A DNA stretch of 64,000 bases from Bacilli bacterium (GCA_017527675.1 JAFXPU010000002.1:70400-134399); one strand, 5' to 3'. Positions 1 through 64,000 are shown, numbered from the stretch's first letter. The notes: generated from the sequence alone by a model not told the origin. Numbers and translations: made by a program.

Positions 1-932
1 AATGTCATTTGCAAAGTTGGCTCATCAATACGCAAAAGTGGAAGTGGATCTTCTTGACCAACATTACATACTGTTTCACCAACAGAAATATCAGGTAATC
101 CAGCTATAGCAACAATATCTCCTGCCTCTGCATGATCTATCTCTATTCTTTTTAATCCTAAGAAACCGTATATTTTAGCAACTCTAAATTGTTTAATAGA
201 ACCATCTACACGACAACAACTAACCATTTCATTTAATTTAATTTGGCCTCTTTTAACGCGACCAATACCTATACGCCCAACAAAGTCATTATAATCTAGT
301 AAAGCTGGTTGAAATTGTAATGATCCATTAATATCAGTATCTGGTTCAGGAATATATTTAATAATCATATCAAGAATTTTTTGCATACCTTCTTCTTGAG
401 AATCAATTTCCGGTGAATATGATGATGTTCCATTAATAGCTGAACAATATACAACTGGGAAATCCAAATCTTCAATATCTGCACCTAATTCAATAAATAA
501 ATCCATTACCTCATCAATTACTTCTTTTGGTCTTGCTGAATCTTTATCTATTTTATTAACAACAACAATTGGTTTAACATGTGCTTCCATTGCTTTTTTT
601 AATACAAATTTTGTTTGAGGCATAGTACCCTCATAAGCATCTACAACAAGTAAAACACCATCAACCATATTCATGATACGTTCAACTTCTCCACCAAAAT
701 CAGCATGTCCTGGTGTATCTAGAATATTAATACGATAATCATTGTAATTAATAGCTGTTGTTTTAGCTAAAATAGTAATTCCACGTTCTCTTTCAATATC
801 ATTAGAATCCATTGCTCTTTCTTGAACTTCTTCATTTGCTCTAAAAGTTCCTGAACATTGTAATAACTTATCTACTAAAGTAGTTTTACCATGGTCTACG
901 TGAGCAATTATAGCTATATTTCTTTTCTTCAT
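1..932 (-). CDS. typA: GTP-binding translational regulator TypA/BipA (5' part, runs off window)
   Basis: Ribosome-associated translational GTPase of the EF-G/LepA group, involved in ribosome assembly and stress adaptation. Translating the minus strand from the ATG at 930-932 gives [20 protein letters not shown]: the P-loop AHVDHGKT, then the switch I region (ERERGITI), DTPGHADF (G3) and NKID (G4), followed by the start of the beta-barrel domain 2. About 310 of the usual 610 or so residues are present; the C-terminal half lies left of the window. It follows dinD by 46 bp but has its own extended -10 (TATAAT, 961-966), so separate transcription is likely. The G-domain sequence fits TypA better than EF-G or LepA. 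Confidence 0.95.
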
Positions 933-960
933 ATTTATACACTTCCTAACAACCTTAGGT

Positions 961-969
961 ATTATAACA
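961..969 (-). promoter_or_regulatory. candidate extended -10 promoter for typA
   Basis: Read on the minus strand, the gap between dinD and typA contains TGTTATAAT, a perfect -10 hexamer with the extended TG element, about 30 bp upstream of the typA start. No good -35 box is visible at 17 bp, which is tolerated for extended -10 promoters. Sequence match only. Confidence 0.45.
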
Positions 970-978
970 TATTTATCC

Positions 979-1797
979 TTATTTTAAAACACTTTTTTTA
1001 TCTTTATTTGACATTTTTAAATCATTAATTGAACTTTTAGGAGTAGGTAATTCTTCCGGCATCGTACCTCCCATATCTTTAATAGCCTTTCTGACCTTTC
1101 TACCAATCTCAAAATGCGTATCACAAGCTTTATATTCATTATCAACTTTATCCCGTTTTAATTTATCATCCGTTTGCACAATTCTAAATAAATTATTAGC
1201 TAGTTCAGTACTTTCCATATGATCTAAAATATCTTCACGATATCTCAAATCTTTTCTTTTGGCTATATCATCAGCAGTCTCTCCATTATATAATCCCTTA
1301 TAACCTGCATTGGTAAATCTAGCCATATCTTTTACTCCACATCTTATAGCCGTTTGATTTAAACCTAAATTACCTTTTCTAACTCTTTTTCTTATTTCTA
1401 TTCTTTTCTCATCTTCAGACAAATTTTCTAATATTTCTTGCTTACGGGTTTGAATGGCAAAATAAGTTTGTGCAAGTGCTATTACTTTCTTTCTTGAGTC
1501 ACCATTTTGGGCAATCAGATAACATGCATATCTGGACAGTTTATAATCTAATATCATCATTCTAGCATTATTCCCTACTTTTAACTCCTTGTCCAATTGG
1601 ACAAAGTGTTCAAGATGATCATTATTACTATAATTACATGAAAACATTGATTTTTTTATTACCATTTTAAATTTACGCCATTCTTTATACTCTAATACTT
1701 TTTGTAGTTCCCTTGCATACCAATACTCATTTCCTATTTCATCAGTATGTTTTATTTGTTCAAAAATTGTTTCAGCATATTGTTCAATATTTTCCAT
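979..1797 (-). CDS. dinD: DinD-like DNA damage-inducible protein
   Basis: A 272-residue protein resembling E. coli DinD along its length. Recognisable blocks are the N-terminal BRO-N-like segment (YWYARELQKVLEYKEWRKF, about residues 26-44), then LSRYACYLIAQNGD and QTYFAIQTRKQE at about 88-120. The family has been linked to inhibiting RecA-driven strand exchange and is SOS-controlled in E. coli. The C-terminus is rich in Lys/Arg and repeats helical charged segments. No Firmicutes-type LexA box (GAAC...GTTC) is seen in the 70 bp upstream, so SOS control here is unproven. It is divergent from the nuclease gene and lies 46 bp before typA. Accessory distribution of the family suggests horizontal acquisition, but base composition does not stand out. 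Confidence 0.8.
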   Translation of the reverse strand: MENIEQYAETIFEQIKHTDEIGNEYWYARELQKVLEYKEWRKFKMVIKKSMFSCNYSNNDHLEHFVQLDKELKVGNNARMMILDYKLSRYACYLIAQNGDSRKKVIALAQTYFAIQTRKQEILENLSEDEKRIEIRKRVRKGNLGLNQTAIRCGVKDMARFTNAGYKGLYNGETADDIAKRKDLRYREDILDHMESTELANNLFRIVQTDDKLKRDKVDNEYKACDTHFEIGRKVRKAIKDMGGTMPEELPTPKSSINDLKMSNKDKKSVLK

Positions 1798-1903
1798 AAT
1801 TAACTCCTCCTACTTATATTATTATTGTTTTTTTCTTGATTTCCTTTTTTTATGAAAAAATATTATAAAAATGTATTATAATATTTTTAGAGGTTGTGAT
1901 AAT

Positions 1904-2485
1904 TTGAAAAAAATATTATTATTTATTTTTATCTTTTTATTATTAATTTGTAATATAAATGCTATTAATATAAAAGAAGATAAAATAAAAGTTAGTTTAA
2001 ATAAATGTATCGACGGGGATACTGCTAGATTTAATTATCAAGATGAAACTATAAAGGTAAGATTTTTGGCAATTAACTCACCCGAATTACAACATGAAAA
2101 GCAATTAGAAGAACCATATGCTATGGATGCTAAAAACTATACCTGTGATGAATTAAAAAATGCCAAAGAAATATATTTAGAATTTGATCCTAACTCCGAT
2201 ATTCAAGATAAATATGATAGATACCTAGCCTGGGTATTTGTAGATAATAACTTGCTACAAGAAAAAATAATCGAAAAAGGATATGCTAAAGTAGCATACC
2301 TATATGGTGATTATAAATATACAAATATCTTAAAAGAAAAACAAAAAATAGCTAAAAAGAACAAACTAGGAATATGGAAAGATAACAATGATTTAAATTA
2401 TTACTATTTATTAGTTACAATAACAATAATAATAATTATATTTATATCTCTATTAATACTTAGTCTATTTATTAAAAAGAAATAA
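1904..2485 (+). CDS. membrane-anchored thermonuclease (SNase-like)
   Basis: Staphylococcal-nuclease-fold enzyme, predicted to act outside the membrane on DNA or RNA. I choose the TTG at 1904 because an AGAGG ribosome site (1889-1893) sits 10 bases upstream and the product then begins with a clean signal peptide (KKILLFIFIFLLLICNINA). An ATG at 1871 in frame would add 11 polar residues and lacks a ribosome site. SNase motifs follow in order: CIDGDTA (metal ligand Asp), KVRFLAINSPE (active Arg; Asn instead of Asp at the site equivalent to nuclease D40, common in homologues), and DKYDRYLAWVFV (second Arg). The C-terminus ends in a hydrophobic segment (about 20 residues) plus KKK, so the mature enzyme should be tethered on the cell surface. 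The gene is head-on to its neighbours. A role in scavenging nucleotides from environmental DNA is inference. Confidence 0.85.
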   Translation: MKKILLFIFIFLLLICNINAINIKEDKIKVSLNKCIDGDTARFNYQDETIKVRFLAINSPELQHEKQLEEPYAMDAKNYTCDELKNAKEIYLEFDPNSDIQDKYDRYLAWVFVDNNLLQEKIIEKGYAKVAYLYGDYKYTNILKEKQKIAKKNKLGIWKDNNDLNYYYLLVTITIIIIIFISLLILSLFIKKK

Positions 2486-2517
2486 AAAACTTCAAGTTTA
2501 ATTACTTGAAGTTTTTT
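2484..2517. terminator. bidirectional intrinsic terminator
   Basis: Inverted repeat AAAAAACTTCAAG / CTTGAAGTTTTTT with an 8-base loop, at the converging ends of the nuclease gene and the giant surface-protein frame. A-tract on one side and T-tract on the other make it usable from both strands. Confidence 0.85.
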
Positions 2518-2529
2518 ATTTATGTTTTT

Positions 2530-5500
2530 TTAGTAATTATACATTTCTCTTGGAACTAAAGTATATGGATTTGATTTACTACCTGATCCATTATATATAT
2601 TTGAATCAAATACTAGGATAGGTCGTACATATTCAGCTCCAGATCCTGTTTCCCAAACATTATTTCTATTACCTTTCATACCAATGTTTCCAACTGAATT
2701 ATGATAATCATAGTAATCATATAACATTCTATGAATGCCAAATGAATAATTTGTAGCACTGGTATAAACATAACCACGTGACGCAATCCAATAATTTGCA
2801 TATTCAGTTGATCCATGTGGTTTTGCTGATAAATCATCTGTTGTACAATTGTTATTTTGACAATATGCCAATACAACCAATGTATGATCAGTTGCATATC
2901 CTAAATCTCCACCACCATCTGGTTCACTTGGATTACAACTTTCACCAGTTGAACATGACCATGGAACATTATAGTTTGAACCATCATATGCTCTTGTAGA
3001 AACAAGATTTTCTGTTGTTGTTGATGAATCATATCCAAAATGTCTTGATCCTGATGTATAACTACTGCTTTCATACTGAGCTGCTATTTCATTCAATACT
3101 TGAACACCCATTTTATATCCTTTATTTCCTTTTAAACATACAAACGTACTAGATAATTCATCAGAAATTGCATCAAATGTTCCATCAGAATTAATTCTAA
3201 TTACACGCCATAATGTTAACTCATTAGGAAATATAGTATTGCTACTATCACATCCAGTTTTATTTACATCTGTCGTAAATGACGTTGTTGGTGGTGTATA
3301 GCTTACATAATCTCCGACACTTATATAGTGTGCGTATAATGTTTTATTTTCAGCTAAATCCCATCTTCCTGATAATGTGTATTCTGAAACATCACCATCA
3401 GATGTATATAAATCCCCGTACTCTGTTACTACCCTATAGCCGCCTGTTGCAGAAGTAAACCAACCTATAAATAATGAATCGGCTTTTGATGCTGTTGGTA
3501 TTGTTCCTGGAGTTGAATTTCTTACACCTGTATACACATTTACTGAATTCTTTCGAGTGTATAATGTTCCAGTTCCAGATAAAGTTCCACCATTTGCATC
3601 AAATGTTATAGCTGCATTATTAATTCTATGTGATACACAACTACTTTCTGCAGCAGCATAATTACCATTAGCAGTAACACTTGCTTTTACGTAGTATTGG
3701 CCTACATTAGCTGGTGCAGTCCCAGCAGCACTAGCTCCATCTGATGTTGAAGTTTTTGTTGTACAACTACTATTTGTGTAATATGTATATGTTATTGTTC
3801 CACCTGTTGCTGGTGTTAATGTTGCAGTATTAGCACTTATAGCACTTCCAGTATATATTGCTGTTTTTGCACTTAATGTTAATTTTGTAATGTTAATTGT
3901 GTATGTTGCATCTTTTGTAGCACCAGAATTACTATCCGTTGCTGTTATAACTATTGAATAACTTCCACCCGCTTTACTTGCAGGTATTGTTATTACTCCA
4001 GCACTTGATACCGTTATATCAGAAGTTCCAGATTTTTTAGCATATGTATATGTTCCAGTTCCATTTGTCGCAGCAGTTACATTTGCTGTTTGAGCACTTG
4101 AACTAAATGATTTCTTTATAATTTGATTATTAAATACTAATGCATTAGGTATCCAACGCGCATATAATGTTGTTGCCGTTTTTTTATCATAATTTCTTGC
4201 TGATGTTAAATTTGCATTATAGTATTTTGTTCCGCCACTATCTGCTGCAGTATCATAATATCCTTGGAATGTATAGCCTGCTCTTGTTGGAGCAGATACA
4301 CTTATTGTTGGCATTGCATATCCATATCCAGCATATAATGTTGAACTTTGTCCTCCAGTACCGTTATTAACACTAAATGATACAGGATACTTTTTGATTA
4401 TCCATGTTTGCGTTGGAGATGTACTATCAAGTGTTGAATATGAATTATTATTATTTATTTCATATAACGTTGTTGGTAATGTAATAGTTACTGTTGAAAG
4501 TGATGGATATGTTTGAGGGGTTTTTAATTTTTCTAATGATGATATACTTGTTAGCATATAATTAGCATTTGTAACATTACTCATATCAAAACTACTTAAA
4601 TCCAGTATTTGTAATGAACTGCACATATTAAACATATATGTCATGTTTGTTACTTTGGATGTATCAAAATGACTTACATCCAAGCTTGTTAAGGAAGAAC
4701 AACCATCAAACATATACTGCATATCTATTACGTTGGATGTATCCCAGTTACTTACATCTAAACTTGTTAAGGAAGAACGATCAGTAAATATATGATTCAT
4801 ATACACAACCTTTGATGTATTAAATTGGCTTACATCTAAGTCTGCTAACGATGTACAAATTTGAAACATAGCATGCATATCTATTACGTTAGATGTATCC
4901 CAGTTACTTACATCTAAACTTGTTAATGATATACATTGATTAAACATTAAAGACATATTTGTTACATGAGATGTATCAAAATGACTTACATCCAAACTTG
5001 TTAAGGAAGAACAACCAGAAAACATGTGCTGCATATCTATTACGCTGGATGTATCCCAATTACTTACATCTAAACTCGTTAAGGAAGAACAACCAGAAAA
5101 CATGTGCTGCATATCTATTACGCTGGATGTATCCCAATTACTTACATCTAAACTCGTTAAGGAAGAACAACCAGAAAACATGCTACCCATATTTAACACC
5201 TTAGACGTATCAAAATGACTGACGTCTAAAGTTGTTAAAGAAATGTCACTATAAAACATACCATTCATATTCGTTACCTTAGACGAATTATATTTTGATA
5301 AGTCAATGGTTGTCAATGACTTTAATTGTGAAAACATATTTGATGCATTTTCATTTAAATATACTACAGCACCATCACTCCACCAATATATTGTTCCATT
5401 ATCATACCACATGTATATTGGTACAACAGAGTCACTTGTTGATACAATATGATCGGATGTCATATTTGCAGCTGTTGGAGCTGTTGTAGATTTTTGAATT

Positions 5501-7587
5501 GCAGTTATATTATTATCATTTAAAGTATAAACAGCACTGGAATTACCAGCTAATTGTTTCATTTTAGCATTAACATTTTTTCCAATATCAAATGTTGCTG
5601 TTTTATATACCCATCCAGCATATAATGTTGTATTTGCTGTTTTATTATATGTTCTAGCTGATGTACCATCAGCATTATAATATTTAGTTCCTTGAGTGTA
5701 ATCTGCATTATCATACCAGCCCATAAATAGGTAATTTGTTTTAGTTGGAGCTGTTGTATTTATTGCTGGCATATTAGCACCATATGTAGCTGTTACATTT
5801 GCACTTTGGCCACCTGTACCCCCATTTTTATTGAATAATACTGTATAAGTATTAGCCTTCCAGCCTGCATATAATGTTGTTGATGATGCTTTATCCCAAT
5901 TTCTTGCGCTTGTACCATCGGCATTATAGTACTTTTTAGCGCCTGATGCAGCATAATTGGCATTATCATACCAGCCCATAAATGTATAGCCTGTTCTTGT
6001 TGGAGCTGTTGTGCTGATTGCTGGCATTGGTGAATCGTATGTTGCTGTTACATTTGCACTTTGTCCACCAGTTCCGCCATTTGGACTAAATGAAATAGTA
6101 TATGTATTTGCAGTCCATTTAGCTTTTAATTTATATGTGTTATTTACAGTTGAATGATTTACGGATGTATCAATGTAAGTAGTAGCAGTTGATCCTCTTT
6201 CAAGTTTCATACCACTTATTTGAATATCTGAACTTCCAGCTGTATTACCAAAGTATATATTGGTTCTTTCATTCTTTAATCTAGCATTATTTTCTCCAGC
6301 TGTATCACCTGCAACACCATTAAATGTCATAGTATATCTAGTCCAATTGTTTGTTAAAGTAAATGTTGCCTCTTTATATGGAGTATCATTACCAACTTTA
6401 ATAACAAGTGAACCAGTTCCTTTTGCCCATACAGATACTGTATAAGTTTGGCCACTTGCTAAAGGAACATTACCTTGGAAAATATATTTAGTTGCAGTTG
6501 ATGAATTTGCTGGTATATTTATATATTTAGTAATAGCATTGGATGGTGAATCACTAATTGTCACAGCAGTTGCACCTGTAGAATTTGAATTCCAATATCC
6601 TCTATAACCATTACTGTTTGCTTTAATTGTTGGACTAGCTGTATTATATAGCAAGTTAGCATTAATATTAACACTTGCTTGATTATTTAGATTATTAGTA
6701 CCATCTGTCCATCCAGCAAATGTGTAACCTGTTTTTGAATATCCATTAGCTGTTAATGCTGTTGCTGTACCATAGTTAATTGTTTGATTAGCTGTTGAAC
6801 CGCTAGTACTTCCATTTCCATCAAATGTTACTATATAATCTGTTGGTCGCCATTGAGCATATAAATCAACTATTCCACCTGGCTCTTTAGTGAAATTTGA
6901 AACACTTTGAGCTTCAGTATAAAGTGTACTAGATCCTGGAGCATTCAAATTCCATGCAACAAATTCATAATTTGTTCTTGTGAATGCATTTGGTGTTAAA
7001 GTTGATGCTGTATTAAAGCTCATTGCTTGATTATTCATTGTTCCAGAACCATTATTAGCATTAAATCTAACATACCAAGTATTTGCTGTCCAATGTGCAT
7101 AATAAGTTGTATCAGAAGCAGGTACAGCAGTTGAATTTGTAACTTGTGTTCCACCTGATGTTGCAGTATACCAACCATTAAATGTATACCCTAATCTTGT
7201 AACAGGATCTGGATTACTTAAGGTGTTTCCGTAAGTATATACTTTAGTAATCTTTAAATTTTTCATATATGATGTTTTAGCAAATACTGTATCATCACCA
7301 CGATAGTCAGCTTTACCCATACGAAGAGTTTTAGTAGCTTGACCTGATGCAGCTGAATAAGTACCACTCATACTTATACTTGTATTTGAACCCGTTACTG
7401 TTAAAGTATATACTTTAGTAGATGCTGTCCATGTAAATGTATAAGTTAATGCCTTATTCATTGTTCCAATAGCTGTATCAGATACATCATCTACTGCATT
7501 ACTACCCATATATATTCTAAATTTATTATCCGTATTTATTTCAATATTTAATGTTTTAGCACCATCATTATAGTTACCAATTACCAA
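2530..7587 (-). CDS. C-terminal part of giant InlB-B-repeat/BspA-like surface protein (separated by in-frame stop)
   Basis: This frame is open from 7749 down to 2530 and is in the same frame as the 4,309-codon gene upstream; only one TAA (7750-7752) divides them. The first ATG after the stop is at 7585-7587, with no signal peptide or clear ribosome site, so independent function is doubtful. Order of domains: a ConA/LamG-like stretch near the start; several InlB B-repeats (Listeria-Bacteroides repeat, GYTFxGWY...LYAxW); a galactose-binding/CBM-like insert (about 6670-6130, begins NLLYNTAS); more InlB B-repeats; ten 26-residue BspA/DUF285-type repeats (about 5330-4540, unit LTSLDVSNWDTSxVIDMxxMF); another B-repeat and Ig-like modules; and a C-terminal domain (about 3310-2530) with LWRVI, YWIASR and VRPIL motifs resembling the DUF6273 type. 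No LPxTG anchor is present. It is likely the distal half of an adhesin. Confidence 0.8.
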   Translation of the reverse strand: MVIGNYNDGAKTLNIEINTDNKFRIYMGSNAVDDVSDTAIGTMNKALTYTFTWTASTKVYTLTVTGSNTSISMSGTYSAASGQATKTLRMGKADYRGDDTVFAKTSYMKNLKITKVYTYGNTLSNPDPVTRLGYTFNGWYTATSGGTQVTNSTAVPASDTTYYAHWTANTWYVRFNANNGSGTMNNQAMSFNTASTLTPNAFTRTNYEFVAWNLNAPGSSTLYTEAQSVSNFTKEPGGIVDLYAQWRPTDYIVTFDGNGSTSGSTANQTINYGTATALTANGYSKTGYTFAGWTDGTNNLNNQASVNINANLLYNTASPTIKANSNGYRGYWNSNSTGATAVTISDSPSNAITKYINIPANSSTATKYIFQGNVPLASGQTYTVSVWAKGTGSLVIKVGNDTPYKEATFTLTNNWTRYTMTFNGVAGDTAGENNARLKNERTNIYFGNTAGSSDIQISGMKLERGSTATTYIDTSVNHSTVNNTYKLKAKWTANTYTISFSPNGGTGGQSANVTATYDSPMPAISTTAPTRTGYTFMGWYDNANYAASGAKKYYNADGTSARNWDKASSTTLYAGWKANTYTVLFNKNGGTGGQSANVTATYGANMPAINTTAPTKTNYLFMGWYDNADYTQGTKYYNADGTSARTYNKTANTTLYAGWVYKTATFDIGKNVNAKMKQLAGNSSAVYTLNDNNITAIQKSTTAPTAANMTSDHIVSTSDSVVPIYMWYDNGTIYWWSDGAVVYLNENASNMFSQLKSLTTIDLSKYNSSKVTNMNGMFYSDISLTTLDVSHFDTSKVLNMGSMFSGCSSLTSLDVSNWDTSSVIDMQHMFSGCSSLTSLDVSNWDTSSVIDMQHMFSGCSSLTSLDVSHFDTSHVTNMSLMFNQCISLTSLDVSNWDTSNVIDMHAMFQICTSLADLDVSQFNTSKVVYMNHIFTDRSSLTSLDVSNWDTSNVIDMQYMFDGCSSLTSLDVSHFDTSKVTNMTYMFNMCSSLQILDLSSFDMSNVTNANYMLTSISSLEKLKTPQTYPSLSTVTITLPTTLYEINNNNSYSTLDSTSPTQTWIIKKYPVSFSVNNGTGGQSSTLYAGYGYAMPTISVSAPTRAGYTFQGYYDTAADSGGTKYYNANLTSARNYDKKTATTLYARWIPNALVFNNQIIKKSFSSSAQTANVTAATNGTGTYTYAKKSGTSDITVSSAGVITIPASKAGGSYSIVITATDSNSGATKDATYTINITKLTLSAKTAIYTGSAISANTATLTPATGGTITYTYYTNSSCTTKTSTSDGASAAGTAPANVGQYYVKASVTANGNYAAAESSCVSHRINNAAITFDANGGTLSGTGTLYTRKNSVNVYTGVRNSTPGTIPTASKADSLFIGWFTSATGGYRVVTEYGDLYTSDGDVSEYTLSGRWDLAENKTLYAHYISVGDYVSYTPPTTSFTTDVNKTGCDSSNTIFPNELTLWRVIRINSDGTFDAISDELSSTFVCLKGNKGYKMGVQVLNEIAAQYESSSYTSGSRHFGYDSSTTTENLVSTRAYDGSNYNVPWSCSTGESCNPSEPDGGGDLGYATDHTLVVLAYCQNNNCTTDDLSAKPHGSTEYANYWIASRGYVYTSATNYSFGIHRMLYDYYDYHNSVGNIGMKGNRNNVWETGSGAEYVRPILVFDSNIYNGSGSKSNPYTLVPREMYNY
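4540..5330 (-). repeat. tandem 26-residue (78-bp) BspA/DUF285-type repeats
   Basis: About ten units of 78 bp encode the pattern LTSLDVSxxDTSxVxxMxxMFxxCSS. Two consecutive units are identical: bases 5000-5104 match 5078-5182 exactly over 105 bp at a 78-bp offset, while other units have diverged. This indicates recent unit duplication inside an older array. BspA-type repeats are known in surface proteins that bind host proteins. Confidence 0.9.
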
Positions 7588-7749
7588 ATATCTATTTTTA
7601 GTTGTTGCAGGTTGATATACACCAGTAATTGTGAAATCATTATCCCAATCAATTAGGTAACCAGTGTCCTCATATTCACCAGCAGTATTATATGTTGAAT
7701 TTACTGTATTGCGATAATCATATGTAATTGTATATTTATTTGCTGTCCA

Positions 7750-10700
7750 TTATGCTGTTGCTGTAGCACCAAATGTTGATGCATTATAAGCAACATTAGC
7801 TGTATAGCTTGCACCCGCAGCATAATTAGTTGAACCTATCTTCCAACTACTCCAAGAATGTCCTGTTTTTGTAAATCCATTTGTTGCTAAATTTACTGAT
7901 TGATTACTTGTTGTAGTTGAATTAGTATTCATATATACTGTTTTAGTTGTATTAGCTGTACTACCACCAGTATGTGAATTACCAGCATAAGTAATTGTTA
8001 ATACGCGACTATAAACACCATAATATGTTAAATTTGTTTCATTATATGTTGGAGTTACTGTTCCGGTTGCCGTTGTTGAAGCAGCAACATCAGCAGTTGT
8101 TGCCGTAGTATCTGCTCTATAACCTAAAGCTGTCCAATTAGATATTGCAGTCAATTTTGGAGCAGTTACAGCAGTTATTTTATCCGTTTTATATGGATTA
8201 TATTTTTGTTCTATATTAGAACTTGTAGCTTTATTAACACCTGATTTAAATGTAACATTACGTTTAAATACAGCATATAATTTAACTGTTGCACCACTTG
8301 TTGATGATAAATTTGTTACACTTTGACCATCTGTATATGTTACAGTAGTTCCATCTTGAGTTGTTGACCAACCAGCAAATGTCCATCCATTAGGTGCAGT
8401 TCCACCTAATGCTGCATATGTTGTTAAGGCCTTACTTGCATCATATGTATGTGACGAAGTTGTTGTAAATTTAGTAGTACCTGCTGTTGTTGAGTTATTA
8501 CCTTGATAATATTCAACAGTGTACTCAATTGGAATCCATCTTGCATACAATGTTGTATCACTTGCTTTATTCCAAGTTCTTGCACTTGCGCCAGCAGCTG
8601 TATAGTATTGTGTTCCACCTGTAGCTGCAGATGTATCATACCAACCACCAAATGTATATCCTTCTTTTGTTGGAGCTGTTGTGCTTATTGTTGGCATTGT
8701 TGAACCATATGTTGCTGTTACATTTGTACTTTGTCCGCCAGTTCCACCATTTGGACTAAATGATACTGTGTATGTATTTGCTGTCCAGTTTGCTGTTAAT
8801 GTAGTTGCACCAGCACCATAAGTAAATACTTGAGATGCATTTTCAGGTGTACCATTTGTTGCATCAAACATATTAGAATAAGCAACATACCATGTTACTG
8901 GATTAGAACTTGTTGCCGCTGTTCCATTTAAGTATACATGACCTAAAGATGAGAATGTACCAGTTGAACCACATTGATGTTTATAAATATACACTTCAAA
9001 TTCGCCAGTTCCAGCCGTTGGAGTTAACCACTCTATTGTTCTACCATCTCCAGTTGCATTTGAAGCATATTGAATACTATATCCTACTGGAATCTTAGCT
9101 ACTATTACATGATAGAATAATGCATTGGCATAAGAAGCCGTATTTTGATAATATCCACCTAATCCAGGAGATGCAGTTCCAGCTGTAGTTATTTGAATCA
9201 TCTTAGAAGCATTTAACATTGGATCATCACTTGATTTATCTATTCTTGTATGTGTAACTGTTCCATTTTGAGAATTATTATATACAACCATGCTATTTGA
9301 TGATGATGTAAATGTTTCATCATTATATTTTGGCGTACCATATTTTGTTACAATACCACTACCTGATTTTGTCCAACCAGTAAATGTATAACCAGTTCTT
9401 GTTGGAAGTGGTAACACTTTTAATGAATTATAATCTTGTGTATATGTTGTATTTGATGTACTTCCATTGAAACTTCCACCATTTGGTTTAACAGTAAGTG
9501 TATATTGATTAACTATCCATTTTGCATATAATGTTGCACTGGCAGTTGGTTTATATTTACCACTTGTTAAAGTTACAGCAGTAGTTAAGGCTTCATTTGT
9601 ATACCAGCCATCAAATGTATATCCTGTTCTTGTTGGTGTTGGTAAAGTAAATGAATTACCTGTCATTGTAACAACACTTGCTGGTGTTACTGAACCACCA
9701 TTTGTTTCAAATGTTGTTTTATAGAATACTTTACTTGAAGTAGTTCTATTTCCAGCCGCATCTTGTACAGCTAAATACCAAGTTCCACCATCATCAACTG
9801 TCTTTGTTTGAGTTGTACTTGTTGCACTTGTGATAGTTGTATAAGTAACGTTTGTTGATGTTGGATTTGATTTACCAAAGTAATATCTTGTTACACCTGT
9901 ATTATCACCCATTGTTAATGTTGCTGTTTGAGATACCGCAACATTATTTGTTGATGTAATTGTTGCGGTTGATGGTACAGTTGTATCAACTTTAGAAATT
10001 GTTACTTCCTTATAAGCAGTATTTCCAGCATCATCAATTACCCATACATAATATTTTTGATTTGCTTTTAAATCACCAATTCTTCTTGTTAAATCAACTG
10101 ATGTTGCATGGGTTAAATTATCAATTCTAGCCCATAAATTAACTGTTGAAGTAACATTTCCACTTGGTCCTGGGATACCACCACTATAAGCCTTATAAGC
10201 ACCTATAGCATACCACCAGCTTGATCCAATAGAACCATCTATTAATGTATGTGTATTAGTACTTGATAAAGCTAATCCACCCCAACTATTTCCAGTCCAA
10301 TCAACATGAACTGCAGAATAACCTGTAACTGAATTTGTAGTTGTTACTGGATCACTTGTTTGAATCCATCTATTATATTGAGTAGCTGATACATTAGGAT
10401 ATTGTAACAAGAATTCCCAGTTAGTTGTATTTTTATAATTTGCAATATTTCCTAATACTGAATATTTATCCACTGTATTACTTGTTTTTGCTTCAGCACC
10501 ACTACTTGCACTACTATATAATACACTACCCCAGTGAGTATTATGATGGAATACTCTAGCCCATGCTGCATTTAATTCATACTTAGTTTCTGTTGTTGTT
10601 TCAACAGTTGATACTACTGGTATCCATTCTGTTGGTGCAGTAGTAGATGTCGTTATATTATATCCTACTATTCCCGAACCAGCATCTGTTGCATTAAAAT

Positions 10701-13700
10701 CAACATAGTTTGCCAAATCCCATGTATTTGATGGAGTAGTTGTTACAACCACTGGGCTAATATCGTCAACCCATCGAGCATATAATGTTGTTGATTCTGT
10801 TTTATTCCATGTTCTTGCACTAGACATATCAGCATTATAGTATTTTGTTCCACCTGTTGCAGCAGATGTATCATAATATCCTTGGAATGTATATCCAGCT
10901 TTAGTTGGAGCAGTTGTGCTTATTGTTGGCATTGCAGAACCATATGTTGCAGTTACATTTGCACTTTGTCCACCAGTTCCACCATTTGGACTAAATGAAA
11001 CAGTATAAGTATTTGCTTTCCATATAGCATATAAATTAACATTTCCACTTGTTGCTAAATTTTTTACAGTTTGACCATCAGCATAAGCTGTTGATGTTGA
11101 GCTTACTTTATAGAATCTTACATTTTTAACATAAGCATTGCATCCTGCTTGTGCTCTAAATAATAAGTATTTATTAATACTTCCATCTCCTGATGATCCT
11201 AAAGTAAATCTTACAGTAATATGTCTATATGCACTAGTTAAAGTAATATTATTACCACCATCAGCTGATGTACCATTTGTAACAGTATCACCATCAATTT
11301 GTGTAACACTGCTTACTTTCAAGTATCCAGATGCACCATAGAAGAAGTTTGTTAATGTTCCACTACCTTTTACATCAAATTCAACTTGATATACATCACC
11401 TGCTGCAAATGGAGCATTTATTGTCCATTGTTTAACATTACTATATGTTGTTCCAGCTGAATTATCTTTACTATATTCAGAACTATCAGAGATTATACCT
11501 ATATCGCTATTAGATGTAGACCATCCCATAAATGTATAGCCTGTTCTTGTAAATGCATTTGTTGTTAATGCCTTAGCAACATCATATGTCATTGATAAAT
11601 TAGACATTGTGCCTGTAGCATCACTTGCATTTTTGTTAAATACAATTGTATAGCCATTTGGTGTCCATTGAGCATATAATGTTTTATCTTCAGTCACATC
11701 CCATGCACTAGCAGTTGTATAGCCTGATACTCCTGTTCCCGTAAATGTGCCATCTGCATTTAGGACTTTTGAACCACTAGTTGCAGCTGTATACCAGCCA
11801 GTTAATGTGTAGCCTGTCTTTGCAGCTGTTGGTATTGTTCCAGCTGTTGAACCTTGAACATTTGTATATACTCCTGTTGAATTCTTTCTAGTATATACTG
11901 TACCTCCACCTGATGTTCCTGTATTTTTATCAAATGTCAACTTAGCATTATTGATTGCAAATGTCTTAGTTGTTGTACCCGTATAGAATGCTTTTGTTGT
12001 TGAATTATATGCACTCTTACCACTTATTGTTGCTGTTGCGGTTCCAACATTCGTGTTATTTGTATAACCAACAGTATAATCAGTATTAACTGCTAATGTA
12101 GTTGATCCATCTTTTACTGTTAATGTTGTAAATGTTAAAGCAGAACCTGTATATATCTTGCTTGTTGGAGTTGCAGTTATAGTTAAATCTCCAACTGCTT
12201 TTGTCCAATGTGCATACAAGGTTCCATTAGCACTAAATTGTGTTGTTGATGCACTAGAAGTTAATTTACCGTTTGCATCAATATATTGTGTTCCACCTGA
12301 TGCTGTTGTATAGTATCCAGCAAACGTATATCCTGTTCTTGTTGGAACTGTTATTCCATTTGATGTTGTACTCATTTGCGTTGTTGCAGCAGAATCTGTA
12401 TAGTAACCTGTATTATATTTTTCATATATTGTTGCGGTTCCAGCACTTGTTGCACTTTGATTATTTAATGTAATTGTATAAACATTTGGTTCCCATCTAG
12501 CATATAATGTTAAATCTTGAGCTGGCGCAGAAATTGAGTTATATGTAGTACTTGAAGTTATTGTACTATTGTTATTTATTACTATATTTCCAATATAACC
12601 ATTAAAGTTATTACCACTTGGTGTAGTTGGACTTGATACAGCTTCTCCACCTACAAATAATGAGTTGGTAGCATTGTATCCAAGTGCACCAGATGTTAAA
12701 GCAGCAGATTTTTTATCTAATGTTCCATCAATATATAAATATACATATTCTCCATCAAATATATAATCAAAATCATGCCATCCTGCTGATAAAATAGCTA
12801 ATGTAGTATTTGATGTAAATGATTTATAACCTACACCTGAATCATAACCATAAACGATAAATTTACCGCTTTCAATTCCAATTTGAATTCCACCAGTTTC
12901 AGTAGATGAATATATTTTTCCGCTTGATGATGACCAATTACTTGAATAAACAGATGTATGAATACTTATTGCATCAGTATAGTTATATTCACGACCATAA
13001 TTAATATAGTCACTAGAACCAGTTAAATCGGCATACCATCCTTTAAATGTATATCCAGTTCTTGTTGGAGTTGGTAAATCTGCATAAGTTGTGCCATATT
13101 GAACACTCTTAGTAGTAGTTGATACACTACCTCCATTAGCATCAAATGTTAATGTATAATTATTTTTTGTATATTGAGCATATAGTGTTTTATTTGCAAT
13201 TGCATCCCATGCTTTTGTTGTTGTATATCCTGATACTGCTGATCCAGTAAATGTACCATCAGCATTTAACACCTTAGTTCCACCTGTCTCAGCGGTATAC
13301 CAACCAGCAAAAGTATATCCTACTTTACTTGCGCTTGGAACTGCACTGGCAGTAGTATTTTGAATTCCAGTATATAAACTAGTTGCACCTTTCTTTGTGT
13401 ATAATGCTTTTGTAACAGTTGTTCCTGTTATTACACCACCAGTTGATGCATTAAATGTTATTTTAGCATTATTGATTGCATAATTTACTGTTGTTGTTCC
13501 TGTGTAATATGCTTTTGTTGTTGAATTATATACATTTTTACCTGTTATTGTTGCAACAGCTGTTCCAACATTTGTATTATTAGTAAATGCAATAGTATAA
13601 TCTGTATTATTTACTAATGTTGTTGAACCATCTTTAACAGTTGATGTTGGTGTTTTTGCTGTTCCATCATATATATAACTTGTTGGACTTACTGTATTTG

Positions 13701-16700
13701 TTAAATCTGATACTGGTTTTGACCAATGTGCATATAATGTTCCTGCTGCTGTGAAGTTTGTATTACTTGCTGAACTTGTTAATTTACCAGCTGCATCAAT
13801 ATACTGAGTACCACCATTAGCAGCTGTATAGTATCCCTCAAATGTATAGCCTGTTCTTTCTGGTACTGTTATACTATTGGCTGTTGTACTCATTTGAGTT
13901 GTTGCAGCAGAATCAGTATAGTAACCAGTATTATATTTTTCATAAATTGCAGTTGTTCCAGCAGTTGTTGCATCTTGATTATTTAATGTAATTGTAAATA
14001 TTGTTGGAGTGCATTGAGCATATAATGTTTTATTTGCTGTTACATTCCATGCACTTGCAGTTGTATATCCTGATACAGCTGTTCCAGTAAATGTTCCATT
14101 AGCATTTAATACTTTTGAACCACTACTTGATGCAGTATACCAACCATTAAATGTATAACCTGTCTTAGTTGCCGTTGGTATTGTTCCAGTTGTTGTATTT
14201 TGTATTCCTGTATATACTACAGTAGCACCTTTCTTTGTATACAATGTAGCTGTTCCAGATACACTTGTACATGTTCCTTTATTGAACGTTAATTTAGCAT
14301 TATTAATTGCATAATTAATAGTTGTTGTTCCAGTATAATATGCTTTTGTTGTTGCATTATAAGCATTTTTACCAGTTATTGTTGCTACTGCTGTTCCAAC
14401 ATTTGTATTATTTGTAAACGCAATTGTATAATCTGTATTTTTAACTAATGTTGTTGATCCATCTATTACTGTTTCTGTTGGTGTTTTAGCAGTACCATCA
14501 TATACATAACTTGTTGGATCAATTGAATTTGTTAAATCTGATACTGGTTTTGACCAATGTGCATACAATGTTCCAGCATCACTAAATTGAGTTGCTGATG
14601 CACTAGATGTTAATTTACCATTTGCATCAATATACTGAGTTCCACCATTAGTTGCTGTGAAGTATCCTTCAAATGTATAACCTGTTCTAACTGGAACAGT
14701 TATTCCATTTGCAGTTGTACTCATCTTATTAGATACTGTACCACTACTATTATTTAAATAATAACCATCGGCATATTTTTCATAAATCGCAGTTGTTCCA
14801 GCAGTTGTTGCACTTTGATTATTTAATGTTATTGTATAAACATTAGGTGTCCAAATAGCATATAAGATTTTAGAACCTGTTGGTGCTAAATTTAAAACCT
14901 CTTGTCCATCAGAATACTCAACATTTCCAGATGCACTTGAAGACCAACCTTGGAATGTATAACCTGTTCTTGAATATCCTAATGTAGTTAAATTCTTAGC
15001 CTCATCATATGTCATTGCTAAGTCAGCCATTGTACCTGTTGCATCACTTGCATTTTTATTAAATACAATTGTATATGAATTGGCTGTCCAATTTGCTGTA
15101 TATGTTCTATTACCAATTGATCCTTTTGCAATAGTTACTGTTGTGTTTGTATTACCAGTTAATCCAGTTCCAGACCAACCTTTGAATGAGTATCCAGTCT
15201 TTGTTGGATTATTTAAAGTAAATGTAGTGGTTGTAACATTATAACTTTCTGGATTTGCTGTTGCAACAGAACCACCATTTAAATTATATGTAATAGAATA
15301 TGTATTTGTTGTTCTAGTAAAATTAGCTGTTATAGTTGTATTTGCTGTTATAGTTCCAGATGTTGATGACCAGTTACTAAATGCTGTTGTATATCCTGTT
15401 GCATCCTTCTTAGTAGCTGTTATAGTTTTTAGTGTTGTAGAACCACTTTTTACTGTTAATACATTAGTTGCTGTTGAATATGTTACACCACTAATTACAT
15501 TATATGTACTAGAATTAACAGTACCATAGTTTGTATCATTTGAATTAGTTGTTAATGTAACTACTGTTACAGCCTTTGTAGCATTATCTGAAGTAATATA
15601 GTTTGTTGTATCAGAGTTAATTGCTCTAACATAAACAGTTCTACTACCAGCTGTTGATGTAATTGTTGATAAATAATTAACACCACTTGTAGCAGATGTC
15701 CAATTTGTACCATCAATACTTATTTCATAGCCAGTTGCATTAGAACTATTAGTCCATGTAACTTTACCTGCTGTTGATACAGCCAAACTTGTTACAGGAT
15801 TAACTTTTTGCTTGTTAATAGTAAAGTTAAGATCAGTACTTCCTGAATAATAAGCTCTAGTTGTTGAGTTATAAGCATTACTCATTGTAATAGTTGCAGT
15901 TGCAGTGCCAGCATTTATATTATTAGTATAACTAATTGTATAATCTGTTCCTGCAGTTAAGACAGTATCTCCATCTTTTACTACAGCTGTTGGAGTTTTT
16001 GCACTTCCATCGTATGTATATTCAGTTTCTGATAATTCGATTGTTAAATCAGAAATATTTTTTTGCCAATGAGCATACAATTTTATAGATTTTGTTGGAG
16101 TATAACTAACATTTGCATCAGCAACCTTAGTACCTCCAGCAGCTTCCGTATACCAGCCTTGGAATGTATAACCTGTTTTGGCATCAGGCGTTCTAGCAGT
16201 TGTAGATGGAACCGTTGAGTAAGTATAAGCACTAATTGTTAAATCTGCATTACTTACAAGATCATAATATCCTACACGATATCTTAATCTAAATTTTTTT
16301 GTTGTAGCATAACTAATATTGCCATCAGTATCAGTTGCCTTAACGTGTAAGTAATATATTCCATACGATTTAGTTAATGATAATTTTGTTCCACTTGTAA
16401 TTGAAGTCCATCCAGATTCAGGTGTAGCATCATTTTCATCAATTACATATTCTAAAGATGCTAGACCACTGCCATCATCAACTGCACTTACAGTTGGAGT
16501 AAATGTTCCACTTGTTGAATTCCAACCAGCAGTTGCATTATAAACGTTGCTTAAATAACTAGTTGTACTACCATTAGTAACACTTATAGTTGGACCTGTT
16601 TCATCAGCCCATACAGCATATAAAATCTTAGATCCTGATGTTGCTAAATTACTTACAGATTGACCATCTGTATAAACTACATTACCTGTTGGTGTTGTTG

Positions 16701-19700
16701 CCCATCCTTTAAATGTATATCCTGTTTTTGTATAGCTATTTAAAGTTAAATTTTTAGCTACATCATATGTCATTGATAAATCAGCCATTGTACCTGTTGC
16801 GTCTTCATCATTCTTATTAAATACAATTGTATATGTATTAGCTGTCCAATTAGCTGTATATGTTTTATTTCCTGTTGAACCCTTTGTAATACTTACACTA
16901 GTTTGTGGTGTAGTACCATTTGATCCAGTCCATCCAGCAAATGTATATCCTGTTTTTGTTGGATTTACTAAGGTAAATGTTGCAGTTTCAATATTATAGG
17001 TTGTCTTTGGATTCGTTTGAGTTCCACCATCTAAGTTATAGGTAATTGAGTAATTTACTGGTACCCAATTAACATATATTGTTACAGTCTTATCGCCAGT
17101 TGCTAAATTTGCACCAGCAAAGCCATTGGCATCATAGTCTTGACCATTATCAAAATAACTTGTTCCTGTACCATTAGCTGATGTATTATATTGTTCATTA
17201 TCTTTTGGTAAATATCCTTCTTTGACTAAATTAATATTAGAAGAACTATCTGGATTTAATAATCCCGCTCCTGATGCTACATAAGTATCAGTATTTACTG
17301 AATTATTTACCTTACCACCATAAACACCTGATAGGAATTTAGTATCATTATTATAAGTTACTAATGAACCTGATGTTGAATATCCTTCTCCGTGTGATGA
17401 AGCCAATGATCCACCATTCATATCATATTGAACATATAAATAGTTTCTTCTATAGTATAGATTTATCACTCTTGTACCATCAGCTAAAATAGTTGTTGTT
17501 GTAACAGCTCCACTGGTTGGTTTTGTTGTATTTCCTGTTGTATATCCATCGACATAAGTAAAACCAGCAATTGTTTTCTTTAGATTTGCTAAAGTTACTG
17601 ATGATGCTGTTGTTCCTGTTAAATTATCTGTTGAATTTAAGGTATATGTATTTGTACCTAAATTATGTACATAATGATTTACTTTATAAGCTGTATTTGT
17701 ATTAGCAGCAAATGTTGCAGTTATACTTTTTGCAGCACTGATAGTTCCTGATGTTGATGACCAACTATCAAAATGATATCCTGTTTTAGCTGTAGTAGTT
17801 ACAGTACGTCCATCTGATAATGTTAAAACATTAGAACTTGTTGAATATGTTACACCGTTTATTACATATAAAGTTGTTGGACTTACTGTACCCATTGTTG
17901 TTGAATTACTTGATACAGTTAATTTTCTGATTGTTACTGCTTTTGTTAATTCTGTTGATGGACCATCATAGTTAGTGGTATCTGAATTAACTGCTCTTAC
18001 ATGTACTGTTTTATTAGAATTTGTGCCTGTTAATTCTGTTAAGAAATTATCTCCAGATGCTGCTGGTACCCATGTTGTACCATCAAAACTTATTTCATAA
18101 CCAGTTGCATTACTTGAACCAGTCCATGTTACAGCTCCATTTGTTGCAACTTGTAAATTTGAAATTGGTTCTACTGTTTGTTTATTAACAGTAATTGTAT
18201 ATGTTGCAGTTTTTGTAGCACCTGAATTATTATCAGTTGCTCTTATAATTACAGTATAAGGAGTTACAGTGTTTGCTGATTTATTACCAGGAATAGTTAT
18301 TACTCCGGCAGCAGATACTGTTATGTCAGCATCTGAACCATCTGCAACTTTTTCATATGTATATGATCCTGTTCCATTTGTTGCAGCTGTTACATTTGCT
18401 GTTTGATTACTTGTTGAATAAATTACTGCTATTGATTTATTATTAAATATTAATTCATTTGCTGTCCATTTTGCATATAAATCAAATGTACCTGATGTTG
18501 CTAGATTTATTACTTCAGCTCCATCTGCATAAGCTACTGTACCTGTTGTTGATGTTGCCCATCCAGCAAACGTATAACCAGTTCTTGCAAAAGCATTTGC
18601 TGTTAAATTCTTAGCTACATCATATGTCATTGATAAATTAGACATTGTACCTGTAGCATCGTTTGCATTTTTATTAAATTTAATTGAATATGTATTTGCA
18701 GTCCAATTGGCTGTATATGTTTTATTACCTGTTGATCCTTTTGTAATACTTACACTAGTTTGTGCTGTTGTACCATTTGATCCAGTCCATCCTGCAAATG
18801 TATATCCTGTTTTTGTTGGGTTTACAAGTGTAAATGTTGCAGTTTCAATATTATAGGTTGTCTTTGGATTTATTTGCGTTCCGCCACCTAAATTATAAGT
18901 AATTGAATAGTTTACTGGTTCCCAATTAACATATAATGTGATTGTTTTATCACCAGTTGCTAAATTTGCTCCAGCAAAATCGTTAGCTTCATATGTAGTA
19001 GTTGATTGATTATAACCAATACCACTACCATCAGATTTAGTATTCCACTCAGCATTATTAATAGCTTTATAACCATTTTTAATAATGTTTATAGCAGTAG
19101 AATTGCTATAATTATGTAGACCATTAGATGAAATTCTATATGTATTTAAATCAACATCACCAACTTTACTACCATAAACACCTCGTAAGTGATTAGAATT
19201 ATTATTATATGTTACAAGTGTTCCTGATACATCATATCCCTCACCATGGTTAGATGATAAGGAACCACCATTCATATCATATTGAATATATAAATAGTTT
19301 CTTCTGTAATATAAATTAATAACTCTTGAACCATCAGCTAAAATTGTTGTTGTTGTTACTGCTCCACTTGTTGGTTTTGTTGTATTTCCTGTTGTATATC
19401 CATCTACATAAGTAAAACCAGCTATTGTTTTCTTTAGATTTGCTAAAGTTACTGATGATGCTGTTGTTCCTGTTAAATTATCTGTTGAATTCAAGGTATA
19501 TGTATTTGCACCTAAATCATGTACATAATGATTTACTGTATAAGCAGTATCTGTATTTGGTTCAAATGTTGCTGTTATAGTTGAATTAGCACTGATAGCT
19601 CCAGATGCTGATGACCAACTTACAAAATGATAACCAGTTGCTGGTGTAGCCGTAATAGTACGTCCATCAGATAATGTTAAAACATTACCACTTGTTGAAT

Positions 19701-20679
19701 ATGTTGCTTTATTAACAACATATACCATTGTTGGACTAACTGTACCCATTGTTGTATCGTTTGATGATACTGTTAATGTTCTAATTGTAACAGATTTAGA
19801 TACTACTGATGATGGAGTATTATAGTTTGTAGTATCTGAATTAATTGCTCTAACTTGTACTGTTTTATTTGCATTAGTACTTGTTAATTCAGTTAAATAA
19901 GTTGTCCCACTTGTTGAACTAGTCCATGTTGTACCATTATCAAAACTTATTTCATAACCTGTTGCATTGCTTGAATTAGCCCAAGTAACCTTACCATTTT
20001 TATTTACAGCTAAATTGGTTACTGGATTAACTGTTTGCTTTCCAATTGTAATTGTATATGTAGCTGTATCAGTTTTGCCTGTTTCAGCATCAGTTGCTCT
20101 TATTACAACTGTGTATGTACCTGCATTTTTACCTGCTGGTATTGTAACACTACCATTTGCTGCTACTATGATATCAGACTCACCTGATACTTTTTCAAAT
20201 GTATATGAGCCAGTACCATTAGTTGGTTCATCTACATTAAAACTAATAATACCTGTTGAATATGTCGGCGTAACTGTTTTATCAGCAAATACTATTTCAT
20301 TTGCTTTCCAACCGGCATATAAAGTTGTAGCTTCACCTATATTCCAAGTTCTAGCACTAGTACCATTAGCTTTATAATATTGTGTTCCTTGAGTATAATC
20401 TTGATTATTATACCAACCCATAAAAGTGTAACCTTGTCTAGTTGGTTTTGTTGTAGATATTGCTGGCATATCATAACCATACTTTGCGGTTACACTGGTA
20501 CTTTGTCCACCGGTTCCACCATTTGCGTCAAATGATACAGTGAAACTAGGTGATGTAATTGTAATTTTTATTTTTCTAGTATATGTTTGAGTATACTTAC
20601 TATAAGTTAAAGGTATAAGAATAACAGAAACTAAAAACAAAACGGCTAATGCATACCATTTTATATTTTTTTTCTTCAT
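7750..20679 (-). CDS. giant InlB-B-repeat surface protein, N-terminal 4,309 residues, with SipW-type signal
   Basis: Huge secreted protein. The N-terminus has one hydrophobic segment (about residues 9-27) followed by [11 protein letters not shown], similar to the SKY motif of SipW-dependent TasA-family substrates encoded just upstream. The rest is built from Ser/Thr/Asn/Gly-rich beta modules: InlB B-repeats ([13 protein letters not shown]...GYTFxGWY...LYAGW), Ig-like modules (YTITI), Fn3-like modules ([14 protein letters not shown]), MucBP-like segments ([10 protein letters not shown]), MBG-like segments ([12 protein letters not shown]), a LamG-like insert at about residues 2563-2707, a CBM-like insert at about 3058-3196, and a Trp-rich insert at about 3350-3550. 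Very low Cys and Lys content fits an extracellular stalk. A good ribosome site (GAGGTG) precedes the ATG. It ends at a TAA (7750-7752) just before WTANKYTIT, where neighbouring repeats read on, so the stop looks secondary. Adhesin or biofilm role is inferred. Confidence 0.88.
11650..14850 (-). repeat. three ~0.84-kb repeats ([20 protein letters not shown] module set), one displaced by a LamG-like insert
   Basis: The module series beginning YTITLNNQ, through [13 protein letters not shown], an MBG-like domain (YDGTAKTPT...NNTNVGTA) and TLYTKKGA, occurs three times. Copies one and two start about 841 bp apart (near 14819 and 13978). Copy three starts near 12472; the extra distance is filled by an InlB repeat carrying a LamG-like insert (about 12990-12560). 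Confidence 0.8.
16600..20300 (-). repeat. two tandem ~1.85-kb super-repeats in the giant surface gene
   Basis: Two copies (about 18450-20300 and 16600-18449) encode the same string of modules: Ig-like YTITI module, Fn3-like module, MGTVSP module, MucBP-like NHYVH module and two InlB B-repeats. Near-identical stretches, for instance around 17501-17650 and 19355-19504, lie 1,854 bp apart (618 codons); the offset is 1,857 bp around 16768/18625, one codon of drift. Conservation is patchy: very high in the middle, lower in the flanks. Confidence 0.85.
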
Positions 20680-20710
20680 TTCTTACACCTCATTTCTAAT
20701 TACTTATTAT

Positions 20711-21205
20711 TTATATTTCTTTTTGTGTGAATTTTACTTCTAAATCTATTTCATGATCTGTTATTTCGCTTGTTCCAAGTGGAGCTTTAAATGTTAAGGT
20801 ATGTTCCCTTTGCCTATTAGCAGATGATGCATCAAATTCTCCTACATTGGAAAATGTTATTTTATTACTTGAAGCACTTTTATAACTTCCACCATCAATC
20901 TTGACTTGAACACCAGATGGCACATTTTTCAAAACTACATCATAACTCGTTGCAACATCTGAATTACTCTTTACTTTTAATTTATATATCTGAGTAGTCG
21001 TACCAGACACAATATCTAAATCATCCGATGGAGTTACTGTTGTATCTAATTCAACATCCCATAAAGCTACTTCAACCGTTGCTCTTTTAGATACAGTTCC
21101 AGCATATTTTGATAAAGTATAAATTGAAAAACTAAAAGTTAAAAATACAAAATATATGATCAATAATGATATTATTTTTTTCTTTTTTTCTTTATCTAAT
21201 TTCAT
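20711..21205 (-). CDS. TasA/camelysin-like secreted protein with SipW-type signal
   Basis: A 164-residue protein with a hydrophobic segment at about residues 10-29 followed by TLSKYAGTVSKRATVEVALW, the pattern seen in SipW-dependent proteins of the TasA/CalY family. The remainder is a small beta-rich domain (TQIYKLKVKSNSDVATSYDV, then GVQVKIDGG). Known members of this family are cut by SipW and assemble into amyloid-like fibres in biofilm matrix. It sits 20 bp downstream of a SipW-like peptidase gene and 31 bp upstream of the giant adhesin gene, so joint expression is likely. It is shorter than B. subtilis TasA (261 residues) and could be an anchor or minor subunit; that is inference. Confidence 0.8.
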   Translation of the reverse strand: MKLDKEKKKKIISLLIIYFVFLTFSFSIYTLSKYAGTVSKRATVEVALWDVELDTTVTPSDDLDIVSGTTTQIYKLKVKSNSDVATSYDVVLKNVPSGVQVKIDGGSYKSASSNKITFSNVGEFDASSANRQREHTLTFKAPLGTSEITDHEIDLEVKFTQKEI

Positions 21206-21225
21206 ATTTTTAACTCCTTTCTTTT

Positions 21226-21687
21226 TTATACTTTTTTATTAGGTAAAAATAATATTACTAATATGCCCATTATAAATATTGCTGTTAAAACTATATAATT
21301 TCTAAGTATTTTATTAACAATATTTATAAATCTAAATTTAAATACTACTTTACCAATAATTTTATTTTTACTAATCGGTTTATCTTCTGTATTGTTAGCA
21401 TCACCTTTAGCAATTACTTCTTTTTTTGTTATTTTAACAATGCGATGTGTTACATAATTATTGTTTTCATCTTTATATGTAACAATATCATTTTTTTTAT
21501 AATTTCTTTTTTCTTTAATTATTATTAAATCATTAATTTTTATTTTAGGCTCCATTGAACCAGTTTGCACTTGAAATAATCTATATCCAAAAAAAGATAA
21601 CCTTAAAGCTGAAAAAATATTTAATAGTAATATTATTGATACAACAAATATTAAAATTGAACTAATTATTACTTTAAATTTCTTCAT
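21226..21687 (-). CDS. sipW: signal peptidase I, SipW/ER type (second copy)
   Basis: Membrane signal peptidase, 153 residues, with an N-terminal transmembrane helix (about 7-26) and a second one near the C-terminus (about 131-148). Active-site features match the ER/archaeal class that uses Ser and His rather than Ser and Lys: QTGSMEP (Ser44), VTHRIVKI (His81), and AKGDANNTEDKP (Asp96, Asp102). SipW of Bacillus is of this type and processes TasA and its partner. The gene overlaps the upstream TasA-like gene by 14 bp and is followed 20 bp later by another SKY-type protein, so it most likely serves these neighbours. It is a shorter paralogue of the peptidase at 23092-23724. Confidence 0.9.
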   Translation of the reverse strand: MKKFKVIISSILIFVVSIILLLNIFSALRLSFFGYRLFQVQTGSMEPKIKINDLIIIKEKRNYKKNDIVTYKDENNNYVTHRIVKITKKEVIAKGDANNTEDKPISKNKIIGKVVFKFRFINIVNKILRNYIVLTAIFIMGILVILFLPNKKV

Positions 21688-22342
21688 AAGTTATTCTTAT
21701 ATTTAATTTAAATTCGCTAGTCATATTTTTTCCAGCTATATTATCGTTTTCATCATCATCAAACCATTTCCAATCTAGGGAATAATTATCTGATTCATTT
21801 ATATTTAATTTAGAATATTCAGTTTGAAGTTCTTCAAATGTTACCCAATTATCATTATCACCTATAATGTATTGATTATTTTTCTTTAAGCGATATTTCA
21901 TATTTATTTTATATTCACTTTCTTCATACATTAGGATTTTATATTTAACGTTTATATTTGAATTATTATGGATAACAAATTGATATGAGTTTGATACACC
22001 TGGAGCTATTTTATTTTCAAATTCATAAGCAGCATTTTCAAAAATTCTTAGATTTTGTTGAAATAAATAATCACCATTTTTATCACTAACAAATAGTCTA
22101 CCTAATACTTTAAAGTCTTTGTCTTCATCAAATTCAGGTAATTCAGCAGTATCACCTTTAACATCTTTACAACCACAATCTTCAATGTTAAATACATCAA
22201 CATTTCCTGTTGGCATCAAACATTTTTCATTGGTTTTTCCTATTTTTAGAAAAAATAATAAAATTATAATTATTATTATTAGTAAAATTATTATTAACCA
22301 TGTTAATTTATTACTACTCTTTTTTTCAGTTTGATTTTCCAT
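21674..22342 (-). CDS. membrane-anchored TasA/camelysin-like protein
   Basis: A 222-residue protein with an N-terminal transmembrane segment (about residues 14-32, mostly Ile/Leu) and an outside domain. The sequence APGVSNSYQFVIHNNSNINVKY and the terminal DWKWFDDDENDNIAG are typical of TasA/camelysin-related domains (the APGxxxxFxxxxxNxS pattern also occurs in the TasA-like protein upstream). The SKY motif is absent and the segment just outside the membrane holds CLMPTG and CGC cysteines, so it may stay anchored instead of being cleaved. The last 14 bp overlap the SipW-like gene, showing translational coupling. I suggest an anchor or assembly partner, by analogy with TapA, with low certainty. 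Confidence 0.7.
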   Translation of the reverse strand: MENQTEKKSSNKLTWLIIILLIIIIIILLFFLKIGKTNEKCLMPTGNVDVFNIEDCGCKDVKGDTAELPEFDEDKDFKVLGRLFVSDKNGDYLFQQNLRIFENAAYEFENKIAPGVSNSYQFVIHNNSNINVKYKILMYEESEYKINMKYRLKKNNQYIIGDNDNWVTFEELQTEYSKLNINESDNYSLDWKWFDDDENDNIAGKNMTSEFKLNIRITYEEI

Positions 22343-22372
22343 AATTATTTTTCCTTTCTATTTTTAATTAGT

Positions 22373-22428
22373 TTCCATAAGTAAAACAGTTAAACTATTT
22401 TACTTATGGAAGTTAATTAATAACTTCC
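22373..22428 (-). promoter_or_regulatory. paired overlapping RNA hairpins between tasA-like gene and downstream genes
   Basis: A perfect 14-bp inverted repeat (22373-22386 with 22398-22411, TTCCATAAGTAAAA and its complement) overlaps by four bases a second hairpin (22408-22415 with 22421-22428, GGAAGTTA/TAACTTCC). Neither is directly followed by a strong U-tract on the minus-strand transcript. They lie just after the abundant-subunit candidate gene (22449-23054). They could stabilise or process the mRNA, or partly terminate it. Confidence 0.6.
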
Positions 22429-22448
22429 TTAATTACCATTAATTAATA

Positions 22449-23054
22449 TTAATTAATATGTGTTGTAATTGCAGCACCTGGTCGAGTTTGAACACCTGTA
22501 ATTGTTAAACCAATTGTAAGTGTTTTAGCTGCTTTACCATCAGTAGTATCAGCTGAATCACCATTAGTTGTTTCATATGCCCATTCCCAATAAATTGGTA
22601 CAGCAATACCAGTTGAATCTTTAGATTTGATTTGACCAGTAATTGTACTAGTACCTGGAGTTAATGGAACAGTATGTTGTTCATCTTTATAGAATTTTAA
22701 ATTAGTTGGTTTATCAGCAATTGAATCTAATGCTACAGTAAAGTCAACACCTACTTCACTATTTGGATTAGTTAAAGTAATTGAGAATGAACCAGCAGTA
22801 CCTGGAGCAATTCTTTGTTTTCCATCAACTTTTGCTAATGTAGTTGTATCAGCAGTTGTTGATAAATTAACATCAAATGTAGCTGATCCAGAATTATCGG
22901 TATCAAATGCCCATTTAGCAACTGTTGCAGTTCCAGATTTACTTACTTCGCCTGTATATTTAGCAAATGTTCCTCCTACAAAACCACTTGTTAAACCAAC
23001 TAATAAAAGTAACACCATAAACCCTATTGATTTTTTATTCACTTCTTTCACCAC
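22449..23054 (-). CDS. TasA-like major fibre/matrix protein candidate
   Basis: A 201-residue secreted protein of the TasA/camelysin type. The hydrophobic signal (about residues 10-28) ends GGTFAKYTGEVSKSGTATVA, matching the KYxGxVSKxxTxxVAxW pattern of SipW substrates, with the mature part starting near the A-KY site. The body is Thr/Ala/Ser-rich and beta-like, with APGTAGSFSITLTNPNSEVGVDFTV as in TasA, and ends without a membrane anchor. A strong ribosome site (GGTGGTGAAAG) precedes the start. It follows the larger SipW-like peptidase by 37 bp and is followed by a strong hairpin pair, as expected for a highly expressed subunit. Fibre formation is inferred from the family. Confidence 0.82.
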   Translation of the reverse strand: MVKEVNKKSIGFMVLLLLVGLTSGFVGGTFAKYTGEVSKSGTATVAKWAFDTDNSGSATFDVNLSTTADTTTLAKVDGKQRIAPGTAGSFSITLTNPNSEVGVDFTVALDSIADKPTNLKFYKDEQHTVPLTPGTSTITGQIKSKDSTGIAVPIYWEWAYETTNGDSADTTDGKAAKTLTIGLTITGVQTRPGAAITTHIN

Positions 23055-23091
23055 CTTTCAAATATATATGTAAAATTCCCTGCAGGAAATA

Positions 23092-23724
23092 TTACAACTG
23101 ATTTAAGTTAGAAGAATCATTATCTTCTTGCATCTTAGCTAATTCTTTAGCTTTCTTAAATTCTTCAAATTCTTTTAATTCTGCTTCACTCATTTTTTTC
23201 TCCTTTTTAGAAGATGTCTTATCTTGAATGATGTAGATAAGAACACAAATGATAAATAAAGTCATCATCATAACTGTAAATCCTAATGGTTTTTGAATAA
23301 ATAAAATAAAATTACCTAATTTAGCATATCTTTTAACATATTTTCCTTCGATGTTTTTCTTACATGCTAATTCTTCATCTTTAACGTTGTTACTATCACC
23401 TTTAGTTTCAAAACATTTTTCATTTCCTTTTTTTACCACTTTAATAATTCTGTGAGTAGTAACTAAATTATCTTTATCTCTAAAAGCAATAATATCATTT
23501 TTCTTTAATTTATTAATATCTGTTTTTTTAATAAATATTAAATCCCCTACCATAATATTTGGTTGCATTGAACCAGATAAAACTGCGAATGGTTTATAAC
23601 CAAATACACTTGGAACTCTATTAGGTTTTAATTTTGATTGAGCTATTATATAAATGTTTATTAACAGTATCAATCCAAGTATAGAAATTACTATCCACTT
23701 TAATGTCTTTAAGACTATTTTCAT
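23092..23724 (-). CDS. sipW: signal peptidase I, SipW/ER type (first copy)
   Basis: A 210-residue membrane signal peptidase and first gene of the surface locus. One N-terminal membrane helix (about 8-28), catalytic VLSGSMQPN (Ser52), TTHRIIKV (His91) and ETKGDSNNVKDEE (Asp110, Asp116), then a second helix (about 148-166) and a charged cytoplasmic tail of about 40 residues (KKEKKMSEAELKEFEEFKKA) with coiled-coil character. The Ser/His pair places it in the SipW/ER class. It likely removes the signals of the TasA-like protein immediately downstream and perhaps of the giant adhesin. The tail, absent from the second copy, is an unusual addition. A separate promoter lies upstream (23791-23820). 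Confidence 0.92.
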   Translation of the reverse strand: MKIVLKTLKWIVISILGLILLINIYIIAQSKLKPNRVPSVFGYKPFAVLSGSMQPNIMVGDLIFIKKTDINKLKKNDIIAFRDKDNLVTTHRIIKVVKKGNEKCFETKGDSNNVKDEELACKKNIEGKYVKRYAKLGNFILFIQKPLGFTVMMMTLFIICVLIYIIQDKTSSKKEKKMSEAELKEFEEFKKAKELAKMQEDNDSSNLNQL

Positions 23725-23790
23725 ATGTACCTCGTTTCTTAATAAATGGGTTTTTCGACCCTATACACACTCATCTATTATATATAATAT

Positions 23791-23820
23791 ATTGTACCAT
23801 AATTCGACAAAAAAAGACAA
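23791..23820 (-). promoter_or_regulatory. sigma-A-type promoter for the sipW/tasA-like locus
   Basis: On the minus strand: -35 TTGTCT (23815-23820), an 18-bp spacer and -10 TACAAT (23791-23796), about 70 bp upstream of the first SipW-like gene. The NUDIX terminator lies just upstream, so the surface locus is a separate transcription unit. Confidence 0.6.
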
Positions 23821-23852
23821 GTTTTTGACCTCTTCTAAAAATATTTTTTAAA

Positions 23853-23880
23853 TAAAAAAAATAGTAAGTTACCTTACTAC
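23853..23880 (-). terminator. intrinsic terminator after NUDIX gene
   Basis: Minus-strand hairpin TAGTAAG-GTAA-CTTACTA followed by a U-tract; it overlaps the stop codon of the NUDIX gene and insulates it from the surface locus. Confidence 0.8.
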
Positions 23881-24303
23881 ATTTTTTAATAAATAATCCA
23901 TGGTTATTTTTATATCAGGAAAGCAATCTATATGATCTAATTCTTCTCTTGAAAACCATGCAATATCGTCACTTTCTTCTTGATTTAAAACTTCATCTGT
24001 ACTGTGATTTGGGACAGCAGCATAAATAATATCAACATGAGTTTCACCATTAGAGTGTCTATTTTTTTGAATTCCTAAAGGACGAATATAATCTTCTTCA
24101 CGAGGAAAATGATCACCTAATAATTTAACTCTTAAGCCAGTTTCTTCATAAGCTTCTCTTAAAGCAGCATCTTCAGGAGTTTCATCATATTCAATATGTC
24201 CACCTGGTTGAGTCCATCTTCTATTTTTTTTGTGTTTTACTAATAGTATTTTTTTATTTTCAGGATTAATTATAAATACTGAAGCACAAAAATGTTTTGC
24301 CAT
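23869..24303 (-). CDS. NUDIX hydrolase
   Basis: A 144-residue single-domain NUDIX hydrolase with the full signature GX5EX7REUXEEXGU at residues 35-57 (GHIEYDETPEDAALREAYEETGL). Such enzymes cleave a nucleoside-diphosphate bond with Mg2+ bound by the REXXEE glutamates. The substrate cannot be told from sequence; the protein is cytosolic, of normal length, and the RRWTQPGGH segment is common in the MutT/ADP-ribose-like branch. It follows the DUF421 gene by 47 bp in the same direction and ends in its own terminator. Confidence 0.9.
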   Translation of the reverse strand: MAKHFCASVFIINPENKKILLVKHKKNRRWTQPGGHIEYDETPEDAALREAYEETGLRVKLLGDHFPREEDYIRPLGIQKNRHSNGETHVDIIYAAVPNHSTDEVLNQEESDDIAWFSREELDHIDCFPDIKITMDYLLKNVVR

Positions 24304-24350
24304 ATCATCACCATAATAATTATAACAAATTAAATAATAAAGAAAATAGT

Positions 24351-25055
24351 TTATTCAAAAATATCAGCATATTTGACATTATTTTTTTCAAATACACTTA
24401 GCTTTTTATTTGAATCAACGGTACATAAAAATATTTTTTTATAGTCTGTAAAACCTAATGCTTCTAAATTGTGTTTTAACCAATCATTATCTAAACCTAA
24501 ATTACTTAAATTATGTTTCATAATATTTCCATCTATAATAACGTTGGCACATAATCCTGATGACGTTCCATTAATAGCCATATCTTGATTAGTTACAGGT
24601 TTATATTTAGCAAATGGTAAAAAACTAATATGACCATTAGTTTCTAAAACTGCATATTCAATTTCTTTTAAATCAAAATAACCATTTATACGAGCTTCTT
24701 CTAATACTTCATTTAAATCCACATTAGCTTTTTTCATATTTAATTTTAGTATTTTACCTTTATTAATAATAACTGTTGGTTTACCCATAAAAAATCTTCT
24801 TAAACGCATGCTTTTTATACTTAAATATGATACTAAATATGACACTAAACCAAATAAAAATACAGCATATACTCCATTAACTTCATTTGCTTCAAAATTA
24901 ATAGTCATTTCAGCTGCAAAATTACCTATTGAAATACCTATTACATAATCAAATACTCCCATTTCAGATACTTGTTTTTTACCTAACATTTTAGTAACTA
25001 AAAAAAGTATTATCAAAGAAATAATACCACGATATGTAACTTGTAATAGATCCAT
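24351..25055 (-). CDS. DUF421 (YetF/YdfR-type) membrane protein
   Basis: A 234-residue protein with three N-terminal transmembrane segments (about residues 8-24, 38-55 and 60-80) and a conserved soluble DUF421 domain (GKPTVIINKGKI...LEEARINGYFDLKEIEYAVLETNG). Paralogues in Bacillus (YetF, YdfR, YdfS, YrbG) are spore or cell-envelope membrane proteins; some are spore germinant-receptor related. The final third (about 185-234) is a second small domain. Its exact function is not known. It lies between rpmE and the NUDIX gene, 47-bp gaps, same strand. Confidence 0.88.
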   Translation of the reverse strand: MDLLQVTYRGIISLIILFLVTKMLGKKQVSEMGVFDYVIGISIGNFAAEMTINFEANEVNGVYAVFLFGLVSYLVSYLSIKSMRLRRFFMGKPTVIINKGKILKLNMKKANVDLNEVLEEARINGYFDLKEIEYAVLETNGHISFLPFAKYKPVTNQDMAINGTSSGLCANVIIDGNIMKHNLSNLGLDNDWLKHNLEALGFTDYKKIFLCTVDSNKKLSVFEKNNVKYADIFE

Positions 25056-25080
25056 ATAATCACCAATTATATTATGGTCA

Positions 25081-25109
25081 AAAAAAAATTAGAAATACCT
25101 TTCTAATTT
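25081..25109 (-). terminator. intrinsic terminator of rpmE
   Basis: Minus-strand AAAATTAGAAA-GGTA-TTTCTAATTTT stem followed by a run of U; it includes the rpmE stop codon (25103-25105). Confidence 0.85.
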
Positions 25110-25321
25110 TCTTTTTTATCAAATCCATATTTTTTATTGAATTTTTCAACACGTCCTGCTTTAGAAGTATTAGCACCTTCTTTTCCACCTTTGAAGAATG
25201 GATGACATTCATTACAAACTTCTAAGTGTAATTCTTCTTTATTTGATAATACAGTGAATGTATTACCGCAAGCGCATGTTACTTTAGTTTCAACATATTC
25301 TGGATGAATATTTTTCTTCAT
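25103..25321 (-). CDS. rpmE: 50S ribosomal protein L31 (zinc-binding form)
   Basis: A 72-residue L31. Zinc ligands are Cys16 and Cys18 (TCACGN) and Cys36 and Cys39 (EVCNECHPF), so this is the C+ (RpmE) type rather than the zinc-free YtiA form. It helps bridge the two ribosomal subunits. In B. subtilis rpmE follows fba-tal-murAB-glpX-rho; here fba and murA are upstream but glpX and rho are missing from this stretch, replaced by a BI-1 gene and a small secreted protein gene. A hairpin terminator overlaps the stop codon. Confidence 0.96.
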
Positions 25322-25409
25322 AACTTACTCTCCTTCCGCCATGACAAACTTTTGCCATAGAAATTCAATGCTATTTCATTTTAACAAATTTTATTTCATT
25401 TTGCAATAC

Positions 25410-26093
25410 TTAATCTCTTCTTTTTCCAAATAGTTCTAATAAACGTATAAAAATGTTAATAAAATCTAAATATATTTGGAAAGCGCCATATATAGCTAGG
25501 TTTTCTTCATTAATATTTCCATACATTCCTCTTTTAATTACTTGAATGTCATATGCCATATAACCAATAAAAATTACTAATGATAAAATGCATATTCCAA
25601 GATTAAAGGCATCACTACCAATAAAAATATTTATAATACTTGCTATGATTACAGCAATTAATGCCATAAATAAGAATGTTCCAAGTTTAGTTAAATCTAT
25701 TTTTGTATAATATCCAATAAGTCCAAATATTAAACAAACAATTGATGTAATACCAAATACAAACATAATTGATTCTAATTCATAAATAATAAAGATTACT
25801 GAAAAAGTTAATCCAGTTAGACCTGCATATAAAAGATACAATGTTTTAGCAACTAATGGATTCATTTTACGTATTCTAGCACTTAATACAATACATAATA
25901 CTATTTCAACAATAGCTATTATTAAGAATGTTGAATTTTTATGAATATTTTCTACCATTATTTCATTTGAAGAAACATAGTAACCTACACCAAATGTAAC
26001 TAATAAACCAATAAACATCCATAAAAATATTTTAGCAAATATTTTATTATTATCATAATTTTCTACCATATTCATATTGTCCATTTTTTTCAC
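25410..26093 (-). CDS. Bax inhibitor-1/YetJ family membrane protein
   Basis: A 227-residue seven-helix membrane protein of the BI-1 (UPF0005) family; YetJ of B. subtilis is a pH-sensitive Ca2+ leak channel. The C-terminal signature AIYGAFQIYLDFINIFIRLLELFG is diagnostic, and the AYDIQVIKRGMYGN segment holds the conserved Asp. Its start codon overlaps the stop of the upstream 146-residue gene by four bases (ATGA), so the two are probably co-translated. Length is normal for the family. Confidence 0.9.
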   Translation of the reverse strand: MKKMDNMNMVENYDNNKIFAKIFLWMFIGLLVTFGVGYYVSSNEIMVENIHKNSTFLIIAIVEIVLCIVLSARIRKMNPLVAKTLYLLYAGLTGLTFSVIFIIYELESIMFVFGITSIVCLIFGLIGYYTKIDLTKLGTFLFMALIAVIIASIINIFIGSDAFNLGICILSLVIFIGYMAYDIQVIKRGMYGNINEENLAIYGAFQIYLDFINIFIRLLELFGKRRD

Positions 26094-26530
26094 CTCATTG
26101 TTATTATATCATATTTTTTTGCTAATATCATAACTTTTTCATTAGTATAATTTGCTATATCATTTTGATTATTTAAAAGTCTAATAATTATTCTTTCTTT
26201 AGAATATAAACGCATTAAAATAAGCAATTTTTCTAAATCAGAAATATTGGTATATGTACAATTATAGTTCTCACAATTAATTAAATTATTTAAATCTAAA
26301 TAAATAGTGGAAGATTTTACTAAAATATTTTGAATATTACGATTGTCAATTGTTTTATTGTTTTTAATATCATTTATAATATCAGTTACACGTGTATTAT
26401 TATACTTATATATATAGTTACCATTAATAGTATTACCTAAAGAAAAAACAAGAGGTTTTTGATAGGAAAATTTATTGTAGATAGTTATAATTAATACAAT
26501 AATAATAAAAACATTTATAATTCTTTTCAT
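26090..26530 (-). CDS. hypothetical membrane-anchored extracytoplasmic protein
   Basis: A 146-residue protein I do not recognise. It begins with a Lys/Arg-positive start and one hydrophobic helix (about residues 4-20, INVFIIIVLIITI), then a polar Asn/Ile/Tyr-rich body with two Cys (CENYNC, about residue 86) that could form a disulfide. No conserved motif is seen. It overlaps the BI-1 gene by four bases downstream and lies 36 bp after the murA gene and its terminator, so BI-1 is its only likely operon partner. Confidence 0.65.
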   Translation of the reverse strand: MKRIINVFIIIVLIITIYNKFSYQKPLVFSLGNTINGNYIYKYNNTRVTDIINDIKNNKTIDNRNIQNILVKSSTIYLDLNNLINCENYNCTYTNISDLEKLLILMRLYSKERIIIRLLNNQNDIANYTNEKVMILAKKYDIITMR

Positions 26531-26540
26531 TTTATCACCT

Positions 26541-26565
26541 AAAAAAAATAGCCTAAGCTATTTTT
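26541..26565 (-). terminator. intrinsic terminator of murA
   Basis: Minus-strand AAAAATAGC-TTAG-GCTATTTTT stem with flanking U-tract, directly after the murA stop. Confidence 0.85.
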
Positions 26566-26566
26566 A

Positions 26567-27820
26567 TTATATTTCTTCAATTTCTAATTTAGCACCAACA
26601 CTATTCAATTTTTCAACAATATTTTCATATCCTCTTAAAATAAATTCAACATTATTAACAATTGTTGTACCTTTTGCTTTCAATCCAGCTAGTACTAAAC
26701 AAGCTCCTGCTCTTAAATCGGTTGCTGTTACTTCTTTTCCAATTAATTCAGTTGGTCCATTAACATATATTTTTCTTCCATCTATTTTAATATCAGCACC
26801 CATTTCATTTAAATATGGAATATTTTTAAAACGATTTTCATAAATTGTTTCTTCAAGTTCAGATAATCCTGTTAGTTGTGTTAATAATGGAGTTAATGGT
26901 TGTTGCAAATCTGTTGCAAAACCAGGATAACCTAATGTTTTAACTTTAACACTTTTTAAATTATCTGAGCGTGATACAATTACATTATCTATATTAACCT
27001 CAATAGGTACTCCCATTTCCTTCAATTTTAAAATCAACATTTCTATATGTTCAGGTATTATTTGATCAATTTTTAAATTATTACCCATTAAAGCACCAGC
27101 TATAACATAAGTTCCAGCTTCAATACGATCAGGTATTACCTCAATAAAGGCTTTTAATAGATATTCAACACCCTCAATTTTTATTTCACTAGTACCAGCA
27201 CCAGTTATTTTAGCACCCATATTGTTTAAGAAAGTAGCTAAATTAACTATTTCTGGTTCTTTAGCTGCATTTTCAATTGTTGTTATACCTTTTGCACGAA
27301 CAGCAACTAAAATTGTATTAACTGTTGCACCTACACTAGGCATATCTAAATATACATGTCCACCAATTAGTTCCTTAGCATGAACTGTGTATTTAGTACC
27401 ATTTACTTCTACTTCAGCTCCTAAAGCCTTAAATCCTTTTATAGTTTGATCAATTGGTCTTGCTCCTATGGAACACCCACCTGGAAAATGCATCTCAACA
27501 TGTTTATATTTACCTAATAGAGCAGACATGAAGTAATATGAAGCTCTTAATTTAGATGAAATTTCATCTGGTATTTCCTTATTATCTACAGTAGTTGGAT
27601 CTATTTTAATTGATGAACCATTTTTTTCAACAGTAGCTCCTAAATGAACTAATATTTCTTCCAAATCATCTATATCTGAAATATTAGGAATATTATCTAT
27701 TTCTACTGGTTCATCACATAATAATGAAGCTGGTACTAAGGCTACTGCCGCATTTTTAGCTCCACTTATTTTTATTGTTCCCTCTAATACTCTTTCTCCT
27801 TCGATTTTAATTCTCTTCAT
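26567..27820 (-). CDS. murA: UDP-N-acetylglucosamine 1-carboxyvinyltransferase MurA
   Basis: First committed step of peptidoglycan synthesis: transfers enolpyruvate from PEP to UDP-GlcNAc. A 417-residue protein of normal length, with the substrate-binding Lys/Asn in SGAKNAAVA (Lys22, Asn23) and the catalytic Cys116 in FPGGCSIGARPID, so it should be fosfomycin-sensitive (inference from the Cys). The gene follows fba and precedes rpmE, like the murAB position in B. subtilis. Its presence shows that this AT-rich organism makes a cell wall, unlike true mollicutes. Confidence 0.97.
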   Translation of the reverse strand: MKRIKIEGERVLEGTIKISGAKNAAVALVPASLLCDEPVEIDNIPNISDIDDLEEILVHLGATVEKNGSSIKIDPTTVDNKEIPDEISSKLRASYYFMSALLGKYKHVEMHFPGGCSIGARPIDQTIKGFKALGAEVEVNGTKYTVHAKELIGGHVYLDMPSVGATVNTILVAVRAKGITTIENAAKEPEIVNLATFLNNMGAKITGAGTSEIKIEGVEYLLKAFIEVIPDRIEAGTYVIAGALMGNNLKIDQIIPEHIEMLILKLKEMGVPIEVNIDNVIVSRSDNLKSVKVKTLGYPGFATDLQQPLTPLLTQLTGLSELEETIYENRFKNIPYLNEMGADIKIDGRKIYVNGPTELIGKEVTATDLRAGACLVLAGLKAKGTTIVNNVEFILRGYENIVEKLNSVGAKLEIEEI

Positions 27821-27866
27821 ATATACCTCCTGCTTTAATATATGATTTTTATTTTTTTATGTTCTT

Positions 27867-28676
27867 TTAAAATAATGATAATTTTTCTTTTATACATTCT
27901 TTTAAAGCTTGTTCACCAAAACCTATTACTTTACGTGGATCATAAACATTAGGATTTTCAGCAATCCCTTTTCTAACACCATTATACCACGCTAATTGTA
28001 AATCCGTATTAATATTTATTTTACTAACACCTAAACTAACACATTTTTTAAGCATTGGCTCATTAATACCAGAAGCACCATGTAATACTATTGGCTTATT
28101 TATATTTTCTTTAATACTTTTTAATAAATCAAAATCTAAATTAACTTCACCTTGATAAATACCATGAATATTTCCAATAGAAGCTGCTAAGATATCTACA
28201 TTTGCATTTTTAACATATTTGATGCAATCATTTAAATCAGCATGTGAACCTTCTTTGATTGGTCCAATTTCACCTTCTACTAAAATATCACGTCCATTAA
28301 TGTAATTAATTAATTCATTTGTATATTTTATATTTTCCTCAACACTATGTGATGAATAATCTAGCATAATAGATGTAAATCCAGCATCAATTGCTTTTTT
28401 ACATTCTTCTATATCACTTGCATGATCAAAATGTATAGAAACAGGTATTGTAATATTTAAACTATCTAGCAAATTTGTTACCATACTATACACATTTTTA
28501 TAACCACACATATATTTAGCAGCAGAAGAACTTACACCCAATATAACTGGTTTACTCTGATTATTACATTCTTCTAGAATGTATTTAATCCACTCTAAAT
28601 TATTAATGTTAAATTGATAAATTGCTTTACCATTTAAATAAGCATCTTTTAGTTGTTCTTTCATACTAACAAGCAT
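27867..28676 (-). CDS. fba: class II fructose-bisphosphate aldolase
   Basis: Glycolytic zinc-dependent aldolase, 269 residues. Family motifs are the start MLVSMKEQL..., QFNINNLEW, IHFDHASD (zinc His, catalytic Asp), LVEGEIGPIKEG, VLHGASGI and KININTDLQLAW. The start at 28674-28676 matches the MPLVSM N-terminus of B. subtilis FbaA. It is slightly shorter than FbaA (285). The 46-bp gap to murA suggests one operon, as in B. subtilis. Confidence 0.93.
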   Translation of the reverse strand: MLVSMKEQLKDAYLNGKAIYQFNINNLEWIKYILEECNNQSKPVILGVSSSAAKYMCGYKNVYSMVTNLLDSLNITIPVSIHFDHASDIEECKKAIDAGFTSIMLDYSSHSVEENIKYTNELINYINGRDILVEGEIGPIKEGSHADLNDCIKYVKNANVDILAASIGNIHGIYQGEVNLDFDLLKSIKENINKPIVLHGASGINEPMLKKCVSLGVSKININTDLQLAWYNGVRKGIAENPNVYDPRKVIGFGEQALKECIKEKLSLF

Positions 28677-28712
28677 ATTATCACCTATATAAATTATATT
28701 ATTAATCTAAAA

Positions 28713-28756
28713 ATATGCCTAGATAGTTTTCTTTATTTTTCATATCATAGGCATAT
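28713..28756 (-). terminator. possible terminator between spoIIR and fba
   Basis: Inverted repeat ATATGCCTA (28713-28721) and TAGGCATAT (28748-28756) with a long 26-base loop and an adjacent U-rich stretch on the minus strand. The long loop makes it a weak candidate. Confidence 0.45.
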
Positions 28757-28764
28757 ATTTTACA

Positions 28765-29280
28765 CTATTTAAAATACTTATTAATTATCTCACTTACATA
28801 TGTTGTATACTCAACGTCACTATATTCTTTGCCCTCAAGTAAACATAAGGGAGGAAATAAAACACACCACCAATTATCACCTAAGCCATCTCCTAGAGTA
28901 ATTAAAAGAGAATCATAGTATCCTTCATCATATGTTATACCCTTATATTCTTTTTTAGGAAAGTAATTTTTTCCAAAATTAATACTATAGGTTTCTTGAT
29001 TATTTAAAGATAGTTCAATATTATTTTTTATATTATCCATATTATTTATAATAGTAGTTTTGGCTTCAGCAGGATTTTTATCATTTATTAGTATTTTATA
29101 TAAATAGGGTTCTAAATTATTCTTTACTTTTAATTTTAATTCTTGATCTTGAGGTAAATTGGAATTAGCAAGTACTCTAATTCTAATAGCTGATGCTGGT
29201 ATTATATTTTTCTTTTCTAAATAAGAACTAATAAAAACATAAATAACTATTGGAATAAGTAGGAATAATATTTTTTTCAT
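28765..29280 (-). CDS. spoIIR: stage II sporulation protein R (SpoIIR)
   Basis: A 171-residue secreted protein. In sporulating Bacilli and Clostridia it is made in the forespore and triggers SpoIIGA to process pro-sigma-E in the mother cell. Diagnostic blocks are ASAIRIRVLANSNLPQDQE (about 29-47), NFGKNYFPKKEYKGITYDEG and GDGLGDNWWCVLFPPLCLL (about 130-148). The signal/membrane segment is at about 3-18. Length and motifs are intact, so the gene is not an obvious relic. It lies between rlmH and fba. With bofA and ricT in the same window it argues for at least part of a sporulation pathway. Confidence 0.92.
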   Translation of the reverse strand: MKKILFLLIPIVIYVFISSYLEKKNIIPASAIRIRVLANSNLPQDQELKLKVKNNLEPYLYKILINDKNPAEAKTTIINNMDNIKNNIELSLNNQETYSINFGKNYFPKKEYKGITYDEGYYDSLLITLGDGLGDNWWCVLFPPLCLLEGKEYSDVEYTTYVSEIINKYFK

Positions 29281-29323
29281 TTTATCACCAATTAAGTTAT
29301 GTTACTTATTTTTCTTTTTTATA

Positions 29324-29354
29324 CAAAAAAAGAGTCTTATTTATGATAAGACTC
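29324..29354 (-). terminator. intrinsic terminator of rlmH
   Basis: Minus-strand GAGTCTTAT-CATAA-ATAAGACTC stem (29332-29340 with 29346-29354) followed by a U-tract; it includes the rlmH stop. Confidence 0.88.
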
Positions 29355-29792
29355 ATTATTTATTATTTTATATGCTCGATATATTTGCTCTAAAAGAATT
29401 ATTCTAAATAATTGATGGGGAAATGTTAATTTAGAAAATGATAGTTTATAATTACTTCTAGATTTAACATCATCATCTAGTCCATATGAACCACCTATGA
29501 TAAAGGTTAAATTAGAATTAGTAGTTAAAGTCTTATCAATTAAATCTTTAAATTCAATTGAATCTAAACTTTTTCCATCTATTTCTAAAGTAATAACAAA
29601 ATCTTTATCATTTATTTTTTTTAATATTTCTTCACTTTCTAATTTCTTGATGTTATCAATACTACCAATATCATAATCCTTACACTCAATTATTTCTAAT
29701 TTAGTATATTTTGATAATCTTTTTTGATATTCATTTATGGCATCTATGAAGAATTTTTCTTTAATTTTTCCTACACATATTATTTTTATCAT
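29337..29792 (-). CDS. rlmH: 23S rRNA (pseudouridine-1915-N3)-methyltransferase RlmH
   Basis: SPOUT-class methyltransferase, 151 residues (typical 155-160), that modifies helix 69 of 23S rRNA. Seen: MIKIICVGKIKEKF start, ITLEIDGKSLDS, the knot/SAM loop FIIGGSYGLDDDV and the conserved end SFSKLTFPHQLFRIILLEQIYRAYKI. It overlaps the upstream walJ by four bases; walJ-rlmH proximity is conserved in Bacilli. Confidence 0.97.
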   Translation of the reverse strand: MIKIICVGKIKEKFFIDAINEYQKRLSKYTKLEIIECKDYDIGSIDNIKKLESEEILKKINDKDFVITLEIDGKSLDSIEFKDLIDKTLTTNSNLTFIIGGSYGLDDDVKSRSNYKLSFSKLTFPHQLFRIILLEQIYRAYKIINNESYHK

Positions 29793-30538
29793 ATTTCAAA
29801 TAACTCCGATTTTTCATTTTGACGAGCAATTGATATTCTAACAGTTTTATCTAATTTACTTTTTAAAGTATTATATGCTAGTTCTTCTGTATTATTTTCT
29901 TCACTTAAATGAGCTAGAACTACTTCTTTAGTATCATTACCTATTAACTTAGTTAAATAATAAGAAGAATCCTCATTAGATAAATGTCCTTTATCACTTA
30001 ATATTCTTATTTTAATATGATGTGGATATTTAGGATTATTCATTAATTTTTCAACATCATGATTACTTTCAAATATATATAGTGATCTATTTTTTAAAAT
30101 ATCAAAATAATTTTTATTAATGTAACCAGTATCTGTTATATATACCATTGAAGATTTATCTTCTTCAATAATAAATCCTTTAATATCAGTTACATCGTGA
30201 GATAACTTAATTTCACTTATTTTAATATCAGTTATATCATCTAAATTATCTAATACATCATAATCATCTTTATTTAATTTTGCTTCTTTAATAATTTTAT
30301 CTGATATATATACTTTAGGATGATATTTTTTATTGAATACTTTTAATCCACCCGTATGATCTGTATGTGCATGAGTTATTAAAACTAAATCTATGCTTTT
30401 AGGATCAATACCAATTTCTTTTAAATTTGTTTCAATATATAAAGTAGTAACACCAATATCAATTAAAATATTGTGATTTTTAGTTTGAATAAATGTGGAA
30501 TTGCCTTTACTACCACTTGCCAAATTACATACTTTCAT
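29789..30538 (-). CDS. walJ: MBL-fold metallohydrolase WalJ (YycJ)
   Basis: A 249-residue metallo-beta-lactamase-fold hydrolase, with LASGSKGNSTFI at the start and the zinc motif THAHTDHTGG (about residues 56-65). YycJ/WalJ proteins are linked to DNA processing (5'-exonuclease activity reported for Bacillus and related ones) and to coordinating cell division with replication. I choose the ATG at 30536-30538, which has a GAGG ribosome site; an in-frame upstream ATG at 30565 lies inside the previous gene. walRK and the yycHI genes, normally next to it, are not in the window. Confidence 0.9.
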   Translation of the reverse strand: MKVCNLASGSKGNSTFIQTKNHNILIDIGVTTLYIETNLKEIGIDPKSIDLVLITHAHTDHTGGLKVFNKKYHPKVYISDKIIKEAKLNKDDYDVLDNLDDITDIKISEIKLSHDVTDIKGFIIEEDKSSMVYITDTGYINKNYFDILKNRSLYIFESNHDVEKLMNNPKYPHHIKIRILSDKGHLSNEDSSYYLTKLIGNDTKEVVLAHLSEENNTEELAYNTLKSKLDKTVRISIARQNEKSELFEI

Positions 30539-30540
30539 AT

Positions 30541-32499
30541 TTACCTCATCATCAAGTATGGCCATGGATCAACATAGCATTTGTAGTATGTTGGACAAGT
30601 ATTCATCTGATAATGTAAGTGTGTACCATATGCCCATCCAGAAGCACCAACATAACCAATTACTTGGCCACGACCTACAACTGTATCAACATCAACACCA
30701 GGTGCAAATCCTGATAAGTGAGCATATAGTGAATAGAATCCATTATTATGGTCTATCATAACATGGTATCCTAAATCATTTGAATATCCGCTTCTAATAA
30801 CTACACCATTATTTGTAGCATATACATTAGAACCATATGGAATACCGGCAATATCAATACCAGAGTGGAAGTTACTTCCATCAAGATATAGTGAACGATA
30901 TCCAAAGTAAGATGATATAGTATAACCTTGTTCAGTTGGCCATCCCCAACTGCCTGTACTACCAACATATGGAATTGACTTAGTACCAATTTCAATAATC
31001 TTATTAGTTGTTCCTACAAGTGTTTCTTTAGATAATGGTTCAATGGCTACAATAGTACCATTAATCTTTGTAACATTTTGACTAACTCTTTCAACACCAT
31101 TGGAACCTTCTTGAACAACAACACGACTACCCATATTAAGAGCACCATTATAGCGTTCTTCAACAGTATATTCTGTCTCTTTATCCTCAACAGAATATTC
31201 GTTAACTACTAAACTAATTTGTGGATCAAGTTTAGCAATTGTTATTTCTTGTCCCTCATAGAACATGTTATTAATACTTGTAAATTCGCGGTTGAATAAG
31301 AAAAATTCTTCAACTGATATTTGATTTTGATAAGCAAATGATGAAATTGTATCCGTTGCTTTGGCATAAGCTTTGGTGATACGTACATCATCACCATATA
31401 ATAAGAAACTTGATAAGTCAGCGGCATTAGTATATATTTTATCTTTTACAGATATATTAGTTGGCTTAAATGTTATTTCTTCTTCAATATACATTGATTC
31501 AATATTTGTACCAGTTGTTACTATTTCTTCTTGTGTTTCTTCTTTATAATTATTTAAATTTTCTTCACCAACAAATACCTCAACAAAAGTATTAACTGCT
31601 TCATCTAATATTTCTTTATCAGTGACATAAAGTATAACATCATTTGAAACACTTTCTTTTACTTTACTATATTTTGTATTAGCTAAAGTAGCAAATAATA
31701 CATCAGTATTTATTTCATGACTACTTTCTTTTTTAATTCTAATTTGATATCCTTCTATTGTACATGGTTTTAAAGCAATTATTTTTTCATATATTTCTTT
31801 TTCACTAATATAATCATTATTATAGGTATTAATTTTTTCAATATCAATTCCTAATGGTTTATATATATTATCAACATGAGTATATACTTCATTTTCCTTA
31901 ACATAATCTTTCATATATACTATTTTTGAATAATCATAATCGGAGATTTTGTTAGTAAAATATTCCTCTATTGAATATCTTTCTGCCTCATTCAAAGCAC
32001 TACTATCAATAATTAATACCTGTTCTTTATATTGTTTCTTTATTTCTGAATCTAAATATTCAACAATATCATTATAATTACTTATTTTATTATTTTTAAT
32101 TACTACATTATAATTTATAGTACTTAAAAGTTCTAGTATTTCTTCTTTACTTTTTAATATCTTATGATTCGAATCAGTATTATTAATTAAATCTTCATAT
32201 GCTTTTTTATAGATATTTAGTGTAATACAATTATCAGCATAACGAGTATTTAATATATCGTTTACCTCATCAAATGGTTTAATAATTGCTTGATATTTTA
32301 ATACTTGATCTTTTATTAATTTACCTTGTTTATTAATGTAGTTTTCAAATTTTTCTTTAGATTTAATGGTACCAATTACATTACCATCAAGATAGACTTG
32401 ATAATAAGTATTAGGTCCTGTTTTACGTTCAACACTAAATCCAAATATAACAAGAACCACAACTAGGATAGCAACTATTAAATATCCTATTTTTTTCAT
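30541..32499 (-). CDS. M23-family peptidoglycan endopeptidase with LysM-like and G5 domains
   Basis: A 652-residue cell-wall hydrolase or regulator. One N-terminal membrane segment (about 4-22) is followed by a long helical extracytoplasmic region (about 40-330), a LysM-like module (about 375-430), a G5 domain (about 430-520), and a C-terminal M23/LytM domain. Zinc ligands are visible as His545 and Asp549 (NFHSGIDIAG) and His629 of THLHYQM; the catalytic His594 is in SLYAHLSG. All are intact, so it should be active. It lies between dnaB and walJ, a region that in B. subtilis contains the WalRK wall-control genes, so a wall-turnover role fits. Confidence 0.9.
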   Translation of the reverse strand: MKKIGYLIVAILVVVLVIFGFSVERKTGPNTYYQVYLDGNVIGTIKSKEKFENYINKQGKLIKDQVLKYQAIIKPFDEVNDILNTRYADNCITLNIYKKAYEDLINNTDSNHKILKSKEEILELLSTINYNVVIKNNKISNYNDIVEYLDSEIKKQYKEQVLIIDSSALNEAERYSIEEYFTNKISDYDYSKIVYMKDYVKENEVYTHVDNIYKPLGIDIEKINTYNNDYISEKEIYEKIIALKPCTIEGYQIRIKKESSHEINTDVLFATLANTKYSKVKESVSNDVILYVTDKEILDEAVNTFVEVFVGEENLNNYKEETQEEIVTTGTNIESMYIEEEITFKPTNISVKDKIYTNAADLSSFLLYGDDVRITKAYAKATDTISSFAYQNQISVEEFFLFNREFTSINNMFYEGQEITIAKLDPQISLVVNEYSVEDKETEYTVEERYNGALNMGSRVVVQEGSNGVERVSQNVTKINGTIVAIEPLSKETLVGTTNKIIEIGTKSIPYVGSTGSWGWPTEQGYTISSYFGYRSLYLDGSNFHSGIDIAGIPYGSNVYATNNGVVIRSGYSNDLGYHVMIDHNNGFYSLYAHLSGFAPGVDVDTVVGRGQVIGYVGASGWAYGTHLHYQMNTCPTYYKCYVDPWPYLMMR

Positions 32500-32504
32500 A
32501 TATA

Positions 32505-33851
32505 TTAATTCTCCTCTTCAATATTTGGATTAGCAACATTAACAAATGTCGATGTATTTCTTCTAAATAATAATGGAACATCTTTAAGTGGACCATTACG
32601 ATGTTTACGAATAACAAATTCCATTAAACTATCATCTTTTTCTTTTTCTTCATCATTACAATGTAAGAAAGCAACTAAATCGGCATCCTGCTCAATAGCA
32701 CCTGATTCTCTTAAGTCACTTAACATTGGCTTTTTATCTGTTCTTTGTTCAATACCACGAGAAAGTTGTGATAAAGCTATAACTGGTATTTCAAGTTCCA
32801 TTGCCATAGTCTTTAAAGCACGAGATATATCGGCTACTTCTTGTTGACGATTTTGACCTGTACTACCATTTTTATTTGCACTTTGAATCAAAGTTAAATA
32901 GTCAATTATAACAATATCTAGACCAGATGGAGAGTTTTTTAAACGACGACATTTTGATCGAATATCAGCAACTGTTTGTCCTGCTGTATCATCAATAAAT
33001 ATTTTAGTATCAGATAAACGGCTAATAGCTTCATTAACGCGTTTCCAATCACTATGTTCTAAATTACCTACACGCAACTTAGAACCATCAATGCCACCAA
33101 CTTGTGAAAGCATTCTGGTTACTAATTGTTCAGCACCCATCTCCATATTAAAGATTGCTACAGATTTTTTAGCATTCATAGCAATGTTAGTTGCCATATT
33201 TAAAGCAATAGCTGTTTTACCCATACCTGGACGAGCAGCTATTATAATTAATTCATTTGGATGAAAACCAGATGTAATTTTATCTAAATCATAAAATCCA
33301 GTTGGAATACCTGTAATATCCCCTTTATTAGCAGCCAAAGTTTCTAAATCAGATTGGGCTTTAGTTAAAACTGTTTGAATTGATTTAAATTCAGAAGCTC
33401 TTAATCCTTCAGATACTTTTGTTATCTTCTTTTGTGCTTCATATAAGTAATCTCCAACATCATTACCAACACTATAACTACCTTTAACTATTTCTGTTGC
33501 TTCATCAATTAAACGACGAAGAAGAGATTTTTCTAAAACTATATTAATATACTCATCAATATTTGCAGTTGTTGGTACACTATTAATAGCATCAGCAATA
33601 TATTCAACGCCACCAATTTGTTTTAACCAACCTTTATTATTTAATTCTTCTGCTAATGTTGTTAAATCAACAGGTTTTTGACGATCATTAATATTTTTAA
33701 TACATTCAAAAATCTTAGCATGCGCATCCAAATAAAAATCTTCACTAGATAAATTTTCTAGTGATTTTTGTAAGGCTTTTTTAGTTAATAACATTGAACC
33801 AATTACTGATTCTTCCGCTTCAATATTATTTGGAATATTTACTTCTTTCAT
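32505..33851 (-). CDS. dnaB: replicative DNA helicase DnaB
   Basis: Hexameric replicative helicase, 448 residues (called DnaC in B. subtilis). N-terminal DnaB domain (EAEESVIGSMLL), then a RecA-like domain with Walker A AARPGMGKTAIAL (about 205-217), Walker B (DIVIIDYLTLI) and the conserved QLSRGIEQRTDKKPMLSDLRESG. It overlaps rplI by four bases, and the gdpP/rplI/dnaB order is the standard Bacilli arrangement. No intein is present. Confidence 0.97.
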   Translation of the reverse strand: MKEVNIPNNIEAEESVIGSMLLTKKALQKSLENLSSEDFYLDAHAKIFECIKNINDRQKPVDLTTLAEELNNKGWLKQIGGVEYIADAINSVPTTANIDEYINIVLEKSLLRRLIDEATEIVKGSYSVGNDVGDYLYEAQKKITKVSEGLRASEFKSIQTVLTKAQSDLETLAANKGDITGIPTGFYDLDKITSGFHPNELIIIAARPGMGKTAIALNMATNIAMNAKKSVAIFNMEMGAEQLVTRMLSQVGGIDGSKLRVGNLEHSDWKRVNEAISRLSDTKIFIDDTAGQTVADIRSKCRRLKNSPSGLDIVIIDYLTLIQSANKNGSTGQNRQQEVADISRALKTMAMELEIPVIALSQLSRGIEQRTDKKPMLSDLRESGAIEQDADLVAFLHCNDEEKEKDDSLMEFVIRKHRNGPLKDVPLLFRRNTSTFVNVANPNIEEEN

Positions 33852-34285
33852 TTTTTCACCTCTACTTTAAGAGTTCCACTGATATCTTTGTATAAATTTA
33901 TTTTTACATCAAACATACCAATAGATGAGATAGGAACATCAAGAATAATTTGTTTTTTATCAATATTATATCCTTTATTTTTTAATTCTTCACATATCTG
34001 TTTAGTACTAATACTACCAAATACTTTATCATTTGCACCAGTTTTAACGGTAAAAGATATTTTTTCTTGAGCTAATTTATTTTTTAAATTTTCGGCATCA
34101 TGACGATTTTTTAAATCTTCTTCTTTTGCTTGTTGTTGTTCATTATTCAATCTTTCTACGCTTGTATTAGTATACATAACTGCTTGATGATTACTAATTA
34201 AGAATTTTCCAAAACCATCTTTTACCTCAAGAATATCTCCTTTTTTACCTTGTTTTTTAACATCACTAATTAATATTACTTTCAT
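33848..34285 (-). CDS. rplI: 50S ribosomal protein L9
   Basis: A 145-residue L9. The N-terminal RNA-binding domain (KVILISDVKKQGKKGDILEVKDGFGKFLI) is joined by a charged long helix (about 45-75) to a C-terminal domain (SFTVKTGANDKVFGSISTKQIC). Length is normal. It overlaps dnaB by four bases and the upstream DHH phosphodiesterase gene by 20 bases. Confidence 0.97.
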   Translation of the reverse strand: MKVILISDVKKQGKKGDILEVKDGFGKFLISNHQAVMYTNTSVERLNNEQQQAKEEDLKNRHDAENLKNKLAQEKISFTVKTGANDKVFGSISTKQICEELKNKGYNIDKKQIILDVPISSIGMFDVKINLYKDISGTLKVEVKK

Positions 34286-35249
34286 GTTCTACCTCCAATG
34301 CTTTCTTTATGGTATCTAAAATATTTTTTATATTACCATTTGCAACTTGAGCAGCAGCCTGATTAAAATGACCACCGCCATTAAACATTTTCATATATTT
34401 ACATGCATCAATATCACCTATTGATTTAGCACTAATACCAATATATTTATTTTCTAATCTACCAATAGCTATAGCAAATGTAACATTCTCAAATTTTAAC
34501 ATTTCTTCTGCAACTAAAGATAGAGCTTCACCAGCATTTTCTTTATTATTTAAAATACAAACAGCTGTATAATTATTAATCATAAAACTACTTTTAATAT
34601 AATCTGCTCTTTTTAAATATTCCTCTTTTGTTTCTTTTAATAATTCTTGTTTAGTTAAATTATCTGCTCCAAATTCCATTAAATAACTACAAGCTAAATA
34701 AGTATTAGCTGTTGTTTTTAAGTTATAATCATTTGTATCTGTTTCAATACCAGCAAGCATAATTGTTGCTGTTGTACTTGATAACTTACAATTTAAATAT
34801 TTAGCACAAAAGACAATTATTTCAGTTACACTGGATGCTAAAGAATCGTTATAAAATATTTTAGTGTTTCTAATATAGTTTTTGCTTTTTATATGATGAT
34901 CAATAATAACTACATCTTTAATTTCTTCTATAATATTTGGATAATATAATCTTTCTTGTTGATGAACATCTAAAATTATTAATAAAGTATTACTAGAAAT
35001 ATAATCTTTATAATTATTTACAGATATATACTTAACATTATCTAACAAACCAGTTGCTTCTTTAACAGAGGAATTAATTTCATCTTGAACATCTAAAAAT
35101 ATAGCTACATCTTTTTGATATGATTTAATTATTTCATATAAACCTAATGAAGAGCCAAAAGCATCTAAATCAGGCTTTAAATGTGCCATAATAACTATTT
35201 TATCATAATTATTAATTATTTTTACAAGTTGTTCAAATAATGAATTCAT
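34266..35249 (-). CDS. DHH/DHHA1 phosphodiesterase (GdpP-like, lacking N-terminal domains)
   Basis: A 327-residue cytosolic phosphodiesterase of the DHH/DHHA1 family. Motifs: MAHLKPDLDAFGSS (metal-binding Asp), VVIIDHHIKS (DHH), and FNGGGHFNQAAAQVA (DHHA1). Its place directly before rplI and dnaB matches gdpP, the c-di-AMP phosphodiesterase. B. subtilis GdpP has about 660 residues with two membrane helices, a PAS-like and a degenerate GGDEF domain before the DHH part; all those are missing here. It may be a GdpP reduced to its catalytic half, acting on c-di-AMP or on pApA/nanoRNA like Pde2 or NrnA. Confidence 0.85.
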   Translation of the reverse strand: MNSLFEQLVKIINNYDKIVIMAHLKPDLDAFGSSLGLYEIIKSYQKDVAIFLDVQDEINSSVKEATGLLDNVKYISVNNYKDYISSNTLLIILDVHQQERLYYPNIIEEIKDVVIIDHHIKSKNYIRNTKIFYNDSLASSVTEIIVFCAKYLNCKLSSTTATIMLAGIETDTNDYNLKTTANTYLACSYLMEFGADNLTKQELLKETKEEYLKRADYIKSSFMINNYTAVCILNNKENAGEALSLVAEEMLKFENVTFAIAIGRLENKYIGISAKSIGDIDACKYMKMFNGGGHFNQAAAQVANGNIKNILDTIKKALEVEHESNIN

Positions 35250-35258
35250 AATACACCT

Positions 35259-36173
35259 CTATTTTTCTTCTTGTTTAATTTTACTTGCTAAATCTTTTAT
35301 TTTACGAAAACGATGATAAAGTCCTGATTTAGTAATTTTATTACCCGTTTCCATTGATATAATTTCACTTAATTCAAGCAATGATGTTTCTGGATATTTT
35401 AAACGATAAGTAGCTGCTATTTGCTCTTTTTCATCTAAAAGATTTAAACCACCTATTGAATTAATTAAATTAATATCTTTTATTTGTTCATTACAAGTAG
35501 CAATAATTTTATCTACATTAGCTTGTTCACAGTTGTTTAAACGATTAGTCATATTTTTATGATCACGATATATACGAATATCTTCAAAGTAGAATAGTGA
35601 ATTAATAGCATTTATCATACGCAAAAAATCACCAATTTTTTCTGCTTCTTTAACATAAATCATATATTTACTTTCACGTTTAATAATTTTGCTATTTAAA
35701 CTATACTGATTTAATAAATCTTTTATAAAATTAGCATAATCATAATCACTAATAAAAAATTCTAAATGATATCTAGATTTTTTAGGATCATTAATACTAC
35801 CGGTTGTTAAAAACACACCACTTAAATATATTCTAACTAATTCATCATCAGATAAAATGTAATCAGCTGGAATATTTGTATCTAAACTTAAATCAGCAAT
35901 TATTTCCTTAGTTTTTTTATTTATTTCCAAAATATATATATAATTCTTCTTATAATTATATCCTTGACGAACGGTAATCTTAGAACTTATATCATATAAT
36001 TCTTTAACTAAATTAAATATCAATCTAGCTACACTAGGATTTTCTGTTGATACTTTAATATTATCACCAATTATAGCCGCATTTTTAAATATGGCTGAAA
36101 GTAATGTAATACTAGCAATCTTATCTACTTGCAGTTTACTAACTTCATTTTTTACATTACTAGTAAAAGACAT
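35259..36173 (-). CDS. whiA: sporulation/cell-division regulator WhiA
   Basis: A 304-residue DNA-binding protein with an N-terminal LAGLIDADG-like fold (about 90-210: LSGVFLTTGSINDPKKSRYHLEFF) and a C-terminal helix-turn-helix (EQIAATYRLKYPETSLLELSEI...TKSGLYHRFRKI). WhiA controls sporulation in actinomycetes and affects division and chromosome segregation in B. subtilis. It is 4 bp downstream of yvcK, in the usual yvcK-whiA order; rapZ, which normally comes first, is not upstream here. Confidence 0.95.
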   Translation of the reverse strand: MSFTSNVKNEVSKLQVDKIASITLLSAIFKNAAIIGDNIKVSTENPSVARLIFNLVKELYDISSKITVRQGYNYKKNYIYILEINKKTKEIIADLSLDTNIPADYILSDDELVRIYLSGVFLTTGSINDPKKSRYHLEFFISDYDYANFIKDLLNQYSLNSKIIKRESKYMIYVKEAEKIGDFLRMINAINSLFYFEDIRIYRDHKNMTNRLNNCEQANVDKIIATCNEQIKDINLINSIGGLNLLDEKEQIAATYRLKYPETSLLELSEIISMETGNKITKSGLYHRFRKIKDLASKIKQEEK

Positions 36174-36177
36174 ACTA

Positions 36178-37125
36178 TCACCTACATTTTATTAAATATT
36201 CAAATATATGAAATCCAAGCAACATATAATCATGTCTTATTATTTCATTTTCAATACATACTAAATCATCCTCTATTAATTTAATATCAGATAAATTTTT
36301 ATAATCTATAATAACAGGATTTTTTTGTTCTTTTGTTTCATATTTTTTAGCTATTTCTTTACTAATAACACCATTATTAGCAATTACAACATCTATTTTA
36401 TGTTTTCCTAAATAACCATTTATCATTTTAACATGATCAGATACTTTAAAATTATCAGTTTCACCTGGTTGGGTAACCATATTACATACATATAATATTT
36501 TTGCTTTACTATTATCTATAGCTTCAATTATTTTAGAACATAGTAAATTGGGAATAATACTAGTAAATAAACTACCCATACTTAGAACAATCAAATCAGC
36601 ATGGGCTATTGCTTTTAAAGCCCCTTTACTTGGTATTGGATTGTTATCATAAAAAACTCTTTTAATTTTTCTTTTATCTTCAGTTATATGATGTTCACCT
36701 TTAACAATATTGCCATCTTCCATTTCTGCATTTAAAACAATATTTTCTTCAGTTAATGGAACAACTTTACCTTTTAAATTTAAAACATGACTCAAAGCCT
36801 CAATACCATCGGACATATTACCAGTAATGTTTGTTGTTGCAGTTAATAGTAAATTACCGACTGTATGACCATTTAAATCACTTGTTGTTTTAAAACGATA
36901 ATTAAGTAAATCTTGAACTAAAGGTTCAGTTTCTGCTAAAGCGGCTATTACTTTTCTAATATCGCCAACAGCAGGAATATTAAATTCTTCTCTTAGAATA
37001 CCTGTACTACTTCCATCATCACATACAGAAACAATAGCCGTAATATCAACAGGATATTCCTTTAAACCCCTAAGTAAGGTTGAAAGACCAGTTCCTCCAC
37101 CTAAAACTACAACTTTTTTATTCAT
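36178..37125 (-). CDS. yvcK: YvcK/GlmR gluconeogenesis and cell-wall carbon-flux factor
   Basis: A 315-residue UDP-sugar-binding protein. Seen: VVVLGGGTGLSTLLRGLK (N-terminal glycine loop), VCDDGSSTGILREEF, VGDIRKVIAALAE, and HTVGNLLL. In B. subtilis GlmR binds UDP-GlcNAc and stimulates GlmS, feeding cell-wall precursors. It sits between lgt and whiA with gaps of 8 and 4 bp, so this is a tight operon. rapZ is absent from its usual position. Confidence 0.95.
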   Translation of the reverse strand: MNKKVVVLGGGTGLSTLLRGLKEYPVDITAIVSVCDDGSSTGILREEFNIPAVGDIRKVIAALAETEPLVQDLLNYRFKTTSDLNGHTVGNLLLTATTNITGNMSDGIEALSHVLNLKGKVVPLTEENIVLNAEMEDGNIVKGEHHITEDKRKIKRVFYDNNPIPSKGALKAIAHADLIVLSMGSLFTSIIPNLLCSKIIEAIDNSKAKILYVCNMVTQPGETDNFKVSDHVKMINGYLGKHKIDVVIANNGVISKEIAKKYETKEQKNPVIIDYKNLSDIKLIEDDLVCIENEIIRHDYMLLGFHIFEYLIKCR

Positions 37126-37133
37126 ATAATCAC

Positions 37134-37910
37134 CTAATTATAATTATTATTATTTTTTAGAGAATATACTAGTAAACCAATACCAGCTATAATACTAAAT
37201 AATGATACACATTGTGCAATTTTTAAATTCATAAACATTAAACTATCTTGTCTTAATCCTTCAATTAAGAATCGAATAATGCCATATAAAATTAAATAAA
37301 TTGAAGACACAACACCAGTTTTAACATTTTTAATACGACGAACAATTAATAGAATAATAAAAATTATTAAACAACCAACTGATTCATATAAAAATGTTGG
37401 ATGATGATAAAAACCACCAATCTTCATATTTTCAATTATAAAATTTGGTATATGGTAACTTTTTAAATTTGCATAAGTTGTTACTGGTCCATATGCTTCT
37501 TGATTAAAGAAATTTCCCCAGCGACCAATAGCTTGACCAAGCACTAAACTTACAGCAGCAATATCCATTAATTTAATTGTATCAACTTTATTTTTTTTAG
37601 TATAAAATATAAGAAAAATTAAACCTGCTATAACCCCACCATGAATAGCAAGTCCACCATTCCATACTTTAAATATATCAACTAAATTATCTTTATAATC
37701 ATTAAAAGAAAAGGCAACATAATATAGTCTTGCTCCAATTATAGTTATTGGAACTAAATAAAACAAAAAGTCTGTTAAGAATTTTTCAGATATACCTCTT
37801 TTTTTTACTTCACGTAATGCTAAAAAATAGCCTATTACAAAAGCTGAAAGCATACATAAAGAATATTTATATATAACTATGTTTCCTAATTTAAATGCAA
37901 TAGGACTCAT
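37134..37910 (-). CDS. lgt: prolipoprotein diacylglyceryl transferase Lgt
   Basis: Membrane enzyme that moves diacylglycerol from phosphatidylglycerol to the lipobox Cys of prolipoproteins. A 258-residue protein with seven predicted helices and the motifs HGGVIAGLI (catalytic His region) and GQAIGRWGNFFNQEAYG (Lgt signature). The yidC product in this window has a lipobox and would be a substrate. It overlaps the holin-like gene by four bases. Confidence 0.96.
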   Translation of the reverse strand: MSPIAFKLGNIVIYKYSLCMLSAFVIGYFLALREVKKRGISEKFLTDFLFYLVPITIIGARLYYVAFSFNDYKDNLVDIFKVWNGGLAIHGGVIAGLIFLIFYTKKNKVDTIKLMDIAAVSLVLGQAIGRWGNFFNQEAYGPVTTYANLKSYHIPNFIIENMKIGGFYHHPTFLYESVGCLIIFIILLIVRRIKNVKTGVVSSIYLILYGIIRFLIEGLRQDSLMFMNLKIAQCVSLFSIIAGIGLLVYSLKNNNNYN

Positions 37911-38356
37911 TTTTTAAACCTCCTTAAGAATGTATCAATTATTAGATTATCCATAATTGCATTCATAATTGAGATAATTATTGATACTAAAAATACAGAT
38001 ATAATTCCATTCATTTCAAAATGACATAATAAACACCAATCAGCAATTTTTAAAATAAATACATTTATAAGTGGATAAAATAATCCTAATGTTAAGGCTG
38101 TTAATGGTAAAGTTAACCAAAATAATAATGGTTTTACTAGTCTATTAGCAGCAAAAATAATTAATACTGCTAAAAAACCCCATAATCCATAATATTGATT
38201 ATCAACATAAACAACATTTTTAAATAATACTGATACAGTTATTAATACAAGTGTATATCCAACTAAATGAATAAATATATCTAAATATTTATTAATTTTC
38301 TTTTTGGCTTTTGTTGTAATATTTTCTTCTTCTTTAATTTTTTTTGTCATACGCAT
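37907..38356 (-). CDS. YvlD/Phage_holin_4_2 family membrane protein
   Basis: A 149-residue protein with four predicted transmembrane helices and the family core NRLVKPLLFWLTLPLTALTLGLFYPLINVFIL. The family (PF04020) is common in bacteria and despite its name is usually not phage-encoded. There are no lysis genes nearby, so a holin role is unlikely. It lies between uvrB and lgt and overlaps lgt by four bases. A basic N-terminal segment of about 25 residues is specific to this copy. Confidence 0.85.
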   Translation of the reverse strand: MRMTKKIKEEENITTKAKKKINKYLDIFIHLVGYTLVLITVSVLFKNVVYVDNQYYGLWGFLAVLIIFAANRLVKPLLFWLTLPLTALTLGLFYPLINVFILKIADWCLLCHFEMNGIISVFLVSIIISIMNAIMDNLIIDTFLRRFKK

Positions 38357-38395
38357 CTCCTATTAGATTATATCATATTTTATTAAATAATAAAA

Positions 38396-38425
38396 ATAAA
38401 AATAGGTTTTTCATAAACCTATTTT
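38396..38425 (-). terminator. intrinsic terminator of uvrB
   Basis: Minus-strand AATAGGTTT-ATGAA-AAACCTATT stem, including the uvrB stop codon (38419-38421), followed by a U-rich run. Confidence 0.85.
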
Positions 38426-40368
38426 ACTTTTAATTCAAAAATAATATCTCTTAATTCCATTGCTTTTTCAAAATCAAGATTTTTAGCAGCTTCATGCATT
38501 TCATTTTCTAATTCGCTAATTAATTTTTCTACATCAACAACCTCAGTCTTTTTGTCAGTTGTTTTAATTAATTCTTCTTCATTACTTATTAATTTTGGCA
38601 CTTCTTTAATAATAGTTTGAGGTTCGATATTATTCTTTAAATTATATTCTGTTTGAATTCTTCTTCTTCTTTCAGTTTCTTTAATAGCTATATCCATTGC
38701 CTCACTTATTTCATCAGCATACATAATAACATGACCATCTTTATTACGTGCTGCACGTCCTATTGTTTGAATTAAACTGCGTGAACTTCTTAAAAAGCCC
38801 TGTTTATCAGCATCCATAATAGCAACAAGTTCTACTTCTGGTATATCTAATCCCTCTCTTAAAAGATTTATACCAACTAAAACATCATATTTTCCTAATC
38901 TTAAATCACGAATTATTTTAAGTCTTTCTAAAGTATGTACTTCTGAATGAAGATAAGCTACTTTTATATTTAATCCCTTTAAGTAATCTGTTAATTCTTC
39001 AGCCATTTTAATAGTTAAAGTTGTAACTAATACTTTAGAATTATGAGAAATACACTTATTAATATTTTCAATTAAATTATCTATTTGATTTTCTGTCTTA
39101 TGTACTTCAATTAATGGATCAAGCAATCCTGTTGGACGAATAATTTGTTCAGTAAATTTGTTATTACATAATTCAAGTTCATAATCTCCAGGGGTAGCTG
39201 AGATATAAATAACATCGTCTAATTTTGATCTAAATTCATCAAATTTTAATGGACGATTATCCAATGCACTAGGTAACCTAAAACCATATTCAACTAGAAC
39301 TTCTTTGCGGGCTCTATCACCATTATACATTCCTCTTACCTGTGGTAAAGTAACATGTGATTCGTCAACAACAAGTAAAAAGTCTTTTTGAAAAAAATCT
39401 ATTAAAGTTGTTGGTGTTTCACCTGGTGCACGAAGAGCTAATGGTGCAGAGTAATTTTCAACTCCACGACATGTACCAGTTTCTTTTAACATTTCCAGGT
39501 CATAATTAGTTCTTTCAGTCAATCTTTGACACTCTAATAATTTGTTTTCAAATTTAAATTTTTCTACTTGTTTATCAAGTTCATCTTTAATATTTATTAG
39601 GGCCTGTTCAAGTTTTGCTTTATCTGTTACAAAGTGAGTTGCTGGAAAGATACTGACAACTGTTTTTTTACTTGTCACTGTACCTGTAACAACGTCATAC
39701 TCACTTATTGATTCAATTTCATCTCCAAAAAAACTTACCTTTAGCCCTTTATTATGATAGGATGATGGTAATATATCTATAATATCACCATGAACTTTAA
39801 ATGTACCTCTTTTAATATCTAAATCATTTCTAGTATATGAAAGTTCAACTAATTTTTCCATTAATTTATTTCTTTCATATTCTTCGCCAACTTTTAAAGT
39901 AATAATACTATTTCTATATGTTTCCATTTCACCAATACCATAAATACAAGATACTGATGCAACAACAATTACATCTCTATAATTTAAAAGAGAAGATGTT
40001 GCCGAATGTCTTAATTCATCTATTTCATCATTTATGGAAGCATCTTTTTCAATATAGGTATCAGAAGCAGCAACGTAAGCTTCTGGTTGATAATAATCAT
40101 AATATGATACAAAATATTCTACATGGTTATTGGGAAATAATTCCTTAAATTCGGCATATAGTTGTCCAGCCAAAGTTTTATTATGAGCCAAGACTAATGT
40201 TGGTTTATTTACTTCTTTAATTACATTAGCAATAGTAAATGTTTTACCAGTACCTGTTGCACCTAATAATACCTGGTCTTTTTTACCATTTTTAATTCCA
40301 TCAACTAATTCTTTAATTGCTTCTGGCTGATCACCACTAGGTTGATATTTTGATACTAGTTCAAACAT
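38419..40368 (-). CDS. uvrB: excinuclease ABC subunit B
   Basis: Damage-recognition helicase of nucleotide excision repair, 649 residues. Seen: Walker [11 protein letters not shown] (about 38-47), the beta-hairpin region [20 protein letters not shown], the DEAD-like DESH, helicase motif [11 protein letters not shown], and a C-terminal UVR domain (about 610-645) that contacts UvrC. Length is normal. uvrA, usually next to it, is not adjacent here. Confidence 0.97.
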
Positions 40369-40383
40369 TTTATCACTTCCTTT

Positions 40384-40917
40384 TTAGTATTTTTTTAAAT
40401 ATCCTTCATAAACGACATCATATTTTTCTAATTTTAAAAAATCCATTGGTTTTACAACCCCTGGTAAATTATTATCAATATTTGCATTATCTAAAACATA
40501 TTTAACAAATTCAGAACAATAATATTTATTTTTTTGTCTTATTATTTTATTAAAAGCAGCATACACAATACCCCTTATATTGAATTTATAGTATTTTTGT
40601 CCATTATCAATAAATTCTTGAATAATATTTTTCACATCATTATACTGTTTTTTCGTTACATCCATTGATATTATTATACATTTTGTATTGTGAAATCTTT
40701 TTAGTGTTCCCCACTTAATATTTTCATGTACAAAACTTCCTTTAAATGGATTATATGGATTCACACGACCAAAACTATACATTTCATTTAATTCCTTATC
40801 TAAGGATATAGATGTATGTGAATACTTTCTACAAGTCCAAAATCGTACTATTCTTGATAATAATGTACCCGTAAAACTAATTATTATATATATTTTTTCC
40901 TTCTTTTTTTCTATCAT
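40384..40917 (-). CDS. permuted NlpC/P60-like (papain-fold) protein
   Basis: A 177-residue protein with an N-terminal hydrophobic segment (about 8-24). The order of motifs is KYSHTSISLDKELNEMYSFGR (His near the N-terminus) followed by YYCSEFVKYVL (Cys at about residue 139), which is the circularly permuted arrangement seen in YiiX/YebB-like NlpC/P60 proteins. Such proteins are amidases, peptidases or acyltransferases. The catalytic pair is present. It lies 15 bp upstream of uvrB on the same strand; there is no functional link known. Confidence 0.7.
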   Translation of the reverse strand: MIEKKKEKIYIIISFTGTLLSRIVRFWTCRKYSHTSISLDKELNEMYSFGRVNPYNPFKGSFVHENIKWGTLKRFHNTKCIIISMDVTKKQYNDVKNIIQEFIDNGQKYYKFNIRGIVYAAFNKIIRQKNKYYCSEFVKYVLDNANIDNNLPGVVKPMDFLKLEKYDVVYEGYLKKY

Positions 40918-40946
40918 AAATTTATTATATCATAAGACAAATATAA

Positions 40947-40975
40947 TTGACTTTATTTTTTTTAGATAGTACTAT
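40947..40975 (+). promoter_or_regulatory. sigma-A-type promoter for the gene at 41001
   Basis: -35 TTGACT (40947-40952), a 17-bp spacer and -10 TACTAT (40970-40975). An AGGAGG ribosome site (40988-40993) follows directly, so the mRNA leader is short. Confidence 0.65.
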
Positions 40976-41000
40976 ATTATTGATAGTAGGAGGTTAAGAT

Positions 41001-41498
41001 ATGAATTTAACTTTTAATAAATTATTTGAAAATAAAGAAGATTTTTCAAAAATAACACGTACAAGTGCTGAAAATGTAGCTGCTTTAACAGTTCAAGCAA
41101 TATGTTTATATTCTAAAGATAAAAATATATTTTTTGAAGTATTACAAGATTTAATGTCAGAATTACAACCACTTTCTAATATGTTAAAATCTCAAATAGA
41201 AGACCGAATGAATCAAAATAATAAAGCTGAATATATTGGGCTTTCATATTTTAATGGAGCAACTAATTTTAATAATTATGAACCAGATAAAACCTATACA
41301 GTTGAAGTAACTGATGGACCAAGTTCATATGTTAATGATGGATATGCAGTTCTATATTTAAAAAGTGGTGGTGCCGATTCCAAAAGACCTATAACACTTC
41401 GAAAAACAAAAGAAGGAAACTGGGTTTTATGGAGTGATTCTATTTTAGGATTACTATCCGATATAAGATTACCAGAAAATCAAAATCCATGGGCATAA
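41001..41498 (+). CDS. DUF6935-like protein of unknown function
   Basis: A 165-residue cytosolic protein. The C-terminal half (about 80-165) has a pattern I recall from a conserved Firmicutes domain family (DUF6935): SYFNGATNFNNYEPDKTYTVEV, then DGYAVLYLKSGGADSKRPITLR and the end WVLWS...NPWA. The N-terminal half is helical. No signal peptide or catalytic motif is seen; function is unknown. It is one of only two clearly supported genes left of the origin on the plus strand, with its own promoter and a terminator shared with noc. Confidence 0.7.
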   Translation: MNLTFNKLFENKEDFSKITRTSAENVAALTVQAICLYSKDKNIFFEVLQDLMSELQPLSNMLKSQIEDRMNQNNKAEYIGLSYFNGATNFNNYEPDKTYTVEVTDGPSSYVNDGYAVLYLKSGGADSKRPITLRKTKEGNWVLWSDSILGLLSDIRLPENQNPWA

Positions 41499-41524
41499 AA
41501 AAATTCACAAATGTGAATTTTTTT
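41499..41524. terminator. bidirectional intrinsic terminator between 41001-gene and noc
   Basis: AAAAATTCACA / TGTGAATTTTT hairpin with A- and T-tracts on the two sides, at the converging ends of the two genes. Confidence 0.85.
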
Positions 41525-43073
41525 AGTCTTTCTTAATTGTTATAATAATACGATATTCTGTACCTAAATCTATTTCATCAGTATCAACTGGATATCCAGC
41601 TTTTTCAATATCTGAAACTGAATTTCTAACATTTGTTAGCACTTGAGTAAATGGAACTTTACTACTTTGTGATTGAATAGTTTGAGGCATAATTGGATCG
41701 TATTGTTTATCATAATCAGTAATAATAATTGGAGATTGTGGAATAATTGGTTCTGGTTTTACTTCTGGTACCACTGGAGTTGGTTCTACTGGTGCAGCAG
41801 GTACTACTGGAGTTGGAACAACTTCCTTACTTATATCTATACTATTATTATCGTCAAATTTTGATAAATCTATTTTTGGCATAACTGGCTCAATTAGTTC
41901 AATATCAGCTGGTTTACTAACTGGTGTAACATCAATAGTTGGACTTACTGATGCTTGAGCTGGTTCAGTAGTTGCCGGTTTAATATCAGTAGGTACATTG
42001 AATAATGTTGGTTTTTCCACATTACCATCTAAGTTAGGAAGTGGTTGGAATGTATATAATGGGTTTGGCTCTTCCTTCAACTCATTTTCTTGAATTGGCT
42101 TATTATCAAATGAACCATATGGATCACTATAGAATGGTTTTTCTTCAACTTTACTTTCAGTTGTTCCAGTTTGCTCTAATGGTTTTTCTTGTTTTGAAAA
42201 TAAATTGAATAATGAACTTGTTATTCCATTTGGTTTTTCTTGTTTTGGTTGCTCTTTTGCTGGCATTCTAGTTGAATCTGGTGCAAGTAAAGCATTTATA
42301 TCAACCTTTTCACTATTATTATTAGTTGGTATTTCCCTAGCTTGTGTTTCTATTCTATTTACATCAACAAAACCTGGATTACTATTTACAAAAGCAGCTG
42401 TATTAATTGTACTATTTACTTCAGCAACTGGGCTTTGGTTCATTGGACTAACGCTCATTGGGCTTTCATTCATCATTTTATCAATCTCCTCATCCGTTTT
42501 TCTTACTGTTAATCTTTCGTTGATAATTCTACTTAACATTTCATTTTGCTTTTCAGGTGATGTTAATTTAAGTAGTGATCTAGCATGTCTCTCAGATATT
42601 TTTTCTTCAACTAATGCTTCTTGTACTTCATCACTCAAATGAAGTAATCTCATCTTATTTGCTATAGATGATTGACTTCTACCAAGTTTTAAAGCAAGTT
42701 GTTCTTGAGTTAAATAACCCATATCTAAGATTTTCTTGTAAGAAACGGCTTCCTCTATTGGAGTTAGATTTTTTCTTTGAACATTTTCAATCAAAGCTAT
42801 TTCAGCACTATCTTTATCATTAAGATTTGTTACTATTGCTGGAATACTATCTTTTCCTGCTAAAATACTAGCTTTGTATCTTCTTTCACCAGCAATGATT
42901 TCAAACTTGTCACCAATTGGTCTAACAATGATTGGTTGAATAATTCCATGCTCTCTAATTGATTCTGAAAGTTCAATTATAGCATCCTCATTAAATTTTA
43001 CCCTTGGTTGAAATCTATTTGGTAACACATCATTAATATCAAGATCTACAACTCTTTTATCTAAATCATTCAT
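41523..43073 (-). CDS. noc: nucleoid occlusion protein Noc (ParB family) with long proline-rich insert
   Basis: CTP-dependent DNA-binding clamp that stops septum formation over the nucleoid. The gene follows rsmG as noc does in B. subtilis. Residues 7-200 match Noc: PNRFQPR, GERRYKA (62-68), IENVQR, and the helix-turn-helix LGRSQSSIANKMRLLHL. Positions that separate Noc from ParB are Gln134, Lys140, His145 and Arg162: three match Noc (Q, K, R) and none match ParB. Residues about 205-468 are a Pro/Glu/Val-rich disordered linker; residues 469-516 (PFTQVLTNVRNSVSDIEKAG...) match the Noc C-terminal dimerisation domain. Total 516 residues against about 283 in B. subtilis. The usual N-terminal amphipathic helix is absent, but GITSSLFNLFSKQEK (283-297) could replace it. 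soj and spo0J are not adjacent. Confidence 0.9.
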   Translation of the reverse strand: MNDLDKRVVDLDINDVLPNRFQPRVKFNEDAIIELSESIREHGIIQPIIVRPIGDKFEIIAGERRYKASILAGKDSIPAIVTNLNDKDSAEIALIENVQRKNLTPIEEAVSYKKILDMGYLTQEQLALKLGRSQSSIANKMRLLHLSDEVQEALVEEKISERHARSLLKLTSPEKQNEMLSRIINERLTVRKTDEEIDKMMNESPMSVSPMNQSPVAEVNSTINTAAFVNSNPGFVDVNRIETQAREIPTNNNSEKVDINALLAPDSTRMPAKEQPKQEKPNGITSSLFNLFSKQEKPLEQTGTTESKVEEKPFYSDPYGSFDNKPIQENELKEEPNPLYTFQPLPNLDGNVEKPTLFNVPTDIKPATTEPAQASVSPTIDVTPVSKPADIELIEPVMPKIDLSKFDDNNSIDISKEVVPTPVVPAAPVEPTPVVPEVKPEPIIPQSPIIITDYDKQYDPIMPQTIQSQSSKVPFTQVLTNVRNSVSDIEKAGYPVDTDEIDLGTEYRIIITIKKD

Positions 43074-43140
43074 AAGGAAACCCCCTTTTCATTCTTTTAT
43101 AAAAATATTATAGTATAAAATTTATTTTTTTACAATAATT

Positions 43141-43233
43141 TTTGGGAAATAAATTAATTTTTTGGGAAATAAAAAAATAAACCTTTATCCTATAAAGGTT
43201 TATTAATAATATCACTATTTTTTCTGGGAAATA
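43141..43233. promoter_or_regulatory. three GGGAAATA half-sites upstream of noc (possible Noc-box relatives)
   Basis: TTTGGGAAATAAA occurs at 43141-43153 and again exactly 20 bp later at 43161-43173; a third GGGAAATA is at 43226-43233. GGGAAATA is the right half of the B. subtilis Noc site (TATTTCCCGGGAAATA); the left halves match only 4-5 of 8 bases. They lie between rsmG and noc. Autoregulation by Noc is speculative. Confidence 0.35.
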
Positions 43234-43891
43234 ATTTGTTTGTAGCACCAATTTTTTTAAATAAAATAATAGTTCTTTTACTATTTTCATATGGAAGTAA
43301 AAATTCTATCTTCTTTTCCTCTTTCATACTTAATTTATTAGCAGCATTTTGATAATCATTTTCATTATCCATACTACCTTTCATACAAATAAAACTACCA
43401 TTAACTTTTAACATTGGTGCAGCATATTCAAGTAAAATATTTGTTTGAGCAACAGCACGTGATGTTACAATATCATATTTTTCCCTATTATTTTTACCAT
43501 AATCCTCTAAACGAGCATGAATTGTTTCTATATTATCTAATTTTAATTTTTTTATTACTTCATTTAAAAAATTAATACGTTTATTTAAAGAATCAATTAA
43601 AGTAACATGAAGATTAGGATAAAATATTTTTATCACTAATCCCGGAAATCCAGCTCCAGTTCCCATATCACAGAATGACTCATAATTACTTAAATCTATT
43701 ATTTTAAAAATAGTTAAGGAATCATAAAAGTGTTTTAAATATACCTGATTTTTTTCAGTTATTCCAGTTAAATTCATTACCCTATTATATTCAATTAACA
43801 ACTCATAATATTTATTTAAATCTTCCAATTGTTTTTCTGTTGGATTAATACCAATTTTATTTAATTCAATTATAAAATCATTTATTGTCAT
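43190..43891 (-). CDS. rsmG: 16S rRNA (guanine-527-N7)-methyltransferase RsmG
   Basis: SAM-dependent methyltransferase, 233 residues. Motif I is CDMGTGAGFPGLVIKI (about 69-84), followed by VTLIDSLNKRINFLNEV and DIVTSRAVA. Loss of this enzyme gives low-level streptomycin resistance in other bacteria. It overlaps mnmG by 14 bases and is followed by noc, as in B. subtilis. Confidence 0.96.
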   Translation of the reverse strand: MTINDFIIELNKIGINPTEKQLEDLNKYYELLIEYNRVMNLTGITEKNQVYLKHFYDSLTIFKIIDLSNYESFCDMGTGAGFPGLVIKIFYPNLHVTLIDSLNKRINFLNEVIKKLKLDNIETIHARLEDYGKNNREKYDIVTSRAVAQTNILLEYAAPMLKVNGSFICMKGSMDNENDYQNAANKLSMKEEKKIEFLLPYENSKRTIILFKKIGATNKLFPRKNSDIINKPL

Positions 43892-45749
43892 ATAAATACT
43901 CTTTCTTTAAATATACCATTAGTAATGAAATATCCGTTGGATTAACACCACTAATTCTTAATGCCTGACCAATTGATGTTGGTTTAATTTGTTTTAATTT
44001 TTGTTTGGCTTCTGATGCTAAATTATGTATTTTATCATAATCAATATTATCAGGAATTAATTTATTATCTAAATCAACCATTTTATTGGCTTCCTTTAAA
44101 GCTTTATTAATATATCCTTCATATTTAATATTAATAGCAACTTGCTCTTTTTCCTCATCAGTAAAATCTATATTAATAAAATGTTCAATATTTGAAAAAT
44201 CTATTTCAGTTCTTTTTAATAAATCAAATAAAGTAATACCATCTTTAAGTGGTGTAGTACCAATATCTTCTAGATATTTATTAGTTTCTATAGTTGGTGT
44301 TATTTTATTATTTTTAAGTAACTCTACTAATTTATTAATATTTTCTTTTTTCTTATTAAAATTATTATATCTATTTTCACTAATTAAACCAACTTGATAA
44401 CCATAATCTGTTAAACGCATATCAGCATTATCATGACGAAGTAATAAGCGATACTCAGCACGTGATGTTAATAATCTATATGGATCTATTATTCCTTTTG
44501 TTACTAAATCATCAATTAATACACCAATATATGCTTCATTTCTTTTTAATATTAATGGCTTTTCACCTTTTAATTTCAAATTAGCATTTATACCAGCTAT
44601 TAAACCTTGACAAGCAGCTTCTTCATAACCACTTGTTCCATTTATCTGTCCAGCTGTAAATAAATTTTCTATTACTTTTGTTTCAAGTGATTGTTTTAAT
44701 TGTTTAGAATCTATTGCATCATATTCAATAGCATAAGCATATTTTAAAATCTTTGCATTTTCTAAACCAGGTAAACTATGAACCATTTTTTCTTGAACAT
44801 CTTTTGGCATACTTGTTGAAAAACCTTGTACATATATATCATCATAATATAAACTTTCTGGTTCTAAAAATAATTGATGTCTTTCTTTATCAGCAAATCT
44901 AACTATTTTATCCTCAATGGATGGACAATATCTAGGACCTACACCTTTAATATCAGAAAGACCACCATACATACTAGATTTATTTAAATTATCCCTTATT
45001 ATTTTATGTGTTTCAGGTGTTGTATAAATTAAATGACATGGTACTTGCTTATCTTTATCATAATATATTTTGTTTTCAAAGCTAAATGTTAAATAACGAT
45101 CATCACCATATTCTTCTTTAGTTTTAGAAAAATCTATACTACTTTTATCAATTCTTTGTGGTGTTCCCGTTTTAAGTCTAATTACATTAAATCCATATTC
45201 TCTTAATTTATCACTTAAATGATTACTTGGTTTCTCTCCATGTGGACCCTCTCTTCTTCTTGTATCACCTATTAAAATATCTGCTTTTAAATATGTACCA
45301 GTTGTTAAAATAACTGATTTAGAATTAATTCTTTCATTATTTTCTAAAACTATTCCTTTAATAACATTATTTTCAACTATTAAATCTTCTACTATTGCTT
45401 CTTTTATTTCAAGATTTTCCTGTTCATTCAATGTTTTTAACATTTCTTTTGGATATGTTATTTTATCAGCCTGGGCACGTAGTGATTGAACAGCTGGACC
45501 TTTTGATGAGTTTAACATTTTAATTTGTATTAAACTTTTATCAGCATTACGACCCATTTCCCCACCAAGTGCGTCTATTTCACGAACTACTATACCTTTA
45601 GCACTTCCACCGATAGATGGATTACAAGGCATATCTGCTATATTTTTTATATTTCCAGTAACTAGTAGTGTTTTATTACCAGTACGAGATGTAGCTAAAG
45701 CAGCTTCACACCCAGCATGACCACCACCGACAACAATTACATCATACAT
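43878..45749 (-). CDS. mnmG: tRNA uridine 5-carboxymethylaminomethyl modification enzyme MnmG (GidA)
   Basis: FAD-dependent partner of MnmE in modifying U34 of tRNAs. A 623-residue protein with the dinucleotide-binding start VIVVGGGHAGCEAALATSRTG, CNPSIGGSAKGIVVREIDALGGEM, and TGTYLKADILIG; the C-terminal helical domain ends in RISGVNPTDISLLMVYLKK. Length and motifs are normal. It is separated from mnmE by a small zinc-ribbon gene, unlike the usual direct mnmE-mnmG pair. Confidence 0.97.
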   Translation of the reverse strand: MYDVIVVGGGHAGCEAALATSRTGNKTLLVTGNIKNIADMPCNPSIGGSAKGIVVREIDALGGEMGRNADKSLIQIKMLNSSKGPAVQSLRAQADKITYPKEMLKTLNEQENLEIKEAIVEDLIVENNVIKGIVLENNERINSKSVILTTGTYLKADILIGDTRRREGPHGEKPSNHLSDKLREYGFNVIRLKTGTPQRIDKSSIDFSKTKEEYGDDRYLTFSFENKIYYDKDKQVPCHLIYTTPETHKIIRDNLNKSSMYGGLSDIKGVGPRYCPSIEDKIVRFADKERHQLFLEPESLYYDDIYVQGFSTSMPKDVQEKMVHSLPGLENAKILKYAYAIEYDAIDSKQLKQSLETKVIENLFTAGQINGTSGYEEAACQGLIAGINANLKLKGEKPLILKRNEAYIGVLIDDLVTKGIIDPYRLLTSRAEYRLLLRHDNADMRLTDYGYQVGLISENRYNNFNKKKENINKLVELLKNNKITPTIETNKYLEDIGTTPLKDGITLFDLLKRTEIDFSNIEHFINIDFTDEEKEQVAINIKYEGYINKALKEANKMVDLDNKLIPDNIDYDKIHNLASEAKQKLKQIKPTSIGQALRISGVNPTDISLLMVYLKKEYLYDNK

Positions 45750-45803
45750 AATATCATTTCCTTTGTCTGTTGATAATTATACTATTATTTTTCTATTTTA
45801 ACA

Positions 45804-45833
45804 ATAAAAAAAGTATACTTTTAAGTATACTTT
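45804..45833 (-). terminator. intrinsic terminator of the zinc-ribbon gene
   Basis: Minus-strand palindrome AAAGTATACTT-AA-AAGTATACTTT with U-tract; it overlaps the stop codon at 45832-45834. Confidence 0.8.
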
Positions 45834-46311
45834 ATAAACTAATATTTTGAACAAGAATAAATCCAATAATTGCTGCAATGATTGAAAAAGAACATGTAAT
45901 TATACCAGCAATTGCTTTTCCATTCTTTTTAGCTACTAAACCAAGTATTAATCCAATAATTCCTAAAACTAAAGGAATTAAGGCATATCCAATACCAAAA
46001 GCTATTTTAGCAGAATCATAATCTGAATATCTAATATTATTATCAACCAAATATTCTCTTAATGATTTTTCTGCCTCACTTTGACTAACTAATACTACAA
46101 AACCATAAAAGGCACCAATAATACCCAAAACCATACTAGCAATTGATAGTCCATTTCTACTTTTTTTCTTTCCATAATATACTTGTCCATTAACTTGAGC
46201 AGCTGGAACATAATTAACTTGATTAATATTCTGATTTAAACTTTGTCCACATTTTGAACAAAAATTTGTGTTTTCATCATTTGGTGTTCCACAATTAGTG
46301 CAATACTTCAT
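45832..46311 (-). CDS. zinc-ribbon membrane protein (DUF4190-like)
   Basis: A 159-residue protein starting with a double CxxC zinc ribbon (KYCTNCGTPNDENTNFCSKCG; Cys4, Cys7, Cys18, Cys21), a polar linker (about 22-50), then two or three transmembrane helices (NGLSIASMVLGIIGAFYGF; LIPLVLGIIGLILGLVAKK; IAGIITCSFSIIAAIIGFIL), the DUF4190-type arrangement. I choose the ATG at 46309-46311; an in-frame ATG 24 bases upstream lies inside the end of mnmE. Function unknown. It is inserted between mnmE and mnmG. Confidence 0.8.
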   Translation of the reverse strand: MKYCTNCGTPNDENTNFCSKCGQSLNQNINQVNYVPAAQVNGQVYYGKKKSRNGLSIASMVLGIIGAFYGFVVLVSQSEAEKSLREYLVDNNIRYSDYDSAKIAFGIGYALIPLVLGIIGLILGLVAKKNGKAIAGIITCSFSIIAAIIGFILVQNISL

Positions 46312-46319
46312 TTTAAAAC

Positions 46320-47675
46320 CTACTTTCCTAAACAAAACTGGCTAAATAATTGATCTATTAATTCATCATAATAATTAACACCAATTATTTCTCCTAATAT
46401 ATTCCATACTTCTTTTAAATCTATTTCAATCATATCGATAGGAACATTATTATTTATTCCTTCATCTATATTATTTAATAAATCTAAACAATTTTTAAGT
46501 AATGAAATACTTCTAGCATTACATAAATAATTATAATCTTTTTGATCAATTTTTTCAAGATTAAATAATTCCTTAATCTTATTTTTTAAATCATCTATTC
46601 CCTCATTATTTAAGGCAGATATTTTAATAATATTGTTATTTTCTATTTTATCAATATTTATTTTTGATTCTAAATCCATTTTATTTATTAAAACAATACT
46701 ATTTTTATTTTTAATTTTTTCTAATATTTCTAAATCTTCATTATTTATTTTTTCATTATTATTTAAAATAAATAGAATTAAATCAGCATCTTCTATTAAA
46801 GAAATACTTTTTTTGACACCAATACTCTCAACTACATCATCAGTTTTTCTAATACCAGCTGTATCAATAATATTTAATACTATTCCATCAATTGTAATAG
46901 TACCTTCAACTATATCACGAGTTGTACCAGCTATATCAGTTACAATAGCTTTTTCCTCATCAAGTAGTTTATTTAATAAACTACTTTTTCCAACATTTGG
47001 TTTACCTATAATAACTGTCTTAATACCATTTTTTATTATTTGTCCATCTTTTGATTTATCTAATATTTCTGTTATTTTTTTTCTTATATTAATAACATTA
47101 TCTTTTAACATATTAATAGTGACTTGTTCTATATCCTCATATTCAGGATAATCTATATTAACCTCTATATTTGCTAATGTTTTTATAATATCATTTCTTA
47201 AATCAATTATTAAATTTGATACACCACCACTTAATTGATTAACAGCTAATGATAGAGATTTTTCAGTTTTTGAATTTATGATATCCATTACTGCTTCAGC
47301 TTCTAATAAATCTATACGACCATTTAGAAATGCTCTTTTAGTAAATTCACCTGGTTCAGCTAAACGACAACCATTAGATAATAATAATTCTAATATTTTT
47401 TTAGTACTTGCTATACTTCCATGACAATTAATTTCTACTACATCTTCAGCTGTAAATGTTTTAGGTGATTTCATAATACTAACTAATACTTCATCTATTT
47501 TAATATCATTATCCATAATAAAACCATAATGAATAGTATGACTATCAACATTTTCTAAATTATCACCTTTGAATAATTTATTAACAATTTTAATAGAATC
47601 ATTACCACTAACTCTAATAATTGATATAGCTCCTACTCCAAGTGAAGTAGATATAGCTGCAATTGTATCATTCAT
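46320..47675 (-). CDS. mnmE: tRNA modification GTPase MnmE
   Basis: GTPase partner of MnmG, 451 residues. N-terminal tetrahydrofolate-binding domain (TIAAISTSLGVGAISIIRVSG), central helical domain, G domain with GKPNVGKSSLLN (P-loop), DIAGTTRDIVEG (switch I), DTAGIR and NKMD, and the C-terminal FCLGK motif whose Cys is required for activity. All are intact. A terminator after jag lies just upstream, so its promoter is separate. Confidence 0.97.
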   Translation of the reverse strand: MNDTIAAISTSLGVGAISIIRVSGNDSIKIVNKLFKGDNLENVDSHTIHYGFIMDNDIKIDEVLVSIMKSPKTFTAEDVVEINCHGSIASTKKILELLLSNGCRLAEPGEFTKRAFLNGRIDLLEAEAVMDIINSKTEKSLSLAVNQLSGGVSNLIIDLRNDIIKTLANIEVNIDYPEYEDIEQVTINMLKDNVINIRKKITEILDKSKDGQIIKNGIKTVIIGKPNVGKSSLLNKLLDEEKAIVTDIAGTTRDIVEGTITIDGIVLNIIDTAGIRKTDDVVESIGVKKSISLIEDADLILFILNNNEKINNEDLEILEKIKNKNSIVLINKMDLESKINIDKIENNNIIKISALNNEGIDDLKNKIKELFNLEKIDQKDYNYLCNARSISLLKNCLDLLNNIDEGINNNVPIDMIEIDLKEVWNILGEIIGVNYYDELIDQLFSQFCLGK

Positions 47676-47692
47676 ATAAACCTCTCATTACT

Positions 47693-47718
47693 AAAAAAAT
47701 AGATTGCTCTATTTTTTT
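47693..47718 (-). terminator. intrinsic terminator of the rnpA-yidC-jag unit
   Basis: Minus-strand AAAAAAATAGA-GCAA-TCTATTTTTTT stem, overlapping the jag stop codon. Confidence 0.85.
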
Positions 47719-48313
47719 ATTTTCCTATATATTTAATTACTACACATCTATTTGGTTCTTCACCAACACTCTCAGTTTCAATATTATCATAATTACTAAC
47801 TAAAGAGTGAACTATTCTTCTTTGATAAGAATTCATTGGATCTAATTTAATATCCATTTTAGTTTTTTGTACTTCTCTTACAATATTTTTAATATCATAT
47901 TCAAAATATTTTACTTTTTTTGCACGATAATTAGAAGCATCTAAATTTACTTTAATATTAAAACCAGTTTCATTTTGAATAGATTGTCTAATTAAAGTTT
48001 GAAGTGAATTTAAAGTTCTACCATCTTTACCTATTAATATAGAATTATTATCAGAAATCATTACTACATTAAATATTTCTTCAGATTCTCTTACTTCTAA
48101 ATTTATTTCTAAATTCATACTTTTAGCAACATTAGAAATATATTCCTTAATATAATTAATAATATCTTCTTTTTTTATAATATCAACTTTAACTTGACCA
48201 TCTTCTTCAACAGTTTTTGTAATAATATCACATGCATATACATCTAATTCTTCAATGCATTTTAATTTGCATTCATCTTCTGTTTGTCCAACATAATTAT
48301 ATACCTTTATCAT
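47717..48313 (-). CDS. jag: RNA-binding protein Jag (KhpB)
   Basis: A 198-residue protein with an N-terminal Jag domain (KVYNYVGQTEDECKLKCIEEL), a KH domain (LIGKDGRTLNSLQTLIRQ, about 94-111), and an R3H domain (DPMNSYQRRIVHSLVSN, about 158-174). It acts with KhpA on mRNAs that affect cell shape and division in streptococci. It overlaps yidC by four bases, the conserved yidC-jag pairing. Confidence 0.94.
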   Translation of the reverse strand: MIKVYNYVGQTEDECKLKCIEELDVYACDIITKTVEEDGQVKVDIIKKEDIINYIKEYISNVAKSMNLEINLEVRESEEIFNVVMISDNNSILIGKDGRTLNSLQTLIRQSIQNETGFNIKVNLDASNYRAKKVKYFEYDIKNIVREVQKTKMDIKLDPMNSYQRRIVHSLVSNYDNIETESVGEEPNRCVVIKYIGK

Positions 48314-49317
48314 TTTTTCATACTCCTTTTAACTAATAGGTTTTGAATAATAGTAAATGTACTATTTGTTATCCAATAAAATATTATAGCTGTAGACATT
48401 GTAAATGACATAAATATAATCATTATTGTCATAACAGTCATCATTGTATTCATTTGTTTTGCTTGATCACCAGCTCCTGCCGTAGCAGTTTTATTTAATT
48501 TAAATGAGAAATAAGTAGTTAATGCGACCAAAGTTGGTAATAATAAATATAAATAATTATGATGTTGAATACCTGTAATTGGTGTCATAGCTAATTTAAA
48601 AATAAATTCATCTTCAAATAAAATTGGTAATCTATTCATTGCTTCAAAGAATGCCAAGAATAATGGAATTTGTAAAAAGGCAAATATACATCCAGATAAG
48701 GGATTAATATTATATTTTTTATAAATTACCATCATTTCTTGAGATTTTTTCATCATACTTTCTTGATTATTTTTACCAGCATATTTTTTTTCTAATTTAT
48801 CTAATTCTGGTTTTGCTTTAGCTAAAACTTCAGATTGTTTAGCTGTTTTCAAAGTTAATGGATATAATACTAATCTAATTAATAATGTTGTAAGAATAAT
48901 ACCTAATCCATAATTACCTACTAAAGTACCAATTTGAATTAATACCCAACTTAAAGTTTTAACAAAGAATGTTGTCCATAATCCTTCATAACCATTACTC
49001 ATTGGAGTAAATTTTTTACATTTTTCTAGTTTTGAAATATCTGTTATTTTTTTTATTTTCTTATTATATTGTGTTTTAGTAATTTCTTTTTTATCAAGTT
49101 GGTTTTTATATTTTTTTTCTAATTTTTCTTTTGTTTCATTATATAATTTTATATTTTCTTTATCTGTTGGTGCACATAATATATTAGATGGTAATGTTTG
49201 TCCAGTATTTGGATTTTTTACTACTTTATTTTTCTCATCTTTTAATTGTTTTGTACATCCAGTTGTAAATACTAATAAAATTAATAATAAAATAATTAAT
49301 TTGTTTTTATTTTTCAT
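48310..49317 (-). CDS. yidC: membrane protein insertase YidC (lipoprotein type)
   Basis: Inserts proteins into the membrane with or without SecYEG. A 335-residue lipoprotein: signal LLILLVFTTGC with lipobox Cys21, an extracytoplasmic charged segment (about 22-120), then five membrane helices with the conserved core (LTTLLIRLVLYPLTLKTAKQ, hydrophilic-groove Arg) and NPLSGCIFAFLQIPLFLAFF. It overlaps rnpA by 11 bases. Confidence 0.96.
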   Translation of the reverse strand: MKNKNKLIILLLILLVFTTGCTKQLKDEKNKVVKNPNTGQTLPSNILCAPTDKENIKLYNETKEKLEKKYKNQLDKKEITKTQYNKKIKKITDISKLEKCKKFTPMSNGYEGLWTTFFVKTLSWVLIQIGTLVGNYGLGIILTTLLIRLVLYPLTLKTAKQSEVLAKAKPELDKLEKKYAGKNNQESMMKKSQEMMVIYKKYNINPLSGCIFAFLQIPLFLAFFEAMNRLPILFEDEFIFKLAMTPITGIQHHNYLYLLLPTLVALTTYFSFKLNKTATAGAGDQAKQMNTMMTVMTIMIIFMSFTMSTAIIFYWITNSTFTIIQNLLVKRSMKK

Positions 49318-49654
49318 TTTTCTTCTCCTTAATAATATCTAGTTTTGTTAAGGCGTTTAATAAATCATCATTAATTTCTTGAAATGTTTTATTTAAAACA
49401 TCCTTAGACAATATTATAATACAATTAAAGCCATTTTGATAGTCTTTTTTAGAAATTATCTCTCTTAATCTTCTTTTATATTTATTACGTGTAACGGCAT
49501 TTCCTATTTTTTTTCCAACAGAAAGACCAAATTTATAATTTTCTTGATGATTTTTTTCAATATATATAACAAAATATTTATACTTAAATGGTTTATTATT
49601 TTTTATTATTCTTGTAAAATCATAACTATTTTTTAATACATTTATTTTTTTCAT
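49307..49654 (-). CDS. rnpA: ribonuclease P protein component
   Basis: Protein subunit of RNase P, 115 residues. Diagnostic GNAVTRNKYKRRLREI segment (about 51-66) and the F-x-x-I-I-K start (YDFTRIIKNNKPFKYKYFVIY). It follows rpmH after a hairpin terminator and is coupled to yidC, as in nearly all bacteria. Confidence 0.96.
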   Translation of the reverse strand: MKKINVLKNSYDFTRIIKNNKPFKYKYFVIYIEKNHQENYKFGLSVGKKIGNAVTRNKYKRRLREIISKKDYQNGFNCIIILSKDVLNKTFQEINDDLLNALTKLDIIKEKKNEK

Positions 49655-49673
49655 TTGGCCCTCCTTATATATA

Positions 49674-49701
49674 ATAAAAAAACACTGAAGAATCAGTGTT
49701 A
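49674..49701 (-). terminator. terminator/attenuator between rpmH and rnpA
   Basis: Minus-strand AACACTGA-TTCT-TCAGTGTT stem followed by seven U. It lies between the rpmH stop and the rnpA start, so rnpA expression is lower than rpmH or uses another promoter. Confidence 0.8.
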
Positions 49702-49702
49702 A

Positions 49703-49825
49703 TTAGCGAGATAAAACTTTACGTCCTTTTCTTCTTCTATTATTAACTATTTTAGTTTTAATTCTTGCCATAAAACCCATTTTTTTACTTTTTCTATGAT
49801 TATTTGGTTGATAAGTTCTTTTCAT
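49703..49825 (-). CDS. rpmH: 50S ribosomal protein L34
   Basis: A 40-residue protein ([20 protein letters not shown]... ending [11 protein letters not shown]) too short for usual length cut-offs. It is about four residues shorter than most L34 proteins (44), with the deletion in the RKVLARR region. Start ATG at 49823-49825 has a GGAGG ribosome site. rpmH next to the origin and divergent from dnaA is the universal arrangement. Confidence 0.96.
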
Positions 49826-49860
49826 GCTACACCTCCATCAATTTAAATTTTTTTCACTTG

Positions 49861-50074
49861 CTAACTAATTATATAGATTAATTCATTATTTGTCAACATT
49901 TTTTTTATGCACATTAATTTATTTGACATTTTTTTCTTTTTTTTAAATATTTTTATATACTTATACACATTTTTGTGCATAACTTTATTGTTTATAATAT
50001 TTTTTTAAAAATTATGCACATTTTGTTTTCTTTTTTTTTTATTTATTGTAAAATATTTATATAAAAAGGAAGTT
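49861..50074. other. oriC, part 1: DnaA-box cluster upstream of dnaA
   Basis: Four near-consensus DnaA boxes (TTATNCACA): 49905-49913 TTATGCACA (+), 49961-49969 TTATACACA (+), 49974-49982 TGTGCATAA (-), 50012-50020 TTATGCACA (+). Long A/T tracts lie between them and between the last box and the dnaA start, fit for unwinding. With the box downstream of dnaA this forms a bipartite origin of Bacillus type. Confidence 0.85.
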
Positions 50075-50080
50075 ATGTTT

Positions 50081-51433
50081 ATGAATCTAGATAATATATG
50101 GAATGAATTATTAAAAAAAATTGAACCAAAAATTAAAAATTATGCGTATGAAATATGGTTTTCTAATACAAAACTAATTAGTTTAGATGATAATATAGCT
50201 AAAGTATTAGTAACTTCCCCTATGCAGAAAAAAAATTTACAAACTTCCTATATAGATTTAATACAAGAAATATTTACTGAAATAACAGGATCAAATTTCA
50301 ATTTTAATTTTGTTTTAGATTATGAATTAGATAATAAGAAAAAAGTTAAAATTGTTGAAGAAGAGGGTTTACCTATTAATAATTTAAAAACAAATTTAGA
50401 CAGTCGATTTACTTTTGATAATTTCATTATTGGTAATGAAAATAAGTTTGCTGCTACTTCTGCACTTGCTGTTGCTGAACAACCAGGTAATATGTATAAT
50501 CCATTATTTATATATGGTAGTAGTGGATTAGGAAAAACACATTTAATGCATGCAATTGGAAATTACATAGTTGAAAATAGTAATAAAAAGGTATTATATA
50601 CACCTTGTGATAAATTTGTTAATGAATTTGTTGAAATGAGCCGCAAAAATAAGAATAATAATGATTTTGAAGTTGTTAAAGAATTTAAAAATAAATATAG
50701 AAATATTGATGTACTTATTATTGATGATATACATAATCTAGTAGGTTCAAATTATGCTCAACAAGAATTTTTTAATACCTTTAATGAGCTTAAAAATAAT
50801 AATAAACAAATTATTATGTCATCTGATAGATCACCTGACGATATAAAAAAATTAGAAGAAAGATTAAAAACAAGATTTAATGGTGGATTAACTACAAATA
50901 TTCAACCACCTGAATTTGAACTTCGAATGAATATTATAAATAAAAAATTAGAAAGTCAAAATCTTGTTAATAAATTTTCTGATGATGTTAAAGAATTCAT
51001 TGCAAGTAATAGTGTTGGTGATATAAGAAAAATTGAAGGTGCTATCACTAGAGTATATGCATATGCAGCTATAATGAATGGAGAAAAAATTAATTTAGAT
51101 TTAGCTAAGGAAGCTTTAAAGGATTTTTTTGTTAAGTCAATTGTATCTAAAAATAAAATTGATCAAGTAATTCAGTTAGTTGCTGATCATTATAGTATTT
51201 CACCAGATGATTTAAAAAGTAAAAAGAAAACTAATAATATAGCTATACCTAGACAAATAGCTATGTATATATGCCGTACTTATTTAGAAGAAAATTTAAT
51301 GAAAATAGGTATGGAATTTGGTGGTAAAAATCATACAACAGTTATGCATGCAGTTGAAAAAATAAAAAAAGAAATAAATAATAATGATGCATTAAATGTT
51401 GAAATACAAAAAATTATTAATAACATAAGATAA
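50081..51433 (+). CDS. dnaA: chromosomal replication initiator DnaA
   Basis: Initiator ATPase, 450 residues from this start. I prefer the ATG at 50081 because the AAGGAAG ribosome site (50066-50072) is 8 bases upstream of it, but only 2 bases from the in-frame ATG at 50075. Domain I: IWNELLKKIEPKIKNYAYEIWF. AAA+ domain: SSGLGKTHLMHA (Walker A), LIIDDIHNL (Walker B). Domain IV: GGKNHTTVMHAVEKI, the DnaA-box-binding signature. Flanked on both sides by DnaA boxes. Confidence 0.97.
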   Translation: MNLDNIWNELLKKIEPKIKNYAYEIWFSNTKLISLDDNIAKVLVTSPMQKKNLQTSYIDLIQEIFTEITGSNFNFNFVLDYELDNKKKVKIVEEEGLPINNLKTNLDSRFTFDNFIIGNENKFAATSALAVAEQPGNMYNPLFIYGSSGLGKTHLMHAIGNYIVENSNKKVLYTPCDKFVNEFVEMSRKNKNNNDFEVVKEFKNKYRNIDVLIIDDIHNLVGSNYAQQEFFNTFNELKNNNKQIIMSSDRSPDDIKKLEERLKTRFNGGLTTNIQPPEFELRMNIINKKLESQNLVNKFSDDVKEFIASNSVGDIRKIEGAITRVYAYAAIMNGEKINLDLAKEALKDFFVKSIVSKNKIDQVIQLVADHYSISPDDLKSKKKTNNIAIPRQIAMYICRTYLEENLMKIGMEFGGKNHTTVMHAVEKIKKEINNNDALNVEIQKIINNIR

Positions 51434-51572
51434 ATGTTTATTATCAATTTTTATAAACAAATTATAAACATCTATTTTACCCTTATTTTTAAACAAATAA
51501 TGAAGTTATTAACATTATGCACATCTATAATAAAAATAATATATATAAATAATAATAAAAGGAGAAAAAAAT
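51434..51572. other. oriC, part 2: dnaA-dnaN intergenic region
   Basis: Very AT-rich 139-bp gap with one good DnaA box (TTATGCACA, 51515-51523, +) and looser TTATAAACA-like sequences. In B. subtilis this gap contains the unwinding element. It also must hold the dnaN ribosome site (AAAGGAG, just before 51573). Confidence 0.65.
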
Positions 51573-52694
51573 ATGAAATTTCAAATTAATCAAAAAATAT
51601 TATTAGAACATTTAAATTACGTAATAAAAGGAGTATCTACTAAGAACTTAATACCAATTTTAAACTGTATTAAATTTGAATTAAATAAAGATGGATTATA
51701 TTTAATAAGTACAGATAATGAAATAGCTATCAAAACTTTTATAGAAAAAAAGGATATAGATAAAATAGATACATTAGGAGAAATAGTTATTTCAGGTAAA
51801 TATATATATGAAATAGTAAGAAAATTAGACAATACAATTATTAATTTTGAAGAATTAGATAATAATCAAATTTTAATAACTACTTCTTTTTCTTCATTTA
51901 AATTAAATTGTAATGATATAAAGGATTATCCTAATTTAGATTTAGAATTTATTAAAAATCCAATTATTATAAATCAAAAAACATTTAAAACAGCAGTTAA
52001 TCAAACTATATTTGCAACAAGTAGTCAAGAATCAAGACCAGTTTTAACAGGAATAAATTTAAAAATTAAAGATAATAAATTTCAATTTACTGCAACAGAT
52101 TCATATAGATTAGCTAGAAAAATAATTGAAATTGATAAAAGTATAAAAGAAAATATTGATATAATAGTTCCTTCAAAAAATTTAATTGAAGTAGTTAGAT
52201 TATTAAATAATGAAGATGAAAATATAGAAATTCATATTTTTAATAATAAAATTATTTTTAAATTTAATACTATTATTATAATGTCAAGATTAATTAGTGG
52301 TAATTATCCTGAAACTGATAAATTAATAACTAAAGATTTTGAATTAAGAATTAAAATAAATTTAAATGAATTATATAATGCAATAGATCGTGCTTCATTA
52401 TTAACAAATGAGGATGAAAAAAATATTATAAATTTTGAAAGTAATAAAAATGATGTTAGAGTTCATTCTAATATTCCAGAAATTGGTAATGTTGAAGAAA
52501 AATTAATTGTTAATAAAAATAATGATAAAGATATTAAAATATCATTCTCATCTAAATTTATGATGGATGCATTAAAAATATTTGATACAGATGAAGTTGA
52601 ATTAAAATTTAATGGTGAAATAAAACCAATTATTATTTGTGATCCTAATAATGATGATTTAATTCAATTAATAGTACCTATAAGAACATATTAA
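51573..52694 (+). CDS. dnaN: DNA polymerase III beta subunit (sliding clamp)
   Basis: Processivity clamp, 373 residues, three clamp folds. Seen: KFQINQKILLEHLNYVIKGVSTKN start, IPILNCIKFEL, SSQESRPVLTGINLKI in domain 2, TATDSYRLA, and the end PIIICDPNNDDLIQLIVPIRTY. Length is normal. It ends in an intrinsic terminator that cuts it off from comK. Confidence 0.97.
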   Translation: MKFQINQKILLEHLNYVIKGVSTKNLIPILNCIKFELNKDGLYLISTDNEIAIKTFIEKKDIDKIDTLGEIVISGKYIYEIVRKLDNTIINFEELDNNQILITTSFSSFKLNCNDIKDYPNLDLEFIKNPIIINQKTFKTAVNQTIFATSSQESRPVLTGINLKIKDNKFQFTATDSYRLARKIIEIDKSIKENIDIIVPSKNLIEVVRLLNNEDENIEIHIFNNKIIFKFNTIIIMSRLISGNYPETDKLITKDFELRIKINLNELYNAIDRASLLTNEDEKNIINFESNKNDVRVHSNIPEIGNVEEKLIVNKNNDKDIKISFSSKFMMDALKIFDTDEVELKFNGEIKPIIICDPNNDDLIQLIVPIRTY

Positions 52695-52711
52695 AAAATG
52701 TTCTTTTTTTT
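52682..52711 (+). terminator. intrinsic terminator of dnaN
   Basis: AAGAACAT (52682-52689) pairs with ATGTTCTT (52698-52705) and is followed by T8. It overlaps the dnaN stop codon, ending the dnaA-dnaN unit. Confidence 0.85.
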
Positions 52712-52791
52712 TATATTATGATAAATTTTGACATTTTAATGTGATATAAATTAATTATTCAATATTTAAATTGAATTAGGGGGAGATTAAA

Positions 52792-53244
52792 ATGCTAAAA
52801 GAATATGAAATAAATAGTGGAACTATTGCAATAGTTCCTGTTGATAAAAATATATCAAAAATATATGAAGATGAAGTTGAATATATGGTATCAAAAAGTA
52901 CTAATAAAATAATTGAGGAAAATTGTAAATTTTATGGTAGTTCTTATAAAGGTAGATGTGATGGTACAAAATATTTAACTGGTATTAAAAGTAAATATCC
53001 TATTATAATAGAGGAAAGTAGAAATTTAATTTTTTTTCCAACATCATCTATAAGAAGTAATGATAATATTTGGATTTCTTTAAATAAAATTAAATCATAT
53101 AATAAAAATAAATTAGGTACTAAAATAATATTTAATAATAATAAAAAAATTGATTTAAATATATCAATTTATTCATTGGAAAATCAATATTGTCGTGCTA
53201 ATTTATTAAAAGCTAAATTATATGATAAAAAAAATAATAAATAA
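52792..53244 (+). CDS. comK: ComK family competence transcription factor
   Basis: A 150-residue DNA-binding regulator matching B. subtilis ComK along residues about 10-165 of that protein: YEINSGTIAIVPV start, CKFYGSSYKGR, GTKYLTGIKSKYPIII, IFFPTSSIRSNDNIWISL, KIIFNNNKKIDLNISIYSLENQY. ComK switches on DNA-uptake and recombination genes. The C-terminal tail of the Bacillus protein (192 residues), with the MecA-binding FMLYP region, is missing, so MecA/ClpCP turnover may not apply. A strong GGGGGAG ribosome site precedes it. It is alone between two terminators, in the dnaN-recF gap where most Bacilli have yaaA/rlbA. It has no competence genes next to it. Confidence 0.9.
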   Translation: MLKEYEINSGTIAIVPVDKNISKIYEDEVEYMVSKSTNKIIEENCKFYGSSYKGRCDGTKYLTGIKSKYPIIIEESRNLIFFPTSSIRSNDNIWISLNKIKSYNKNKLGTKIIFNNNKKIDLNISIYSLENQYCRANLLKAKLYDKKNNK

Positions 53245-53265
53245 TTAAATATTTATTATTTTTTT
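53231..53265 (+). terminator. intrinsic terminator of comK
   Basis: Perfect 13-bp stem AAAATAATAAATA (53231-53243) / TATTTATTATTTT (53250-53262), loop of 6, followed by T-rich run; it overlaps the comK stop codon. Confidence 0.8.
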
Positions 53266-53286
53266 ATTTTTTTAGGTTATTTTTTA

Positions 53287-53295
53287 TGATATAAT
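53287..53295 (+). promoter_or_regulatory. extended -10 promoter for recF
   Basis: TGATATAAT: a perfect -10 (TATAAT, 53290-53295) with TG one base upstream, 77 bp before recF. No clear -35. It fits the position just after the comK terminator. Confidence 0.5.
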
Positions 53296-53371
53296 ATAGA
53301 TGTGTGTAGGAGTATTAGAAAACCATAAATTTTAAAAAAAAGGCTTAAAATTAAAAAAATGAGGTAATTAT

Positions 53372-54502
53372 ATGATTTTAAAACAAATTAATTTAGTTAA
53401 TTTTCGCAACTATGAAAAATTAAAATTAAAATTTAATAAAGGTATTAATATTTTATATGGTTCAAATGCTCAAGGTAAAACTAATTTGTTAGAAAGTATC
53501 TATTTTTTAGGTTTAACCAAATCACATCGTCCAATTATTGATAATAATTTAATTATGAATGGTAAAACAACCAGTAATATTGAAGGAATTATTAATAACG
53601 GTAAATTAGATAAAAAATTAAATATTAATTTTGATTCTAATAATAAAAAATTATTTATAGATAATAATCAAATAAAAAAAGTAAGTGATTATATATCAAA
53701 TTTAAATATTATTATTTTTTGTCCAGATGATCTTGAATTAATAAAATTATCTCCACAAGTTAGAAGAAAATATTTAAATATGGAATTATCTCAATTATAT
53801 AGTAATTATTATATTGTATTAAATGAATATACAAAATTACTTAAAATTAGAAATAATTATTTAAAAAAATATAATAAACATGAACCAGTTGATGATAATT
53901 ATTTTGATATTTTAACAAATTATTTAGTTGATAAAGCTATTTTAATATATAAAATGAGATATAAATTTATCAATAAAATAAATGATTATTGTGAAAATAT
54001 TTATAAAAATATTATGAATATAGATAATTTTAAAATAATATATAAACCAAATATTAATGATTTAAATATTTTTGATGAAAATATTAAAAATAATTTATTA
54101 AATATTTTTAATAAAAATAAAGACATGGATATTAAATTATGTTGTACATTAATTGGACCACATAAAGATGATTTTGAATTTTATTTAAATGATAAAAATT
54201 TAAAACTATATGGATCACAGGGTCAACAAAGAGCAGCGGTTTTAACATTAAAATTATCTGAAATAGAATTATTTAAAAAATATAAGGAAAATACACCTAT
54301 ACTTTTATTAGATGATATTTTTAGTGAGTTAGATGATAATAAAAAAAATAATCTATTAAAATATATTGTTAAAGATATTCAAACAATTATTACAACAACT
54401 GATTTAAATAATTTAGATAATAAATTAATAAAAAAATCAAAGATTTATAAAATTGAACAAGGTAAAGTAGAAAAAATCAAAGAGGTGAAAATAAATGAGT
54501 GA
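53372..54502 (+). CDS. recF: DNA replication and repair protein RecF
   Basis: SMC-like ATPase that helps load RecA at gaps, 376 residues. Seen: [12 protein letters not shown], Walker [14 protein letters not shown] (about 31-43), signature [19 protein letters not shown] and Walker [12 protein letters not shown]. It overlaps gyrB by eight bases; the dnaN-(insert)-recF-gyrB order is kept. Confidence 0.97.
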
Positions 54503-56414
54503 ACATTATAATGAATCAGATATTCAAGTATTGGAAGGATTAGAAGCTGTACGTAAAAGACCAGGTATGTATATTGGTACAACTGATGTTAAAGGTCTTC
54601 ATCATTTAGTATGGGAAATAGTTGATAATGCTATTGATGAAGCTTTAGCCGGATACTGTAAAAATATTGAAATAATTATTAATAAAGATAATTCTATTAC
54701 AGTTAAAGATGATGGTCGTGGTATTCCAGTTGGTATACATGCCAAGACTGGTTTATCAACAGTTGAAACTGTATATACTGTATTACACGCTGGTGGTAAA
54801 TTTGGTGGTGGCGGATATAAAGTATCTGGAGGTCTACATGGTGTAGGTGCTTCTGTTGTAAACGCCCTATCAAAATTTGTTACTGTAACAGTATATAAAG
54901 AAGGAAAAATATATGAAGCTAAATTTGTTGATGGTGGTAAAATTGATAAACATTTAACTGTTGTTGGTGAATGTAGTAAAGATAGAAGTGGAACAACTGT
55001 TACATTTAAACCAGATCCAGATATATTTGATACAGATATATATGATTATGATACTTTAAAAGTAAGAACAAGAGAATTAGCATTTTTAAATAAGGGTTTA
55101 TCATTAACACTACGTGATGATAGAGATGACGAAGATACCACTGGTGAAAAATTTATGTATGAAGGTGGTATCAGTGAATATGTTAAATTTATTAATAAGT
55201 CTAAAACACCTATTCATGAAGATATTATTCATTTAGAAGGTGAAGAAGATGGCGTTATTTTTGAAGTAGCTATGCAATATAATGATGGTTACAATGATAA
55301 CATTTATTCATTTGTTAATAATATTAATACTCATGATGGTGGTACTCATGAAGAAGGTGTAAGAAGAGCTTTAACAAGAGTTATTAACAATTATGCCCGT
55401 AAAAATAATATTTTAAAAGAAAAAGATGAGTCTTTAACTGGTGATGATGTTAAAGAAGGTTTAACAATGATTATTTCATGTAAGCATCCTAATCCACAAT
55501 TTGAAGGACAAACAAAAGGTAGACTTGGAAATTCAGAGGTAAGAAAGTTAGCTGATAGTGTATTTTCACAAGGATTTGAAAGATTTTTAATGGAAAATCC
55601 ACAAGAAGCAAGATTAATTATTGAAAAATCTATTTCAGCTTGTCGTGCAAGAAATGCTGCAAAAAGGGCAAGAGAAGCATCACGCAAGAGTGACTTATCA
55701 ATTGGTTCATTCTTTGGTAAACTAACTGATTGTAAAAGTAAAGATCCTAGTATATCTGAAATATTTATAGTCGAGGGAGATTCAGCTGGTGGTTCAGCTA
55801 AAAAAGGTCGTGATTCAATGACACAAGCCATTCTTCCTTTAAGAGGTAAAATATTAAATGTTGAAAAAGCTAGATTAGATAAAGCATTAGGTAATGAAGA
55901 AATTAGGACAATAATAACTGCATTTGGTACGGGAATTGGAAATGAATTTGATTTAGAAAAATTAAGATATAATAAAATAATAATCATGACCGATGCCGAT
56001 GTTGATGGTTCGCATATTCGTGTATTATTATTAACATTATTTTATAGATTCTTTAGACCTATAGTTGAGGCAGGTCATATTTATGCTGCCCAGCCACCAC
56101 TATTTAAAATTCAAGTTGGTAAAACAAGAAAATATGTTCTTGATGAAAAAGAAAAGGAAGATTATTTAAACTCACTTTCAGACGGAGTAAGAGATAAAGT
56201 TGTTATTTCCCGTATGAAAGGTCTTGGTGAAATGGATGCTGAAGAATTAAATGAAACTACAATGGATATTAATAAAAGAGTATTAAGAAAAATAACAGTA
56301 GATGATTGTGTTGCAGCTGATGCAATGTTTAATAAATTAATGGGTGAAGAAGTAGAACCTAGACGAGCATTTATTGAAGAAAATGCTATATATGTTCAAA
56401 ATTTGGATATTTAG
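54495..56414 (+). CDS. gyrB: DNA gyrase subunit B
   Basis: ATPase half of gyrase, 639 residues. GHKL ATP-binding domain ([35 protein letters not shown]), transducer domain, TOPRIM motifs [16 protein letters not shown] and [12 protein letters not shown], and the C-terminal PLFKIQVGK...RRAFIEENA. Length is normal and the frame is intact. Confidence 0.98.
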
Positions 56415-56426
56415 GAGGTGTAAGTT

Positions 56427-57773
56427 ATGGATAATGAAGAAAAAATAAATGAAGAAGAAGTAAAAGAAGAATTAGCTGAAGAAGTAGTTGATTACGGTGG
56501 AACATTTCATGAAAGAGATAGCCATAACGTTAATGATATTGTAAAAGAAATATCATCATCTTTCCTAGATTATTCAATGAGTGTTATTACATCACGTGCT
56601 ATTCCAGATTTAAGAGATGGTTTAAAACCAGTACATCGTCGTATTTTATGGTCAATGTATGAAGAAGGAAATACTCCTGATAAACCACATAAAAAATCAG
56701 CAACAACTGTTGGTTATGTTATGGGACATTATCATCCACATGGCGATTCATCTATTTATGATGCAATGGTTAGACTTGCTCAAGATTTCAACCAAAGATA
56801 TATGTTAGTAGATGGCCATGGAAACTTTGGTAACATTGAAGGTGATGGCGCTGCTGCATATCGTTATACAGAAGCAAGACTTTCTAAAATTTCTCTAGAA
56901 ATGTTAAGAGATATAAATAAAGATACAGTAAATATGATGCCTAACTTTGATGAAACATGTAATGAACCATCAGTTTTACCATCAAGATATCCTAATATTT
57001 TGGTAAATGGATCAATGGGTATAGCTGTTGGTATGGCTACAAATATTCCACCTCACAATTTAGGTGAAGTAATAGATGGATGTATTGCATATATTGATAA
57101 CCCTAAAATAGATACTATGGGTTTAATGCAATATATAAAAGGCCCTGATTTTCCTACTGGTGGTATTATTTTAGGTAATTCAGGTATTAAAAAAGCATAT
57201 GATACAGGACGTGGAAGTATTACTATTAGAAGTAGGGCTGTTATTGAAGAAAATGGAAATCATAATCAAATTGTAATTACCGAAGTTCCATATGGCGTAA
57301 ATACTTTAGAATTAAAAAATAAAGTTGCAGAGTTAGTTCATAATAAAACAATAGAAGGTATTACAGATTATCATACGGATTTAAAAGATGGAGTAAAAAT
57401 TACAATTACTCTTAAAAAAGATGCTAATGCGCAAGTAGTACTTAATAATTTATATAAACATACTAATTTTCAAATTAATTATGGAATAATTTTCTTAGTA
57501 ATAGATAATGGTACTCCAAAAACACTTTGTTTAAAAGATATTATTTCTAAATATATTGATCATCAAAAGGAAGTTATTATTCGTAGATGTAAATTTGATT
57601 TAGATAAAGCAGAAAAACGAGTACATATATTAGAAGGATTAAAAATTGCCTTAGATCATTTAGATGAAGTTATTAAATTAATTAGAAATTCTAAAACTGA
57701 CGTTGAAGCAAAAGAAGGTTTAATTAATAAATTTGGATATCTATTGCCCAAGCTGAAGCAATTCTTGAAATGA
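56427..57773 (+). CDS. gyrA: DNA gyrase subunit A, N-terminal part (frame broken near 57738)
   Basis: Breakage-reunion domain of gyrase A, 448 residues as read. Catalytic Tyr147 lies in AAAYRYTEARL; other GyrA blocks are SVITSRAIPDLRDGLKPVHRRIL and YHPHGDSSIYDAMVRLAQDFNQRYMLVDGHGNFG. An acidic N-terminal extension of about 27 residues precedes the usual start. The frame goes wrong at 57735-57741: after LINKFG the expected LSIAQAEAILEMKLRRL is found in another frame, starting with TCTATTGCC. Adding one T (GGATTATCT instead of GGATATCT) restores it. The 12 bp gap to gyrB shows one operon. Confidence 0.93.
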   Translation: MDNEEKINEEEVKEELAEEVVDYGGTFHERDSHNVNDIVKEISSSFLDYSMSVITSRAIPDLRDGLKPVHRRILWSMYEEGNTPDKPHKKSATTVGYVMGHYHPHGDSSIYDAMVRLAQDFNQRYMLVDGHGNFGNIEGDGAAAYRYTEARLSKISLEMLRDINKDTVNMMPNFDETCNEPSVLPSRYPNILVNGSMGIAVGMATNIPPHNLGEVIDGCIAYIDNPKIDTMGLMQYIKGPDFPTGGIILGNSGIKKAYDTGRGSITIRSRAVIEENGNHNQIVITEVPYGVNTLELKNKVAELVHNKTIEGITDYHTDLKDGVKITITLKKDANAQVVLNNLYKHTNFQINYGIIFLVIDNGTPKTLCLKDIISKYIDHQKEVIIRRCKFDLDKAEKRVHILEGLKIALDHLDEVIKLIRNSKTDVEAKEGLINKFGYLLPKLKQFLK

Positions 57774-58972
57774 AATTAAGAAGATTAACTGGTTTGGAAA
57801 GAGATAAAATTGAAAATGAATTAAAAGAGTTACTTGATAGAATTGCTGAATTAAAATCAATTTTAGCAAGTGAAGAAAAAGTATTACAAATTATTAAAGA
57901 TGAATTAAAAGAAATTAAGGATAAATATAGTGATGAAAGACGTACTTCAATTGATTTAACAGCAATAGATTATATTGAAGATGAATCTTTAATTCCAGTA
58001 GAAAATATATTATTAACATTAACACATAATGGTTATGTTAAACGTTTAACTAGTGATACTTACAGGACTCAAAATAGAGGTGGTGTAGGTATTAAAGGTA
58101 TGACAACAAATGAAGAAGATTTTGCTGAATATATGCTAAATTTAACAAGTCACGATTATGTATTATTCTTCTCAAATAAAGGTAAGGTATATCGTGTTAA
58201 AGGATATGAAATACCAGAATTTTCACGACAATCTAAGGGTTTACCAATAATAAATTTATTACCTCTTGAAAAAGAAGAAAAAATTACTTCTATGTTAAAA
58301 GTAGAAAAAGAAGAAAAAAATAAATATATTGTATTTGGTACACAAACTGGTTTAATAAAGAAAACAAATATAGAAGAATTTGATAGTATTCGTGCAAATG
58401 GTAAAATTGCAATTACATTAAAAGAAAATGATCAATTAATTAGTGTTAAAAAATCATCTGGTGAAGATGAAATATTAATGGCTTCATCAAATGGAAGAAT
58501 GATTAGATTTAATGAGAATGAATTAAGACCATTGGGAAGAACTGCATCTGGAGTTAAGGGATTAGATGTTTCTGGTGGTATTTGCGTTGGTATGGAAGTA
58601 TCAACTAAAAATAGTGATATTCTTGTAGTAACAGAAAATGGATATGGTAAGAAAACTAAAATAGATGAATATAGATTAACACATCGTGGAAGTAAAGGTG
58701 TTAAAGCACTTAATATTACATCAAAAAATGGAAATATTGTTACATTCAAGATAATTGATGAAGAAGCTGATTTATTAATTATTACAAATAGTGGAATTGT
58801 TATTAGATTACCTCTTGAACAAGTATCTACAACTGGACGTGTTGCTCAAGGTGTTAAATTGATTAATTTAAAAGATGATCAAAAATTAAGTACAGTTGCT
58901 ATCATTAATAAAGAAGATGAAAATGATAGTGACTCCCCTACTGATGAATCAGTCATTGAAAAAGAAGATTAA
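57770..58972 (+). CDS. gyrA: DNA gyrase subunit A, C-terminal part
   Basis: 400 residues in the second frame, continuing gyrA: MKLRRLTGLERDKIENELKEL (end of the coiled-coil arm), then six beta-pinwheel blades (about 70-370). The GyrA box that wraps DNA is degenerate: QNRGGVGIKG instead of Q(R/K)RGG(R/K)G. The end is an acidic tail (EDENDSDSPTDESVIEKED). The ATG at 57770 is an internal Met of the intact gene, without a ribosome site, so this is not an independent gene. Read with the preceding part, gyrA spans 56427-58972. Confidence 0.93.
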   Translation: MKLRRLTGLERDKIENELKELLDRIAELKSILASEEKVLQIIKDELKEIKDKYSDERRTSIDLTAIDYIEDESLIPVENILLTLTHNGYVKRLTSDTYRTQNRGGVGIKGMTTNEEDFAEYMLNLTSHDYVLFFSNKGKVYRVKGYEIPEFSRQSKGLPIINLLPLEKEEKITSMLKVEKEEKNKYIVFGTQTGLIKKTNIEEFDSIRANGKIAITLKENDQLISVKKSSGEDEILMASSNGRMIRFNENELRPLGRTASGVKGLDVSGGICVGMEVSTKNSDILVVTENGYGKKTKIDEYRLTHRGSKGVKALNITSKNGNIVTFKIIDEEADLLIITNSGIVIRLPLEQVSTTGRVAQGVKLINLKDDQKLSTVAIINKEDENDSDSPTDESVIEKED

Positions 58973-58987
58973 TTTAATCTTCTTTTT
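58959..58987 (+). terminator. intrinsic terminator of gyrA
   Basis: AAAAAGAAGATT (58959-58970) pairs with AATCTTCTTTTT (58976-58987); it includes the stop codon and immediately precedes the first parS-like site. Confidence 0.75.
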
Positions 58988-58988
58988 A

Positions 58989-59004
58989 TGTTTCACGTGA
59001 AACC
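58989..59004. promoter_or_regulatory. parS-like site 1
   Basis: TGTTTCACGTGAAACC: 15 of 16 positions fit the perfect palindrome TGTTTCACGTGAAACA, the Firmicutes ParB/Spo0J binding site. Confidence 0.9.
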
Positions 59005-59024
59005 ATAATATAAGAATAAAATAA

Positions 59025-59040
59025 TGTTTCACGTGAAACA
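59025..59040. promoter_or_regulatory. parS site 2
   Basis: TGTTTCACGTGAAACA, a perfect 16-bp palindrome; it touches the -35 box of the SRP RNA promoter. Confidence 0.95.
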
Positions 59041-59069
59041 TTGCAAAAATATAGAAAATATTATATATT
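59041..59069 (+). promoter_or_regulatory. sigma-A-type promoter for SRP RNA
   Basis: -35 TTGCAA (59041-59046), 17-bp spacer, -10 TATATT (59064-59069). The predicted RNA start at G59076 is 7 bp after the -10 box. Confidence 0.7.
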
Positions 59070-59075
59070 ATATAT

Positions 59076-59146
59076 GCACAACATTTATACTCGAACCAGG
59101 TCAGAGAAGGAATTCAGCAGCCTTAAGAGTTCCTAAATGTGTGTGC
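59076..59146 (+). ncRNA. ffs: small signal recognition particle RNA (4.5S/scRNA-like)
   Basis: About 71-nt RNA of SRP domain IV type: apical part CAGA-GAA-GGAA-TTC-AGCAG, i.e. GGAA tetraloop closed by GAA/TTC and the conserved asymmetric loop CAGR/AGCAG that binds Ffh. The flanks pair (GCACA with TGTGC; CATTTA with TAAATG; ACTC with GAGT) and the RNA ends in a T7 run (59147-59153). The context tadA-scr-dnaX-yaaK-recR is that of B. subtilis scr, although here the RNA precedes tadA. It lacks an Alu domain, unlike the 270-nt Bacillus RNA. Confidence 0.9.
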
Positions 59147-59167
59147 TTTTTTTATATTTAAATTTTA

Positions 59168-59183
59168 TGTTCCACGTGAAACA
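59168..59183. promoter_or_regulatory. parS site 3
   Basis: TGTTCCACGTGAAACA, identical to the B. subtilis parS consensus. Confidence 0.95.
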
Positions 59184-59221
59184 TAAAAAATTGTTTTATA
59201 TGGAATATAAAATAGAAAAGT

Positions 59222-59237
59222 AGTTTCACGTGAAACA
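59222..59237. promoter_or_regulatory. parS site 4
   Basis: AGTTTCACGTGAAACA, 15 of 16 positions of the palindrome; it ends two bases before the tadA ribosome site. Confidence 0.92.
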
Positions 59238-59249
59238 TTGAGGTATGGT

Positions 59250-59693
59250 ATGGACGAAAAATATATGAAAGAAGCTTTGAAAGAAGCAAAAAAATCACTA
59301 TTAAGTGATGATGTACCTGTTGGTGCAGTAATTGTTTTAAACAATAAAATTATTTCTCGTGGTCATAATATGAAAGAAAAAAATAATGATCCAACGCAAC
59401 ATGCAGAAATAATAGCTATAAAAAAAGCAACTAAAAAATTAAATGATTGGTATTTAAATGATTGTATTATGTATGTTACGATGGAACCATGTTTGATGTG
59501 TGCAGGTGCGTTGATACAATCACATATAAAAAAATTAGTATATGGTATAAAAAATGATAAATTTGGTTATGTTGATAGCATTGATAATATATTAAATAAC
59601 AAACAAAATAACCATATTGTTGAGATTAAAGGTAATATTTTAGCTAATGAATCAAGAATATTAATTCAGAACTTCTTTAAAACAAAAAGATAG
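59250..59693 (+). CDS. tadA: tRNA adenosine(34) deaminase TadA
   Basis: Zinc enzyme that makes inosine at the wobble position of tRNA-Arg(ACG). 147 residues: HAE (catalytic Glu) in DPTQHAEIIAI and the zinc Cys pair in MEPCLMCAGAL, plus the DVPVGAVIV strand. I choose the ATG at 59250 with GAGG at 59240-59243 six bases away; an in-frame TTG at 59238 is part of that ribosome site. It is directly after parS site 4. Confidence 0.95.
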   Translation: MDEKYMKEALKEAKKSLLSDDVPVGAVIVLNNKIISRGHNMKEKNNDPTQHAEIIAIKKATKKLNDWYLNDCIMYVTMEPCLMCAGALIQSHIKKLVYGIKNDKFGYVDSIDNILNNKQNNHIVEIKGNILANESRILIQNFFKTKR

Positions 59694-59705
59694 TTCTTTT
59701 TATTT
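59684..59705 (+). terminator. intrinsic terminator of tadA
   Basis: AAAAAGA (59684-59690) pairs with TCTTTTT (59695-59701) around the tadA stop codon, followed by a T-rich stretch. Confidence 0.7.
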
Positions 59706-59740
59706 TATAATTGTTGTATAATAATTAATGAGGTGAAAAT

Positions 59741-61369
59741 ATGTATCATGCTTTATATCGTAAATATAGACCAACAAGTTTTGATGAAGTAGTTGGCCAA
59801 AATGTTATTGTTAAAACACTTGGTAATGCAATTATTAATAACAGAGTAAGTCATGCATACTTATTTTCTGGACCTAGAGGAACTGGTAAAACAAGTATAG
59901 CTAAAGTATTTGCTAAAATGCTTAATTGTGAGAATCTTAGAGATTTAAAACCATGTGACAAATGTATTTCATGTACACAAATAAATAATAATCAGAATAT
60001 TGATGTAATTGAAATTGATGCTGCATCAAATAATGGTGTAGATGAAATAAGAGAAATTAGAAATAAAATTACTTTGGTTCCTACAAATAGTAAATATAAA
60101 ATATATATTGTTGACGAAGTTCATATGTTAACAACTCAAGCATTTAATGCTTTATTAAAAACACTTGAGGAACCACCAGCTCATGCGATATTTATATTTG
60201 CTACAACAGAATATTATAAAATACCAAAAACAATCTTATCTCGTTGTCAAAGATTTGATTTTAAAAAAGTAAGTGAAAAAGAAATATTTGATAGATTAAA
60301 ATATATTGCTGATAAAGAAAAAATAAAAGTAAGTGATGATGCTTTAAATGAAATAGCAATATTATCTGATGATGGTATGCGTGATTCAATTAGTTTATTA
60401 GATCAAGCTAATTCATATGTATTAAATGAAATAACTATTGATGACATCCACGAAATAAATGGAACAATAGCACCTGATGAAATAAATAAATTTATGAAAT
60501 TGTTTTTTAATAAAAATTTAGTAGAATTATTAGATAAGATTGATCAATATGATAATGATGGAAAAGATATAATTAAAATTACTCAAGAAATAATTGAGTA
60601 TTTAAAAAATCTATTGATATATATTAATACAGATAAAAAGCCATCAAAAATAAGTAATTATACTGAAATAAAAGAATTAACTGATACAAATACTATATAT
60701 GATTTAATAAAGAACTTTTCTAATTTAGTAACAGATATGAAAAAATCAAATAATGTAAAAATTTTATTTGAAATTGAAATAATAAAAAATATTGGTGTAA
60801 ATAGTACACAAAAAAATAATGTTATAGAAAAACAAATTATTGAAGAACCTAAAAAAGAAGAATATTTTGAAGTAAATATTGAAAAAGAAGAAAAACAAGA
60901 AGAAATAGTTGATTTAAGTGATGATATTTTAGATTTAAAGAAAATAAGAATTAACAATGCACTTATTAATTTTTCCCGTCGTAATAGAGATGAATTTAAG
61001 AAAAAAATCGATAACCTAAATTCCTATATACTTGAACCAAAATATAGTAAAAATATTTCATTATTAATTGATGGTGAATTAAAAGCAATAACTGATAATA
61101 CTTTTATTATGATTTACCCAACTGAATTAATGGCAAATCAGTTTAATATGAATTTAAATGAGCTGGAGCAAAATTTAACAGAAATATTAAAAGAAAATTA
61201 TAAACCAATAGCTGTTTCAAATGATGAGTGGGAAATAATTAAAACAGATTATGCAAAAAATAAAAATAATTATAAATATATAGAAGAACCTAAAAAAAAG
61301 GAAAAAAGTAAAAATGAATCAAAAAATAACATTGAAGAAATGTTTGATGATATAATAGAATATAGTTAG
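59741..61369 (+). CDS. dnaX: DNA polymerase III subunits gamma/tau
   Basis: Clamp-loader ATPase, 542 residues. Walker A GPRGTGKTS (44-52), zinc module Cys63, Cys72, Cys75, Cys78 (NCENLRDLKPCDKCISC), Walker B VDEVHML, SRC arginine-finger (LSRCQRFDF). The C-terminal third is Lys/Glu-rich and carries the tau-like region. I see no clear frameshift signal for a separate gamma form. It starts the dnaX-yaaK-recR run. Confidence 0.96.
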   Translation: MYHALYRKYRPTSFDEVVGQNVIVKTLGNAIINNRVSHAYLFSGPRGTGKTSIAKVFAKMLNCENLRDLKPCDKCISCTQINNNQNIDVIEIDAASNNGVDEIREIRNKITLVPTNSKYKIYIVDEVHMLTTQAFNALLKTLEEPPAHAIFIFATTEYYKIPKTILSRCQRFDFKKVSEKEIFDRLKYIADKEKIKVSDDALNEIAILSDDGMRDSISLLDQANSYVLNEITIDDIHEINGTIAPDEINKFMKLFFNKNLVELLDKIDQYDNDGKDIIKITQEIIEYLKNLLIYINTDKKPSKISNYTEIKELTDTNTIYDLIKNFSNLVTDMKKSNNVKILFEIEIIKNIGVNSTQKNNVIEKQIIEEPKKEEYFEVNIEKEEKQEEIVDLSDDILDLKKIRINNALINFSRRNRDEFKKKIDNLNSYILEPKYSKNISLLIDGELKAITDNTFIMIYPTELMANQFNMNLNELEQNLTEILKENYKPIAVSNDEWEIIKTDYAKNKNNYKYIEEPKKKEKSKNESKNNIEEMFDDIIEYS

Positions 61370-61384
61370 AAAGAAGGAATAAAT

Positions 61385-61681
61385 ATGAATATGCAAGCTA
61401 TGATGAAACAAGCTCAACAATTACAACAAAAGATGTTAAAAACTCAAGAGGAAATTAATAATACAGAATTTGAAGGGAAAGCTTCTTTAGTTACTGTTGT
61501 TATGACAGGAAATAAAGAATTAAAAAGTGTAAAAATTAATTCCGATAGTATGGATAAAGATGATATTGAAGCTTTAGAAGATATGATTATGGTTGCAATT
61601 AATGATGCAATGAGTCAAATTAATAAAGTTACAGAAGAAAAAATGGGTGCATACACAAAAGGACTTCCAGGATTATTTTAA
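61385..61681 (+). CDS. YbaB/EbfC (YaaK) nucleoid-associated protein
   Basis: A 98-residue DNA-binding dimer of the YbaB/EbfC family. Seen: MNMQAMMKQAQQLQQKMLKTQEEI coiled segment, VVMTGNKELKSVKINSD and the end MGAYTKGLPGLF. The stop codon overlaps the start codon of recR by one base (TAATG). Same order as in B. subtilis (dnaX-yaaK-recR). Confidence 0.94.
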   Translation: MNMQAMMKQAQQLQQKMLKTQEEINNTEFEGKASLVTVVMTGNKELKSVKINSDSMDKDDIEALEDMIMVAINDAMSQINKVTEEKMGAYTKGLPGLF

Positions 61682-62286
61682 TGAAATATCCATTACCAAT
61701 TGAAAATTTAATTGAATGTTTTTCTAAGTTACCTGGTGTGGGAAGCAAATCTGCTGAAAGGTTTGCGCTTTCAACATTAAACTTAGATCAAGACGTAATA
61801 AATTTATTTTCATCATCATTATTAGATGTTAAAACAAAAATTAAAAGATGTAAAAAATGTAATAATTTAACAGATGAAAATGAATGTGCAATTTGTAAAG
61901 ATAAAAGTAGAAATAAGGATTTACTTTGTGTAGTAGAAGATGCTAAAAATATTGTCTTATTTGAAAAAAATGGTTTATTTAATGGATATTATCATGTAAT
62001 AAATGGTTTAATATCTCCTTTAGATGGAATAAATCCTGAGGATATTAATTTAGATATGTTAATAAAAAGAATAGAAAAAGATAAAGTAAAGGAAGTTGTA
62101 ATAGCAGTAAAACCAAGTATTGAAGGTGAAACAACAGCTTTATATATTTCTAAGTTATTAAAGAATAAAAATGTTAAGGTATCAAAAATTGCATATGGTG
62201 TACCGATTGGTGCTGATATTGATTATGTTGATTCTTTAACTTTGGAAATGGCTTTAGAAAATAGACAACAAATTAATGATAATTAG
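61681..62286 (+). CDS. recR: recombination protein RecR
   Basis: A 201-residue ring-forming protein that works with RecO/RecF in gap repair. HhH motif (KLPGVGSKSAERFA), four-Cys zinc finger (CKKCNNLTDENECAICKD, about 57-74), TOPRIM motif (LCVVEDAKNIVLFE) and Walker-like PSIEGETTALYI. Length is normal. Confidence 0.97.
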   Translation: MKYPLPIENLIECFSKLPGVGSKSAERFALSTLNLDQDVINLFSSSLLDVKTKIKRCKKCNNLTDENECAICKDKSRNKDLLCVVEDAKNIVLFEKNGLFNGYYHVINGLISPLDGINPEDINLDMLIKRIEKDKVKEVVIAVKPSIEGETTALYISKLLKNKNVKVSKIAYGVPIGADIDYVDSLTLEMALENRQQINDN

Positions 62287-62329
62287 TTCTTAATTAAAAA
62301 ATTAATCATATGTATTAATGGTGATATAT

Positions 62330-62515
62330 ATGAATTTAGTTTTTAAAATAATTAAGAGAATTATTATTAGTTCTTTTTTGCTTTATGGATATAATATTTT
62401 AGTAACACCATTAGATCTTGTTATACCAATTAATATATACACTATATTAGCAATATCATTACTTGGCATACCAGCTCTAGTGGCATTAGCCTTAATATTA
62501 TTATTCATATATTGA
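62330..62515 (+). CDS. bofA: pro-sigma-K processing inhibitor BofA family protein
   Basis: A 61-residue small membrane protein with two helices (about 5-21 and 35-60) and the BofA signature IPINIYTILAISLLGIPALVALALI. In B. subtilis BofA holds back SpoIVFB until the forespore signal arrives. The ATG at 62330 has a GGTGA ribosome site; an in-frame ATG 12 bases upstream overlaps that site. recR-(yaaL)-bofA is the B. subtilis order. It ends in TGA, evidence that TGA is a stop here. Confidence 0.82.
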   Translation: MNLVFKIIKRIIISSFLLYGYNILVTPLDLVIPINIYTILAISLLGIPALVALALILLFIY

Positions 62516-62525
62516 GGGTGAATTT

Positions 62526-63464
62526 ATGCTTGATACATATAGAAATACGCAAAATATAATATATCAGACAATTGTTAATTCAGTTAAAAAAAACACATTA
62601 TCACATGCGTATCTAATTGAATTAAACGATTCAAATTATGGTTTAGATTTTGCTTTAGCAATTTCTAAATTTTTGTTGTGTCCACATCACTTTACTTCTA
62701 ATGAAAAATGTAAAAATTGCAGTATATGTCATCAAGTAGATACGGAAAATTATATTGAATTAAAAATTATTAAACCTGATGGTAATTTTATTAAGAAAAA
62801 TCAAATAAAAGAGCTACAGGAAAAATTTAGAACTGAATCTATAGTTAATAATTACAAAATATATATTATTTTAGAAGCCGAAAAATTTAATGAAGAAGCA
62901 GCTAATAGTATGTTAAAGTTTTTAGAGGAACCAAATGATGGTGTAATTGCCATATTATTAACTAATAATATGTATCAGGTCTACAATACAATTAAGTCAA
63001 GATGCCAAATTTTAAAAATGCGTAATGATAAAAAAAGCAGTAATAGTTCAATTGATGATTTGGTAACTTATTTATATAATGATCAGAATATTGATTTAGA
63101 ATTATTTAAAGAAAATATTGATTGTTTTATAGATTATTTTTTGTATTTAGAAAAAAATAAATTAAGAACAATAGTTTTTAAGAATAAATCAATTGTTCAA
63201 AAAATAAAAAATGATTTTGATTTTGAAAAATTTTTTAAATTTTCAACATTATTATATAAAGATGTTTTAAATATGAAATTAAATAAGAAGATGGAATATT
63301 TTGAGGATTATAAAGAAAAAATAAATGAAATGATGAAAAATAATAATTCAGAAAGTATTTCTAAAAAAATAAATATTATAATAGAGTTAGGTTTAAATAT
63401 TAAGTATAATGCTAATCAAAATTTATTGTTTGATAAATTGGTTATTTTATTTGCGGAGGTATAA
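62526..63464 (+). CDS. holB: DNA polymerase III subunit delta' (HolB)
   Basis: A 312-residue clamp-loader subunit. HAYLIELNDSNYGLDFALA has the degenerate P-loop typical of delta' (no GKT). Cys cluster CPHHFTSNEKCKNCSICHQ (zinc), ILEAEKFNEEAANSMLKFLEEP, and IKSRCQILKM. It lies between bofA and ricT with 10-bp and 2-bp gaps, as holB-yaaT in B. subtilis. Confidence 0.92.
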   Translation: MLDTYRNTQNIIYQTIVNSVKKNTLSHAYLIELNDSNYGLDFALAISKFLLCPHHFTSNEKCKNCSICHQVDTENYIELKIIKPDGNFIKKNQIKELQEKFRTESIVNNYKIYIILEAEKFNEEAANSMLKFLEEPNDGVIAILLTNNMYQVYNTIKSRCQILKMRNDKKSSNSSIDDLVTYLYNDQNIDLELFKENIDCFIDYFLYLEKNKLRTIVFKNKSIVQKIKNDFDFEKFFKFSTLLYKDVLNMKLNKKMEYFEDYKEKINEMMKNNNSESISKKINIIIELGLNIKYNANQNLLFDKLVILFAEV

Positions 63465-63466
63465 TT

Positions 63467-64000
63467 ATGGAAGAAGTAGTTGGAATAACATTTAAAGATA
63501 ATGGTAAAGTATATTATTTTTTGCCGGGGAAATATACATTAAAAAAAGGAACAACAGTAATTGTTAAAACTGAACAAGGATTACAATTTGGTAAAGTAGA
63601 AGTAGAAAGTTTTAATTTAGATTTAAATAAATTAAAATCTCCATTAAGTAAAATAGTTAGAATAGCTTCAAAAGAAGATTATGCTAAAAACAAAAAGAAT
63701 ATTGAGGAAGCAAGAGAAGCATTAATTAAAAGTAAAGAGTTAGTAGAAAAATATGAATTAAATATGTATATGATAGATGCTAATTATACTTTGGATAAAT
63801 CTCAATTAGTATTTAGATTTTTAGCAAATGATCGTGTTGATTTTCGTAAATTAGCAAAAGAATTAGCTTCATTATATAAAACTAGAATTGAATTAAGACA
63901 AGTAGGTGTACGTGATAAAGCACGTGAAGTGGGTGGATGTGGTATATGTGGTCGTCCACTTTGTTGTGCTGGTTTTCTAAATGATTTTGATTCTGTATCT
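63467..64000 (+). CDS. ricT: PSP1 domain protein RicT (YaaT), 5' part, runs off window
   Basis: 178 residues are present. The PSP1 core reads TVIVKTEQGLQFGKVEVE ... MIDANYTLDKSQLVFRFLANDRVDFR and VGGCGICGRPLCCAGFLNDF, where the Cys cluster binds a 4Fe-4S centre in the RicAFT (YaaT-YlbF-YmcA) complex. That complex promotes RNase Y mRNA maturation, biofilm, competence and sporulation in B. subtilis. The start ATG at 63467 has GGAGG seven bases upstream. The C-terminal end lies right of the window. Confidence 0.93.
   Translation, partial: MEEVVGITFKDNGKVYYFLPGKYTLKKGTTVIVKTEQGLQFGKVEVESFNLDLNKLKSPLSKIVRIASKEDYAKNKKNIEEAREALIKSKELVEKYELNMYMIDANYTLDKSQLVFRFLANDRVDFRKLAKELASLYKTRIELRQVGVRDKAREVGGCGICGRPLCCAGFLNDFDSVS

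Follow-up and report, generated by a model that had tools for sequence, protein, structure and literature searches.

TasA fibres serve as scaffolds of the biofilm matrix. In the Bacillus subtilis tapA-sipW-tasA system, the subunits depend on SipW, carry an aromatic residue at P2', have an N-terminal donor strand and are started by a donor protein (PMC9674648, PMC10151520). This starter, TapA, donates its N-terminal strand to begin TasA fibres, and residues 44–57 suffice for fibre start and biofilm formation (PMC10151520). The Bacillus cereus sipW-tasA/capP/calY system is sortase-independent and comprises two TasA-like subunits and an accessory starter (PMC13082335), and in the Clostridium perfringens sipW-bsaABCRSD operon sipW adjoins the major fibre gene, with an element behind bsaA that gives partial read-through to the minor genes (PMC7395162). 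Archaeal threads and bundling pili are also donor-strand filaments whose subunits are cut by an ER-type signal peptidase, and for the threads a cap protein has been suggested that only donates a strand and travels outward (PMC9715654; 7ueg). Chaperone-usher pili (FimA/FimG, PapE) work in a like manner, with a donor-strand shaft, a tip subunit that comes first and a minor adaptor. The FimH tip of these pili is an acceptor.

Gene content, peptidases and TasA-like proteins

We analyzed a locus within a window of 64,000 nt (the whole stretch of DNA studied) from a 1.13-Mb Bacilli bacterium assembly, at positions 70400–134399 of contig C24. All genes named by the first-pass annotation were present on the minus strand and closely packed in the order SipW1, TasA1, anchored protein, SipW2, TasA2 and giant protein, with intergenic gaps of 49, 106, -14, 20 and 31 nt. 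By membership this is an ER-type-signal-peptidase-linked, TasA-related and formally unclassified fibre locus; its earlier description as an expanded SipW/TasA-type locus is supported both by this gene order and by the linkage kept in relatives. Compared with the B. subtilis system, the locus has two SipW genes, a giant repeat protein and a TasA-like protein with a membrane anchor; no TapA family member was found, and the TasA/camelysin Pfam model matches none of its proteins. The B. cereus system differs in having one SipW, no giant adhesin and a different CapP domain make-up (PMC13082335), and the C. perfringens operon in containing a two-component system, with no giant or second SipW described (PMC7395162). 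The archaeal filaments have no giant repeat protein and no matching gene set (PMC9715654; 7ueg). Unlike chaperone-usher pili, whose subunits the TasA1 model matches (see below), the locus has no chaperone or usher among its genes, which led us to reject a chaperone-usher reading, and the tip here would be a donor. In its mode of action the locus would resemble TasA/TapA and, in formal terms, a tip-adhesin pilus. The open-access papers searched describe SipW/TasA, CalY/CapP and BsaA systems; among them, none was found that reports a giant repeat protein, a membrane-anchored TasA-like base or a giant tip protein in such a locus.

The two peptidases, SipW1 (23092..23724, minus strand; 210 aa) and SipW2 (21226..21687, minus strand; 153 aa, overlapping the anchored gene by 14 nt), scored 99.5 and 85.8 bits against the archaeal/ER-type signal peptidase I model TIGR02228, above its cut-off of 51.85. 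Against NF046067, the strict equivalog of B. subtilis-type SipW, they reached 109 and 67 bits, both below the 190-bit cut-off. Alignment placed a catalytic Ser (GSM) and His (THR) in both proteins and a Ser (TSM) and Lys (KRI) in LepB of the same genome, a separate Ser-Lys enzyme encoded on contig C13. Two SipW genes per locus are not unique to this genome, paired genes being found in five other loci (L075, L080, L081, L094 and L101) and, elsewhere in the class, in loci from further families (L126, L127 and L132–L134).

TasA1, the presumed major fibre subunit, lies at 22449..23042 (minus strand) with a GTG start at 23042 or, alternatively, a start at 23054. TasA2, a minor TasA-like subunit of 164 aa, occupies 20711..21205 (minus strand), and the anchored TasA-like protein of 222 aa, which has no cleavage motif and is presumed to be an acceptor-only base, occupies 21674..22342 (minus strand). 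Profile comparison with hhalign showed that TasA1 is homologous to TasA2 (99.3%, E 3.9e-20) and, over the sandwich domain that is C-terminal in the anchored protein, to that protein as well (97.5%, E 7.1e-12). Membership in the TasA/CalY family in the strict sense, as first assumed, was not borne out: PF12389 (TasA/camelysin) found no protein in the genome itself, while the B. subtilis control matched, and none among the 20 aligned members. The TasA1, anchored-protein and TasA2 profiles likewise gave no meaningful match to PDB chain sequences.

An AlphaFold2 model of TasA1 built from 20 sequences had a pLDDT of 76.6, with residues 26–40, the presumed donor strand, unstructured and of low confidence. 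Foldseek ranked the FimD-pilus complex 6e14, the CS20 pilus 8eht and the TasA fibre 8aur first to third, followed by FimA and PapE, at modest to low scores throughout (E 2.5e-3 to 1.4e-2, TM-scores 0.32–0.39); the TasA fibre itself matched with a probability of 0.96, E 0.014 and a TM-score of 0.39. The model of the anchored protein consisted of an N-terminal helix (residues 12–34) and a generic beta-sandwich whose matches were unspecific; the bundling pilin of Pyrobaculum (7ueg) appeared only at rank 43. Overall, support for a TasA-type fold is moderate. The amyloid nature first ascribed to such fibres is not supported, as native TasA fibres are donor-strand polymers and not cross-beta structures (PMC9674648).

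The shared putative cleavage site and the giant protein

The SKY signal, originally described as common to the proteins of the locus, was found in TasA1 (TFA↓KYTGEVSK, the arrow marking the predicted cut), TasA2 (TLS↓KYAGTVSK) and the giant (TYS↓KYTQTY), but not in the anchored protein, which has an N-terminal membrane helix and no site. In the loci examined, the strict motif occurred in 20 of 26 terminal proteins (the last, larger protein of each locus), in 45 of 73 TasA-like proteins and in 0 of 31 anchored proteins. As controls from within the same loci, 155 other proteins that begin with a hydrophobic stretch were scanned; 21 carried it, and by eye more than half of these 21 were unlabelled module members or duplicate records. 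The SKY motif recurs in locus proteins more than expected by chance. A small-x-Y/F site was present in the terminal protein of all 26 family loci examined; 25 of the sites were located by pattern and one by eye, and several of the 25 were re-read by eye where the pattern had taken an earlier register. The mature N-terminus was beta-strand-like in most terminal proteins. TIGR04088, the SipW-dependent signal peptide family, had no match in the genome itself at E 10 and three weak matches in relatives, the best at 0.035.

In B. subtilis TasA, the donor strand comprises residues 28–38, of which F29 makes packing contacts with the subunits that follow (PMC9674648). By analogy, SKY is better read as the P1 residue plus the first two residues (K-Y) of a mature donor strand, that is, as a cleavage signature and the start of a strand. 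On this reading the peptidase would free a donor-strand subunit and would not anchor the giant. Of the earlier proposal that the same class of peptidase releases or anchors the giant, the release part is consistent with the SipW-type cleavage site on the giant, and the anchoring part gives way to donor-strand release. Phe at P2' is incompatible with LepB, and the E. coli enzyme processes such sites inefficiently (PMC10269814); by homology, this supports SipW dependence.

The giant List_Bact/InlB-B-repeat protein has 4309 aa (7750..20679, minus strand), with PF09479 matching in 19 stretches (5.9e-104). It had been taken for a single intact gene reaching to 2530, but an in-frame TAA at 7750–7752, within repeat sequence, ends the 4309-aa reading frame. 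The same frame is open to 2530, and this continuation of 1739 codons (2530..7749, minus strand) has no start at its head and contains repeats, DUF285/PARCEL and a C-terminal domain (PF03382 1.5e-69, PF09479 7.5e-45). There is no other in-frame stop in the 12.9 kb before the TAA or the 5.2 kb after it. Right after the stop, WTANKYTI resembles the repeat linker WTANxY, which is seen four times in the first part, so the two parts most likely represent one interrupted reading frame. Either a mutation or an assembly error may have caused the break.

A sortase signal (LPxTG) or C-terminal membrane segment was found in none of the 25 intact terminal proteins scanned and is absent on the giant, which leaves the N-terminus as the only visible attachment of the terminal proteins. 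Sortase pili and sortase-anchored adhesins were rejected as explanations, since these defining parts are missing from the terminal proteins of the loci; sortases are encoded elsewhere in the genome. Large proteins of relatives are most commonly of the List_Bact-repeat type, with 342–2177 aa, and others carry DUF6273-like or DUF4832/4874 domains.

Proposed fibre model and its alternatives

In view of the recurring gene order, the N-terminal site and missing anchors of the terminal proteins, the motif-free TasA1-like anchored protein, the TasA1 model and the conserved hairpin, we put at slightly better than even (about 0.55) the reading that the locus specifies a sortase-independent, TasA-type donor-strand fibre with the giant adhesive protein among its subunits. 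Cleavage by SipW1 and SipW2 would follow the small residue in (T/S)-x-(A/S)↓K-Y, so that TasA1, TasA2 and the giant would each begin with a free mature strand headed by K-Y. As known from TasA and TapA, these strands would then slot into the groove of the TasA-like subunit that comes next. Because the giant has such a strand but lacks a TasA domain, it could only start a chain and would end at the outer tip as a donor-only starter. TasA1 would form the shaft and TasA2 a minor adaptor, and the uncut anchored protein, which would offer a groove without a donor strand of its own, would take the last strand as the base and hold the fibre on the cell. If so, the aromatic P2' would be conserved because the donor strand begins there, so that both fibre assembly and recognition by SipW depend on it. 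Such a structure would be a Gram-positive donor-strand pilus that has a base, a shaft, an adaptor and a tip and belongs neither to the sortase nor to the chaperone-usher type. It would account for the surface retention of giant repeat proteins that lack a cell-wall anchor in many uncultured Bacilli of gut and rumen. Against the model stand the missing PF12389 and TIGR04088 matches, the modest Foldseek scores, the generic sandwich of the anchored protein, the weak hydrophobic register after the cut, the ordinary-looking signals of several terminal giants in other families and the broken frame of the giant.

The giant may instead simply share the peptidases for its export and stay in the matrix in soluble or loosely attached form, with no strand exchange. 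The signal in common and the linkage of the genes would fit shared export, as would the weak support for a common donor-strand register, in which TasA2 and the terminal proteins share hydrophobic positions +12 and +14 after the cut (156 of 5000 shuffles). We nevertheless judge shared export alone unlikely, given that none of the 25 terminal proteins has another anchor and that the strand-like mature N-terminus is found in most of them. It is considerably less probable that the giant is an uncut adhesin held in the membrane by its N-terminal hydrophobic segment. Its lack of any other anchor and the uncut N-terminal helix of the anchored protein in the same locus speak for such an arrangement, but the small-x-aromatic site is kept in terminal proteins and absent from anchored ones, and SipW genes adjoin.

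The TAA inside the repeats also raises the question of whether the locus is decaying, with the giant a pseudogene and the system unused in this strain. We give this little credence: the lack of any further in-frame stop is as expected of a recent break, an assembly error or a strain variant, and the first 4309 aa retain the signal and repeats. A shorter product could also work, to judge from the size of the terminal proteins of relatives. The donor-strand fibre with a giant tip remains our preferred reading. More tentatively, and with somewhat less than even confidence, such loci might form a widespread Gram-positive analogue of tip-adhesin pili, with a donor-only giant tip, an anchored acceptor-only base and, in some genera, a tip enzyme. 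Terminal proteins of some genera carry an intact HCxxGxDRTG tyrosine-phosphatase-like domain at their far end, which, if the tip-enzyme reading is true, the fibre would present to the surroundings.

Conservation of the locus and the hairpin behind TasA1

The order in relatives was [SipW]-TasA1-anchored-SipW-TasA2(-TasA3)-large protein, with variations. A second locus of the same genome, on contig C8, contained TasA1, the anchored protein, SipW, two TasA-like proteins and a 717-aa protein with TYS↓RYAKT. A search with the anchored protein gave matches in 60 of 291 family genomes at E ≤ 1e-3 (18 of the 60 at < 1e-20, by our own count of the table) and, at 1e-6, in 14 of 395 genomes sampled from the class, which belong to five families. 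The gene order anticipated for related genomes was accordingly found in the same genome, in different genera of the family and in further families of the class. The matching records named were uncultured Bacilli, Clostridia, Erysipelotrichaceae and similar MAGs, several of them from rumen. Several terminal giants outside the family had ordinary-looking signals (L126, L127, L131 and L134); as such signals are common there, the donor-strand giant would be a lineage-level variant.

The gap between TasA1 and the anchored gene (22343..22448, minus strand) contains a hairpin with an 18-bp stem (z -5.8). A hairpin was present in this gap in all 27 comparable loci, every one with z < -2 (median z -5.2), compared with a median z of -1.3 to -1.4 in 75 control gaps, of which 25 were below -2 and 6 at or below -4. 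For the subgroup to which the window belongs, aligning the hairpin with MAFFT yielded no consensus fold, probably through misalignment; covariation rests on ten related sequences of another subgroup, in which a 20-bp stem had five pairs with compensatory changes. An Rfam search of the hairpin returned no family. A weak Rfam match to preQ1-II inside SipW1 was far below threshold and was rejected, and an intrinsic terminator behind TasA1 was discarded because the hairpin has no U-tract and the terminator scan was negative. We infer that the hairpin is an mRNA element that would keep the major subunit TasA1 in excess over the products of the downstream genes. In C. perfringens, a read-through terminator behind bsaA has a comparable outcome (PMC7395162).

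Hairpin and giant gene of the window's locus

Behind TasA1, the presumed major subunit gene, the hairpin (window 22343-22448 and the 27 related gaps) frequently carries an upstream arm with the potential to pair with a second, smaller hairpin. This alternative pairing would give two mutually exclusive folds, which may act as a regulatory switch. The giant gene of the same locus is divided by an in-frame TAA at window 7750-7752, which lies within repeat sequence of its frame of about 6050 codons.

Variant TasA loci in relatives

In TasA loci of related genera, the terminal giants carried a C-terminal PF13350 tyrosine-phosphatase-like domain with the HCxxGxDRTG motif intact (L082:1885-8274, L087:9721-16254, L089:9388-14730, L100:1632-8009, L102:1306-7713, L105:10503-16988 and L106:11252-16972); loci L097 and L104 were also placed in the phosphatase-like set on the basis of the motif. 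Each of these PF13350-bearing giants would be an exported phosphatase, possibly borne on the fibre. Two further loci (L093:3979-9691 and L103:7514-12108) each contained one SipW and at least five consecutive TasA-like genes with no adjoining giant, and these rows suggest subunit gene amplification. The TasA locus at L018:9215-11483 (G024 C2) contained no SipW and ran on into a surface-protein gene of Cna-B/thioester-like type and one that is sortase-like, both labeled by eye.

A third SipW-linked region in the same genome

Just outside the window, a third SipW-linked region (G000:C24:38734-61125; loci L021 and L022) comprised a 5479-aa giant ORF flanked by two long SipW-fusion genes, each adjoined by a TasA-like gene. 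The fusion at L021:8334-9539 lacked the catalytic Ser and His.
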